A stretch of DNA of 64,000 bases from Halichondria panicea (taxonomy: Eukaryota > Porifera > Demospongiae > Suberitida > Halichondriidae). Under the pieces are notes generated by a model, which did no database searches, was not told where the DNA came from, and was given only the letters and a program-made list of their open reading frames with translations. The translations under genes were made by a program, and so were the position numbers. The stretch lies in contig NC_087387.1 in assembly GCF_963675165.1 (NCBI RefSeq), positions 4,614,990-4,678,989 on the forward strand, written 5' to 3'. Positions 1 through 64,000 of this stretch are shown here, in pieces; positions within the stretch are counted from its first letter, which is position 1, and each line of letters starts with the position of its first letter.

Positions 1-3000
1 GGCAGTTACTCCTGACAAAGCAGGTGCTAAAACTGATGCTGTTTCTCCAGAGTTAAGTGCAAGTACTCCGCCTAAAAAATCTGTCGGTGTGAAACGAACT
101 ATGTCCTTTGCACTCCTTCCTGAAGTAAGAGTCAGTAAAAAGTTGAAGTTTGCACCAAAAACATTTACAGTCACTTCCTCTAGTAAAATTGACGGGAATA
201 AAAAGAAACGAAGGTGGTCTTCAGGCAGAATGAAGTTGAAAAATTCATGCCAATCATCTGAAGAGGACGAAGTATCAAAAACGAAAAAACTGATGTCACT
301 TTTGAAAAAAACAAATATCACCCTCAGTACAGATATTCCCGGCAAGTCAGCGAACAAACAGATGGAGTTAGCGCTTAAATCACCCCCTACAAATTCTGCA
401 AGTGGTGGTGGTTTTGTACGGTCAAGGTCCCAGAGTGGGTATTGCAATGTACAGGAGATCCTCAAGCAGGCCAAACTGAGTTTGTCTAGAGAGAGTATTC
501 AAAACCCTATGCTAATTGAAGAACCACTGCCACTGACGCACAACTCAAACAGTGTCTCGGAGAAGTCGTCTGCACCTTCTACTAATAGTAAAGAAAAATT
601 AGTCAGCAACTCGAGCAAGAGTGGCAGCAACCAAGTTACACCAAGTCCTGAGGAAACCCTTCTCTCTCCTATTATAGCGTTATTAAAAACTAATACAAAT
701 ATTTCATCTGAGACCCAAAAACACGTTCCAAATAATGCCAGTTCCACGAAGGGAACAAAGATACGTGTAAGAAATCCATTCCAGAAGTCCAAAAATGTGA
801 CCGCAACGACTAAATCTGACTGTAAAGATTCTGATGTTGATATAAAAACTATGATGTGTATTGACGAAGGAACAACTACCACTGTACTCTCAGAGAGCTG
901 CAACCAAGCAACTATCAACCACAGTAATCTCAATGAAAATCAATCTGCTGAAAATACATCTTCTCCTATGAGCGTACAGCATGTTGAAAATATGAACTTC
1001 TTGCTATCCAAACAACCTTTTCCCACCATCACTGATCCCCGTGACGATGAACTCGGATACCTCATGGACCAACTTCTCCCAGATCCTATGGATGATATAA
1101 CGACGATGGACTTGGGGGGAGGTGCTCCCGTAGAGAGCGGAGGGAATCATTTACCACCAACTCTGCTAACAACTGAAGTTGAAACAAATGGAATTACGCA
1201 ATTATTTAATGGGAAAACAGTGTCTGAAACTTTTGATGGAAACATGCTAGCGTTGCTTGAAGAAACTTCTTCATTTAAACTTCCTTCCTCTCAAGAACTT
1301 TCCAAATTGATGCAAAATGCAATGGAATTAGCCGATGATACTTCTCAAGTTGCCATGCCTACCAACGACAATGCAAGTAAAGCCTGTTCCGTTCGTTCTT
1401 CTACATCCCCACTTGACTCACCATGCCTTGGGATTGGAGATCAAAATTGTTTGCCTAACTCTCAAAAAATTGAAGCAGACCCTGACCCACTCGAAAAGGT
1501 AAAAATGCTCAAAACTGAGTTGTACATGTGTCATTACTTTTATCTTCGTTGCTATGCAGGTCACAACGTTGCTCCATGCTGAATTGAGTTCAAACGTTCA
1601 AGATCTCAATAGAAGCACTGAGCACAGTATTTGTGATAATGATGACGGCACTTCTCAGAATGAGTCCGCTGAAAACAAACTATATTCCCTGAAGTCAGGT
1701 GCAAGTACTCCATCTTCACCTGGTGGCATTGCCGGCCAAGAAGACATCGATGACGTTAGAATTCAAGAAACCGAACACACTACAATACAGAACAATGGTA
1801 TGCTAAAGTCAGATGATGAGGAGTCAATAACAGACAATTTGTGCAAAGCTGACTCAGCAAATTCTCCGGAGCTCTCTGGACATGATGATATTATGCCACA
1901 ATCCAATGCCGTCTGTTTCGATAGCTTGAAGCCCTCACAAGTCAACCCTACAAATACAAAATCTGAGGCAACCATTCCCGATCTTGAACCACCTTCTCTG
2001 GACACAATATTGAACACCAACTCTTCATTATCGAATATTCAGCCCTGCGCGAACTCAAATTCCAACAACCATGAAATGCAGTCACCTAAACAGCACTCCA
2101 CCGATCCTGTCATTATCTCTGATCAGTCTATAGACTCACAATCTGAGGGGTTCAGGGAAACGTTGCAGCCATCTGAAGACCAATCCCTTACTAATCCATT
2201 GATGGACACCATACCATCCGAAGACCAAGACTCACAAGCCACTACCAATCCATCGATGGACAAACCATCTGAAAACCAAGACTCATACCATCCATTGATG
2301 GACAAACCATCTGAAGACCAAGACTCACAATCTCCATCAATGGACACTATACCATCCGAAGACCAAGCCACTACCAATCCATCGATGGACAAACCATCTG
2401 AAGACCAAGACTCACACCATCCATTGATGGACAAACCATCTGAAAACCAAGACTCACAATCTCCATCAATGGACACTATACCATCCGAAGACCAAGCCAC
2501 TACCAATCCATCGATAGACAAACCATCTAAAGACCAAGACTCACACCATCCATCGATGGACAAACCATCTGAAGACCAAGACTCACAATCTCCATCAATG
2601 GACACTATACAATCCGAAGACCAAGCCACTACCAATCCATCGATGGACAAACCATCTGAAGACCAAGACTCACACCATCCATCGATTGACAAACCATCTG
2701 AAGACCAAGACTCACAATCTCCATCAATGGACACTATACCATCCGAAGACCAAGCCACTACCAATCCATCGATGGACACCATACCGTCTGAAGACCAAGA
2801 CTCACAAGCCACTACCAATCCATCGATGGACAAACCATCTGAAGACCAAGAATCACAATCCCTTACTAATCCATTGATGGACACCATACCATCCGAAGAC
2901 CAAGACTCACAAGCCACTACCAATCCATCGATGGACAAACCATCTGAAGACCAAGACTCACACAATCCATTGATGGACTTACCATCTGAAGACCAAGACT

Positions 3001-6000
3001 CACAAGTACCTACCAATCCATCGATGGACACCACACCATCCGAAGACCAAGACTCACAAGCCACTACCAATCCATCGATGGACAAACCATCTGAAGACCA
3101 AGACTCACACAATCCATTGATGGACAAACCATCTGAAGACCAAGACTCACAATCTCCATCAATGGACACTATACTATCTGAAGACCAACACTCAAACAAT
3201 CCATTGATGGACGTACCGTCTGAAGACCAAGACTCACAAGCCCCTACCAATCCATCGATGGACACCATACCATCTGAAGACCAAGACTCACAAGCTCCTA
3301 CCAATCCATCGATGGACACTATACCGTCTGAAGACCAAGGCTCACAAGCCCCTACCAATCCATCGATTAGCACCTTTTTAGTGGAGCAGTTTCTCGGTGA
3401 TGACCAGCAATCAGGCTCTTCCGTTCTTACCCGCTCTGCTCAGTTAAAAAGTGCGGATAGTTTCAGCAAACCTGCTCTAGGGTTTTCTCCGCTCGTGACT
3501 GACAATGAACTCGGTGTCTCACACTCTACCTCTGCTTCATTAAAGTCTAGCGTGAAACTCGAAAATGGACAAACAAACGAACCACCTGAAACCACAGATT
3601 TAATCAACGGCTCAGGTACAAAGACAAACACTGAGAAAACCATGGTTGATCATAAAGACGATCCTTTTCTGCTAGATTTTGAGGAAGGTTTTGATTCGTT
3701 GTCAAACTTAAATTTCCGCAAATTGTACCCGACTCGTTCCAAGTCTCGCCCGGCCTCCAATCATGCTCTCTCCTTAAGCAAGGTTCTGGGTAAGCGAGGG
3801 AGGTCAGTTCCTATGGAACTAAAGTCCCCCTTCAGTGAGACGAGCAGTGTGGGTGACAGTGTGTTCGAGGAGAAGAAGTGCGATGCACCTAAGAGAGGGA
3901 AGAGGAAGAAGTGAGTGTGCGTGGGTGTGGGTGGGTGCGTGCGTGCGTGGGTGTGTGTGTAGACTAATATAGCTGCTCAAGGATCAGTATGTGCAAGTAA
4001 GAGTTTTTAGTCAAGTTTTCTGGATTTTAATTGGTGGATTTGCAAAATAATGCTTTGTTCTCGAGTTATGCCTAGTTTGCTTACTTGGAATGCCATTGCA
4101 GCCTTTTCAGAAGAGTCTGCAGCAAAACTTGTCATAGAGTGTTGCTTAGTAGTTAGCTCTGCACTGTAGAACGCTGGTAGCTGCAAGAGTGATAAGAGAG
4201 CTGCAAGGCCCTACTGATGCAGCAGCCATTACTTTTGACATCATTTTTAGCAGCAATCACAATCGATATTTTCCCACTCTTTGACTTTCCGTGTGATTCT
4301 GCCGGCATGCAGCAAAATCAATTAATGTTCATCATGATAATCATGTTACAGTTTCAAAAACACTATGTGATTGTTATTACTTTGGTTCTCTCGTGCATGA
4401 AAATATCACAATGAGAGCAACTTAATGTAAGTATACTCCTCACAGTTTAACTGAGAGCAGACCCTCCAGGAAGGTCAAAGTGTCTACTCCTCACTCCTCC
4501 ACCACCAGTGCACCTGATCTGGAGCCCTCTACCGCCCCCGACACACCCACGGAGCCCTCTACCGCCCCCGACACACCCACAATGGTGAGGTCGTTTGTGT
4601 GGATACACTGATCATTAATTAGCAGTGGTTATGTTGATGTGGTTAAAGCAATTAAAAGAGTAACTTGAGTATATTATTAAGTAATATACCGTATAGCGGG
4701 TAATTTTTGTGGGATAAAATATTCTATTTTCGTGGGTAAGCTGACCTCCACGAAATTTTAACGTAGGCGTGGCTTACCGGAACGTATAAGTGCAGGCAAC
4801 GAGACTTAACGAAAATTTTACTCGAAAACCACCGTTTTCGAGTTGAACAAATTTTTTACTCCACGAAAATTACCCGCTATACGGTACTGTATGCTACCTT
4901 TTATTGGATTGTACAGTCATAATCATGAATAATTTTTATTGTATAAAGTTCTTATTATAATTCACATACCATGGCAAACACAGTCTCTCAATTTTGTACC
5001 CTTTACTTTTCACTTTCACAGATAAAAAAAACAGTTTTCTCTCTTTTATCTATGCCGCCTCTCAATTACCACCCCCTCACACACACACACGCGCACACAC
5101 ACAGGTGGGGGACATTGTATGGGCGAAAGCGTCCCAGCTTCCCGGATGGCCTGGCCGGATAATTTCTCACAAGAAGAGGCGAGGGATGGGAACACCACCA
5201 GAGAACATGGTGTGTATGTATGTACAATGTATGTTGAGTACTTTGTGTAAATAACATTTGCCTTGACTACCTTCACTAGGTAACCTTGCTACATTTGTAG
5301 CTAGCCTATTGTACGTATACATGTACACGTAGGTGGATAGTAATGTATCGATACGTTGTGATCTACAGGGTGTCATACAGGGGGGGGGAAGAGGGATACC
5401 TCTCCAATCCCCCCCCCCTTTTTTTGCATTCAGGTACTAGTTGTATGACTGAGTGTCCTACTATAACAGGGTATTGAAATAACAGTTGACCCTTTTTTTA
5501 GCAAAATGTTCTGGTTACTTTTCTTATTTCCCCCTCTACTTCAAAATCCTGTATGACACCCTGATCTACTTGTAATTGCATTGTTGACTGATAAAATAAG
5601 ATCGGTTCCTAAAAGATTAATGTTGCCCTTTTGTCGAGAGATTGCCCTTTTCCCAGGTTTGTCTTTGCTGTAACTATGCTTAGGCAAGGTGTACGTTTGT
5701 GTGCGAAGTGAAAAATTTCTTTCAATTGTCATTAATTTGATAAATTTTCAGCTAGTGATAAATGGTATTGCAGTAATCTAATTTGCTACATTCATGTATT
5801 TACACAAGAATATTAATAATTCTCAGTTTTCGCAAGTTTTTCAAATTGCTCGCCCTGTGTTTATTCCTATGCAGGTATGGGTAGAATGGTTCGGTAGTGG
5901 GTCCACCGTCAGTATGGTGGATGTGGCTAATGTGAGGCCTCTGGAAGAGGGTGTCAAAACCAGAGGGGCATTCAAGAACAAGAAAAAGAAAAAATTGGAA

Positions 6001-6042
6001 AAAGCAATAAGTCTGGCTCGAAAGGCTTTACAAGCCAAATAA
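1..6042 (+). CDS. PWWP-domain chromatin-type protein, 5' end outside window
   Basis: Partial gene; the reading frame is already open at base 2. Exons: 1-1498, 1560-3910, 4461-4584, 5105-5209, 5875-6042, all junctions in phase (the first intron is only 61 bp). About 1414 residues are in view. The first ~1270 residues are low-complexity, rich in S, T, D, E, N and K, with lysine/arginine clusters and a tandem-repeat block (2160-3370). The last three exons encode a PWWP domain: it opens with VGDIVWAKASQLPGWPGRII, continues with VWVEWFG, and ends in a Lys-rich helix (KKKKKLEKAISLARKALQ). PWWP domains bind methylated histone tails and DNA in the nucleus. The spacing and the trailing helix resemble the PWWP of MBD5/MBD6, but no MBD is visible, so that assignment is inference. 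The apparent stop at 3912-3914 lies inside intron 2, just after a GTGAGT donor. Confidence 0.85.
2160..3370 (+). repeat. Coding minisatellite in the PWWP gene
   Basis: About 1.2 kb of imperfect tandem repeats whose unit length is always a multiple of three, so the frame stays open. Units are variants of SEDQDSQ followed by ATTNP, HHP or SP, then SMDKP or SMDTIP, roughly 14-19 residues each and arranged in higher-order blocks. It encodes an acidic, Ser/Pro/Asp-rich disordered segment. Near-identical units suggest recent unequal exchange, so the copy number is probably variable between individuals and prone to assembly error. Confidence 0.92.
4524..4583 (+). repeat. 30-bp direct duplication in exon 3 of the PWWP gene
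   Basis: Two adjacent 30-bp units encode EPSTAPDTPT twice, just before the PWWP exon. It adds ten residues without changing frame. Confidence 0.8.
4689..4884. mobile_element. TA-flanked MITE (family 1, CCGTATAGCGGG ends) in intron 3 of PWWP gene
   Basis: Terminal inverted repeats CCGTATAGCGGGTAATTTT / complement, flanked by TA on both sides, with internal CCACGAAAAT-type motifs. Six related copies occur in the window (37927, 41860, 48181, 56095 and, more distant, 44861 and 57755). The TA target and lack of coding sequence fit a non-autonomous Tc1/mariner-like element. Confidence 0.8.
5366..5563. mobile_element. MITE with CAGGGTGTCATACAGG ends, intron 4 of PWWP gene
   Basis: 198-bp element with inverted ends CAGGGTGTCATACAGG. 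It is flanked by a 5-bp direct repeat ATCTA (5361-5365 and 5564-5568). A sister copy with its own 5-bp duplication lies at 54097-54263. No coding capacity. Confidence 0.85.
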
Positions 6043-6534
6043 ATTGAAGCTGCCTGATGTTCGTTTTTTTTCAGATGCAAACGTTGTCTGTTCCCTGTGT
6101 CTTTATTTATCCTTTGTAGCAGGTTATTTTATGTGGCTATGCAACATGTATACTTTATATTATAAGCTAATAGTGTACGTGGTTTGTGTGCAGCAATTAA
6201 TTGCTCATGATAAAGTTTACGGAGATGAACGGATGTGATAAGTCCGTAAATTAATTTCAATATGTACTATACTTCCGGCTTACAGAGCAGTACACACCAG
6301 AGGGTGTTGCAAATGGCGACAGGATCTAACGGCCAATAAAGAAGACAGTGACCTTCCAAGAAAGCTTCGTGTACGGCCATGGATGGAGTCTATGGCTTGT
6401 AAATAGTATCGTTGTGTTCAGTAATGACTACGCTATCTATTTATGTACCTTGAAGAGTGTATATTGCCTAGCAAAGGCTATTCCAAGGGGGTTTTTGGTG
6501 TTGTGTTAGTCTCTGTCGGTCCCACCTCTTCGCG
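6043..6534. other. Compact intergenic region: PWWP gene 3' UTR and EPC promoter
   Basis: Only 492 bp separate the two genes. It must hold the 3' UTR and polyadenylation site of the PWWP gene (an AATAAA lies at 6335-6340) and the start region of EPC. No TATA box is obvious close to the EPC start codon. Confidence 0.5.
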
Positions 6535-9500
6535 ATGAGCAAGCTATCTTTTCGAGCGAGGGCCCTGGATGCTACCAAGCCTCTACCTATCTACCATGCC
6601 GATGATCTACCGGATTTATCAGACTTCAGCACCATCAACCGGACGGTGCCTCAGATGCCCACCGGGATGGAGAAAGAAGAAGAGTCGGTGAGTGAATGTA
6701 CCTTTGAGCGTCCGCCATTTTTAAAATGGCGGACGAAACATTTGACACTAAACACATTTTTTTAAAGTCTATAGAGTCTCTAGTAGCCTAGAAAGCTTCA
6801 AGTAGGAAGGTATAATCGTGCTTGTGCTCTAGCTGCAGCTTTAGGCTTGTTTTGTCCATGAGGAGAGAGTAAATTTGCAAGAAGGTTCTATTCTTTCTGA
6901 TGTGGGAGGTGTGGTCATTTAACTTAATGTTATTCATACATGCAGCTTTGCAACAATGCTTTACTTTTGCATGAAACAGATCGCTTTATCGGTTTTTATG
7001 AAGGCATACATGCACGTAGTGTATTTATAGTAACTCAGACAAGTTCTTCATGCATATCTTTGTATCCTCCCCAGGAGCGCCACTTGCAGGATGTGATACA
7101 GGCTAAGCAAACTAACAGTGTGAAAAAGAAGCATGTATACATTCCCATCCCTGAGGCGACCATCCCTGTGAAGCACTATGATACGATCAACCAACAAATC
7201 AACAGGGCGCATCAGTATGTCAGAGTGCCAGGTAAGATACACTGTTTAATTTATTGCAGTAACAGTATCTATTCGTAGTGTTATGTTATTTGAATCAAAG
7301 TCCTATATTTCCAGCTTTACTTTGCACATACATGACTGTACTAGTATACATGTACACGTACACGTGATATGTAGTTGGTACCAAGCTGTACAAATGGTCT
7401 TTATCTCTCCCCTCGTGGTTGGTAGCACCCCTTGCCTGTAGCCACAGTTATTGCAAGTAATGGGTGGGGGTGACATTGGTGGTTGCAGAGATCTACTTGA
7501 ACATTCTCCTCTCTAAAGATGAATCACCTTTATATGCTATGATTTTCTCGATGTCATGGCTTAGTGAATATTGTCAAGGCAATTACTGGGTGGGCACATG
7601 TAGTAATTACATGTATATAATTGTACATGTATGCGGGTTTCCCTTCACCATGCATTGTGTGTGCAGCCTAACTAGATCAAGTAGAAATGTGTATACACTG
7701 TGTAATTGATCTAATTCAGACACACATACATGTAGTGTTGCTATAGCAGCGGTGTGGTGGAAAGACTGTTGTTTGCTTTTGGTGAGAGCTATCCCCACAA
7801 TTAGTTTTCGTATCAGTATGGTGTTTGTGTTCATGTGCTGCTCTGTGTATTCAACCCACCCACTCATCCACCCCCAGGGCTCGGACTGGAGGAGGTCCCG
7901 GACTATGACCTTGACTCAGAGGATGAGGAGTGGCTCAACGCTCAGAGCAACGAGAGAGTGAGTCACTGGAACTCTGTGTGTGTGTGTGTACACTATACAT
8001 GTATGTATAATAATAGCAGAGCTATGTGCGTGTGAGTGTGTGTGCGTGCCTTGTACATTATAGCGGGACTGTGTGTGTATAATGTACATAATTATAATTA
8101 TACAAATCCCTGTACATTTTACATGTATGTTTCATGTGCATGATTTTACATAATTATGTACTATTCATTGGACTGTGACTCTGTGAGTATAGGCACACTG
8201 CATAATTGATGTACATGTGAATGCATGTGCATTGTTTATGTGTAGTAAAGTAATGTCAGTTGTGTATTGTGGTATCTGCCTCCCCTAGAAGCTTGCTTAA
8301 ACTCTCTCTCTCTTTCTCTCTTTGTAGCCTCTCTCTCCCACCCACTTTGAGCGTATGATGGACCGTCTGGAGAAGGGCAGTGGGAACACGGTCCTCTCAG
8401 AGAGGGAGGCCCAGGGTCTGCTCAGGGACGATGAGAACCTCGTGTTAGCCGTGTATGACTACTGGCTAGCCAAGAGACTCAGACTGGTGGGTGAGGGGTC
8501 CGGTGGTAGCAGTGGTATAGAGATACATGTAGGCAGTTCAATTCTTGACAAGTGTACACTGTGTAGGTAGCATTTGAGGACTAGTAGGCAGTTCATGGGT
8601 ACACTGCATTGATATGCTACAATACATGTAGGTACATGTACTACAATTAGGTATAATTTAATTATGTGTATGCATTGTTGATAAGCTATGCACTATAATT
8701 ATTATTCACACACATGTACATGTACATATAGTATCTGTGTGTGCTTTATGACTTTGGCTAGTATTGCCTGAATTCCTCTTTCTAATGGCTTGATCTGTTT
8801 ATGATGTTTCGTGTACAGTGTACGTATATTGTCTGTCACAACCACTATTATTAGTCACTGCATGGTCATCATCTCTGTCTCTCTCCAGGGTCGTTCCCTG
8901 ATGCCAGTGGTGAAGCAGGAGGGTCGTGATGGAGGGTCAGGCTCCAACCCATACCTCGCTTTCAGGAAGAGAACAGAGAAGATGCAGACCAGGAAGGTTA
9001 GTGACTGCATGTGATACGTGTATACTAGTACAGTGAAACCTGCCAGTCTATTGTGGTCACCCTATAAGCAGGTCATCCTCATAATACAGCCAGGTTAATG
9101 GGCTCCAGAGTCTCTCCGAAGCATGCATTTGGACCTGTTAACGCCACCCTCTTTATTACAGCCACTGCTGGTCTGCCCAAGGGTGACCACATTCTTATTA
9201 TTATTTCAGTGTACATTTTTATTGATAAATACCTGTTGAATTTTGAGTTGCATTCTGAAGGTGATTGTTATTACAAGGCATATCTTTCCTTCTAGAATCG
9301 TAAGAATGATGAGACAGCCTACATGCAGATGTTGAAATTGAAGAGAGATCTTGAAAAGGCTGTGTAAGTCGATATACATTTTGTACCATATACAACTAAA
9401 GCACCTGTTGTAACTCGAGCTTTCATGGTCTGTACTGCTTTATCATTATCTGTGGTATGCATTACATGTGTACTACTAGCCTCCTTCACTAGCCTCCCCT

Positions 9501-12500
9501 GAAGAGAAGGCCTGCTACTGACTGCTTGCGCATGTGCAACATTATTGGATATTTGTTCCCGTAAAATGTCCTATAATACTGAATTTATCGCGAAAATATT
9601 CTGACAAAGTATTGAAAGTCATACACAGAGCTATTTAGCCAGCTAGCTAGCTAGAGACAAAGCTGTAGTTTTGTTGTACAGCTATGTACAGCTATTTTCT
9701 TTCTGATAGAGCCAGTAGCAGTAGTATAGTAGACTTTCACCAAAGTTAGTATTAGATGGGCGTGGCCTGTCCATTAGGCTATTGTCAGCTTTCACTCCCT
9801 TCAGACGATTGTCATCCACACTATTGCAGGCTGTGGGTCTTTTGTTAGCATAGCAGGCTACGGGTAGCTATCAGCTCTTTCTCAGAGATGGGCTAGAAAC
9901 CTTCAATCGAACTTTCTATCTACTTCCTTCAATCCACTTCCGTTCGTTGTGACGTCTTTGTTTTACTGAGCATACACGTTGTTATCCTGCGTTAGCCGGT
10001 ATCTGGCTAATGGTTAGCGCATGTGCAAGCAGTCGATACCAGGCCCTCTCTTCGAGGAAGAGCGGCCTGGAATCGAGGCTAGTGTACTACATGTGTACTT
10101 GTAATACACTGGTACTCTATTGTTAATGTTGTGTAGGTCACTGTTTGAGTGGGTGAGAGACAGGGAACAGAAGAAACAAGAGCTCGCCAAAATGCAAATG
10201 AACGCCTTCAAAAAAAGGTATGTCTCAAACTTGGTGAGCCTATGCTGTAAATCAAGTTCTGGGCATGCCCAATCGTACAATGTACATGTACTGTATCAAT
10301 TAATGTACATGTACTGTGTGTGCAATAGGGGGCTTCCCTACGTGTATGTTTGGGGAATTTCCCCTCGAACAGTATCCTGTATAAAAATTATGTACATTAT
10401 AATTATACATGTAATTGTATATACCCTAAACAACAACTCTGACTTCTTGTTTATCTTGTACCTCCATGTACTGTACAGGTATCAGCTTCAAGATTGGAGT
10501 GGTAACATCCTCTCATCATTGCAAGCCTCCACCAAGTCCGGTCTGGGTCGACGTAACTCTGACTGGGACAACAGAGCAAGGCTCAAGGTACGACATGTAC
10601 ACCTACTGTACTGATTGATTGATATGTGCCACTAAATGTGGGCTACCAGTAATGTAACTTGATTTTGGATTGGGCAAAAAAAGAATGAACGTTCAGTAGT
10701 GCCTTATTGATAGCTGGATCTGTTGCTGGCCCAAACCTAGCATTCGTACTGTATTTCACTGTGTACATGTACATGCTGCAACCCTGTGCTATGTGTTGAA
10801 CTGTGGTTATGATCCTGTGTCTACAGTTGGAGGCTAGTGGGGACTATGAAGTCCATCACATGGGAGCGTGAGTGACAGTTACACACATGTACATGTATCT
10901 ACTACAGTGCGTGTATTTACACTGTGGTGAAACCTGTCTATTGTGGTCACCCTCTAGAATACAGCCACCCCAAAGTCTCCCCATAGCATGTGTTTGGATG
11001 ATAAAAATAGCGCACAGTACATGTATGTTTCAACCTAAGCCACCTCTGTTAGTGTACGTACATTTACCTGCTGAGTCAGCACTGCCTGGATGTTGAAGTT
11101 CATAGTCTAAGTTCACTCAAACTTGCTGACAATTTTGTACTTGAGCCTGACCAGTTCTACAGTAAATGTACATTGCTTTGTTGTCATCAACACTGTCACC
11201 GTGACGTTTCTGTGTTTCTGTGCTTACAGTGGCAGGAAAAGGAAGAAGAGAAGAAGCAACTACTTTTATACTGAGGTAGGCAATGATCGCATAATTATGT
11301 TTACAATACCAGTACTATGGACGTAGCCCTCACTAACACCCACACCACCACCCTCACAGGTCCACTCAGAGGCACCCCTCACACCCTCCACTCCAGACAA
11401 GGTCCACCGAGACTCCACCCATGATCTCTCGTCAGACAGACTTGAAGACGAGGAGTACGAGGGACTGTTCTCGTTCAAGAGGAAACCGCACGTCAGATAT
11501 CATTCAGTGAGTGGAGATAGAAATATCCGATGCTTACAGTACTTTTATTGTGTGATGTGTTTTTTACTGAGCACTTGGCCATACATGTACATTGTAGATC
11601 GTAATCAAGATCGTACATTCTTATTGTACAATGTAGATGTACATGTAGGTATACGTATCGTTCCTGGGCAGACCAGCATGGTGCATGTAATTACATGTAT
11701 GAGGTGGCTTCGTGGAGACTAGGGTTGTCCATGTTTGTATGCTCTATGTAGTTTTTATTTGTGTACCTGTATTACTCCCCACACACACAGTCTCGCGATC
11801 CCCTCAGTGTATGGCCATGGACAAACGAGGATGCCCCTGACCATCCCTCCAGTAACGAGCCTGATGACAGCGACCTCATGATAATGGACTATGCCCCTTA
11901 CGCCATGTCCCACGCCGCCAGCAGGGAGAGAGCCAGGGGGGCAACTGGGCCTAGGAGAAGGTATCGATTCAGCAGAGCCAGTCTGAGCAGTGGAGGGGTT
12001 GGGCTGACTAGGCGGAGGCTGGGACGAGGAGGGCGGTGAGTACTGGTCTGATATGTATGTACAGTACATGTTTATTGCATTGTGAATGTATTGTTCCTTA
12101 GTAGTTGTTGGTTATGGTGAATCCTTTCTGAACTAAGACCAAGTTTTTGTTAATCCCTAAAGGGCGAATTTCTCCGAACTAAAACTGTAAGCTCTCTCGA
12201 CTCTCGTATACCTTGTAGTGTAAAAAATACACTTACATGTATCATCATGGAGCTGGTCTAAAACGTTAATGATATGTACTGTTCCCGCCATGTGTAGTGT
12301 ACTATGGGATCGTCTCACACGGACTGAGCTCCTCCCCTCTGCCACACCCCCTGCCACACCCACCAAGGGAGAAGCCTCTGAGAGTATGGACACAAGGTAC
12401 GTGTACATGTAGTGTACTACACTGTAGACATTACTGTAGCCTATGCTTAGCTCATCTTGTACTAATACATGTGCATGTGCATGTAGGTAGTCAGTGCAGT

Positions 12501-15500
12501 GAACCTGTCTGTCTGTTGTGGTCATTCAGGTCACTCTATAATACAGCCAATAATATGGCCCCCAAAGTCTCCATACTTCTCTTTTACTTTTTCTTACATA
12601 TTTTCAGTATAAAAAGTGCACATGTACTCCACAATATAATTATGTAGGTACAGTTAATGTACATGTACTTGAAGTACTGCAAATTAGCCCGGCTATTCTA
12701 TTGGCAAAACCATCAACACTGTACAGTTTTGTACACACTTAATCAGTTTCACGTGCAAGTAAAAAACCAACCGCTAGCTAGCACGCTATGCACACTGTAC
12801 ATGTATAGCTAGCTATCTGCTAGACTGCTACTACAGTGTATGTACTAAGCTATTAATAGACATCTATTTTTAGATTACTGTTGTGCCACCCACTTCTGTG
12901 TTTGCTCTCAAGTAACAGTAGATAATTGCGTGTGCCCTCTTCTCTGCACGCCCTTGGTACCACAATATAAAGTGTTTCAATACTCACACACACACACCCA
13001 CACACCCACACACACACACGCACACCCACACACACACACACGCACAGTGCCCACTTCTACCCTCAGACACCCTCCCCTTCCTCAACCTTTGAGTTCACCC
13101 ATCTCCCGCTGATCGAACTGCCTGGAACAACCGACAACACCTCCACTAAACCACCCTCTCTTACTCCTTTCTCTGGGATCAGTCTGGCCTACAGGGGGAT
13201 TCCCCTAACCACAGAGTTCCGAGAAGATGCCAAAACGTTTTCTTCTCTTCCGACTTCTCAGTTTTTTCTAAAGTCACTCACCCCTCATGTTGATGTCGAC
13301 TATCAAGGCTCATTGTTGGCCTCTGATTCGCCCTGGGGCCTGGTCAAAGGTCAACCAACCGACCCTAGACACAGAACTACTAGTGAACACAGTTCCAATT
13401 CTCCCCTTCATTCCCCCTCTGCCCCTGGTAATTACGCTAACGGGACGTCGGCAAATGACACTGGAAACGATCGAACTCGACAGCTATCGACTGAAAACGA
13501 ACAAACGAAAGAACTGAGTAGATCTTCGTTGTCTGTGGCCGACAGTAAAACTATAGTGCTCTCAAATGTCCCTCTACCTCGGCCCAAACACCAGTTGGAA
13601 AAATCTCAGAGATTGTCCTCTTCTAGTGAAAACGTGCCAAAGGATGCTTCAAAAACTGCTATTACAAAACCAGAAGGAGCACCTTCCTCTAAGGATGGTA
13701 ATGCATCTACTAATTCGACTGCAGAACCATCGCAAAGCAAGCCTGAAGTTGCTAAAGAGGCCAACAAAGTTGTGGAAATTATGAAAAAAACGGATGAGAA
13801 AGTTTCCGATAAGTCTGAAAGCAAACCTTCCCCGCCCACCACTACCCCTCCACAAACAGACTCTAAACAACAAGACACTACTACGGCTCCTGTTAAGACA
13901 CACAAGAAAACACAGGCTGCTGGCAACATTAGCAAACCCGCTGATTATGTTAAAAACTTTGATGTAGCTGTTAAGAAACCTCGATTGAAAGGAGGCCTTA
14001 GGAAAAAACCGAGAACTTTAGTAGCCTCACTTAGTACTGCGACTCTCATTACAACACAGCTTGGTTTGTTCCAGCCTTCTACCACCAAGAAGAAAGAGCC
14101 TGTCATTGTACCACAGAATGTCGTTAGTGCTGCAACTGAACTGATAGCCTCGAGTAGTAACACTAGTGTTGCAAATGTTGTGAATGCGGCAAAATTAGCT
14201 GAGCTTCAATCATCCCTAATCAGCAAGACTCCAGCGTCTAGTACTGGACTGAGTGACAGAAGAGCCTCTACTAGCAATTCTTCGGTTTCATTAGCTACAA
14301 GTTTGGCAGTTACAGCTAACAAACACGTGGGGCAAGCTCTCTCCTCCGTTGGGTCAGCAGTAGCACGGCGAGGCTCTACTCCTGGGACAAATGGTACCAA
14401 CTATCAGGAGATATTTCACACGGCCACGAGGAGGATCTCTGAGAGTGCTGAGAGGGGACTCAAGCAGGCACTGGCAGGGTGAGTATGTTGGCTTACCTGT
14501 GCACATATCAGAGCTAGTACAGTACATGCACGTGACTACTACATGTACTGTAAAAGTGTCATTTGCTATGCCTCAGTGTGCGCATGCGCAAGCGAGGTAT
14601 ACGGCAGTGTGTATCTGTCTGTCTGTCTCAATGAAGTGAAAGTAAGAGTTTCTATAGGCTTGTAACAATTTCAATTTGTGGATTACAGTTTCGTTCTCGA
14701 GTTAGCCTAGTCTTGCGTATTTGAAATGCCGTTGCAGCTTTTTCAGAACAGTGCATAGCGAAACTTGTCCATGGAGTGTTGCTACTCTACTTAGTAGTTA
14801 GCTCTGCACTAAAACGCTAGCTGTTGGTACAAGGTACATGTACATGTATAGCTGCAAGAGTGAGAAGAGAGCTGAAAGGCTCTACTGATGCAGCAGCCAT
14901 TACTTTCAGACTTTGGACTTTTGGTATCTTTTTAACAACATCCACGGTCCACTCTCACGGTCCACAAAATTGATAACTATCGTATTAGACTAATAGCTTT
15001 ATGTTACGTAGCTTTGTGACACACCCACCGAGGCATCAGCACTCGCGATGCTTTCATTTCGCTTGGTAATAGTGTACATGTATATCTGATTGTTGTGTTT
15101 TTGTAGTCATAGCAAGCTTGTGCATTTTACTATTATAATTGTTTTTATGCTACATACATCAGGGTTTCATCTAGGATTAAAAGTTGGGGGGGGAAGTTTG
15201 CGCACGCCGCAACATTTTTGGTCACTCTCACATGTGTTGACCACACCCCCTATTACATGCTAGTGCATCACAGTAGATCTAGTTACATATTGCACATCAC
15301 AGACAGTAATAATGTGATGATGTCATTATTTTACAAATATTTGGGGGGCAGGGGTAGGTTCACCCCTGCCCCCCCCCCACTAGATGAAACCCTGCATGTA
15401 CATGTATGTATTATGCAGTCGATCATTGTCTGTCTGTCCCCCATGCAGGATGAACCACAACAGCCTGATAGAAACTGCCAACTCTTTAGTGCAACTCAGT

Positions 15501-15521
15501 AACTCTTCAGAAGTGACTTAA
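6535..15521 (+). CDS. EPC: Enhancer of Polycomb homologue (NuA4/TIP60 HAT complex subunit)
   Basis: Fifteen exons, all in phase: 6535-6687, 7075-7231, 7878-7957, 8328-8486, 8889-8996, 9296-9363, 10137-10217, 10479-10587, 10827-10867, 11230-11275, 11360-11506, 11791-12035, 12298-12396, 13048-14478, 15449-15521, giving 998 aa. The start MSKLSFRARALD and PQMPTGMEKEEES are hallmark EPC1/EPC2 N-terminal residues. The EPcA (EPL1) domain continues with VPDYDLDSEDEEWL, MDRLEKGSG, NPYLAFRKRTEKMQTRK and the basic helix to about residue 270, the part that binds the acetyltransferase module. Later come KRKKRR, FKRKPHVRYHS and a RRRLGRGGRVLWDRL segment, as in vertebrate EPC. The big exon 14 encodes a Ser/Thr/Lys-rich disordered region. 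EPC scaffolds the NuA4/TIP60 histone acetyltransferase in the nucleus. Very secure call. Confidence 0.96.
6709..6735. promoter_or_regulatory. Perfect 27-bp palindrome with two YY1-like cores, EPC intron 1
   Basis: CGTCCGCCATTTT, one T, then the exact complement AAAATGGCGGACG. Each arm holds AAAATGGCGG, matching the known YY1/PHO consensus. It starts 21 bp after the exon 1 donor, where intronic promoter-proximal elements often sit. A functional role is inference. Confidence 0.5.
9031..9130 (+). repeat. Dispersed intronic repeat, EPC intron 5
   Basis: Begins CAGTGAAACCTG and runs through TATTGTGGTCACC, AATACAGCCA and AGTCTC. Related stretches lie in introns 9 and 13 of the same gene (10920-11005 and 12494-12572). 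Identity of the element unknown. Confidence 0.6.
10920..11005 (+). repeat. Dispersed intronic repeat, EPC intron 9
   Basis: Second copy of the element at 9031: GTGAAACCTGTCTATTGTGG, then AATACAGCCACC and AAAGTCTCC. Confidence 0.6.
12494..12572 (+). repeat. Dispersed intronic repeat, EPC intron 13
   Basis: Third copy: TGAACCTGTCTG, TTGTGGTCA, AATACAGCCAATAA and AAAGTCTCC. Shares order and spacing with the copies at 9031 and 10920. Confidence 0.55.
12983..13046 (+). repeat. CA-rich microsatellite at the EPC exon 14 acceptor
   Basis: CACACA/CCCACA run that ends directly in the acceptor CACAG used for exon 14. It replaces the usual polypyrimidine tract; length changes could affect splicing. Confidence 0.8.
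15160..15394. mobile_element. MITE with CAGGGTTTCATCTAG ends, last EPC intron
   Basis: Inverted ends CAGGGTTTCATCTAG and CTAGATGAAACCCTG enclose 235 bp containing G-runs and C-runs. No clear target duplication could be read. No coding capacity. Confidence 0.7.
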
Positions 15522-16186
15522 CCACTAAACAATTTTAGTCACTATTCTATCGATTCTCTGAATTTTCATACTTTACCTCCTCACTCTATTAATTCATGGT
15601 GGTTTGTCTATTATTTCACATAGCATCTCTATATACACAGTGTGTGTGTGTGTGCCCGTATTTGTGTGTGTTTGTGTTCTTTCTGGCGTGTGTCGTTTGA
15701 TTGCTATATTCTTTGTAATTTTCAATACATGTGCTCACTGTGAAAGTATGATATGACTTGTTTGCACACTTGATACAAAGTAGCATCAACATAATTATAT
15801 ATGGATATGGTCGTCAGGATTATAGATTAATTAAGGAGTGGGTAAATATCGTTATAATTAAAAGTGATGTATGTATGTATGCAGCTTATACTTGATGACT
15901 GCATGAGCTCTATAGATATATCTGCTGGTGAGTGATGTGCATGATAACATTTTATGGATTGATCTGAGTTGCAGTACATGCATGTATATCATTTTATGTA
16001 TATGCATGCAGAGATCAATCTTTAATTTTCATTACATTCAGTTGTCCAGTGGAATCAGCCTTACAATGCAATATTATACGCTCACAGTCTACTTAACTAA
16101 CAAATACATCTATACAATGTCATGTAAATCAAACTGAACTATATATGACTGACTAATTCATTATACACATCGTTTAATGCATTCAG
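15522..16186. other. EPC 3' flank, no gene seen
   Basis: 3' UTR and flanking sequence with a short TG run near 15640 and AT-rich stretches. I see no further exon or clear repeat. Confidence 0.4.
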
Positions 16187-16352
16187 CAGCCACTGCATTC
16201 CAGGCTGAAGTATTGCCCCTGCACATGAGCTTCTTTGGGAACATGACTGGAAATTATCTACTGCATGCGCCATTGTTACAACTTGCAACAACGATGAAAT
16301 CTTTCCCACATCCTCCGTAGGGATCAGTAAGGAATTGACTATGCACCAGTAC
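16187..16352 (-). pseudogene. Decayed last exon of a SUEL-type lectin gene
   Basis: On the minus strand the sequence reads VLVHSQFLTDPYGGCGKDFI and VVASCNNGA, closely matching the last exon of the lectin gene at 17637-18291. It then reaches a stop where the intact gene reads EIISSHV. The remaining homology continues at DNA level with frameshifts to the GCAGCCACTGCATT end. No matching first or second exon is visible within the expected distance, and homology stops just 5' of the VLVH codons. It is a truncated, frameshifted relic. Confidence 0.75.
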
Positions 16353-17636
16353 TGACGTAATTGTAGACAGTAGAACATTTTGTGGATTCTAATATTTGCG
16401 TTTCATGCCAGGAAACCACACCACCAATAGCTTTGCATGTTAAATACCAGTACGTGGGAGTTTATCCCAATTTCATTTTCACGTTAACTGCTCTGCCCTT
16501 GAAATTTTGCATCTCACGAAAACATCCCGCTATAATTACGGTAATTAACATGACTCTAAGTGCAGTTTTGTTGACTTGAATAGATTTACCTTAATTTTTA
16601 AGGCCATTCTTGTCGTTATGCACTAGAGCACTGAAGACGGTGGGCCAGGCAAAGTAGATTTAGTAGTTTCTCACATGTGTGTTTAGCAGGGAATTATGAG
16701 CCATATAATCTCATAGTTTCCCAGGGAATTATAAGCTTGAAGGTATAAAGTACAAGTATAATTTTTTTACAGTTACAGAAATGCGAATAAATGAAGCTGT
16801 GTGATTATACGGTTATACCAGTTTCTATATATAGCGCTTGCTGGGTTGATGGTCAGTTGGTAAGGCAAAATTATTATCAGCTGAGGAGGTCAGACAGTCA
16901 CACCACTTGCCACCTTTCTGCTAATTATAAATTCTCTTATACCCATACTCATGAGAGAGCTTTTTTAAAAAGGAGTTCTTCAGCTGTCCTTTTTGGAATT
17001 AACTATAGTAATAGCACTACTAGTCTACTATTTTTTTTGGAGTTGTATATAATTATTATGCTTGACATTGCTTGTATTGACAGAGATACCACAATTAGAA
17101 TTAAATTAAAACACTTTAATTGACCATTATACTTAAGTGGGTGTGAAATAATTCATATCACTGGTATCTGTTACCACATGCAATAGTAACTGTTTTTGTT
17201 ACAAAGTCTAAGATATGCCAGACGTAGCCAATTACCCGTGTTAATTGAATGAATTGCAATGGTGTCTCGTAATACCTTCCCTGTCTCATATCCAATCACT
17301 AAAAGCTAGCTTTAGCTGCAAACAAAGCGCTTCAAGCTCACTTGACATTTTTTGCTTTCATGCAAAGCCTAGCTACATGTAGTTTGATTCCTTAAGAATA
17401 TACAAGGGGGTCCAAAAAATGTTGATGTCTCATAACATAATAGCCCATACAATTATACAGATTATTGATTACAAAATCCTAAGTTGTCTTCAATGAATCA
17501 CTCAGTCTTACAATGCACTAAAATGTGCCCACAGTCTGTATATATAACTAAGCTAATAATTATATATGCAAGCAAATTATCTATACATGCAACTATTCAT
17601 GCAATCTAATTAAGTTATACACATCGTTCAATGCAG
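16353..17636. other. AT-rich intergenic stretch, no gene seen
   Basis: No coding exon recognised. A short motif GTGTTTAGCAGGGAATTATRA near 16680 recurs near 24276, pointing to an old dispersed repeat. Confidence 0.35.
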
Positions 17637-18291
17637 TTAGCAGCCACCACCACCAGTACTACCGCTGCATTTCAGGCTAAAGTATTTCCCTTGAGCTTCT
17701 CTGGTAACATGACTGGAAATTATCTCTGCGCCATTCTTGCAACTTGCAACAACAATGAAATCTTTTGCACATCCTCTGTAGGGATCAGTAAGGAATCGAG
17801 TATGCACCAGTGCCCTGCAAGACTGCTTTCCCTCGCATTTGCTTTTGGCATATGCAGTGCTTCTAACTTGAACATTTTTTCGGAGTGAACCCCTTGCACA
17901 GGAGAGACCATAGTAGGCATAAAGAATCTTGATTCCTATATAAAATAACATAATTATTATAGGAGTTTCGAGATTAACTGAATCAGATACTGCTTATATA
18001 ATGTATGTACTTACCAGCTCCCTGCTTTTCCACTTCTTCCTCTTCTTGTACCACTTTACCCTCCTCTATCTATAATAAAACTTGAAATACAACATGTGGC
18101 AGTGCTAGCTGCATGCACACTTCAAGTATATATACATATAATGAGTTAAATGCTGCATAATTATATGCTCTTACTTCGGACAAGTCCACCTGATTGGCTT
18201 GTAGGTGTGCTAACACTTCATCAATTGCTGCAGCTTTGATGCTGAGTCCGAGCATCATCACCATCACAAGAGTTAGGATGATTGTCTTCAT
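17637..18291 (-). CDS. Secreted SUEL/rhamnose-binding-lectin-like protein, copy 1
   Basis: Three exons on the minus strand: 18175-18291, 18015-18069 and 17637-17935, giving 156 aa. Exon 1 encodes a signal peptide (MKTIILTLVMVMMLGLSIKA) and a short helix. Exon 2 encodes an acidic spacer (EEGKVVQEEEEVEKQGAG). Exon 3 encodes one SUEL/galactose-lectin-type domain: AYYGLSC, then KCEGKQSC, then DPYRGCAKDFIVVASC, matching the family order of YGR..C, C.GK.SC and DPC.GT.K.L.V.Y.C. The family binds galactose or rhamnose outside the cell, for instance in eggs and immunity. The tail ends in GSTGGGGC. It is a tandem duplicate of the gene at 20287-20956, including upstream sequence. Ligand unknown. Confidence 0.87.
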
Positions 18292-18324
18292 GGCTCACCA
18301 GGAAATAATTATCAAGAGAGTGGT

Positions 18325-18636
18325 GTCTGTGTTGTGTTGATACTGTCAGTCACTCTTTTCGAACAACTGGAGCTTTTTTACACTTTATTTATAGTCAGTC
18401 AGACGTTGCACCTAACCCACCCACTTCCTCTTTTGTGCACACACTGACTCCATGACAGATCGGCCTCAGCTGATGCTCCTTGTGACTGTTACTGTCTAGC
18501 AGTGGCATTCAAAGCAGCTTAGCTAATTCGACAGTTCCCTCAAGTAGTGGTGTAAGCTAATTATGCTGAATTAGACAATACCTACAAGTAAGAGAACTCG
18601 TAAATTCTTAAAATGTTTCGGCTTATGATCATGCAC
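18325..18636 (-). promoter_or_regulatory. Upstream region of lectin copy 1, duplicated at 21067-21383
   Basis: Highly similar to 21067-21383, so the gene pair was duplicated with its promoter. A TATA-like CTATAAATAAAG (minus strand, 18383-18394) lies about 95 bp upstream of the start codon. Conserved blocks include the stretch around CTGAGGCCGATCTGTC. Confidence 0.65.
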
Positions 18637-19313
18637 GTTCACTATACATGTATACCATAGTTCTGCATATCAATGGATGTCACAACAGTTACTGCTTGTA
18701 GTTGATATTAATTAAGTGTGTATACGTTACTGATAAGAGCATACTGATAAGAGCCTTTATGTCCATCCACACCATCCTTTTTTATATAGGCTTGGGTTTT
18801 CAATGGCTACAGAATATTTGTATTTCAATTCATCAGATGTACAGTTCACGTTTAGTACGGTGGAATGTGAAGTTGAAGTTCTGATTTTACTTAAGAGGAA
18901 ATTTGCATTGATTGGACAGTTCCTTCATGTTGTAACTAGAGGATAATTTTGTTTGTACTTGCTCAATTGACAGTGAATTCTTATATAGGAAGATGTTTTA
19001 GATATATATACACGAAAGCTTCTGATTTGACAAATTGGGGTGATTAGCACTGATTTGACAGTTCCTTCATGCTGAAAAGAGTTATAATTATGTTATTTAA
19101 GTCTTGTGTGCATGTGACACCATTGAGAAGTGGTGTATGTTGTGCTTGTGCATGGCTTACATGCACTGAGGAATAATTTGGCTAACGAAAAATTGGCCTG
19201 GGAATGAGGCTATAACAACATTTTTAGCTTAGGGGGGTGCTGATCCCATGCATATACAGCTGCATGGATACGCCACTGCATACATATATATACCCATATA
19301 ATTTTCCTTCTAG

Positions 19314-19435
19314 GAGCTGCCAGAGCAGTGGAAGAATGTGAAGAAGCAGGTTGTGTCAACAAAACAAGCAGTGCATATGAGTTCAGAGGGAAATTGAAAC
19401 AGACATGCAGCTGTGTTGAGTTGACTTTAAGCTGG
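19314..19435 (+). other. Possible orphan exon, cysteine-containing
   Basis: A pyrimidine-rich acceptor (TTTTCCTTCTAG) precedes an open stretch reading AARAVEECEEAGCVNKTSSA, YEFRGKLKQTCSCVELTLSW, followed by a GTGATG donor-like site. The composition is protein-like and cysteine-containing, but no partner exons were found and a MITE sits 62 bp downstream. It may be a relic of a secreted protein gene, or chance. Confidence 0.25.
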
Positions 19436-19497
19436 GTGATGTATAAGCTTAACAGCAGGTGCATGGATAACGTGAGAAATTGCATGTGCATGTGCTG

Positions 19498-19707
19498 CAG
19501 TGGCGTAGCCAGGGGGTGGCAAAGGGGGCAAATGCCCCCCCTTTTTCTGGATCTCTACTATATACTCTGCTCAAGTTATTGTATCTGATTATCTTGCTGA
19601 GCACTCCCTTTCTTTGGAATCTGGCAAGCAAAACGATTTAGTCTCTAAACTGTGAGCTATTCTGGTCTAAATCTATAGTTGCTAAACTAATCCTGGCTAC
19701 GCTTCTG
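19498..19707. mobile_element. MITE with CAGTGGCGTAGCCAGG ends
   Basis: 210-bp element with inverted ends CAGTGGCGTAGCCAGG / CCTGGCTACGCTTCTG and a 5-bp target duplication TGCTG (19493-19497 and 19708-19712). Related by ends and by 5-bp duplication to 21978-22378 and 52939-53288. Confidence 0.85.
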
Positions 19708-20286
19708 TGCTGTGTTTGTTCATACATGAAATGGAATTAAGCTATATGAAGTATGACTTGTTACTTAGTGTACCAGATAACTATAACCCATGCACAATGT
19801 AGAGCTATATAGCATACATATAGTGTATACACATGTATTTTTATAATGTTTTAATTTGATCGTGAACTTGCTCAATTGCCCCACAGATAACTGTGCATGA
19901 GGAAGCTGTTTCAGAATGAATTCTTATCGTATATAGACTTCTGATATGACACACATAGATTGAGAAGCAGTTAGCATTGATTATAACAGTTTACATTCTG
20001 GTCCAACCAAGGTTCAAGATATATATATATATATATATATACAGTGTACTATTTGAACAGTGTACTATTTGAACATGCAATTGACAGTCTATCCTACTGA
20101 ACAATGTCCTTGCATGCATGCAGTTATTGTATATACTAGCTGTCGTTTAATCTGTCGTTTAAATCATATAATTTTAATCAACGATAAGTATTCATGTATA
20201 AAAACTCAGGCTATAAAAATTCAGTATAATTATTATAATAGCTATATCACTACAGTTAGCAGCCACTATACACATCTGTCTTCAGG

Positions 20287-20956
20287 CTACTTCTTTGAGC
20301 AGCCACTACACTTCAGGCTGAAGTATTTCCCTTCTTTGGTAACATAACTGGAAATAATTTCCTTCCCATTTTTACAACTAGCAACAACGATGAAATTCTT
20401 ATGACAGCCTCCATAAGGGTCAGAGAGATATCGATTAGATACCATTCCTCTGCAAGACTGCTTTCCCTCGCATTTGCTCTTGGCGTATGCAGTGCTTCTG
20501 ACTTCAACACTCTTTCGTAGCACACCTTTTGTGCAGGCGAGGCCGTAATAGGCATAGAGAATCTTAATTCCTAACATAAAAATAATTATATGCAAGATAA
20601 GTTGTGACACCATGATAATAATCATTGTGCATGTGTTTAACGAGCTTTTTGTTGATATAGCTGCTGTAAAATATTTTTGTATATTCTTACCAGCTCCCTG
20701 CTTTTCCACTTCTTCATTTTCTTGTACCACTTCACCCTCGTCCATCTATATTATAAATGTGAAGATGGAATCAAGGGGAGGAAACGCTATAAAATTATAT
20801 ACTCAAGTATAATTATACTCTTACTTCCGACATGTCCACCTGATTGGCTTGTAGGTATGCCAGCACTTCATCCATTTCTGCTTCATTAAATTCTGCAGCT
20901 TTGATACTGAGTCCAAGCATCATCACCATCACTAGAGTAAGAACGATCGTCTTCAT
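20287..20956 (-). CDS. Secreted SUEL/rhamnose-binding-lectin-like protein, copy 2
   Basis: Three exons on the minus strand: 20825-20956, 20691-20745 and 20287-20570, also 156 aa. It has the same plan as copy 1: a signal peptide starting MKTIVLTLVMVMMLGLS, a helical linker five residues longer (EFNEAEMDEVLAYLQANQ), the acidic spacer exon, then the lectin-type domain with AYYGLACTKG, KCEGKQSC and DPYGGCHKNFIVVASC. The C terminus is CSGCSKK instead of the Gly-rich end of copy 1. Intron positions and phases are identical to copy 1. The two proteins differ at many sites, so the duplication is not very recent. Expected to be secreted; ligand unknown. Confidence 0.87.
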
Positions 20957-21977
20957 GGCCTAGCCGAACACTTTTTGCTGCACATTGCAACAGACATTAA
21001 TACAATATCTCATCTGTAGTCACTATACTCACCTATATATATATATATATATAAGAGAGAGAGAACTGTCTGTGTTGTGTTGATGTACTGTGCCTCACTC
21101 TTTTGGAATAACTGGAGCTTTTTTACACTTTATTTATTTTGTCAGACATTGTACCCTAACCCACCCACTTCCTCCTTTGTGCACACACTCCATGACAGAT
21201 CGGCCTCAGCTGATGCTCCTTGGCTGTTTACTGTCTAGCAGTGGCATTCAAAGCAGCTTGGCTAATCGACAGTTCCCTCAAGTAGTGGTGTAAGCTAATT
21301 ATGCTGAATTAGACAATACCTACAAGTAAGAGAACTCGTAAATTCCTGACAACTTAAATGTTTCGGCTTATGATCATGCACGTCATAATTATAATTATCA
21401 GTAGGTTAGTAAAACCAGTAGGTTTTACATAGGATTGGCGGTGGGTTTGCCCGTGTTTAGCAATGTTCCACATAATTATTTTGACTCCTGTTCAAACTGT
21501 TCTATCTCTGCAGGGAAAGGCCACATCAAGAACTGAATGGACAGATATGCACCAGATTGTGTATGTATTTTACGACTGAGTTGTATTACGACGAATGCAT
21601 TATGGACTGAGTATTTGTGAGCTATGGTATACACAGTCTAGTCCAGAACGAATAATTATTATGTATGGGCTCAGATTAATATAGGACACAGATAGAGGGC
21701 AGGCTGTTTACTAGAAAACAAAACATATTTCCTAAGCAATCAGAACTAAGATGCACATGCTCTTTTACTTTCATGGTAAACAGCAAAGGATTGGCAGTGG
21801 GTTTGCCCATGTTTATTTGACTCCTGTTCAATCTCTGCATGGAAAGGCCACATCAAGAAACTGAATGGACAGATAGTTTATTTTTAGCCTTTTTTCTCTT
21901 TGTATCTCTCATTTCATAATCCTTGTCTGACTGACTAGATCTAGGGAGTGAGTAAGTTTCTTGCCCAGCATTTGCTC
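20957..21977 (-). promoter_or_regulatory. Upstream region of lectin copy 2 and intergenic sequence
   Basis: 21067-21383 matches the upstream region of lectin copy 1; a TATA-like element AAAATAAATAAAG (minus) lies at 21128-21140. An (AT)n run sits at 21036-21052. An internal short duplication links the motif GGATTGGCGGTGGGTTTGCC (near 21434) with a close copy near 21789. No further gene seen. Confidence 0.5.
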
Positions 21978-22378
21978 CAGTGGCGGATCCAGAGGGGGGT
22001 CCATGGGGTCCCTTGACCCCCCCTTTTGAAGTTAACTTTAAAAGGCTTAATGACACCAGCTAGCTATTTATCAGTTTTTGTAGCTATTGTAATTTGATTC
22101 AATGATTGTACCTGTTGTTTTGATGTATCAACTGCCAAAGGAGTGTTCAGGTTAGCCTAGGCTAGCGCTTTTAGCTAGTTGACTGTTCGTACTCGTGGCA
22201 GCTCTACGCAAGTCTATTATGGGACTTCCCCTGGCTGAGCATGGGATTTTCCCTAGTCACGTGTGACCGGAAGTGGGCGTAACCCTAAAAATTTCGCGCT
22301 GCGCGTGACTTTCATTACTTGTGCTGGGCGCTAGTTAGTTTGGACCCCCCCCTTTCATTTTTCCTGGATCCGCCACTG
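21978..22378. mobile_element. 401-bp element with CAGTGGCGGATCCAG ends
   Basis: Inverted ends CAGTGGCGGATCCAG / CTGGATCCGCCACTG, flanked by TGCTC on both sides (21973-21977, 22379-22383). G-runs near one end and C-runs near the other. No transposase coding seen. Confidence 0.85.
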
Positions 22379-22607
22379 TGCTCAAGTACAGCCATCTCCA
22401 GGACATTCTGCACAGGGTTTCCAAACGACTACATGTACAACCTAAATTACAAAGCGCTTCTTCAGATTTGCGATTGCTTCCACGAGGCAGATGACCTCTC
22501 AGGCTCTACTTCTCTTACCTAGACAATTCCACCATCTTTAATGACTCAGCAATTGCGTTGTGGCCAAATAATAGATAGGCGTGGCTAAGAAACTGTGTGC
22601 CTGTTGT

Positions 22608-23040
22608 AGTTGGGCGTGGCCCGATCGTCCCTGACGGGAGGTCGGGTTGCAAGCTTATCTCAGAGGAGGTCCGACATGCGTGCACAAATCACTACAAGTT
22701 CAGTGCATTTGGCCTGGACATTATCACGTGACCGCAATGACATCAATGTACTGAACTTGTATTGATTCGTGCACGCATGTCGAACCTCCTCTGAGCTTAT
22801 CTGGGATTTGTCCTGCTGCATTATGTAACACTGCTATGAATATTATTATTCACAAGTGGGTGTTAACCGACTTGATGACGTGTAGACCATGCACAGCATA
22901 CACTGCATGCGGTTTCGCAACTAGATGCAAACGGAAGTGTAACCAAAAAATGCTTCAATCATATAGTGGCGCTAGAACAAATCCCAGATAGGCTTGCAAC
23001 CCGACCTCCCGTCAGGGACGGTCGAGCCACGCCCAACTAC
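22608..23040. mobile_element. Foldback element with AGTTGGGCGTGG ends and 9-bp target duplication
   Basis: 433 bp with inverted ends of about 50 bp (AGTTGGGCGTGGC.CGA.CG, then the block containing GACGGGAGGTCGGGTTGCAAG) and a second inner inverted pair around CCGACATGCGTGCAC. Flanked by GCCTGTTGT (22599-22607 and 23041-23049). A 60-bp relative with the same ends and a 9-bp duplication lies at 41659-41718. Confidence 0.8.
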
Positions 23041-23281
23041 GCCTGTTGTGCCACAAATTCTAAGTCAGTGCAGTGCTTGCCTGAGGTGTTGCTTGTCTTC
23101 ACACTGTTCAGCTCTAGCTCCCTTCCTCTGACATGCAGGTACGCTATATGCACTGCATGCATGGCTAGATATCATGCTCTCTTGAAATAACTTAAAATGG
23201 CTATCATAAATTCAACATATCAAGCAATATTACTCATTACTATAATTATTAGTCCTGTCTTCTATACTTCTGTACTGAAAC

Positions 23282-23850
23282 AAAATCAGACGAGAGCATA
23301 ACTCCAATCCGTTAAGGCGTCATGAACATGTACAATACAGTACATATAGACTGTGTTCCAGATCTATCTACCAGCTTCCATCCATGCATGCACCACATCA
23401 TTCCATGTAGGTCACCAGTACTGCATGTCACTAGGCCGTATACCTGTGCTCAACACTGCATGTATTAGGAACATTCATCACAATTCATCACAAATCATCA
23501 TGATTATGTGCCCGCAAATTCCAAAATGGATGTATAAATATATAGGGATCGGTCATTACCCCACCAGTAAAATTGCGTGGATTGGCCGGGAAAACATGGA
23601 AAACTACCAGTACATGTGAATGACGTGGACTGTGTGTACCTGTGCGTGTATTAGGAACATCATTTCATCACAAATCATTATGATTGTAATTATGCCCGCA
23701 CATTCCAAAATGGGTGTATAACTATATAGGGATCGCACCCCACCAGTAAAAATTGCATGGATTGGCCGGGAAAACATGGAAAACTATACCAGTATACATG
23801 TGAATGACGTTGTAACGGATTGGAGTTATGCTCTCATCTGATTTCTTGTT
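23282..23850. repeat. Inverted repeat enclosing a ~165-bp tandem duplication
   Basis: The stretch CAGACGAGAGCATAACTCCA (23289-23308) is inverted near 23820-23845. Between them a ~165-bp unit is repeated in direct orientation (about 23460-23625 and 23647-23810), each including CCAAAATGG, ATAGGGATCG and GGATTGGCCGGGAAAACATG. The right part also resembles 58180-58265, in intron 12 of transporter D. Confidence 0.65.
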
Positions 23851-23934
23851 TCCACGTTTTTTGGTGTTGGTGGTTCCCCCGGCCAATCCTAGCAATTTTT
23901 CACATAGCAAATGTTTTTCTAGTTGGATATACAT

Positions 23935-24190
23935 AGGTCTGCATATCATATCAATGGATGTCAAAACTGCTTGTAGTTTGTGTGTATATATACATTATTA
24001 TTTTGCTTATAACTAGTTAATTATCCGGAAACAAGCTAGAACATCGATTTTACGTCCAAATCCATACCATTCTTTATGGCTAATTTTGACTTGTATTTCA
24101 ATACGAATTCATCATGTATACAATTTACGTTTAGTACAGTGAAATGTGAAGTCAAAGTTCTGATGTTACGTAAGTTAGAGTTTATTGGGG
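23935..24190 (+). repeat. Duplicate of 18665-18900
   Basis: CTGCATATC...ATCAATGGATGTCA, TGCTTGTAG and the later TGTACAGTTCACGTTTAGTA-type block occur in the same order at 18665-18870. This suggests a segmental duplication of lectin-flank sequence. No coding sense seen. Confidence 0.6.
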
Positions 24191-24629
24191 AAATTTGCAT
24201 TTAGTGTCAAAGGATGCATTTTATTTATGTTAATGTAATGAAAATTGTTTTATAATGTGTAGATCCCACTTGTGTGTGTTTAGCAGGGAATTATAATTAT
24301 CAAGATTCTCCAACTTCAATTATTGGTCAGGCAAATACTGTACCTCCAAACTACACCTTTATGCAAGTTAATGCTCAATTTTATCTGCCAAACCACAGCC
24401 AAAACGTCATATTCGACCGTAGTAAACATAAAAAATGTAGTGTGGGGCAGCCAGAAAACTGGCCGGTATAAGGAATTAGCAAGTGGCCACATTTCAGGGA
24501 GATCATAATAATCATCCCTAAACCAATTATCCATTATAACAATTCTTTGCTGTTCTATTAATCACCACTGATATTGAACCAAAAGATATCGTAACACCGT
24601 CACGCATGTTGTTATTTGATGTTTATCAA

Positions 24630-24785
24630 GTGGCTTTTGTTGCTGATGAGGCACACACTGTGTTCCTTGAGGAGATGATTTAGGGACAAATTTGCAGGAA
24701 TCAGACAAATGCGGAGTCGAACACCTACGTCAGTAAACATCCTTGCTTTGACTGCTACTTCAATCAATGGAAACTTATCACGCAG
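24630..24785 (+). repeat. Paralogous copy of 33295-33928 without MITEs
   Basis: Contains the same ordered blocks as 33.3-33.9 kb (CTTTTGTTGCTGA, CAGGAATCAGA.AAATGC, CGTCAGTAAACAT.CTTGC, CTTTGACTGCTACTTCAA, CTTATCAC) but lacks the two insertions found there. It serves as the empty-site version. Confidence 0.7.
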
Positions 24786-25539
24786 TTTTGAAGTTAAAGA
24801 AACTCACTGCAAGATCGTGGAAATATACAGTATCCACAATTATACAACGGATTACCTCCTTTTGGGGTAATGTATGCCCATGCGCATATATACAATGTAT
24901 ATACCAGGAGCAGATGAGGGGATGAAGCGTCAACGCATCAGCCACACATATGTACAGAGCACTTAGCACATCGTCAAACAAGGCGTGTGATTACGACGAT
25001 AGTGATAGTGAATCCGCAATACTATATGCATAATTATACTGAGAGTACTGTAATATTTCAGAGAGAGAGCTGTTTCATGCACTGAGGTACTACTGCTGAC
25101 TAGGATTATATTAGATAGTTCAAACGCTTTAACACTTATTTCGATTTCACACAGAGATACTTCTCAACACATGGCATACACATAAAACATTACGTATTGA
25201 CAAGTAAACATAGCCAATGAAATTATCCAACAAGTACCTTAATGTTACGGGTACTTATTCAGGAATTGAGGCTAGCAGTAACTTATGTCCACAAAGTGAC
25301 TCAACCGCAAATGTTTTGCCCCCCCCCCCCCAAGGTTACCGGCTATACTGGTGTCAGAGGAATGAATGACTCCCCGGTAATTCCTGCCTAAGGTGTGGGT
25401 GACTCCCCCAGGAGTAAATGACTCCCTATATGCGCATGCTTGTTTGTTTGCTCCTGCCAATGTTGACCTGTTTTCATCTTATGCAGAGCAAGGTTAGTAG
25501 CTGTAACTAGCCCAAATGTACAAGCCTCTATAATAGCGC

Positions 25540-25860
25540 ACAATGGGTTGTTACTGTGTCTGTGCACGGCATCTATTCAGCAGCAGAGCAGGGGCAGCAA
25601 CAACTGTGGTTTATTTGCTATACCGCTGCATACCATGCACCCATTGCAAGGAGACAATTTGGATATTAACATCATTCGACAAAAAGAGGCACCACCTTGT
25701 ACGTTGTTTTGAAATTCAGCCGAAGTCAAAAGAACTGAAGAGCTGCAAGAGACCCGAGAGAACTTACATACTGCCCTTAATTGTCTCCACCCTGACTCCT
25801 ACGATGAAATGATCCAGTGTGATGCGTGTAATTAACTCGTGGTATCATTAAAGTATCTCT
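25540..25860 (+). pseudogene. Relic of a transposon-type Ulp1-like (C48) protease with PHD finger
   Basis: In one frame from 25575: IQQQSRGSNNCGLFAIPLHT, then (after ~20 residues) a TGA at 25710-25712, then EELQETRENLHTALNCLHPD and SYDEMIQCDACN, then TAA. NCGLFA preceded by a Gln-rich turn is the catalytic-Cys region of Ulp1/C48 proteases. YDEMIQCDAC is a PHD-finger core; the expected WYH follows a few bases later in another frame (TGGTATCAT at 25841). Such protease-plus-PHD proteins are typical of transposon-derived genes in sponges and cnidarians (family knowledge). Two stops and a frameshift mark it as dead. Confidence 0.5.
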
Positions 25861-26357
25861 CCACTTAGAGAATGGTTGTGTCCCATAGTAGTAGATCTAA
25901 ATAGAAGGCTTTCGTTCGCTGTTTTTGTTTTTCATGCACTGTAATAATTATTTGCACTGTTGTTTTTGTTTACATGAGAAAATGTGAACAGAGTGTACAA
26001 ATTAACTAAGTGAGGTAACTGATAAGTCGAACCAGTTAAGAAACAGCTCAGCCGGATAGATAGATGATCTATATACATTTACTGACAGGAGCAGACATGA
26101 TTACAGAATTATAGGACACTTGTAACAGGCTCTCACAGATACTGTCTTGAATTGTAGACACTGGTAAAGTTGTAGACACAATGTCACTGGTAAAGTCTCT
26201 CGACGTATGAGTTCTACTAGATCTAATACGCATGCGCAAGTTTGCACATAGCTTGCAATGGTGCTTGTAACTACATGTAGACTAGTTATATAGCTCAGCT
26301 TGCAAGTTGTTGTAGTGCATGTTCTCCAGGCTCTAGCTATAGTTACACAGAGATAAA

Positions 26358-29300
26358 ATGAAAGTGCTTTACTTGTCCTGTTGCCTCTACTTCTGGTAAG
26401 TATTGTATACATGTACATAACTTCTGACTAGACTCGGGTGATTAAAATATGTCGAGGTTAGCTTAGGACCTAGAAATATATATATGGACAATTCGATTGA
26501 TAGTAATTCTATTCAGAGAGCAAATTTTTTCACTCTGAAGGTTCCAACTCTTAGGAGCATCCTATTTACAAAGACCAAGGATCAATTTCGCTGGAGAGTT
26601 TAAGGCCGATGTCTCCACTATGAACAACAGAGACGAGAACTATGAACGATCAATGGAGAACGGGGAGGACCTGCAATTGCACAAGTGGTGGAATTGGAAC
26701 CCTGAAGGCACAAGCACTTGGGCAATAATGGACTGTGTAGTAACTTCAGTTGTGTTGGAAAACGGTTTAACCATAAATGACGAAGTTGTTGGCAAGCCGA
26801 TTGTGATTAATCCAGGTAGTTCCCTGCCTAAAATTGTTGATTTTAACTCAGCTAATAAGTTTTCCAGTATCATTTATGGTATGAAGCTAGGTATAAATTG
26901 GAACAGAGATGGAAAATCAAAGAATGCTTTTATTGGAGATTTTATACCGTCACCAGTTACTCACGAGCTATGGACACGTCAAGCAGATACTTCTAAATTT
27001 GCTAATGTAGGTGCTCGTGGTGTTTCTCAGCTTTCTAACGTACAATGGGCTGATCACCTGACTTCCGAAGCTTTAAACAATTTAAAAATACTTACGAATA
27101 GAGACAAAGTAAATGGCTACTCTCTTTCAATCATGCTTGCACTATTTGACTACTCTACAGATAAAGAAGAAAGGCTTTTTTATGGCAAGCTAGTTGGAAG
27201 TATTGGAGTCACTGAACTGGGAGAGTTTTTGGTGTTTCCTGTAAACAGAGTTCTAATGTTTACAGAGAATCCTCCATTACCAGTACCTTACCAGAGTCAA
27301 CTGTGTGTGTACAATTGGACTAATACTGCTTACTTTGATATCTTTGCCTCGAGAATGACTATTGATTTAAGTAACTCTCTTGCTTTGAACGTCAATGGTG
27401 AAGTATGCCATTTTTATCGTTACTATGCTGGCGTTTTGACAGACCAGCAAACCGTTGAAATTTTAGGTGAGATTCCATACATGGAGAAAAACTGGTACAG
27501 GAAAACAAGTGGCATTCAAGATTTCGATCTCGCAAGTCCTCATTTAGAGCGTGCTAAAAATCATCAAATTGTCGTTGTTGTCTTCAAAGAAGAGCCCTCG
27601 GAAATTAACCGTGTAAGATTTCCACTCTGTGAAAACTCCCTCACATATGGTATTGATAGTTGCTTGTACATTATTCTAAGAGAAGCTACTTACTTTATAC
27701 ATCCAATTAGCAGATACATCCTTCGACTAGAGAAAGGAGATTCGGTTCAAGTTAATTTGAAAGTGAAACATTACGGAAGTCAACCAAGCAAGCACATACC
27801 CGTCACACTTTGTGATAGCAGTCGCAGTGTACCTGCAACAAAATCAGATATCGAGTTTCAGAGCACACAAATAACAAACGATGCTGGCATTGCAACGTTC
27901 ACTTTTGTTGCTGGTGATGTTGGAAGTCCTAGGAAAGGTATCGACGGCCAACTGTTCAAATTTAACTATTGTGTATGCGAAGACTGTGAGACTGTGAATT
28001 GCTCTCAGTGTGAAGTGAAGGGTGGTAATCAAATTGTATTTCTGGTATGGAGTGATATTAAATATCAAATGCCGTATTATTGGGACACACACATTAAACC
28101 TATTTTCACTCAATATCAAAACCTTTATCCATCGATGAGCAAGATTATCAAACTAGGTGATTATGATGATGTCACTAAGCCTCTAAATATCGACTTGATT
28201 CTGTTTTCAATGTCTTTAGATCTCAATCACCCCAGCTACATGCCAGTGACGAGAGATCTTTCCCCAGCAAAAATAGATATGATAATCAAATGGTTGAAGA
28301 CTCCCGATCACCCCCGTAACCGAGAAGACGACAAGTTGTACGAATCACCTCCATTCTGCCATCAAACATACTTGTATAACGAAGAGAAACAAAAAATGAA
28401 AGAAGCTAGAATACAAATGGAATACTCATTTCCATGGATGAAACAATACCGTTCCAGCGGGTACATGAGAATACTTTTAGGTGGAACAGAACATTTTCTA
28501 CCAACACTTTCAGATTCTCATGTAACTCGTTCTTTTTTCGATGTTGCCATAGTTACACTGCCAACTTATGACAGGTTTCCGAATCATGTCAGTCCAGGTT
28601 ACTCTCATCTTCTCTCCGCCATTTTAAACCTAGATAGAAAACCACTACCAAATTGGTACACAAATCACTGCTCCAAACAATTGCTCAAAGAGATGTTACA
28701 GTTAGCCGTACAGTTAGAATTCTCTACCATTCCACCGTACTTGACAGCTCTTTACTCTATCAAGGATGGCTACAATCAAGAGGCATACGAAATCATTCGC
28801 TCTGTAGTCATGCAAGAAATGCTTCACCTGGCACAAGCGGCCAACCTGCTGATTGCTATCGGTGGACGGCCAATAATAGATAGTGCACAGGCTGTCCCAT
28901 CTTATCCCGGGAAGATACCGGGAGGAGTGTTACCTGGGCTAAATATAACACTACAGAAAGCATCTCCCAAGTATATAGCTGATGTGTTCATGATGATAGA
29001 ATTCCCTGACAACATCATTTACAAGGACCACCATACAGAAAAAGGAATTGAAACTCACGTACTTACAATTGGAAAGCTTTACAAACGTATACAAGAGTGT
29101 ATGGTTGAAAAAGAAAGAGACAATTTGTTCAAAACAGAAGTCAAGCAGCTCTCATGGCCATGGAAAGAACACGAAGAAGGTATTAAGCTGACGACTGTGA
29201 CCAATATAGAAGAAGCGATAGAGGCCATAAATATGATAATTGAGGAGGGAGAAGGAACTCCACAAAGAGACCCAACCTACTTGAAAACATCAGAGCTTGC

Positions 29301-29694
29301 TCACTTCTTCAAGTTTGAAACGCTCGCCTGCAAACATCATTTGAGAGTCCTCCATGATAACGATCAGTACATGTATGATTTCCGTGGTAAAAAGATAGAG
29401 TTCACATCTGAAGGTGTGTGGCCAATGAGAAATAACCCATCGTCTAAAACTATCCCCAGAAAATCACTTGCATACCGAGAGACTAAAATATTTCATAGCT
29501 TGTATCGTTCTCTATTGACTTTATTTCAAGAATCATTTGATGGACGACCTGACGCTATCAAAGAGGCTGTTCCAATCATGGAAGCAATGCAGCTACAAGC
29601 AAAGAAGCTGATGACTATGGAAGTACCCTCTAAACCTGGTCACCCAAAACAAACTTATGGTCCAACATTTGAATATATAATAGCGAAATTGTAA
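26358..29694 (+). CDS. Secreted VioB-like protein with ferritin-like domain
   Basis: Two exons: 26358-26395 and 26541-29694 (intron 145 bp, GTAAGT donor), giving 1063 aa. Exon 1 begins MKVLYLSCCLYF; joined to exon 2 it makes a typical signal peptide ending near LLGAS. The joined frame recovers RINFAGEFKADVST ahead of NNRDENYE, the start expected for this family. HKWWNWNPEGTSTW follows. A middle segment reads IKPIFTQYQNLYPSM and HPSYMPVTRDLSP. From about residue 720 a ferritin-like domain has QLEFSTIPPYLTALYSI and VVMQEMLHLAQAANLL, with the Glu and E..H metal-ligand pattern. Relatives are the bacterial VioB/RebD-type iminophenylpyruvate dimer synthases and fungal homologues; animals usually lack them. 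A Cys-rich patch (VCEDCETVNCSQC) lies near residue 490. Substrate unknown; extracellular location inferred. Horizontal origin plausible. Confidence 0.87.
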
Positions 29695-30170
29695 TTGCTA
29701 TACAATCATATGAATAATAATCAGTTAGATATGGATTTACCATTGACTATAATTATGTGTTATATACCCTGTTGACATCATAATTATAGATTAGACAGAC
29801 AGAAAGACAGTCAAAATCTCAACGTTGCACACTACGGAAGGAAGTGTAATTGCTTCGCTCGCCCAATAATTCGAGGGCACTAAATTGTCGCGGATTGCTC
29901 AAACTAAACATTTTGCAATTTTATTTTGGAGGATAGAGGTTCAAATGACCAGTCCACACCCCTACAATTGAGAGATATTTTCAAAGTTCAAGGTAAATCT
30001 CCTCGGAAATCTCGAAAATAACAAGCTATATGCGGTATATCCCATGTAATGGTTGCCATGGTTATGTGTGTTCTTGTTAAGTTTCAAGTTGTGTAAAATG
30101 TAGTCATATAATATAGCATAGCAAGGGAGTGTATACACCCTGAATTGGTAGTATAATTATAGTGCATGCA
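29695..30170. other. 3' flank of the VioB-like gene, no gene seen
   Basis: AT-rich sequence without exon signals. I saw no AATAAA at the usual distance; TAATAATAAT lies just past the stop. Confidence 0.35.
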
Positions 30171-30563
30171 TAGGGGTTGGTAGATTATGCTCGAGATATT
30201 GCCTATTATGCTATTCTTTTATGCTCAAGTTAACAGCATTTCAAATTGCCTATTATTTTTTTCAAATTGCCTATTATTCCCACATTATTCCCTCCAAAGC
30301 ACAACATAGACTCCATGTTGTCGCACAAGTAACATCAAACTATAAATAATGGCCACACAACTCTATCTATATTTAGCACTATAATGTACAATGACAACTG
30401 AAGGAGAATCTTAATTATCCACCAGTACTTCCATCAGGCTTACAAATGTTTATGATTCGTACTGATCCAAAACCTACCTATTATTCTCATAAAGGTGCCT
30501 ATTATGCCAGCATAATTCTCACCCAAAAAATGTGCCTATGCCAGCATAATCTACCAACCCCTA
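30171..30563. mobile_element. hAT-like MITE with TAGGGGTTGGTAGATTATGC ends
   Basis: 393 bp with inverted ends TAGGGGTTGGTAGATTATGC and complement, flanked by GCATGCA (30164-30170, 30564-30570). Internal TATTATGC/GCATAAT motifs recur. It shares end design with 33395-33739, 33798-33919 and 49162-50109. Confidence 0.8.
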
Positions 30564-30596
30564 GCATGCATGCAGTGCAACATGCACATCAAAGTA

Positions 30597-30960
30597 CTGC
30601 ATGGAATGCTTTAATCTTTGCAGTATAGTCAGGCAACAAATTAATGATTATTTCTGTAAATGTAAACACATTATGTGTTTATATACATTTACAGAGTCTC
30701 ATCAATTCACTGCATGGTAATTGAATCCTTTCAGTGAGCATTCAAACAACACTCTGCATCACTGTGGTGAGCATCAGTCCTATACCATGGAATGCTTTAA
30801 TCTTTGCAGTATAGTCAGGTAACAAATATGTATGTGTTTACATTTATGGAGTCTCAATTCACTGCATGGTAATTGAATCCTTTCAGTCAGCATTCTAAAC
30901 AACACTCTGCATCACTGTGGTGAGCATCAGTCACACACATGCAGTGCCTGTTCCATGCAG
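30597..30960 (+). repeat. Tandem duplication of ~185 bp upstream of the small secreted gene
   Basis: Unit 1 (about 30597-30783) and unit 2 (about 30786-30960) share CATGGAATGCTTTAATCTTT, TTCACTGCATGGTAATTGAA and CTCTGCATCACTGTGGTGAG in the same order. A third, more diverged copy with TTCTGCATCACTGTGGTGAG lies at 31553-31690. Confidence 0.8.
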
Positions 30961-31364
30961 CAACTGGATCATAGATAGAGTAAGAAGGATTGGAAACAGG
31001 ATCCCGTGCAACTCTTACGTTGCCTCTTGAAAGTTCAAACCATCCGCGTTTCGCTTTAGAGTACAATAGGAAGTGGGCGTTAACCTCTATAGAGGTCCTC
31101 TAGCAGCAGTAACTGGAACCATAGATAGATTACTGCTCTATCTATATGATCGATTGGGATGCTGAGGTATAAGTCAAAAAGCAGATTTCATCACCTCCTG
31201 CATTTACACACACGTACTCAGTGCACCATGCCATATAGCTAGCTATTGCAGTGCAATATATGGTTGCTATGCATGGTAGTGATGCAACATGCCATTATAC
31301 AAAGTACTGGATTGCTTTGATCTGCCCACTCACTGGGCAACAAGTCATTATTATAATGCATGAC

Positions 31365-31428
31365 TAGCTGCGTGTGGCCTGGCCAACCGTTCTGACGGGT
31401 GAACGGTTGGGCGGACCACGCCTAGCTA
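31365..31428. repeat. Imperfect 64-bp hairpin
   Basis: TAGCTGCGTGTGGCCTGGCC and AACCGTT pair with AACGGTTGGGCGGACCACGC and CTAGCTA around a short loop. It resembles the ends of small foldback elements elsewhere in the window. Confidence 0.6.
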
Positions 31429-31898
31429 CTAATGCACTGCAATAATAATATAATAGTTGCCAGGGTTATGTGTTCTTGCCGGCATAAAATGTATAGTCAA
31501 GGGCGTATGCCCAAAATTAATTGGTAGTAGTGCAGCTAGTGCAACCTGCTAAGCACTGGAATGCTTTAGTATAGTCATGCATGCAGATAACAAATTCATG
31601 AGCAATAATTAATTCATAATTCGCTCTTTTCTTCTTGTTTCAGCAGCATTCTAAGCAATTTTCTGCATCACTGTGGTGAGATCAGTGCCTGTTCCGGCAT
31701 TCAACTGTTTGAGACAGTGTCTTAGATCAGTCTGTGGAAGCCCTGCATGCATGTACAGCTTCTGTCAATATATAAGTAATGTTTTAGTGTGAGTACAATT
31801 ATAGTGCTATAGGACTGACCCTGATCAACCAACTAATAGTATATATCTACAAACCTATATCTCATCAACCAACTGAGTGACTTCTTGCTGAAAGTTAA

Positions 31899-32620
31899 AT
31901 GAAGGGTTTCATCATCATCAGTTTTCTTTTGATTGCTGTTGCAACAATGGCAACAGCCGTACCTAATCCAGGTATGTATTATGTGCTGATGTATGATAGT
32001 AAATTTGCAATGGCATATATACATATATAATTATATGCTTGCACTTCTTCACCGCGCCTGACTCGTATAAATTATAGCTAGCTATAATAGGTTTTTATGT
32101 TGCAAATAATTATTGACTCATTGACACACCATGAATGCACTGTTTGTTGCAATAGCTTTTGAGTTGATTATAAATTATTCATATAGGTGAATGGCAAAAA
32201 GATGCCACTTTTCAGAAGCTGCTGCGTATACTCAGTGTGACTCAAGGTGGTGAAGTAAAGGACTCAGCAGAGTTTAAAATGCCAGACGACGAGAAAATGT
32301 TTGTCAATATATATGGTGAGCCCATGCAGGCATACGTATGTATGCCGGATAAAATCAGCTGTAATGTCTCAAATGTAATTTCAAATTGTATAGTGTGTAT
32401 AATAATATTAAGCCTGTGCGTATACATGATAAATGGTATATAATTATGTTTGCATGTATATAATTTTGCAGATGAGATTAAGTGCATGTGCTTCCAACTC
32501 AAGGGTAAAGATGGCTCGTTCTGTATTGGATCTCCTTGTACCTTTGGGAAACCAGAGACTGCTGAAGTAGCTTCTACCCCATATCCACCGGGTGCAGCCC
32601 CATGGGGGGGCGTATGGTGA
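31899..32620 (+). CDS. Small secreted protein with four cysteines
   Basis: Three exons, 31899-31971, 32187-32315 and 32472-32620, all in phase, giving 116 aa. The start MKGFIIISFLLIAVATMATA is a clear signal peptide, with predicted cleavage before VPNPG. The mature part holds EWQKDATFQKLLRILSVTQG, then a C-terminal domain with CMCFQLKGKDGSFCIGSPC (pattern C-x-C-x11-C-x4-C) and a Pro/Gly-rich tail ending PWGGVW. A polyadenylation-like AATAAAAATAAA lies near 32868. No family recognised. The short size, signal peptide and cysteines suggest an extracellular effector, matrix or antimicrobial-type protein; this is inference only. Confidence 0.72.
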
Positions 32621-32699
32621 ACCGATAACAACTGAGAGACATCGCATCAGATCAAAATTAATGTTGAAACTGATAGAGATTAGTATTATTATTGTATAG

Positions 32700-33290
32700 T
32701 ACATGTATAGTAATAATTATTATAGTCTGTGCGTATACATTATTATGTATATACAGTACATGTATTTAAGTTTAGCTAGGCCATACATGCATGCATGCAG
32801 GCAAAGTAGATCAGTTATGATTCAGTTTCTTATCACAAAAGTCACAGTTTTTGAGTAAAATATTGCAAATAAAAATAAAGCTTAGCCGTAAGATTTTGTT
32901 CATGCTAACAGTGCAATATTTTATTACACAAATAAAAATTCCTCACATGGCAGTAATCGATTTCTATACTGTAATAATTTTGCATGCATGTGCAATGGCT
33001 AGCCTCCTTCTCGGGCCGATTTGTCTCTAAAATAACGCTAGGTCGCCAACTAGGCCTGCTAATTGCAATTGTTTCACCACAAACCCACCACCTTATGTTG
33101 CCATGGAAACATTTTTGAATATTAGATCATAATAATATTATAGGCAAAAGTTTTCTAAGCATGCACTTGACATGTGTGTGGAGAAGGTGTTAATACAGAT
33201 GTGCACGAGAGACAAAATTGCGTTAAGGAAATGTGCACATACACGTATATATATAGATAAATTGTAACATAATAGGATGTTTACCAACAA
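32700..33290. other. AT-rich flank, no gene seen
   Basis: Contains a short diverged copy of the TAGCCTC..CTCGGGCCGATTTGTCTC type repeat (33000-33055), related to the foldback family at 38-42 kb. No exon recognised. Confidence 0.35.
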
Positions 33291-33394
33291 AATTTAGCGA
33301 CTTTTGTTGCTGAAGCACACGTAGCTACTGTGTCAAGACTTGGGGAGATAATTTTAGAAAATGTTCAGGAATCAGATAAATGCAGAGTCTAATA

Positions 33395-33739
33395 TAGGCC
33401 CTGATAAATTTATGCTCGGAATAATTTTAGCATAGGTGTCTAAGGGCATCAATGTCCATTTTTGGTAAAGATCATTACATTAAGTTTTGCATAACGATGT
33501 TTTCATGGCAAAAAATGGCTGAAGGCCGGTGAATATTTAGTCTCATGAATCAGCCGCCCTTCTAATTATGGCAATTCAGCGAGATAACACGATACAGTTG
33601 TGTGTTGTGTTTATTTCTACGTCTTAATTTACATTTTTGGGGAAAAATCAGAGAATAATCGGATTTTTTATGAGAATAATAGGCACAATTTTCAAGAATG
33701 TATAATGGGTGAAAAAAAAGCATAATTTATCAGGGCCTA
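33395..33739. mobile_element. hAT-like MITE, 345 bp, 8-bp target duplication
   Basis: Ends TAGGCCCTGATAAATTTATGC and GCATAATTTATCAGGGCCTA are inverted, flanked by GTCTAATA (33387-33394, 33740-33747). The paralogous stretch near 24720 lacks it. Eight-bp duplication and TAGG ends fit the hAT superfamily. Confidence 0.88.
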
Positions 33740-33797
33740 GTCTAATACCTATACGTCAGTAAACATTCTTGCTTTGACTGCTACTTCAACTTATCAC

Positions 33798-33919
33798 TAG
33801 GCCTAATTGACAAATTATGCTTTTTTTGTGCCTATTATCAATTATACTAGTTCCTAGAAGTCTCCCTATTACCGGTATTCTAAAAATTATGCTAGCATAA
33901 TATTGTTTGCCAAGCACTA
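33798..33919. mobile_element. Short hAT-like MITE, 122 bp, 8-bp target duplication
   Basis: Starts TAGGCCTAATTGACAAATTA and ends GCAAGCACTA-like sequence with TATGC/GCATAAT inner motifs. Flanked by CTTATCAC (33790-33797, 33920-33927). The copy at 24770 shows uninterrupted CTTATCAC. Confidence 0.75.
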
Positions 33920-34452
33920 CTTATCACATAGTATTGACGCTATCGGCAATGAAAGATCCAAAATTAACTGCCCTATATATTCTAGATCTACCCGTTGATT
34001 TAGAGATAACATTTTGTACAAGGTTGAAAAAAAAAGTGAAATGAATGGAAATTGTGCTGATAGTGAATAAGCTACAACATGATTTAAAAATATTATTTCC
34101 CCAAAAGTTGTTGTAGTGGGAAATAATTTTAGGTGATAATGGGGTGATCGTAAAAAAATGTACGTAACATCAGTTATCTCCGGAACTAAAGTATTTCTGG
34201 ACAAATTTTTCTTATCAAAAGTTAGATAATTTATTCAAGCTAGCTTACTACGTGTAATTTTTGGACCTTAGCCATAAGATTTTCTTCAAATCTCTCCCTA
34301 ACTGAACGGCACTAAAAACTAGCAATTTGAGCACTGCGGAGGATGTGTAGATATTTAAGGAACATCGAACCTTTCATAAGATAGCCAAACTATCTATAGA
34401 CAAAGTTCCAAACCTTAGCCGGAAGCCATTGGCGTTTCTCTTCCTAACCGAT

Positions 34453-37400
34453 TTACCCAGAGCTGGAGACAGCCAACACTTGAACTTTGTTGACACGACC
34501 AAAACTGAGACACAAAGACGTTTATATTATGTACAAACATACACATATACCATCCAATGAACACAGCATTACAGACAGACAAGCAGTGTAAAGCAATGAT
34601 AGCTATGCATACAGGAAGGAATAGGTACAACTGTTGAAAAGTAAACTAATTATTCAGCATTCTAAAATAACATGCGGAAAAATAAAATGTAGGATATAGG
34701 GAGTGGAGTAGCAACTGTTATACAGAATGTGCTTGGTCAGTGCAAGGTACAAATGAAATCACCAAACATGACTTGAACAACATACGTGAGATAGTAGAGA
34801 GGGTTGGTCCTCTGTAACCAGGGGGTGGAGAACAGTTGATCCACCTGCTCCAGACTCAATTGCTAGAAGCAACGTGGTATATAGTGCAAAATTAATGAAT
34901 ACTGAAAGCAATTGCATTCCATTGAGTATGCAGTTTACAGCTGAATATACACAGTCATGCAGACACACATGCAGACACACACGGTATGATTTAACCGCTC
35001 CTTTGCAGCTACCCCCCCCCCCGAGCATAATTAGCAATATAATAGTGTTTGCTAATAAAAATGATAATTAAAAGGAGCTATACAGTTCTATAACAATGCT
35101 ATACACTGACGGAAATGCACCTAAGTGTATACCGAAATACAATGTAACCTTTACCTTAGTCTCTGGCAATAGTAGCAGTACAAATATAAAAATGAGGGCA
35201 CAGATGATGGTGTCGAGTAGGAGAGTCCCGGCAGTGCCCAAAGAAGAGGAGAGGAGGAAAGGAGAGATCTCCCCACTCACAATATTACCAACCCACCACC
35301 CGACAGATGCCACTGACATTGACACACCTGGGTGGGTGGAGGAAAACATCATCATTGAGTGACATAATTAAACCCAGCATTATTATTATACCGGTAAGAG
35401 TTCAGCTATAATAATAATACACTGCTGACATGTACATCGGATGCATAAAAGCTGCAACTGTATACCGTATGCATGGTTGATCAGAGGCCGCTCCTTGTAT
35501 AAAGGCCATATACTCAAATAGTAGCCTCCCTACACCCCATTTCCAGAAGCCGCTCTCAAATAGTAGCCTCAGTGAACTTTGAGGCTATGTCTCAGCTCGT
35601 GGCAGCCATAATTTTTGTGATAGGTACAGGTATCTACAGTAGCAGGTAAAAAACTTCTGATGACAAACTAAAGGTTGTTGAATTATATAGCTGGGGCTAA
35701 TAAACGCCGCGCCTCTTCTGCCAGCAAAATAAAACATTTAGTAGCCGCGGCCTAGCTCTGATCAAGTATATACGGTGAATGTTATGTCATAAAATATGAA
35801 ACTGCATGCATGAATCCATGGAGACAGACCTTTTATCTTTAATGGATACATCTCACTAACAACAGTCCAACTCTGACTCCTATAATTAGAAGAAAAAATA
35901 AGAAAGTTCAACTGATTCGTGACTCACACAACATATGAACCAACAGCGACAAACAGAGCGAGACAAGCCACGACAAAGTATCCTACGATGGTCCTGTCAG
36001 AGGAGAGCTGGTCTGCCTCAAGTCCAAACCCCAGAATGAGCCCTGAGGCCACTACCAGACAAACACCCATTCCCAAATACCCACACAGAATGATCAACTT
36101 GCGACCCAGCTGGGATGAGATAACAGACATATAAATCAAAACTCCATGTGCATTTCTAGATCTTCAAAATAAAAAATGAAAGCTTGTACTGTACTTTAAT
36201 GCTTACATGCACATAGTAACCAATAACAAGCTATATAGTGCACAAAGCTCACCCTGTCGGCAATGAGTAGTACTGATAGTTGTGAGATTAATTGAGACAA
36301 AGAAATGATTGCCCCTCCAATGAAACCAGACGTGCCGATCTTACAGAATATGGAAACTGAGAAATACCTGAACGCATAAACAGTACACAACCACTATAAA
36401 GGTATATACCATAATGCTTACACAGCTAGTGGCATTCCACTGAACCGTCCCAGAAACAGCAAAAAGAATCCCAAGAACAACCTACAACAAGATTGAAGGG
36501 TAAAGCTATAATTATGATTAATGCAATATTATATATAGAGATACGAATAGTAACCGACGATGTACTCCACCTGTGTGCAATGTCCCAGGACAAGCAAGTC
36601 TGCCAAAGCGTCTTCTTGAGCGAGCTGGGATTTCCGGTAAGAAGCTGATATGTCCTCCAGTCGAGACGCCCCAACTTGATCATCTTTGAAGATTCTCTTT
36701 AAAGTCTTGAGAGCTTTGTGTGGCTTGTTCTTTTTGACATGCCATCTGTAAGAGAACTGATCAAGTGAGACCCATGACAAATAATTCTCTCGGCGCTGGG
36801 TGTTGGGAAAATACACAGCTCTAGCATACTTTTTACATACGTACCTTGGTGACTCTGGAATGAGCGGTGATCCAATTAAGAGACAGCAGGCAGGAATCAG
36901 CTGTAGACCCAGCGACATTCTCCAACCAAACGACAACCCCTCAACCCCAATATTCACCAGAGAAGCAACCTGAGCGATCCACATAATTATCATGTTGACA
37001 TACTGCTTATAATTATTACCAGAGCTCCAACGGTACCTGTAGCTATACTCAAGCTGACCAGTTTACCGCGATGTTGTTTGGGGGCAATCTCAGCAAGGTA
37101 TATTGGCACAAGTTGTACAAGAATTCTGTGAGTGCATGCATGCACACATAATATACATGCAGTGTATATAATTATACTGCCATGCATATATACTGTATGT
37201 GATAACTTCATGACTGTATAATACGCTTATTTAATACATGTGTTGGATAACTGGCATACCCAACATTATTATTTTCAGTGCTCACCCATTTCCAAGACCA
37301 GTCCAAATCCTCCCAACCAGTAGCATCCTGTAAAAAATAAGTATATGAACAATCTATACGAAGCATTTGAACCTGCCATAAAGCGATTGCAGCACTCTGG

Positions 37401-38326
37401 ATGATGGTTCCAGAGGCAACTAGTAGTGCTCCGGTCACTAGAGCAGCCCTCCTCCCAACCCAGTCTGACAGGGGTCCCCCCAACAGAGCACCCACCAGAG
37501 AGCCTAACGAGAACAGTGCCACCACCAAACCCTGAGGGAGTGAACACTGAATACCTCACAGTATACGGTATATATAGAGTGCATGAGTGAACGGACACTT
37601 GTTTCAAAAGAATTCTGACTTTCAAGTGAATTAATTGCTATGAACACTAAGTCACTCAACTAAGACAGCACTAGTTTCCTCACTAGAGTCCCCGGCGGTG
37701 CAGCTAGTGGTGGAGTTGACCTCATACCTCGCAGAGAGATTGAAGTACTCTCTAAAACCATCCATCTCCTTCACTCCATTACTGGAACTGTGGGGGGGGG
37801 GGAGATAAACACATGTGTACTGGTGTATGACTAATTATCCATAATCTAGCACATTCATACATGACACTGGGAAAGCATAAATCAGTTTCTGATTCATGAA
37901 TTCTCCATGGCATATAATTATAGATACCATATAGAGGTAACTTTCGTGGGGAAAAATATTTTTGGTTTTCGTGGTTGAAGGTCTGACCACGAATATTTTA
38001 CCCACAAATGAAGCGACCTTGCCTACCTTTACCTGCAGTGCAAGCTCCAACCACGAAAATAATACCCACGAATGTCTCAATATTGCTGAACCACGAATAT
38101 TTTGTCCCCCGAAAATTACCCGCTATACGGTACAGTACTAAATTTAGCGTAGAATTAATCTATATGCCGTAGATCGGATCTACTAGGCTAGCTGTCTATA
38201 AAAAAATTATGTAATAGCTCACCCGACATCGTATCCATTGAAGAAAGCACCAGAGGCAATAAAGACAGAGCAGGTCACCACATAACACCACTTGCACTCA
38301 CAGCCTGAAGCACGTAGATCTAACAT
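34453..38326 (-). pseudogene. Sugar-porter MFS transporter copy A, frameshifted
   Basis: Fourteen exons on the minus strand, from 38223-38326 to 34453-34504 (others: 37661-37787, 37377-37531, 37286-37327, 37020-37125, 36845-36969, 36571-36745, 36422-36481, 36253-36367, 35928-36109, 35830-35879, 35155-35327, 34786-34862). Sugar-porter marks remain: GGPLSDWVGRR, VPIYLAEIAPKQHRGKL, PESPR, LGRK and PETK. Exon 7 is 175 nt instead of 171: a duplicated GCTC (after CCCAGCTC) shifts the frame near 36620. Exon 14 ends early at a TAA after SSSG, losing about 35 tail residues kept in the other copies. Exon 10 is 182 nt rather than 185, in frame. Either a recent pseudogene or a sequencing/assembly error in exon 7; the short tail is independent of that. 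Confidence 0.72.
37927..38130. mobile_element. TA-flanked MITE (family 1) in intron 1 of transporter A
   Basis: Ends CCATATAGAGGTAACTTTCG and CGAAAATTACCCGCTATACGG, flanked by TA. Internal CCACGAATATTTT and CCTGCAGTGCAAGC are shared with the copies at 48181 and 56095. Confidence 0.8.
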
Positions 38327-38464
38327 GACATAATTATTACATTTAGAGGTCGATTGATGATAATTATTGTTAATTAATCTTCTAATTTTCTTTGTAACCT
38401 CGCGCAGCCATCCCCGGATGTTTTCTATTTTAACGCTAGGTCGATAACATCGGGGCTGGTGCGA

Positions 38465-41405
38465 GACTAGCCTCGATTCCAAGCCGCTGAGAAAGGCGCA
38501 CTATTCAAGGGGCTGGAGTCGAGGCTAGTGCGAGACTCTAGTAGACTAACTAGCCTCGACTCCAGCCCCTTGAATAGTGGGCCTGGTATTTACTGTTGGC
38601 GCGTGGGTGGACAATTAATTTATTATTTACCGTATTTTATCTCATTGAACGTTAAAACAGTATTTTATCTTATTGTGATAAAGAACAGAAAAAAGAAAAA
38701 GGAGAGGCTACCTCTCTGTATATACTGTAGACAGAGACAGCTAAGTAAAACATCAGCTCTGTAGATTTATTCATTAACTTGAGGCTCAGATCGGATACAC
38801 ACTCAGGCGACAAGTTAATCTCATAAGAAATTAGTTAAACCTGTGGGTAAAAAATAAATGTGGATAAGTACAGTGGCTGTGACGTAACATAATGTGAGGA
38901 CTACTTATTGATTTACACAATAGATTTACCATTGAAAGCACTATCCATTAATACACACTCAAGCAACAAGTCCCTCGGATCGGATACACACAAGTCCCTC
39001 GGATTGTAAACACATTCAGGCCACACAGTTCTCGGATCAGATACCACGTACTTACTCTGTGACCAATTTTCGGCAAATATCACAACAATACTTCCTTCCA
39101 GAGAGAATGGCACTGAACGTCGAACAGACACACCAACACTTTGAAGATGGCTTCACTCAGAGAAACAAGAGGAGAAATCACCATCACAACACTTCCTTCA
39201 GAGAGAGGTGCACTGGTCCTGTCAAGCTTCACATCAATCAAGAAAGGGAGTGTCTGGAAAGCAGATGGACTTGCTCTGGGACTTGCCATAGCCGGTCGGT
39301 ACGGTACCCACATAAACACCAGCGTACTACAGACACTTCAACGCCTCCAGCTGCTTGTCTTTCAAGACAAGACCTAGCCTCGATCCTAGTCTCGCGAGCA
39401 GACGTGGGAGGGAGGGAACGTCTGGTAACTATTGCAGCAATTCCGTGGACCCCTGCCAGAATGTTGGTGCCAATCAGATTTGTCCACGTCATAGTGGGTG
39501 GTAACACCCCGTATATTTTCCTATTATAGCATAAAATGAACGTGAAAAGAAGGATTATTGACTCTAGCAAAGGTTAATTTTAGTGTTGAACCATACCTGG
39601 CTGCGAAGGAGCTCGATTACAAGGAGCTCAGACCAAGCAAGAGCTAGCTAGCTGCGAATGAAAATATTTGTCTACATGTGAATTTGGTTAATTAACAAAT
39701 ATCTTGCACGTGACTACATTCCTCAGTGCCATGGAATTGCTGCAATAGTTACCAGACGTTCCCTCTAGGACAAGTCTGCTCGCGAGACTACCTCGATCCC
39801 AGGCCGATCCATCCGTCTCTAATTGAACGCTAGGTCGCCTCCTCGGCCTGGTATTGATTGTATCTGGGCGTGACCGGAAACTGGTAAGTATCAGCTATGT
39901 ACTGTAAAATCTTCAGTTTAATTAATTATCACAGTTGGCTAAAAATAATGATATAATGACACTAGAAATTAATACTGTGCACAGCAGTACTGCGTCCATA
40001 ATAAATGCAGATGTTTAGAAGCGAAGATCTCAAACAAGAGCTTCCAGGAAGACTGAATAAATACTGCGTTGGATATGCCTGCTAAGCCTTCAGGTGGCAT
40101 AACAAAGATTGTGTGTTCACAGTGCATCAAGAGACAGTAGAATCCTGACGTCACTGGTCAGGATAGCAACCACAAGTGTTGAAAGAGCCATTCCACGTCA
40201 GTAGTTTTAGTGCAGGTAGTTCTATAAGATCGGACCCTTGGGAAGGACACGAGTGGCACTGGGGCATCCTCTTTCAATGAGTTCACACCCATCAGCTAGG
40301 AGGAGTACGACGGGGGTTGGAGGGGAAGGTTCCATTTTGCTCCTGTATATAAATTAGTATGAACTTAAATTCACCATTCCACTATACATTTTGTAACTCA
40401 TAGTGATGGTCCACACAAACTAGCCACGATCCCAGGCCGCACTTCCTTGAAGGCCGGTGAAGGAAGCTAACACAACACCAGTGCCAGTGCTGTAATGTCA
40501 TATCTTGATCCAGATACCAAGGATTGGGCTATAGGCTATAGTGTACAATTTCCAATGATGAAAGGGTATTATTGATTTATATCGCTCACCTTGACAATAC
40601 ATCCCAGGCCCAGCCACTTGTGGACACCCCTGAGCATAGTATACAAGAGATCGATGGCCAGAGTCTGAGGATAGACTCTACCAAGTGTATCTGGCAATCA
40701 ATGGTCTAATCAAGCGCTTGTATTAAATTGTGTAGTCAATCAAAGGTAGCCACTGATAGCAGAAACTTGAGAACCTAGGTCTGTTCTTTCACAAGAGTGA
40801 TGCTCCTTCTTCCTTCGCACAAGACAGCTCCTCACACTCTAGCTAGCTAAGCCTATATCTATGACACTAAACTTGCAAAGAATAGACCTATGACACGGAG
40901 TTCTTTGTGATTTTACGGTGATTTTACGGAGTAAGTATGCTTACATACACTATTAGTGTTCTATTCGCTCCACCTTGCTCAGGTATTCGCTCTTTTTTAG
41001 CGAATACCTGAGCAACCACAGCAACCACAGCACATGCCCAGATACACGCCCAGATACAATCAATACCAGGCCGAGGAGGCGACCTAGCGTTCAATTAGAG
41101 ACGGATCGGCCTGGGATCGAGGCTAGACTAGACCTGGTTTTCCAACACAGGATAACGCGTACGCGAGAGCAGAAGAGAAGGTAGCAGCCATTAATACACA
41201 ACTTGGACTAGATTTCTTTTTTCAATGACATCATTATAAATGAAACGGATATCAATGTTTTACAAACTAATGCGGAATAAGAATACTGATAAATATACTG
41301 CAATTTACGATTACCCAGATTCTGGGTAATTCTGGCGCATGCGTAAACAGTGTATACCAGGCCGCCTTTCTCAGCGGCTTGGAATCGAGGCTAGTAGACT
41401 AACTA
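38465..41405. mobile_element. Cluster of foldback elements (TAGCCTCGATCCCAGGCCG family)
   Basis: Several inverted pairs built from the same end sequence. The block at 38465-38492 (TAGCCTCGATTCCAAGCCGC) is inverted at about 41372-41398. The block at 39788-39872 is inverted at about 41045-41130 (85 bp, including TCTCTAATTGAACGCTAGGT). The block at 39375-39450 is inverted at about 39730-39805 (with GGGAACGTCTGGTAACTATT). 38513-38580 pairs with 38480-38525. This looks like nested insertion of short inverted-repeat elements; no transposase found. Confidence 0.65.
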
Positions 41406-41658
41406 GACCATTGCAGTGGGTGTGGTTATGACGTCACGCTTTGATATTTCAATGATAGCCGCCATTTTGGGGTACCACATCAAACAGATTTGTGCAGTTT
41501 ACAGGTACAAATAGTGATTTTTGTAATTATATATTGTGGAAATTCTAGTAGTAGGGATTAATTAAGACAGTGTCATCCCAAGTAAAAGAGACAAAGAATT
41601 AGAGCTGAGCAGCCTGAGACATGGAGAATGGCTTGTGTATTTTCTGCAGTTTTGCTGT

Positions 41659-41718
41659 AGTTGGGCGGAGTCCAACCAACGCTGCGCTCTGAGCGTTGGT
41701 TGGACTCCGCCCAACTAG
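41659..41718. mobile_element. 60-bp palindromic element with 9-bp target duplication
   Basis: Perfect arms AGTTGGGCGGAGTCCAACCA plus ACGCT, loop of 8, then the complement. Flanked by TTTTGCTGT (41650-41658 and 41719-41727). Shares end sequence and target length with 22608-23040. Confidence 0.85.
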
Positions 41719-41859
41719 TTTTGCTGTTCCTGTAACTTTTTCATAGAATGTTCAATTCAGTTCATACTTGCACACTCATGTCACAAATCAATAGCTTATA
41801 GCTAACACATATAAACTTGAAAACAACTCCATGTCATTACAATGTGCACATTTCCAATA

Positions 41860-42063
41860 CCGTATAGCGGGTAAGTTTCGTGGGGTAAAAAATTCGTTCA
41901 ACTCGAGAAATGGTAGTTTTCGTGAGTAAAAAGTTCGTTTAGTCTCGTGGCTGCACGGCATTCCTACGTTCAGATAAGCCACGCCTACGATAAAATTTCG
42001 TGGAGGTCAGCCTGCCCACGAAAATAATGAATATTTTACCCCACGAAAATTACCCGCTATACG
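41860..42063. mobile_element. TA-flanked MITE (family 1)
   Basis: Ends CCGTATAGCGGGTAAGTTTC and GAAAATTACCCGCTATACGA, flanked by TA. Middle part carries ACGCCTACG and TTCGTTCAACTCGAG, closest to the copy at 4689. Confidence 0.8.
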
Positions 42064-42564
42064 ATAGTACAGAGCCATCTTTTCACTCCTTGTTTTCAGC
42101 CGCATTTTGAAGGATCTAGCCCAATAATGATATCTAGCTTGTTCAGGTACTTCTTCTTGCCACCTTGGTCTTGTTTTGAAGATAAATAACCTTCTACAAA
42201 GGGTATCTTTTTGGTGCTAAATACTAGCCAAATCGTGTTCATTGTACATAAAAGTCTGTTACTGGTACATGCATGGTACGTACCTCAAAATGGCTGACAT
42301 TCCAATGACATCATTACTAGGAGCATGCAGAGCATGTTTGGGGCGAGCGAGCAATTTGTGTTTGTTGTACAGTGCATGATGTGGTAATTTAAGTTTATTT
42401 ATGAAATGAAATTAGTAACAGTGAATAAAAACCTAGTAGTCTGATGCAGTGGATTAGATACGACTTCCCTGTGCCAGCTGTATACCCGTGACAATTATTC
42501 TGAGTGGTGTAGGGTTGTTGTGGTCTTTGACTGTGGTGTAACATCAAGATTCAAGGTGAAACAT

Positions 42565-42662
42565 TAGCCTCGATCCCAGGCCGAGTTTTCGCTTTTATAA
42601 CGGTTAGGTAGTTGTTCGCCTAACCGTTATAAAAGCGAAAACTCGGCCTGGGATCGAGGCTA
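42565..42662. mobile_element. 98-bp perfect palindrome (TAGCCTCGATCCCAGGCCG family)
   Basis: Two identical 44-bp arms in inverted orientation around a 10-base loop (TAGTTGTTCG); the arms start TAGCCTCGATCCCAGGCCGA. Flanked by a direct repeat GGTGAAACAT on both sides (upstream 42555-42564). The left arm alone recurs at about 50587-50632. Confidence 0.88.
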
Positions 42663-42814
42663 GGTGAAACATATGTATGAGTGAAAGTTCAGCATGAAAG
42701 AGCTGGCTATACAAACTAACATGAGGAGCAAGGTTAGGAGCAAGGAGATATTATCACTTCTTGCTGGACCCAAATTACAAGATAGTATACTGTGAACAAT
42801 CTTGCCGGGTAAGT

Positions 42815-43200
42815 AAGTTACTCTGACCTGTTGTAAGCGTGCCAGTGTGGCCTCAGAAGTTTCCATCTGAGCTGGTCTGACCTGCCATAGTACTGTATTG
42901 TCTAAAGGTGCATGTGCAACTTCAGAAGTCTCCACCTGAGCTGCTCTGACCTGTCATAGTGACTGGTCTCGATCTCTGTTTTGTCCTGTTGAGCTAGCAG
43001 GTTTATTATCACAAAAACACAAACTTGGAAGTGAAACATGGCAAGTAAGCTGCTGTGGCCTCCTGCAGGCGTGCCTGTGTGATCTTAGGCTCAGAAAGTC
43101 CCCATCTGAGCTGCTCTGACCTGCTGTAGGCGTGCTTGTAGCCTCAAGAGTCTCTGTGTCTTGTCTGAGCCTTCGTTCCTGAGTGTAGCTAGCTCTTGTG
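42815..43200 (-). repeat. Degenerate short tandem repeats, coiled-coil-like when translated
   Basis: On the minus strand the motif CAGGTCAGAGCAGCTCAGAT GG.GACTTCTGA recurs at least four times with variable spacers. Open pieces read LQARLQQVRAAQMGT and QVRPAQMETSEATLARLQQV. Frames do not join into one protein. Probably a decayed repeat-coding exon or simple repeat expansion. Confidence 0.4.
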
Positions 43201-43204
43201 CCCA

Positions 43205-44011
43205 TGCGCAGCTTTCACGTAAAAGTTGGTAAAGGGTAACAAGTACAAAAAACAAATAATTATCGTGCCGGTCCCTGACACACACACACACACAGACAAA
43301 ATTGCAACGTTCATCACTAGGAAGGGACTCGCTTCGCTCGCCCCAATTTGCAATTGGTCTATACTCAGTGACACTAGAAAGTGAGTAGCATAGTCATATT
43401 CGAAGCAGTGCACTTTCCTTGTTTCTTTGACTCCTGTCTTAATAATTAGCAGGTGTAGTAACGATAGTTTTAAACTACTACGACTCATAGACTAACAGGA
43501 GACGTAATACAAGACAGATAAAACGCTCAAGAATGTTTAAGATGATAAAGTGCTGACTCAGCGGGTTGGGGTTCCTTTTATGATTTCTGTGCATTTACTG
43601 TATATAGAAACAAAGAAAATTAGAAGATTAATTATCAATCTGCATGCATCATTATAGTGTTCATGCATCTAGCTGGCGTGGCCCGGCAACGCCCAGTTCA
43701 TTGCACTCTATATATAAGTGCCAAATTAAACTGTTCTATTTGTGTGCTACGGGAAAATCATAATTTTTAGTCGGGGCTGGCGCTGTAATTATAGAAGGTA
43801 TAGCCATGCACATAAAGTCAGAACAGAAGAAGGAAATTATTTTTCTTCCTGGGGAAGAGACTATAATATTATGTTACGCAACATGCATAAACAAAATTAA
43901 TTATGAGATGGTATTCAGTGTACAATAAATATGAATAGTACGTGAACAAGGAGTCGTATAAATGACAGAAATAATGATGAATGACCAAGTAGCTATTAAT
44001 TAACATCGTGC
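43205..44011. other. Intergenic sequence between transporters A and B, no gene seen
   Basis: AT-rich; a CA run at 43278-43293. This is the 3' flank of transporter B. No exon or clear element recognised. Confidence 0.35.
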
Positions 44012-47000
44012 TCACAGAGTTTGCATTAACTCGCCAGACTGAGTGCCCCCAGTCACATCATCACAGTCATCGTTCTGATTGGTCAGGTCTTCCAGAGAAA
44101 TATCCAATCCTCGTAACTCTTCATCAGAGCTGGAGACAGCCAACACTAGAACTTTGTGCACACGACCACACCTAGTGGTAAGTAACCACAACCTTATATA
44201 CACTAAACACGCGTGATTAAACCTATATATGCACTGTCAAGTAGTAATGATCTACTTTGATGCAAAATAATATCTAAAAAGGTGTTTTAAAAAGCCGAGG
44301 TATATATATGATCAACATACGTACGTGAGATAGTAAAGAGGGTTGGTCCTCTGCAACCAGGGGGTGGAGAACAGTTGGTCCACCTGCTCCAGACTCAATT
44401 GCTGCAAGTCATGCAAACAAACAATAATTAAGAGGGCTATACTTATAATAAGGAAGTTTGTTTATCCCTAACGGTGCATGTAGATATAATTATATAGATG
44501 CTGTAGATCAGCATGATACAGAATTTGCAGTACGTCTTGATGATAAGTGCCACAACTTTACCTTAGTCTCTGGCAGTAGTAGCAGCACAAATATGAAACC
44601 GAGGGCACAGATGACGGCGTGAAGTATGAGAGTCCCGGCAGTGCCCAAAGAAGATGACAGGAGGAAGGGAGAGATCTCCCCACTTAAAATGGTTCCAAGC
44701 CACCAACCGACAGACGCAACTGACACTGACAAACCTGCATGGGCAGAGAGAAGTATCATGCATTGGGTAAAACACCAAACAGCCACAACATCGCATGGTA
44801 ACAGTATAATAATAGAAACACAGTTTACACAAATCTTATCTAAAAAATCCGCACAACATACCGTATATATAGCGTGAAATTTTCAAGGTACATAAATTGC
44901 GTGGAATGGCCTCTAAAAGCATTTCGTTAAATTTCATGGGTTGACTGCATGCTTACTGGAAGCACCCACTCCCAGGCCACGCCTTCAATCTTTGCACATT
45001 ATAGCTAATTAAACAACTATTTTCGTTTTCGTTTCGTGTGACTATACTAACCCATGAAAACAGTGAAAATTAAGCCCCTCAAAAATTTCGAGCTATATAA
45101 TTATATGGTACATTACTATATGCAAACCTTTTATTTTCAATGGATACAACTCACTAACAACAATCCAACCCTGACTCCTGCATGTGCATGTGAAAAGTAT
45201 ACATACCTGAATAGTTAGGAATGCATTCATGCACTCCTGCTAAAAAATAGATCGATCTACTGTTGAAAGTCACAAATCAAATTCCCCAACAACGTGGCTA
45301 TATAGAATCCTATTTATTATATATAGAGCAGTACCAAGGGCAAATTGACTGCCGAAGGTGGGAGAGGGTGGTATGCAACTCAGCATCTACCCAACATACT
45401 TGTTTCGTCGAAATTTAAATAATGTTCATGGAGTACCGGATGCTATAAATAGATAAGAGTGACATGGACTTTTCCACAGTTTACAGAGTATTTATTATTT
45501 CCGTATTTCGGAATCTAGTGTAGCTAGCTATGGATCGTGCTAGTGAGTCCAGGACTGCCAGCGATGAGTTATAGACAGGGAGGACTATGCCATCAAGTCT
45601 CAAGCTCAGTGGGAGTATATAGTGAGGAAGTGCCCGGCCATGCATCGCCTCCTATATAAGACTATTATTAGATGTATATATACAAGTCAAGTAATACTTG
45701 AATAGTCTGTATACTCTACTTCAGAACTGAAAAGCATCTGCATCACCACCATGGAAGTATAGAAGGGTCTGAGAGCGGTCTGGGGAGGCACATTCAATCG
45801 AAAGAACATACTTCGACATTTTCCTTGACATCATTGAACAGACATAATTATGCCCAACTCTCCTCTGCGTACAGAAAACATGAACGTATCAAAATGAACA
45901 ATTATGGATTTTCTCTCTCTAGCTAGCTATATAGCTAGCTCTGTACCTCTAAACTATGGAGGGTCAAAGGATATAATTGCGTATATATATGCAATAAAAT
46001 TATTGCTAAAAACAGACACCTATCTGTACCTATATGAATTTCAATGATATCGAATTGCATGCCCTCTTTTCTATATACGGCCTTGATAGACTGAAGCTGT
46101 TAGTGGTACTTACATTGCAATTGCTGTTTAGCAGTTACATCCATGCAGATCGGCACACAACCACACATAGCTTTACCGTATTCTTCTGCGGCTACACCCC
46201 AAGGCATAATAATCTCTCACCTATCGAGATGGTGGCTCAGCCCAAAACCATTGAATTTCTTGTACACAGATATTTTAACATTACATTACACCACAATTTG
46301 GTGAATATAATTATGTAATTAGTTAATGTAGTTAAACGTAGTTAACGAGGGAATACACTAACCGCGGCCTTACCTCGAAGCCCACGATCGTATAGGCGTG
46401 GCTCCCGGTTACATGCATGCCTACCGCACGTGCGCATCCAGTATAGCATCCTGGTTGCACATGCTAAAGTACAGCTACTGCCAGCGAGCCACAGACAAAT
46501 TGGCTGCTCAAATCTTAAGCCTCCCACCCTCCCATTCACGGAGGTTTTAAGACCTACATTTTCTATCTGACGATGTTGATATACCGTTTCGGGGGCTGAA
46601 TGAGGGCGTAAACTGTACATGGTATTAAACTCACACGCTAGATAAAGCCCCCACACCGACAAACAGAGCGAGACAAGCCACGACAAAGTATCCTGCGATG
46701 GTCTTGTCAGAGGAGAGCAGGTCTGTCTCAAGTCCAAACCCCAGAATGAGCGCTGAGGCCGCTACCAGACAAACACTCATCACCACATACCCACACAGCA
46801 GAATAAACTTGCGACCAAACTGCAGGCAGATGTACCCTCAAACTTAGTGCAATTTACAGATAATAGCCATGGCATATATGCTATATAAACATGTCACCCT
46901 CGGCTATATACCTCTATAATTATTACAGCAGGAGCCCATAAATAAGAGAAGGAGCGGCTAACTTCAACGTATACTCAGGGGGCTCCTGATTTTACAGCCA

Positions 47001-50000
47001 TGCACTATTATAATTATAGTTTGCATGCATGTCCAAGCATGCACAGTATAGACAAATTAAGTGTTGCCATACTACTTTGTTTTCTCGATGCACCCAGAGT
47101 TCACGACCCAAGAGAGGAAAATACTTTGGGAGCTAAGTATAGATACAGGGCTTACCTTGTCAGCAATCAGTAGCACCAAAATTTGAGCAGTTATCAGTGA
47201 CAAACAGATGATTATCGCTCCGATGAAACCAGATATGCCAATCTTGTAAAATATGGATACTGAGAAATACCTGCATAAGAGATGACAACGTGTATTGACA
47301 CATTAATCATTAATTGTACGTATAATTATTAATTAATGCTTACAGAGCAAGTGAAATTCCACACACTCTTGAAAAAAACAGCAAACAAAAGCCAAGGAAC
47401 AGCCTGCAAGTAATTGAATGAATATAATATAATATGGGCTTAACCAACTCTTACCTGTGTGCAATATCCCGGGAGAAGAAAGTCTTCCGGAGTGTCTTAT
47501 CGTACTGGGACTTCTGGTAAGAAGCTGATATCTCCTCCAGTTGAGACGCCACTACTTGGTCATCTTTAAAGATCTTCTTTAGAGTCTTGAGAGCTTTATG
47601 TGGCTTATTCTTCTTGACATGCCATCTGAAATGAGTCAGTATAATTCTAGACTATGCGTTCAAATTCATTTCCAAAGGCACTCGATCATAACACAATTAG
47701 TTACTCAAACTGATGCATATCGATATACAACAGCTAGTACAAAACAGCGAGGCCATAATATAATTTGTTTTTTGTGTCATCACCTTGGAGATTCTGGGAT
47801 GAGCGGTGATCCGATTAAGAGACAGCAGGCAAGAATCAGCTGTAGACCCAGTGACACTCTCCAACCAAACGACAACCCCTCAACCCCAATATTCACCAGA
47901 GCAGCAATCTGGCAACAATATCCTTGTACTTATGCATCATGCATGGTCATAATTATATACAGCACGTACGTACAACAGGCCATATTAAGTATATACACAG
48001 CTTACCAGATTTCCAGTAACACCTGCCATTGGTGCTAAGCTGACCATTCTACCACGATATTGTTTGGGGGCAATCTCAGCAATGTACACTGGCATTGATT
48101 GTACAATAATCCTGTACATGTGCGAGTGCCGTGGGTTTGATACATCGATCCTTGTTGGTATCAGGAGAGCATGAATAATACCGTATAGAGGGTAATTTTC
48201 GTGGGGCAAAAATATTTGTGGTTTTCGTAGTTGAAGGTTTGTTTAACCACGAATATTACCCACAAATGAAGCGACTTTGCCTACCTTTACCTGCAGTGCA
48301 AGCTCCAACCAAAGCTCCAACCACAACAATATTACCCACGAAAGGTCTCAATAATATTGCTGAGCCATGAATATTTTGTCTCCCGGAAATTACCCGCTAT
48401 ACGGTAGTCACATTGGTCATCACTGCAACATACCCAACTCCTAGTCCTGACCAAATCCTTCCAATCAAAAGCATCCTATACAAAGGACAGATCCACACTC
48501 AAACACAAAAGGCGTTTAACAACAAAGCAACCTGCCATAAAGCGATTGCAGCACTCTGAATGATGATTCCAGAGGCAGACAGTAGTGCCCCGGTCACTAG
48601 AACAGCCCTCCTCCCAGCCCAGTCTGACAGGGGTCCCCCCAACAGAGCACCCACCAGAGAGCCTAACGAGAACAGCGCCACCACCAGACCCTGAGGGGGG
48701 TTTAAAGACCTGTATTAATTATACTGATTGCCTTGGACCCATATCATAGCCTGGAGAGTCATTGAAACACTTCACACAAAGGAGCTCAAGAACTCACTAA
48801 CTCACTAAGATGGCGCTTGTTTCCTCACTGGAGTTCCCAGTGGTGGAGTTGTCCTCCAACCCTGAGAGGTTGAAGAAATCTCTAAAACCTTTCATCTCCT
48901 TCACTCCATTACTAGAACTGAGGTGCGAGTGGAATTCTTGAATTACATTGGACACTCAGTGAATAACATTTGGTCACCTCCTCAAGAGGGCAACCGAGCG
49001 CTATTATTGTCGGGGAACATTGATTTTATTAGTGGATTTCGTGTGTATACCTATTGGTACCTACAATCCAGTACTCGACCAGTACAAAGTAGTGCGCAGC
49101 AAGGGTAGAGTGATTGGTGTGTGTGTGTGTGTGTGTGTGGACACAAAAATGAGTTGTGAATATAGGGATGCGGCGATTATGCGAGCATAATTTTGAGAAT
49201 AATAGGTAGCTTGGAGCATTAGGAATTATGCGGGAATAAACGGTAGAGTAGGTGGGAATAATTATGCCACGTGGCTAGCATTCTAAATAAAGCACAATTA
49301 CCAATGTTATTGTACTCTAATCTGAACTAGACTGCAGCTACATATAGCACAGTAGCTAGCTACCGTACTTATTCGATTTAAAGCGACCCTCCAAATATGC
49401 GACACCCTCGATCTTTTCCAATTTTCTGACCTCTAAAAATAGCGACTGCAGCGTTCACAATTATTTTTTTATGTCGCGTCCTAAATAGAGGTCAAACCAC
49501 AGCCTTGATTCCAGGCCGGAAGAAACAACGTAATTTAAGCGGCCTATAATCGAGGACAGTAGAATAACCTCCAATTAGATGCGACCCTCTAAATATGCGA
49601 CACCAGGACTTCAACATAATTTTCAACCTCCAAAAGAAACGACCTCTGGCTTCGTAATTATTTAAAAGTGTCGCTTTAAATCGAATAAGTACGGTAACCT
49701 TATAGCTAGTAGACTACTAGTACTTTATATGGAATCTGAAGAGAATCAAGAGATTAGTACAGCCAGTAGTGCCTATATCCCAACACAACACAACAGACAC
49801 TGAACCTACTGAAGCCACTATGATTCCAGTTCCAACCCCCCAGCCAAGTAGAGACATATTGATGCTGGATCAACTCAAGGCACTTCGTTTGGTGATCAGC
49901 AATACAATGCTCTTCAGGACTATATGTATATATTATATGTAGAGACTTCACTTGTGTTGCAAAAGATGATTTTTATTGTGATTTTAATGAAGAATAATAA

Positions 50001-50537
50001 ATTTGTTATGAGAATAATGGGCTGAATCACTGAGAATAATAGGCTATAGCTTGGGAATTGGAGAATAGAATAACCGGTAAAATTTGGAGCATAATAGCCT
50101 CAAGCCTAGTTGTGAATGACTATATTAGTATATAGACACTTTAATGGACTACTTTAACTGCTAATGAGACAGTGGTTGAAAAATAATAGGCATAAGCTAC
50201 TGATAGTTGAAACTTGTAGGCGATCTTCGAAGGCGACTGTTTTCTAATCGTGGCTTTCTAGATTGACGATCATTTAAGGTCTACGGCAAAAATATATGAT
50301 TGTGTTTGTCTACGGTTTACAGTAAAAAAATATATATATGCAATCGTATGTGTTTGTGAAGCTCAACACACAGCTCTAGCTATGAGCATCTTGTTTCAGA
50401 GTACGTAGCACTCTAGACGATCAAAGTGTAGATCTATTAACTCACCTGATATCATATCCAACGAGGAACCAAGATGAGCCAATGAAGGCAGAGCAGGTCA
50501 CCACATAACACCACTTGCATTCACAGCCAGGTGCCAT
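44012..50537 (-). CDS. Sugar-porter family MFS transporter, copy B
   Basis: Fourteen exons on the minus strand: 50446-50537, 48806-48917, 48536-48690, 48434-48475, 48006-48111, 47784-47908, 47455-47625, 47344-47403, 47156-47270, 46635-46819, 45128-45177, 44562-44734, 44325-44401, 44012-44171; 540 aa, open throughout. An in-frame ATG 15 bp upstream (50552) would add five residues. Key family marks: GGPLSDWAGRR in loop 2-3, MLLIGRIWSGLGVG, VPVYIAEIAPKQYRGRM, GWRVSLGL and PESPR, FGRK, then LLPETK followed by QLSLEQVDQLF. These define a 12-segment sugar-porter carrier (as in GLUT/HMIT and fungal hexose carriers). An acidic tail ends LTNQNDDCDDVTGG. Exon 3 seems to use a GC donor. Substrate not predictable; closest to copy C. 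Confidence 0.86.
44861..45108. mobile_element. TA-flanked MITE (family 1b, TATAGCGTGAAATTTTC ends), intron 11 of transporter B
   Basis: Starts CCGTATATATAGCGTGAAAT and ends AATTTCGAGCTATAT..ATATGG, flanked by TA. Middle contains CCACGCCTTC and the GGAATGGCCTCTAAAAGCAT block shared with 57755-57990. Confidence 0.6.
48181..48404. mobile_element. TA-flanked MITE (family 1) in intron 4 of transporter B
   Basis: Ends CCGTATAGAGGGTAATTTTC and GGAAATTACCCGCTATACGG, flanked by TA. Copies C and D have short intron 4 without it, so it arrived after the B/C split. Confidence 0.8.
49162..50109. mobile_element. 948-bp hAT-like element in intron 1 of transporter B
   Basis: Ends TAGGGATGCGGCGATTATGC and the complement of TAGGCTTGAGGCTATTATGC, flanked by TTGTGAAT (49154-49161, 50110-50117). 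Copy C has the same intron without it. It holds a nested TA-flanked element (49363-49694). At 49730-49930 lie open stretches (MESEENQEISTASSA and, in another frame, MIPVPTPQPSRDILMLDQLK) that may be remnants of a captured or transposase gene. Confidence 0.78.
49363..49694. mobile_element. TA-flanked element nested in the hAT-like element
   Basis: Inverted ends CCGTACTTATTCGATTTAAA GCGAC and complement, flanked by TA. Itself interrupted near 49500-49562 by a fragment with AGCCTTGATTCCAGGCCG and CGGCCTATAATCGAGG ends, of the 42565 family. Three insertion layers are therefore stacked here. Confidence 0.8.
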
Positions 50538-50586
50538 CTTCAATTTCAGCATAATAATATTGTTCCGCACTAGCACTATAGTGGTA

Positions 50587-50640
50587 GCCTCGATCCCAGG
50601 CCGAGTTTTCGCTTTTATAACGGTTAGGCAAACAACTAGT
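50587..50640. mobile_element. Half copy of the 42565 palindrome, upstream of transporter B
   Basis: TAGCCTCGATCCCAGGCCGA and the following GTTTTCGCTTTTATAACGGT are identical to one arm of 42565-42662; the second arm is missing. Confidence 0.7.
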
Positions 50641-50851
50641 GATTGTATAGGTCACCCCTCTATATAGCTACAAAAGTATATTCATGCCATGCTTCACTAT
50701 AGCAACAATAGATCAGGCTATATCTAAATCATTGATCAATGCATGGAACACTGGGCCCTAATATATTAATACAGGCTGCAGAGTGATTGATCTGAGATCA
50801 CTTTGGCATGCAGTGCACACTGTATAAAAGCAAATTGACATAATTATTATT

Positions 50852-53800
50852 TTACAGAGTTTGAGTTAATTTGTCCGTATCTCTAGTCACTTTATCACAG
50901 TCATCGTTTTGATTGGTCAGATCCTCCAGAGAAATGTCCAGTCCTCGTAACTCTTCATCAGAGCTGGAGACAGCCAACACTTGAACTTTGTTGACACGAC
51001 CACACCTAGTGGGAAGTAACCACAACCTTATCACTCTAAGCACTCGCTATAATTATATATATAGCCTCTCGCTATATATAGCCTCTATTCCAGGCCGCTC
51101 TCAATTGAGAGATACAGTCTGGTATACACTGTTTACAACTAGTGTTCCAGGCCGCTCTCAATTGAGAGATACGGTCTGGTATACACTGTTTACAACTAGT
51201 GTTCAAGCTGGCGCTGTGCTAATGCCTCTCGCCATGTTTTTGCTTTCGAATTTTATATTAAAGTTATATAAAGTCACTGAGAAGAAAACACTTATTTACA
51301 TGCATGCATCTATTGTTGTTATTTATTGTATTATGTGGCTTACCAGGACCTCAAGAAAGAAGAAAATTGATTCTTCCAGGATCTATAGTTCAGTGTATAT
51401 AATATCTAAGAAGAAAAGACCTGTGTACATGCATATTGTTATCTATATTGTTATATGGTAGGCTTACCAGGCCCTCAAGACAAAGATGATTCTGCCAGGA
51501 GGATTTGGATATTATTTTCTCACACATGGGAATGAGCGCGCATGCGCATTACATCCACAGGAATAATTAAAGGGTGTGTCAATTTCACAAATGGCTACTG
51601 CTATATAGCTAGCTGTTTTAACAGATATTTTCTGAGTCTTGTAGCTAACAAAAAGCTAGCGCTTTAGTGCAAGGCTAACTCATATGTTGAATAGAAATTA
51701 AAGTTTGTGCGAACAGATGATGCTATGAAAGATTCTGAAGAGACTGCAACATGCAGCCTTCAATGTGAGTCAAACTAGCCATAACTCGAGAAAGAAGCTT
51801 TAGTTTGCTAATCTACGAATCAAAATCCAAGAGAATGTGGCTAGAAGCCTATAGAAGCTGTTAGTTTTCGTCGCATTGCAACCGTTGAGCAGTTACTGCT
51901 GGAATACACAGACACACACACACACACACACACACACAGTCAGCTTTACCGTATCCCTCCTGCAGCTACGCCTTGAGGCATAATGATGTCATTGCACAAA
52001 TCATCACAGTTTTAATACAAGTGTAATAGCTAGTTTACTGACAGTGATAAGATTTTTTGGCCAACGTCCAACTAATAGACTATAAGAGGGTAGCATTCAA
52101 ATGATACAGTAAAGGTGTTTTAAAAGGTAGAGGTATACTTTTGATCAACATACGTACGTTAGATAGTAGAGAGGGTTGGTCCTCTGTAACCAGGGGGTGG
52201 AGAATAGTTGGTCAACCTGCTCCAGACTCAATTGCTACAAACAAACAATAGGAGGGCAATATACAAAGTTCTAACGGTGTATATATATAATTATACAGAT
52301 GCTGTAGTCGGCATGATACAAAATCTGTAGCCCTATAAGTACCACCATTTACCATAGTCTCTGGCAATAGCAGCAGTACAAATATGAAGATGAGGGCGCA
52401 GATGACGGCGTGCAGTAGAAGAGTCCCGGCAGTGCCCAGAGAAGAAGAGAGGAGGAAGGGAGAGATCTCCCCACTTAAAATGGTTCCAACCCACCAACCA
52501 GACGATGCCACTGACAATGACAAACCTGGGCAGAGAGGAGTTTCATATAGATTGGGTAAAATTCGTACATTTCTTTGCATGCTAGGGCACTATAATGACC
52601 GAGCAAGTAGTTAAATGGTCAGTTAAATACGCCTGATGAGCCTGATAGATATTTATATACCTCTGTATGCATGCATGAACTATAATATTATGCAAACCTT
52701 TTATCTTCAATGGATACAGCTCGCTAACAACAATCCAACTCTGATTCCTACATGTAAAAAAAGAACACCTGAGAAGTTAGCTCTACTGTTTTAAAATTCA
52801 CTTAAAACGTGGCTAAAAGACAATACATGCAGAAGCTGCGCATAGTACTCGCATTGCAACCGTTGAGCAGTTACTCCCATGCAGACAGACAGGCACATGC
52901 AAACACACGGATATACGGATAGTTTTACTGTGGCTACCCAGGGGCGTAGCCAGGATTTTGAGGAAGGGGGTGCTATCACAACTAAAGAGGGCGCGAAGCG
53001 CCGAAATTTGGTTGACCAGAAGCCACACCTCTTATTAATAATTAAATAGTTGGGTGTGGCCCAATCCATAGAGAAGCCTGTTTTGCTACGAAAGAGAACT
53101 AGTCTATAGATCTAAGCCAGAACAGCTCACAGTTTAAAGACCAATTCGTTTTGCTTGCCTATACTAGCTAGCTAACTGCAGCAAGATCTGGAAGAGAAGG
53201 GGGTGCTCAGCTAGACAATCAGGTACACTTTGTGTATAATCTCAGATAGAAAGGGGGTGCTTGAGCACCTCCCCTGGCTACGCCCCTGCTACCCCCCCAC
53301 AAGGCAAAATAATCAACATTCTCAGCTATATCTATAGATGGCGGCTCGCCCCAAAACCATTCTTATTTCTTGTGCACAACTGCATGCAGAGATTATAACA
53401 ATATCATGCAGGGCCCACATATGATACATATAATTATAGCTAAATATACAGTTAGGTGAATATACGTAGTATAACACTGTGCATGATGGTATTAAACTCA
53501 CATGCTAGATAAAGCCCCCACACCGACAAACAGAGCGAGACAAGCCACTACAAAGTATCCTGCGATGGTCTTGTCAGAGGAGAGCTGGTCTGCCTCCAGT
53601 CCAAATCCCAGAATGAGCCCTGAGGCCGCTACCAGACAAACACTCATCACCACATACCCACACAGCAGAATTAACTTGCGACCAAACTGCAGGCAGATGT
53701 ACCCTCAAACTCAGTAAAATTAATAGTGATGGTATGCCATATAAAATTAAATACTGTAATTATAGTGTACGCATGGCACAATAGACGGAGTGCTGCGGAA

Positions 53801-56601
53801 ATCTATATACTTTCTTTTCTCGATGCACCCTGCACAGTTTATGATCCGGAGGAAAAACTTTGAGAGCTAACTATAGAAATGACAGGGGGGGGGAGCGTGC
53901 ATGCCAGTTATTATAAATCGCCGAGTTCCGAAAGACTTGCATGCATTGCTTTTGGATCTTACCTTGTCAGCAATCAGTAGCACCAAAATTTGACCAATTA
54001 ACAGTGACAAAGTGAGGATTACCGCTCCGATGAAACCAGATATGCCAATCTTGTAGAATATAGACACTGAGAAATACCTGCATAGAGATGTCAACTCAGG
54101 GTGTCATACAGGATTTTAAAGTAGAGGGAGGAAATGAGAAAAGTAACCAGAAAATGTTGCTAAAAAAAGGTCAACTGCATGTTATTTCAATACCCAGCTA
54201 TGGACACTCAGTCATAATTGAAAGGGGGGGGATATCCCCCCTTTCCCCCTGTATGACACCCTGCAACTTATAATGATTAATGTATACGGCATTAATGCTT
54301 ACAGAGCAAGTGAAATTCCACACATTCTTGACAAAAACAGCAAACAGAAGCCAAGAAAGAGCCTGCAAGTGTAAATTAAATAATGTGGGCTTAACCAACT
54401 CATACCTGTGAGCAATATCCCAGGAGAAAAAAGTCTTCCAGAGTGTTTTCTCGTACTGGGACTTCTGGTAAGAAGCTGATATCTCCTCCAGTCGAGATGC
54501 CACAACTCGGTCATCTTTGAAAATTCTTTTCAGAGTCTTCAGAGCTTTGTGTGGCTTGTTCTTCTTAACATGCCATCTGAAAAAGAGTATAATTATAGAC
54601 TAGTGTTTGAATTCATTTCCTCCATAACACAATAATTATTAGTTTTACTGCATATCGATATGAAGCCTGCATGTGCCATAAATTTTATAAATGATAATTA
54701 TACTTAATCTAGCTGTTTGTTGTGTAATCCACCTTGGAGATTCTGGGATAAGCGGTGATCCGATAATGAGACAGCAGGCAAGAATCAGATGTAGACCCAG
54801 CGACACTCTCCAACCAAACGACAACCCCTCAACCCCAATATTCACCAGAGCAGCAATCTGGCAAAGACAAGCCAAATTATTAATACTTAAGTCTATTTGT
54901 GTTGAGTTCAAGCTCGGAAGTTATGTGGTCAATTATGGCTTCATTTATGCTTTATGTGGTGGACATGTATGCCTGGGACTTCTACATGGAAAATGCTAAC
55001 TTTTAGCTGGTTGGAGCTTACCAGCTCTACAGCATATAGGTAGAAGCGCTTTTTAACAAGGAATCCAATGGTATAAGAAACTTTGAATTTCAGTAAAGTA
55101 TGACAAAGTTATGACAACTTTATGAAGGTCAAACTCAATACAAATAGACCTTTTTTTTTAAGTATACACAAAGCTTACCAGATTTCCAGTAACGCTTGCC
55201 ATTGATGCCAAGCTGACCAGTCTACCACGATATTGTTTGGGGGCAATCTCAGCAATGTACACTGGTACTGATTGTACAATAATCCTACGAGTGCGGCATG
55301 CATGCATGTGCATGAGTTTGATACAATTATACACTAGTATATAGTCACATTCAATCACTGATTGGTTATCACTGCAACATACCCAAGTCCTAGTCCTGAC
55401 CAAATCCTTCCAATCAAAAGCATCCTATATACATCCACACTCAAACACAAAAAGCTTTTCACAATAAAGCAACCTGCCATAAAGCCATTGAAGCACTCTG
55501 AATGACGATTCCAGAGGCAAATAGTAGTGCCCCGATCACTAGAGCAGCCCTCCTCCCAGCCCAGTCTGACAGGGGTCCCCCTAATAGAGCACCCACCAGA
55601 CAGCCTAACGAGAACAGGGCCACCACCAGACCCTGAGGAAAGTTTGAAGACCTGGTCTTTACGTATAATTAGCCTTGGACCCATATCATAAAGCCTGGAG
55701 AGTCATTAATTGAAACACTTCACGCAAGGAGCTCAGTTGATCTACAAGAACTCACTAACTCACTAAGATGGCACTAGTTTCCTCACTGGAGTCCCCAGTG
55801 GTGGAGTTGTCCTCTGAACCCGAGAGGTTGAAGAAATCTCTAAAACCGTTCATCTCCTTCACTCCATTACTAGAACTGGGGTGGGAGGGAATTCTTGAAT
55901 TACATTTTGGACACTCAGTGTATTATATCTGCTTTAAAATAATTATAGTGGATTTTGTGTGTATATATACTATCTAACCAGTACCTCAACCAGTACAAAG
56001 TGGCGCGCAGCAGGGGTAGAGTGATTGGTGTGTGTGTGTGTGTGTGGACATAACAACGAGACAGTGGTTGAAAAATAATAGGCTAATGATAATATCGTAT
56101 AGAGGGTAATTTTCGTGGGGCTGGTTTTCGTGGTTGAATTAAGGTCTGACCACGAATATTTTACCCACGAATGAAGCCGACCTTTACCTGCAGTGCAAGC
56201 AGCAACCACGAAAATATTACCCACGAAATGTCTCAATATTGCTGAACCACAAATATTTTGTCCCCCGAAAATTACTCGCTATACGGTTTAAAACTCGTAG
56301 AAGGCGACGAAAAACACTGTTTTCTAATCGATCTAATCTTGGCTTTCTAGATTCCCAATCATTCTCTCCATGCATATAATGTTAAGGTCTATGGTAAAAT
56401 CTATTCGCAAATCTAAGCTAACGCACGGCTGGGGTAAATGCTCGATCTACGAGCATCTTGTGTAATAATACGTAGCACTCTAGCCGATCAAAGTGTAGAT
56501 CTATCTCACCCGATATCGTATCCACTGAGGAACCAAGATGAGCCAATGAAGGCAGAGCAGGTCACCACATAACACCACTTGCACCCACATCCAGGTGCCA
56601 T
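50852..56601 (-). CDS. Sugar-porter family MFS transporter, copy C
   Basis: Fourteen exons on the minus strand: 56510-56601, 55764-55875, 55478-55632, 55383-55424, 55179-55284, 54733-54857, 54406-54576, 54303-54362, 53963-54077, 53502-53686, 52698-52747, 52353-52525, 52158-52234, 50852-51005; 538 aa, open throughout. Same family marks as copy B: GGPLSDWAGRR, MLLIGRIWSGLGLG, VPVYIAEIAPKQYRGRL, PESPR, FGRK. The PETK motif is PETM here, and one helix has GCLVG instead of GSLVG. Tail ends DKVTRDTDKLTQTL. B and C share intron sequence and are the youngest pair of the array. Plasma-membrane sugar or polyol transport is expected from the family; substrate unknown. Confidence 0.86.
51079..51205 (+). 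repeat. Two-unit tandem repeat of ~63 bp in transporter C intron 13
   Basis: The unit TTCCAGGCCGCTCTCAATTG AGAGATAC.GTCTGGTATAC ACTGTTTACAACTAGTG occurs twice in direct orientation, each carrying the palindrome CTCTCAATTGAGAG. Confidence 0.85.
52939..53288. mobile_element. 350-bp element with CAGGGGCGTAGCCAGG ends in transporter C intron 10
   Basis: Inverted ends CAGGGGCGTAGCCAGG / CCTGGCTACGCCCCTG, flanked by CTACC (52934-52938, 53289-53293). The homologous intron of copy B reads uninterrupted GCGGCTACACCCCAAGGC near 46190, an empty site. Same end type as 19498 and 21978. Confidence 0.88.
54097..54263. mobile_element. 167-bp MITE with CAGGGTGTCATACAGG ends in transporter C intron 8
   Basis: Inverted ends CAGGGTGTCATACAGG / CCTGTATGACACCCTG, flanked by CAACT (54092-54096, 54264-54268). 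The matching intron of copy B (about 47285) lacks it. Sister of 5366-5563. Confidence 0.88.
56095..56286. mobile_element. TA-flanked MITE (family 1) in transporter C intron 1
   Basis: Ends TCGTATAGAGGGTAATTTTC and GAAAATTACTCGCTATACGG, flanked on the left by TA. The homologous point in copy B (after AAAAATAATAGGC near 50190) lacks the insertion. Confidence 0.78.
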
Positions 56602-57063
56602 CTTCAAATTTAGATGTGTTCTGCACTCACTGCACTAGCTTTATAGTGCAAAGGTGCCAACTGTCCCGAATGACAGGGTTGTCACCTCAGATATCCCGGA
56701 TTTTCAAGGTTGCTGCTTTTGATCTGAGCTGGGTTACTAAGCTTGGAACTATTGCTAGAATTCGACAACCTTCACACAGCTTTTTTTACAAATTAATGGG
56801 CGGGGCTCACCTTGTTTTGCAATTTAATGACATCATCATTATTATGACTCATAATAATTATGAGCTTGCACAGCCTTGGCTACTAATTTAGCCTCGAATT
56901 AAGGCGGATTAAACACGTATTTTAATCTGCCTGGTCTCGAGGCTACTACTAATTAGTCAATGTGCCGGGCAGGCTGCAGAGTGATTGATCTGAGTGAGAC
57001 CACTGCATGCATGCACACTAATAAATAAATGATTTTTCTATATCAACTATTGAAATAATTATT
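56602..57063. other. Intergenic sequence between transporters C and D
   Basis: Holds the upstream region of C and the 3' flank of D. A short inverted pair GCCTCGAATTAAGGCGGATT / AATCTGCCTGGTCTCGAGGC (56890-56945) is a small foldback relic. No gene seen. Confidence 0.45.
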
Positions 57064-59241
57064 TTACAGAGTTTGTGTTAATTTGTCGGTATCTCCAGTC
57101 ACTTCATCACAGTCATCGTTCTGATTGGTCAGATCATCCAGAGAAATGTCCAGTCCTCGTAACTCTTCATCAGAGCTGGATTCAGCCAACACTTGAACTT
57201 TGTTGACACGACCACACCTAAGTAGAGAGAAACTACTGAAAAACAGTAGGACACGCATCACATACACCTCAGTAACCCCATGGATTTAGACAAAGATTTG
57301 TGCATGATTTTCAAGGAGCAAAACAGCAGCGATTCCACGGTAGTTTTCTCTTATATAGCTATTATATCATGCATAGTGAAAAACGATGGTTACTAACTAA
57401 TGGATCAGCGATCCCAATGGAATCCCAGCTCAATAGCTTGAAATTCACCATCAAACCTAGTGGATTTCACAGGCTACAATGGAGAGCAGTCTAGGGAGGT
57501 TAACCCAAGTTAGTTTCCGTCTTCCATAACAATAATATTTACAATGAGATTAAAGTGATGTGACCTAGAGAGCACAACAGTGAGATGGTGTGCACCATTA
57601 TAGGTACACTGAAATCTATAGGAAAGGTTAAAGGTCAAGAGCCTAACATAAACATTGTATACCACACATTCCATTGCCATGTGACATGACCCATGCCCCG
57701 CCTCCTCTGGACAAATAGCAAGTAGAGCGATATTTACATGCATGTATAATTATACTGTATAGCGTGAAATTTTCGAAGGGCTTAATTTTCGCAGATTTCG
57801 TTTCGTGGGTTGGAATTCTACACGAAAATTAAGTCCACGAAAAGTGTTCATTAATAAGAATTACCTGCTATCACGCAAATATTTAAAGGCGTGGCTTCCG
57901 GTAAGCAGTCATTCCGCGAACACTGTGCAACAAAATGGCTTTTAGAGGCCAATCCACGAAATATAAGTGCCTCGAAAATTTTGTATGCTGTCCATGCACA
58001 TATTTATACAACAGTGACGTACACCATTGGAAAGCCTCTGAAAGAGCAACGTACGTTAGATAGTAGAGAGGGTTGGTCCTCTGTAACCAGGGGGTGGAGA
58101 ATAGTTGGTCCACCTGCTCCAGACTCAGTTGCTGCAAGCGAAAGCATTGTTAAAGCCAAAATTTAACGTACATATGAATGATGTTGTAACGGATTGGAGT
58201 TAGGCTCTCGTCTGCTTTCTTGTTTCTGCGCTTTTTGGTGCTTCCCCCAGCCAATCCTTTAGCACATTGCAAATGTTTTTGCGGGTCTTGTAATAATAAA
58301 GGATTGGGATTTTGTACATTGTACCATTTTCTGATAGGCAGTACTACAATATGTACATGCAGCCAAAATTAATGCTTCAATAGTGGAATCCTATAATACT
58401 GATGCATATATCTGACCAATTAAGTGTACATACCGGTAGGATACAATGTGCCTTACCTTAGTCTCTGGCAATAGCAGCAGTATGAAAACAAAGATGAGGG
58501 CACAGATAACGGCGTGGAGTAGAAGAGTCCCGGCAGTGCCCAGAGAAGAGGAGAGGAGGAAGGGAGAGATCTCCCCACTCACAATATTACCAACCCACCA
58601 CCCGGCAGATGCCAATGACACTAACACACCTGGGTGGAAGAGAATGGTAGACATGCATTGAATCCTAGCCAAAAGACAACACCTTAAAGACGAGGGGTTT
58701 AATATCCAAGTAAAGGATCGAGAACATTATGATTTCTTACTTTACTACTTTTATCTTTATGTACGTGCATGTACATAATAAATGCAGAATTATATTATAC
58801 ACACATGCAGGCAGTCCTTGAATTTTCTTTACAAAAAATAATTATTGACCTTTGATTCTCAACGGGTACAGTTCACTGATTACAATCCAACCTTGACTCC
58901 TGTAAGAATAATAGCAGTGGACGATCAATAATCGCATTTTATTTTTTAATGCGGCTACAGGGCCTGACAATTACAAGTACTGACACATAATAAGAATAAA
59001 AAGAACCTACGTACGTAGTCCACTTACCCAGTAGTCATCATTCCCACACCGACAAACAGAGCGAGACAAGCCACTACAAAGTATCCTGCGATGGTCTTGT
59101 CAGAGGAGAGCTGGTCTGCCTCAAGTCCAAACCCCAGAATGAGCCCTGAGGCTGCTATCAGACAAACACTCATCACCACATACCCACACAGCAGAATCAA
59201 CTTGCGACCAAACTGGGAGGAAGAGGAGTGCATGGGTGTGT

Positions 59242-59327
<86 letters not shown>

Positions 59328-61840
59328 AATAAGAGTCAAGCTTGATTAGTACGAAAAAGGTTGTGGGCTGAAAGGGAATAAAGATGTGTATACGTACCAA
59401 TCATGCTTGTATGTATGTACTCACAGATTTTTACAACCCCACCCCCCCAAAATATATACTTTCAGTGTGAAAAAGGCTGTGGGCTGAAAGTGAGATAATT
59501 ACATAGATCAATAAAGATGCGTATAATTATACGTAGCAATCATACATGTTTGTATGTACATGTATGTACCCACAGATTTTTACAACCCCACCCGCAAAAA
59601 AATAACCTCCATGCGTGCAGATACTGTACTCCAGTAACTAAGCTTACCCTGTCTGTAATAAGTAGTACCAACAGCTGTGCTGTGAACAAAGACAGGCCCA
59701 AGACCACTCCACCAATAAAACCAGATATTCCTATCTTGCAGAAGATAGAAACTGAGAAGTACCTGAGTGGTACACGAGTAAGAAATTAATCATCCTTTTC
59801 GAAACATCCAATCACTGATACAACACTTACAAGGCTAGCTGCATTCCGTTAAATCTTGCAAAGAACATTATACTGAATCCCAGAAAAAGTCTGCAAAACA
59901 AAATAACAATTTTAGGCAGATAAATTATTATACTCCATTCACCTGTGCGCTATGTCCCAGGACAAGCAAGTCTGCCAGAGTGTCTGCTTGAGCTGGGATT
60001 TCCGGTAAGAATCTGATATCTCCTCCAGTCGAGATGCCACAACTTGGTCATCTTTGAAGATTCTCTTCAGAGTCTTGACAGCTTTGTGTGGCTTGTTCTT
60101 CTTGACATGCCATCTGAAAGCAGATCAAGAGTCTCCTGAATTAGTATATTCATGACTATGAATAATTTATATAGAATTCAAATTACCCATAGTCAGAATA
60201 TGGATAGCCTCCCGCTGGTGTAACAAAAGTACTCCAGCACTGTACATAAACTCTCTCCTTTTTAAGGCAACCAAACACAATAAGTACTATTGTCCTTAGT
60301 TGTCCATTGTATATACCTTGGAGACTCCGGGATGAGTGATGATCCAATGACGATCCCACATGCTAGTATCAGCTGTAGACCCAACGACACTCTCCAACCA
60401 AATGGCAACCACCCAACCCCAATATTTACCAGAGCAGCAGTCTGTAGAGAAAAAACAGGACACATAGTATGCGTAGGCAAGATTAAGAAAACACACACAC
60501 AACAGGTGAAGAAAGCAATGCTATGGGGCAGCTACCATACCTATTATCAGAGCATATACAAAGTTGCATGTGATGGGTAAAGAATTTCATGTACCAGGAC
60601 TCCAGCTGTGGCTGCTGTTGACGATAGGCTGACCAGTTTACCACGATGTTGTTTGGGGGCAATCTCAGCTAGGTACATTGGCACAACTTGTACTATGATT
60701 CTGTGAGTGTGTGAGTAGAGAGCAAAGAAAAGATGATGGCATTAAAGCAATCATGAATTTACTACACCGAAACGTACCCATTTCCAACTCCTGTCCAAAT
60801 CTTTCCCACCAGCAACATCCTGTACACAAGCAATGCTACACTCATGCACACAGTACAACCTCACATCAAAGCAAATCATTCCAATACGCGACAACAAAGC
60901 AACCTGCCATATAGCGATTGCAGCACTCTGAATGATGATTCCAGAGGCAGCTAGTAGTGCTCCGGTCACTAGAGCAGCCCTCCTCCCAACCCAGTCTGAC
61001 AGGGGTCCCCCTAATAGAGCACCCACCAGAGAGCCTAACGAGAACAGGGCCACCACCAAACCCTGAGGGAATGAATAATGGCTAGTGTTCGACTCAATAA
61101 TTACATGTATAGTATAACTAACGTACAAGAATGTTGAGTTGGTGGCAGATAATAGCAAGACCACGTAAAGTTACACCACTAAACACACACACAAAGTTAT
61201 GCAATTAATATACTGACCTAAGAGGATAGAGATATTAGAGAGAATTAATGGACGTTGATGTATGTAGAGGTCTTTGCTTAATTACACACTCTAAAGGCAG
61301 CCTGCAGAAACCATCGTGCATGAAGTACTGCTTGTCCAGTTAATACATCGAGCACACTGTGCATGTACAAAAACGGGTACTCACTAAGATGGCACTAGTT
61401 TCCCCGCTAGAGTCCTCAGCGGTGCAGCCAGTGGTGGAGTTGTCCTCTGACCCTGAGAGATTGAAGTACTCTCTGAAACCACTCATCTCCTTCACTCCAT
61501 TACTAGAACTAGGGGAGAAGGGACGTCAGTTGTTATGAATAATTATGTGCCGCATGCGCAAACAGTCGATACCATAATAGAATGTCTGAGTCGTACAATT
61601 CCTCGAAATACAACGATTTTGCAGGCCTGTGTACGTGTAAAACTGAAGCAGTACCATGCATGCAAGCAGATTTGTACAAGCTCCCTCGCCCTAGCCCTAG
61701 CCCTATTTGGAAAAGCTTACCAAGCTATAGTAATAGGCTCACCCGACATCGTATCCATTGAGGAACCCAGCAGAGGCAATGAAGACAGAGCAGGTCACCA
61801 CATAACACCACTTGCACCCGTACCCGCAGCCTGAAGACAT
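57064..61840 (-). CDS. Sugar-porter family MFS transporter, copy D
   Basis: Fourteen exons on the minus strand: 61743-61840, 61385-61508, 60908-61062, 60778-60819, 60595-60700, 60317-60441, 59943-60113, 59831-59890, 59648-59762, 59028-59212, 58850-58899, 58457-58629, 58055-58131, 57064-57217; 544 aa, open throughout. Start MSSGCGYGCKWCYVVTCSVF. Loop 2-3 motif GGPLSDWVGRR near residues 92-102; MLLVGKIWTGVGNG; VPMYLAEIAPKQHRGKL; PESPR near 215; FGRK near 333; LLPETK at 462-467, followed by QLSLEQVDQLFSTPW. The exofacial loop after helix 1 carries an NSTTG sequon, a likely glycosylation site. Closest to copy A and fragment E by exon 1 and 2 sequence. Family function is proton-coupled or facilitated sugar/polyol transport. 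Confidence 0.87.
57755..57990. mobile_element. MITE (family 1b) in transporter D intron 13
   Basis: Begins CTGTATAGCGTGAAATTTTC and ends CTCGAAAATTTTGTATGC; middle shares ATGGCTTTTAGAGGCCAATC with the complement of 44861-45108. Boundaries approximate. Confidence 0.55.
59237..59326 (+). repeat. (TG)n microsatellite in transporter D intron 9
   Basis: About 45 TG units with one interruption near 59249. Length is expected to be polymorphic. Confidence 0.95.
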
Positions 61841-62750
61841 AATATTCATGATATTGTAGCCCTTGCTTAGCTAATTGGGTATGGACAGTTGCAACTACTT
61901 ATCCACTAACAAATGTGTAAGACAGGAAGTGCTACAAGTTGCCTCATGAATATATTAATGAGAACATGCAGTTTTCTAGGTTTTTAGAGCTAGCTAAGTT
62001 GAAATATGTTTGCAGACCAGTTACACAAACTTTGACATAAATACACAACTTGGCAATAGCACATCATGAATGACTTCAAGCCTTCTAGCTTGCTGCAACC
62101 ATGCACATGCATCAGATGCACTAGTTGATACTTTTGATTCCTTTCACATTATGGAGCCATGAGTTCCACCAACCACAGAATGGGTCAACTTCGAATTTTG
62201 CGCAAGCTGTTCACACTATCTCAATCTATTCCAAACTTGTAGAGTCAACACATTCCATATTGAACTAATACATAATTATATCTAAGTAACAAGTTCTAGT
62301 TCAGTAAATGGTCTGTGTTGAGCTTTGGAAATCCAGAAAAAATCACCCTTCACTACAATCTGTGAATATTTGGGTGTCATCATTATGATAAAATACTTGT
62401 GGTATATGTATTTCCTGTGTCTTGTCTTGCAAATACTGAAAACTTGGGGGAGGTTTCTTAACTGTACGCCCATTTCTTTTTAAATTTGCTGCCTTTTTTT
62501 TGCTATAGCTACCTTAATTCTTCTGGATGAATAATGACAACAGCAAGAAAAAGTAAGGCCTGGGAACGAGGCTAGGTATTAGCCTTAGGGTAGACTAAAG
62601 GTGGGGCTATTGGTTTTGACAACAAACACATAAGATATCAATAGAGCCCTAATACAAATACACAATAAATTCATTCGTGGTTATCTGACTTGAATAATAC
62701 AGTACATCATCGGCAAAAACCATGCATCCAACTAAAGTGTTGAAAGGTTG
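61841..62750. other. Upstream region of transporter D, no gene seen
   Basis: Upstream flank of D, then AT-rich sequence with a fragment GGCCTGGGAACGAGGCTAG (62560-62576) of the foldback family. The block AAAACCATGCATCCAACTA at 62715-62734 recurs at the very end of the window (63965-63983). Confidence 0.45.
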
Positions 62751-62941
62751 TTAATTAATTACGCTCTCAATTTTCTCCAAATAGTACCTGTCCACATATT
62801 CTCCGATACCCCAAACACTTAGCCCAGTCACAGCACCAGCCACAGCACCAAAGGGACCTCCTACACCGAATCCAGCAAGACCACCGCCAACAACATTGCC
62901 AAATGCTCCAACAATCTTTGCTTCTTTTTCATAGCCAAATA
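62751..62941 (-). CDS. Orphan terminal exon of a Gly/Ala-rich membrane-active-looking protein
   Basis: On the minus strand an open stretch reads VFGYEKEAKIVGAFGNVVGG, GLAGFGVGGPFGAVAGAVTG, LSVWGIGEYVDRYYLEKIES and ends VIN-stop at 62751-62753. A stop lies 13 codon positions upstream of the cut, so an upstream exon is required; the likely acceptor is CTCGAAG at 62942-62948. The Gly/Ala-rich hydrophobic core with small-residue spacing resembles membrane-inserting hairpins, but I do not recognise the family. The expected upstream exon is absent: duplicated transporter DNA (fragment E) begins directly at 62950. It is either the last exon of a gene broken by that duplication or a transcribed chimera with fragment E. 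Confidence 0.45.
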
Positions 62942-62949
62942 CTTCGAGG

Positions 62950-63586
62950 GTAAGTTAACGTACAAGGTGGCAGATAATAGCAAGACCACGTAAAGTTACA
63001 CCACTAAACACGCACACAAAGTTATGCAATTATTATACTGACCTAAGAGGATAGAGATTAGTGGACGTTTATGTATGTAGAGGTCACGCGTGTCTTATAC
63101 CTCCTCTGGTTAATACATCGAGCACACTGTGCATGTACAAAAACGGGTACTCACTAAGATGGCACTATAGTTCCTCCGCTGGAGTCTTCGGCAGTGCAGC
63201 CAGTGGTGGAGTTGTCCTCTGACCCGGTGAAACCTCTCATTTTTTTCACTCCATTACTAGAACTAGGGGAGAGGGGTTGTATTCACGGACAGCTATAGAA
63301 TCCGAGTCGTATTCCCCGGAATACAATTATCGTGATCAAATTTAATAAGTCCGTGTAAAAAAAGCTGAAACAGTACCATTCATTCAAGTAGATTTGTAAG
63401 CTGCTCCCTAGATTTTATGGCTCCCTGCAAGTTTATAGAGGATTGTATAGCTATATACAAACTCTTGTAAACCTATAGTAGATCTATAGCTCACCCGACA
63501 TCGTATCCATTGAGGAACCCAGCAGAGGTAATGAAGACAGAGCAGGTCACCACATAACACCATTTGCACCCACAGCCAAGAGACAT
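62950..63586 (-). pseudogene. Transporter fragment E (first two exons only)
   Basis: Minus-strand duplicate of the 5' part of copy D. Exon 1 (63495-63586) is intact: MSLGCGCKWCYVVTCSVF and FLNGYDVG with a GTGAGC donor. Exon 2 (about 63157-63267) has lost six codons (the REYFNLS region) and gained two bases near the end (ACTATAGTGCC versus ACTAGTGCC), so it cannot splice in phase to a normal exon 3. Intron 2 sequence matches 61120-61380 and stops abruptly at about 62950. No exon 3-14 follows before copy D's own exon 1. Confidence 0.78.
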
Positions 63587-64000
63587 AATAATAATCAGCT
63601 AGATCTAGCACTGTAGCAGGGGCTTATATTTACAAGCCTATAGCCTTTAACCTTGCCGCCTGCATGTACGTACACGTCTGCATGCTAGATCTAAATGGGT
63701 ATGCAGTTGCAGCCAGCTAGTCTACTTCTCCAAGAAGGGTGGGGCTGCTGTCGGTTTTTCTGATGGCCTCTTTTCAGGCACTTTCAACTTTCAAAAACAA
63801 CAAAATTATTCATAACATGACTAGACTATAGTAGATCTAATTAATACACTAGATCTACTAACTGTTACAATTATTATCATCTGCGCTGCCTTGACAATAT
63901 CATAATAATTCTTCAAGCAGCTCAAAATAGCAAGCATCATCGCTAAGCCTTAGAGTTTTTCCAAAAACCATGCATCCAACTAGCAACTGTTGAAATGTTT
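63587..64000. other. End of window, no gene seen
   Basis: AT-rich. The last 36 bases (CCATGCATCCAACTA..., TGTTGAAA) repeat the sequence directly downstream of the orphan exon (62718-62750), suggesting that another copy of that exon's gene begins just past the window on the minus strand. Confidence 0.4.

Follow-up and report, generated by a model that had tools for sequence, protein, structure and literature searches.

An animal gene family of distant two-module VioB relatives, probably bearing a secretory leader

The locus and its gene model

The window analysed here is a stretch of 64,000 nucleotides of DNA, in which positions 26358-29694 (+) carry a gene modelled as a 38-nt exon 1 and a long exon 2 separated by a 145-nt GT-AG intron, encoding a predicted protein of 1063 aa. 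The protein is laid out as a hydrophobic leader, a beta-rich N-module and a ferritin-like module. The long exon falls in a stop-to-stop frame of 1051 open codons (26539-29694, +), and the predicted intron has a TG/GTAAGT donor, a GAAG/G acceptor and phase 2. A single long exon preceded by a small 5' exon and a 145-nt intron had been proposed in a sequence-only reading of this DNA, and the splice model agrees with it at sequence level. The features are as follows.

26358-26395 (+): exon 1, with MKVLYLSCCLYF and two bases of W13 the greater part of the hydrophobic leader, from the splice model, recurrence in paralogues and shuffles
26396-26540 (+): predicted intron, 145 nt, GT-AG, phase 2, with a like junction in five other paralogues
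26541-29694 (+): exon 2, remainder of the 1063-aa protein and the stop codon
26541-26559 (+): last part of the predicted leader, through A19, from alignment and hydropathy
26560-28341 (+): beta-rich N-module, residues 20-613, from profiles and model; a separate gene in two-gene bacteria
27970-28011 (+): Cys-rich loop CVCEDCETVNCSQC, in six of eight paralogues
28342-28641 (+): inter-module linker, from alignment; low model confidence
28642-29691 (+): ferritin-like C-module, residues 714-1063, from PF12902, profiles and model
28696-29325 (+): PF12902 match proper
28717-29304 (+): putative metal-site codons E739, E772, H775, E833, E917 and H934

A distant relative of VioB

The C-module matched PF12902 (Ferritin-like) with 179.3 bits against a curated cut-off of 22.3 (1.3e-52). 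In the AlphaFold2 model (mean pLDDT 80.0, pTM 0.60), which carries no metal, the N-module is beta-rich and the C-module helical. The best match among solved structures was 3hl1 (Foldseek, E 5.1e-08), the Caulobacter protein CC_0557, which shares the ferritin-like module by sequence as well (E 6.6e-08) but, with 317 residues, consists of the C-module alone; its entry title names no function. Complement C3-type Foldseek matches (E 3.7e-05 and above) were not taken as homology, their TM being about 0.09 by query.

VioB proper was rejected, as judged by 17.5 bits with the VioB model TIGR04492 against an equivalog cut-off of 1250. Nevertheless, module profiles built from the window protein and four bacterial joins, with no VioB among them, detected four VioB sequences at 42.5-54.6 bits for the N-module and 21.0-27.8 bits for the C-module (bits are quoted because the E-values refer to a set of only 12 sequences). 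Both homologous modules and the six putative metal-site residues are thus shared with VioB, as in the wider VioB-type two-module family, while several family blocks differ. On these sequence grounds the window protein is a distant two-module VioB relative. The earlier description of the protein as VioB-like therefore stands for the architecture, whereas the nearest relatives found belong to an unnamed, ebo-linked bacterial family. Of the family blocks that had been read from the sequence, QYxNLYPxMS, YMPxTRDLS, LExxTIPPY and EMLH recurred in the family alignment; HKWWNW did so in part, the five aligned bacterial sequences reading mostly WWNP or WNP.

VioB is an intracellular enzyme encoded in the vio operon. 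We take the chromopyrrolic acid synthases RebD and StaD, by description, to belong with VioB. Their likeness to the window protein is likewise one of description: in passages of PMC10851217, these enzymes couple two aromatic imines, and CPA synthase is a haem enzyme joining two tryptophan imines.

Bacterial relatives and their ebo neighbourhood

A tblastn search of plasmids gave 165 records, eight of which cover at least 80% of the query; in all eight, the match falls on adjacent genes annotated as a hypothetical protein followed by a ferritin-like protein. An alignment-based scan of species genomes then gave 69 bacterial loci in Pseudomonadota, Bacteroidota, Acidobacteriota, Myxococcota, Cyanobacteriota, Verrucomicrobiota, Planctomycetota, Actinomycetota and SAR324, so that the family spans at least eight phyla. 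Relatives occur as gene pairs or as single chains, for example in Azospirillum, Mycetohabitans, Aureibacter, Undibacterium and Acidobacteriota, both modules lying in one frame in 13 of the 69 loci. Single-sequence scans of the genome-contig and viral-contig collections returned no relative, and a phage search no match to the window protein.

The unnamed bacterial pairs match the animal protein over both modules and share its family blocks and putative metal-site residues. They differ in being only 28-36% identical to it and in having few cysteines, a shorter linker and, in the five starts inspected, no leader. Three family proteins from bacteria had no NCBIfam match at 1e-5.

Three or more ebo genes were found in the retrieved DNA of 22/69 loci, one in 1/69 and none in 46/69, a denominator that takes in short contigs; single-chain loci with ebo genes numbered two of 13 (L018 and L022). 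By annotation, ebo genes follow the pair at L002 and L003, and a TatD gene and a dehydroquinate-synthase-like gene precede it at L004; the DNA viewed at L001 and L005 had no ebo genes. No tryptophan oxidase appeared among the selected frames in neighbour scans of seven bacterial loci. According to passages of PMC6282210, the ebo genes of Nostoc export an aromatic precursor that is then dimerised oxidatively, and a Pseudomonas cluster required against nematode grazing includes a full ebo cluster. By analogy, we infer a role for the bacterial family in making or coupling an aromatic product. The ebo neighbourhood thereby offers a first functional hypothesis for this unnamed family, namely an aromatic product made or coupled for export.

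At three bacterial loci (L053, L058, L077) the two-gene unit occurs twice in succession. Remoter N- or C-module-like frames (51-73 bits) lie near the main pair at L025:1277-2758 (+), L066:11386 (+) and L004:15213 (-), the last counted on the reversed strand; the frame at L025:1277-2758 matches PF12902 at 1.2e-35.

An eight-copy family in an animal genome

The host assembly comprises 131,455,214 bases in 39 contigs. Wnt matches above the Pfam cut-off on three contigs identify the host genome as that of an animal, as the sequence-only reading had held. Searching it with PF12902 gave eight loci on five contigs, with stop-free frames of 1051-1154 aa (the longest on C14): two each on C11, C14 and C3, those on C14 and C3 being neighbours, and one each on C6 and C1. 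The C11 pair consists of the window copy and a copy 87% identical to it, about 445 kb away. With eight such loci, the window gene is no stray; it had been seen as one gene, a real locus indeed, but seven further copies had been missed.

Five of the 28 pairs of copies have dS below 0.3, with dN/dS of 0.28, 0.25, 0.27, 0.29 and 0.33; the ratio is 0.16-0.19 in six remoter pairs, whose dS is about 1.6-1.8, and the other 17 are saturated. The substitution pattern thus indicates purifying selection on the animal copies, and the family is real, selected and multi-copy.

The Cys-rich patch noted earlier (VCEDCETVNCSQC) is present at 27970-28011. Four or five clustered cysteines occupy this site in six of the eight paralogues and none in both C3 copies; the cluster is absent from the five aligned bacterial sequences. 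Non-family matches near the eight copies are short frames, taken for repeats without a repeat library. The genome also has three short pieces of the family (C6:2273561-2273731, C11:5090058-5090159, C6:4466230-4466322), one of them interrupted by a stop; they are likely duplication remnants, and two lie close to intact copies.

Origin of the animal family

Trees were built on the animal copies of this genome, bacteria and VioB alone. Module pairs numbered 74 from 75 loci: L006, L064, L082 and L083 yielded none for want of a partner, and two pairs came from each of L053, L058 and L077. The eight animal copies formed one clade with support 100. A simple-model tree rooted on VioB, in which this clade branched outside all bacteria, carried a long-branch warning and was discarded for rooting. 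In a mixture-model tree of 57 rows, built after removal of the four VioB and of 25 rows that were near-duplicate, partial or long, the animal and bacterial single-chain forms lay on one side of a branch with SH-aLRT 98. Taken by module, this grouping had values of 51 (N-module) and 96 (C-module). With VioB included, its rows joined those of the animal and of the bacterial single-chain forms against the 41 two-gene rows (96). The topology therefore favours a single-chain bacterial ancestor for the animal family, and the trees would fit a transfer from such an ancestor. The horizontal acquisition proposed earlier gains from the bacterial kinship and from the grouping with single-chain forms; the low N-module support for that grouping and the VioB-rooted simple tree, with the animals outside all bacteria, speak against it.

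The strongest competing account is that the gene is of long standing in eukaryotes, or arrived through a fungus or an alga and not straight from a bacterium. We give it substantial weight, though less than an even chance. The animal stem is long (1.79 changes per column in the mixture-model tree), identity to the bacterial relatives is only 28-36%, and the sequence-only reading placed family members in fungi as well. On the other side stand bacterial members in at least eight phyla and the grouping of the animal clade with bacterial single-chain forms, both of which are still compatible with a eukaryotic intermediate. On balance, we hold it somewhat more probable than not that a single-chain VioB-type enzyme was acquired horizontally, multiplied to eight genes in the animal and came to be sent into the secretory pathway.

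Putative metal site and retention of activity

E739, E772, H775 and E833 are present in 74/74 bacterial rows, E917 and H934 in 73/74, and all six in the eight animal and four VioB rows. The sequence-only reading had left it to be seen whether metal ligands align; E739, E772 and H775 do so with the E and ExxH residues of bacterioferritin 1nf4, which bind iron there. The residue after E739 is H in 72/74 bacteria, F in all eight animal copies and L in VioB. With F in place of H, the chemistry of the animal form may differ.

This substitution, the added cysteines with the Cys-rich loop, and the neighbourhoods of the eight copies, in which we recognised no partner gene common to all, would also suit a secreted protein that is no longer catalytic and has a structural, iron-binding or defence role. 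We regard such a protein as rather unlikely, since none of the six putative metal-site residues is lost in any of the eight copies and whole-protein dN/dS is 0.25-0.33 in the close pairs, although selection alone is no proof of catalysis. The earlier suggestion of lost enzyme function is disfavoured on the same two grounds.

Leader exon and predicted secretion

For each copy, we searched 5' of the conserved AG/G acceptor for an ATG exon ending in a phase-2 donor, with donor weights and a hydropathy scale that were preset and not fitted. As a control, the upstream DNA of each copy was dinucleotide-shuffled 100 times, and we counted the shuffles in which a hydrophobic ATG exon with a phase-2 donor did as well as the candidate. 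In C11a, C11b, C6, C14a and C14b, the top candidate reads MK...W and ends in TG/GTAAGT; C14a also has a longer leader from an upstream ATG, with the identical donor and a slightly higher score. The C1 candidate is MHKFQWVQLLVLLW, with a weaker donor. Shuffles matched the candidate leader in 1/100 cases for C11a, C11b, C14b and C3b, in 0/100 for C6, C14a and C3a, and in 10/100 for C1. C3a and C3b are 93% identical and their best candidates are unlike, so at least one of these must be wrong. A predicted leader exon at the same phase-2 site is thus clear in five copies and likely in a sixth, C1. The hydrophobic leader on a 5' exon, as first read, is supported by this recurrence and by the shuffles (1/100 for the window gene).

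Alignment with five bacterial N-proteins points the same way. In these, M-S[YF]L opens the chain and leads into R, F, G and ADVSTVNN-like blocks; after its leader, the window protein reads SYLQRPRINFAGEFKADVSTMNN. S20 is the residue aligned to the one after the initiator Met in the bacterial relatives; the bacterial starts thus align just past the animal leader, which would replace the initiator Met. Each animal copy contains between 15 and 21 cysteines, whereas the 74 bacterial rows have 0-12 (median 5). N-glycosylation sequons, three to seven per animal copy and with a bacterial median of 4, show no clear difference. The animal family probably bears a secretory leader. Cutting before S20, as predicted, would leave a mature protein beginning at the bacterial start. 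Such a protein, with its many cysteines, may fold in the ER and act in vesicles or outside the cell.

Could exon 1 be wrong, the protein beginning at an in-frame ATG and remaining cytosolic? The ATG at 26620 (M40) does open 1024 codons. However, this start would lose S20, L22, R26, F29, G31, F33 and T39, each present in at least 70/74 bacterial and 8/8 animal rows and, F33 excepted, in 4/4 VioB rows; an upstream exon is needed to retain them. The lost segment also includes a confident strand in the model, and the leader exon is found again 5' of diverged paralogues, making a cytosolic start very improbable. Bacterial contamination of the assembly, which a bacterial-type protein on a long, nearly intronless exon might recall, has a negligible probability and was rejected, given the predicted intron, a gene GC of 0.39 similar to the surroundings, the presence in the same window of a lectin match below threshold and of exons for sugar transporters, the Wnt genes, and the spread of the eight copies over five contigs of 6.5-18 Mb; this concern of the earlier reading is thus excluded.

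A possible role for the animal enzyme

If the animal family is a transferred enzyme rerouted to secretion, it may, by analogy with the bacterial one, carry out a related coupling in the secretory route. The ferritin-like bundle would hold iron, at a non-haem site that E739, E772 and H775 would form together with one or more of E833, E917 and H934, or alternatively as haem, as reported for RebD and StaD. A flavin oxidase would turn aromatic amino acids into alpha-imino or alpha-keto acids, two of which the bundle and the N-module would couple oxidatively; the resulting aromatic dimer would have a protective role. The specific coupling chemistry is put forward tentatively, and pigment or defence chemistry, as the earlier reading supposed, may be its use.

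The animal genome has 40 PF01593 amine oxidase matches, 15 of them near-full-length, of which 13 are stop-free. Three flavin oxidases tested lay near monoamine oxidases, polyamine oxidases and L-amino-acid oxidases, respectively. The L-amino-acid-oxidase-like frame lends little weight because such enzymes are common, and amine oxidases as partners of the family are a weak lead. The near-full-length frames (L113-L119) include G000 C16:5192884-5200007, C7:3694772-3722328 and frames on C10 and C3; several are clustered and some have leader-like starts. EboE, the only ebo gene tried, gave no match in the animal genome and matched in 3/3 bacterial controls.

Many marine-animal alkaloids are presumed to be of symbiont origin. 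An animal-encoded, probably secreted VioB relative with intact putative active-site residues would provide a testable host-side route to such compounds. One may speculate, with low expectation, that the animal itself makes dimeric aromatic alkaloids through a transferred, expanded and secreted VioB-type family that carries out, outside the cytoplasm, the coupling which in bacteria would be paired with ebo-dependent export. The product would then be a pigment, sunscreen or feeding deterrent of the kind usually credited to symbionts. For the terms searched, no published mention was found in the main texts of PMC4784904 and PMC13342648.

Other features of the window

Searches of the window for tRNAs and with Rfam gave no match. 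An 803-codon frame at 1503-3914 (+) consists mostly of a 42-bp tandem repeat array (2235-3367, PSMDKPSEDQDS-like) and has no Pfam match. At 20290-20745 (-) lies a SUEL-type lectin-like domain with 21.1 bits, under the Pfam cut-off of 31.4. Three sugar-transporter exons are present on the minus strand (36532-37062, 54201-54599 and 60754-61170), two of them above the Pfam cut-off. The first two have a nearly identical stretch in common, which suggests sugar-transporter genes in tandem.
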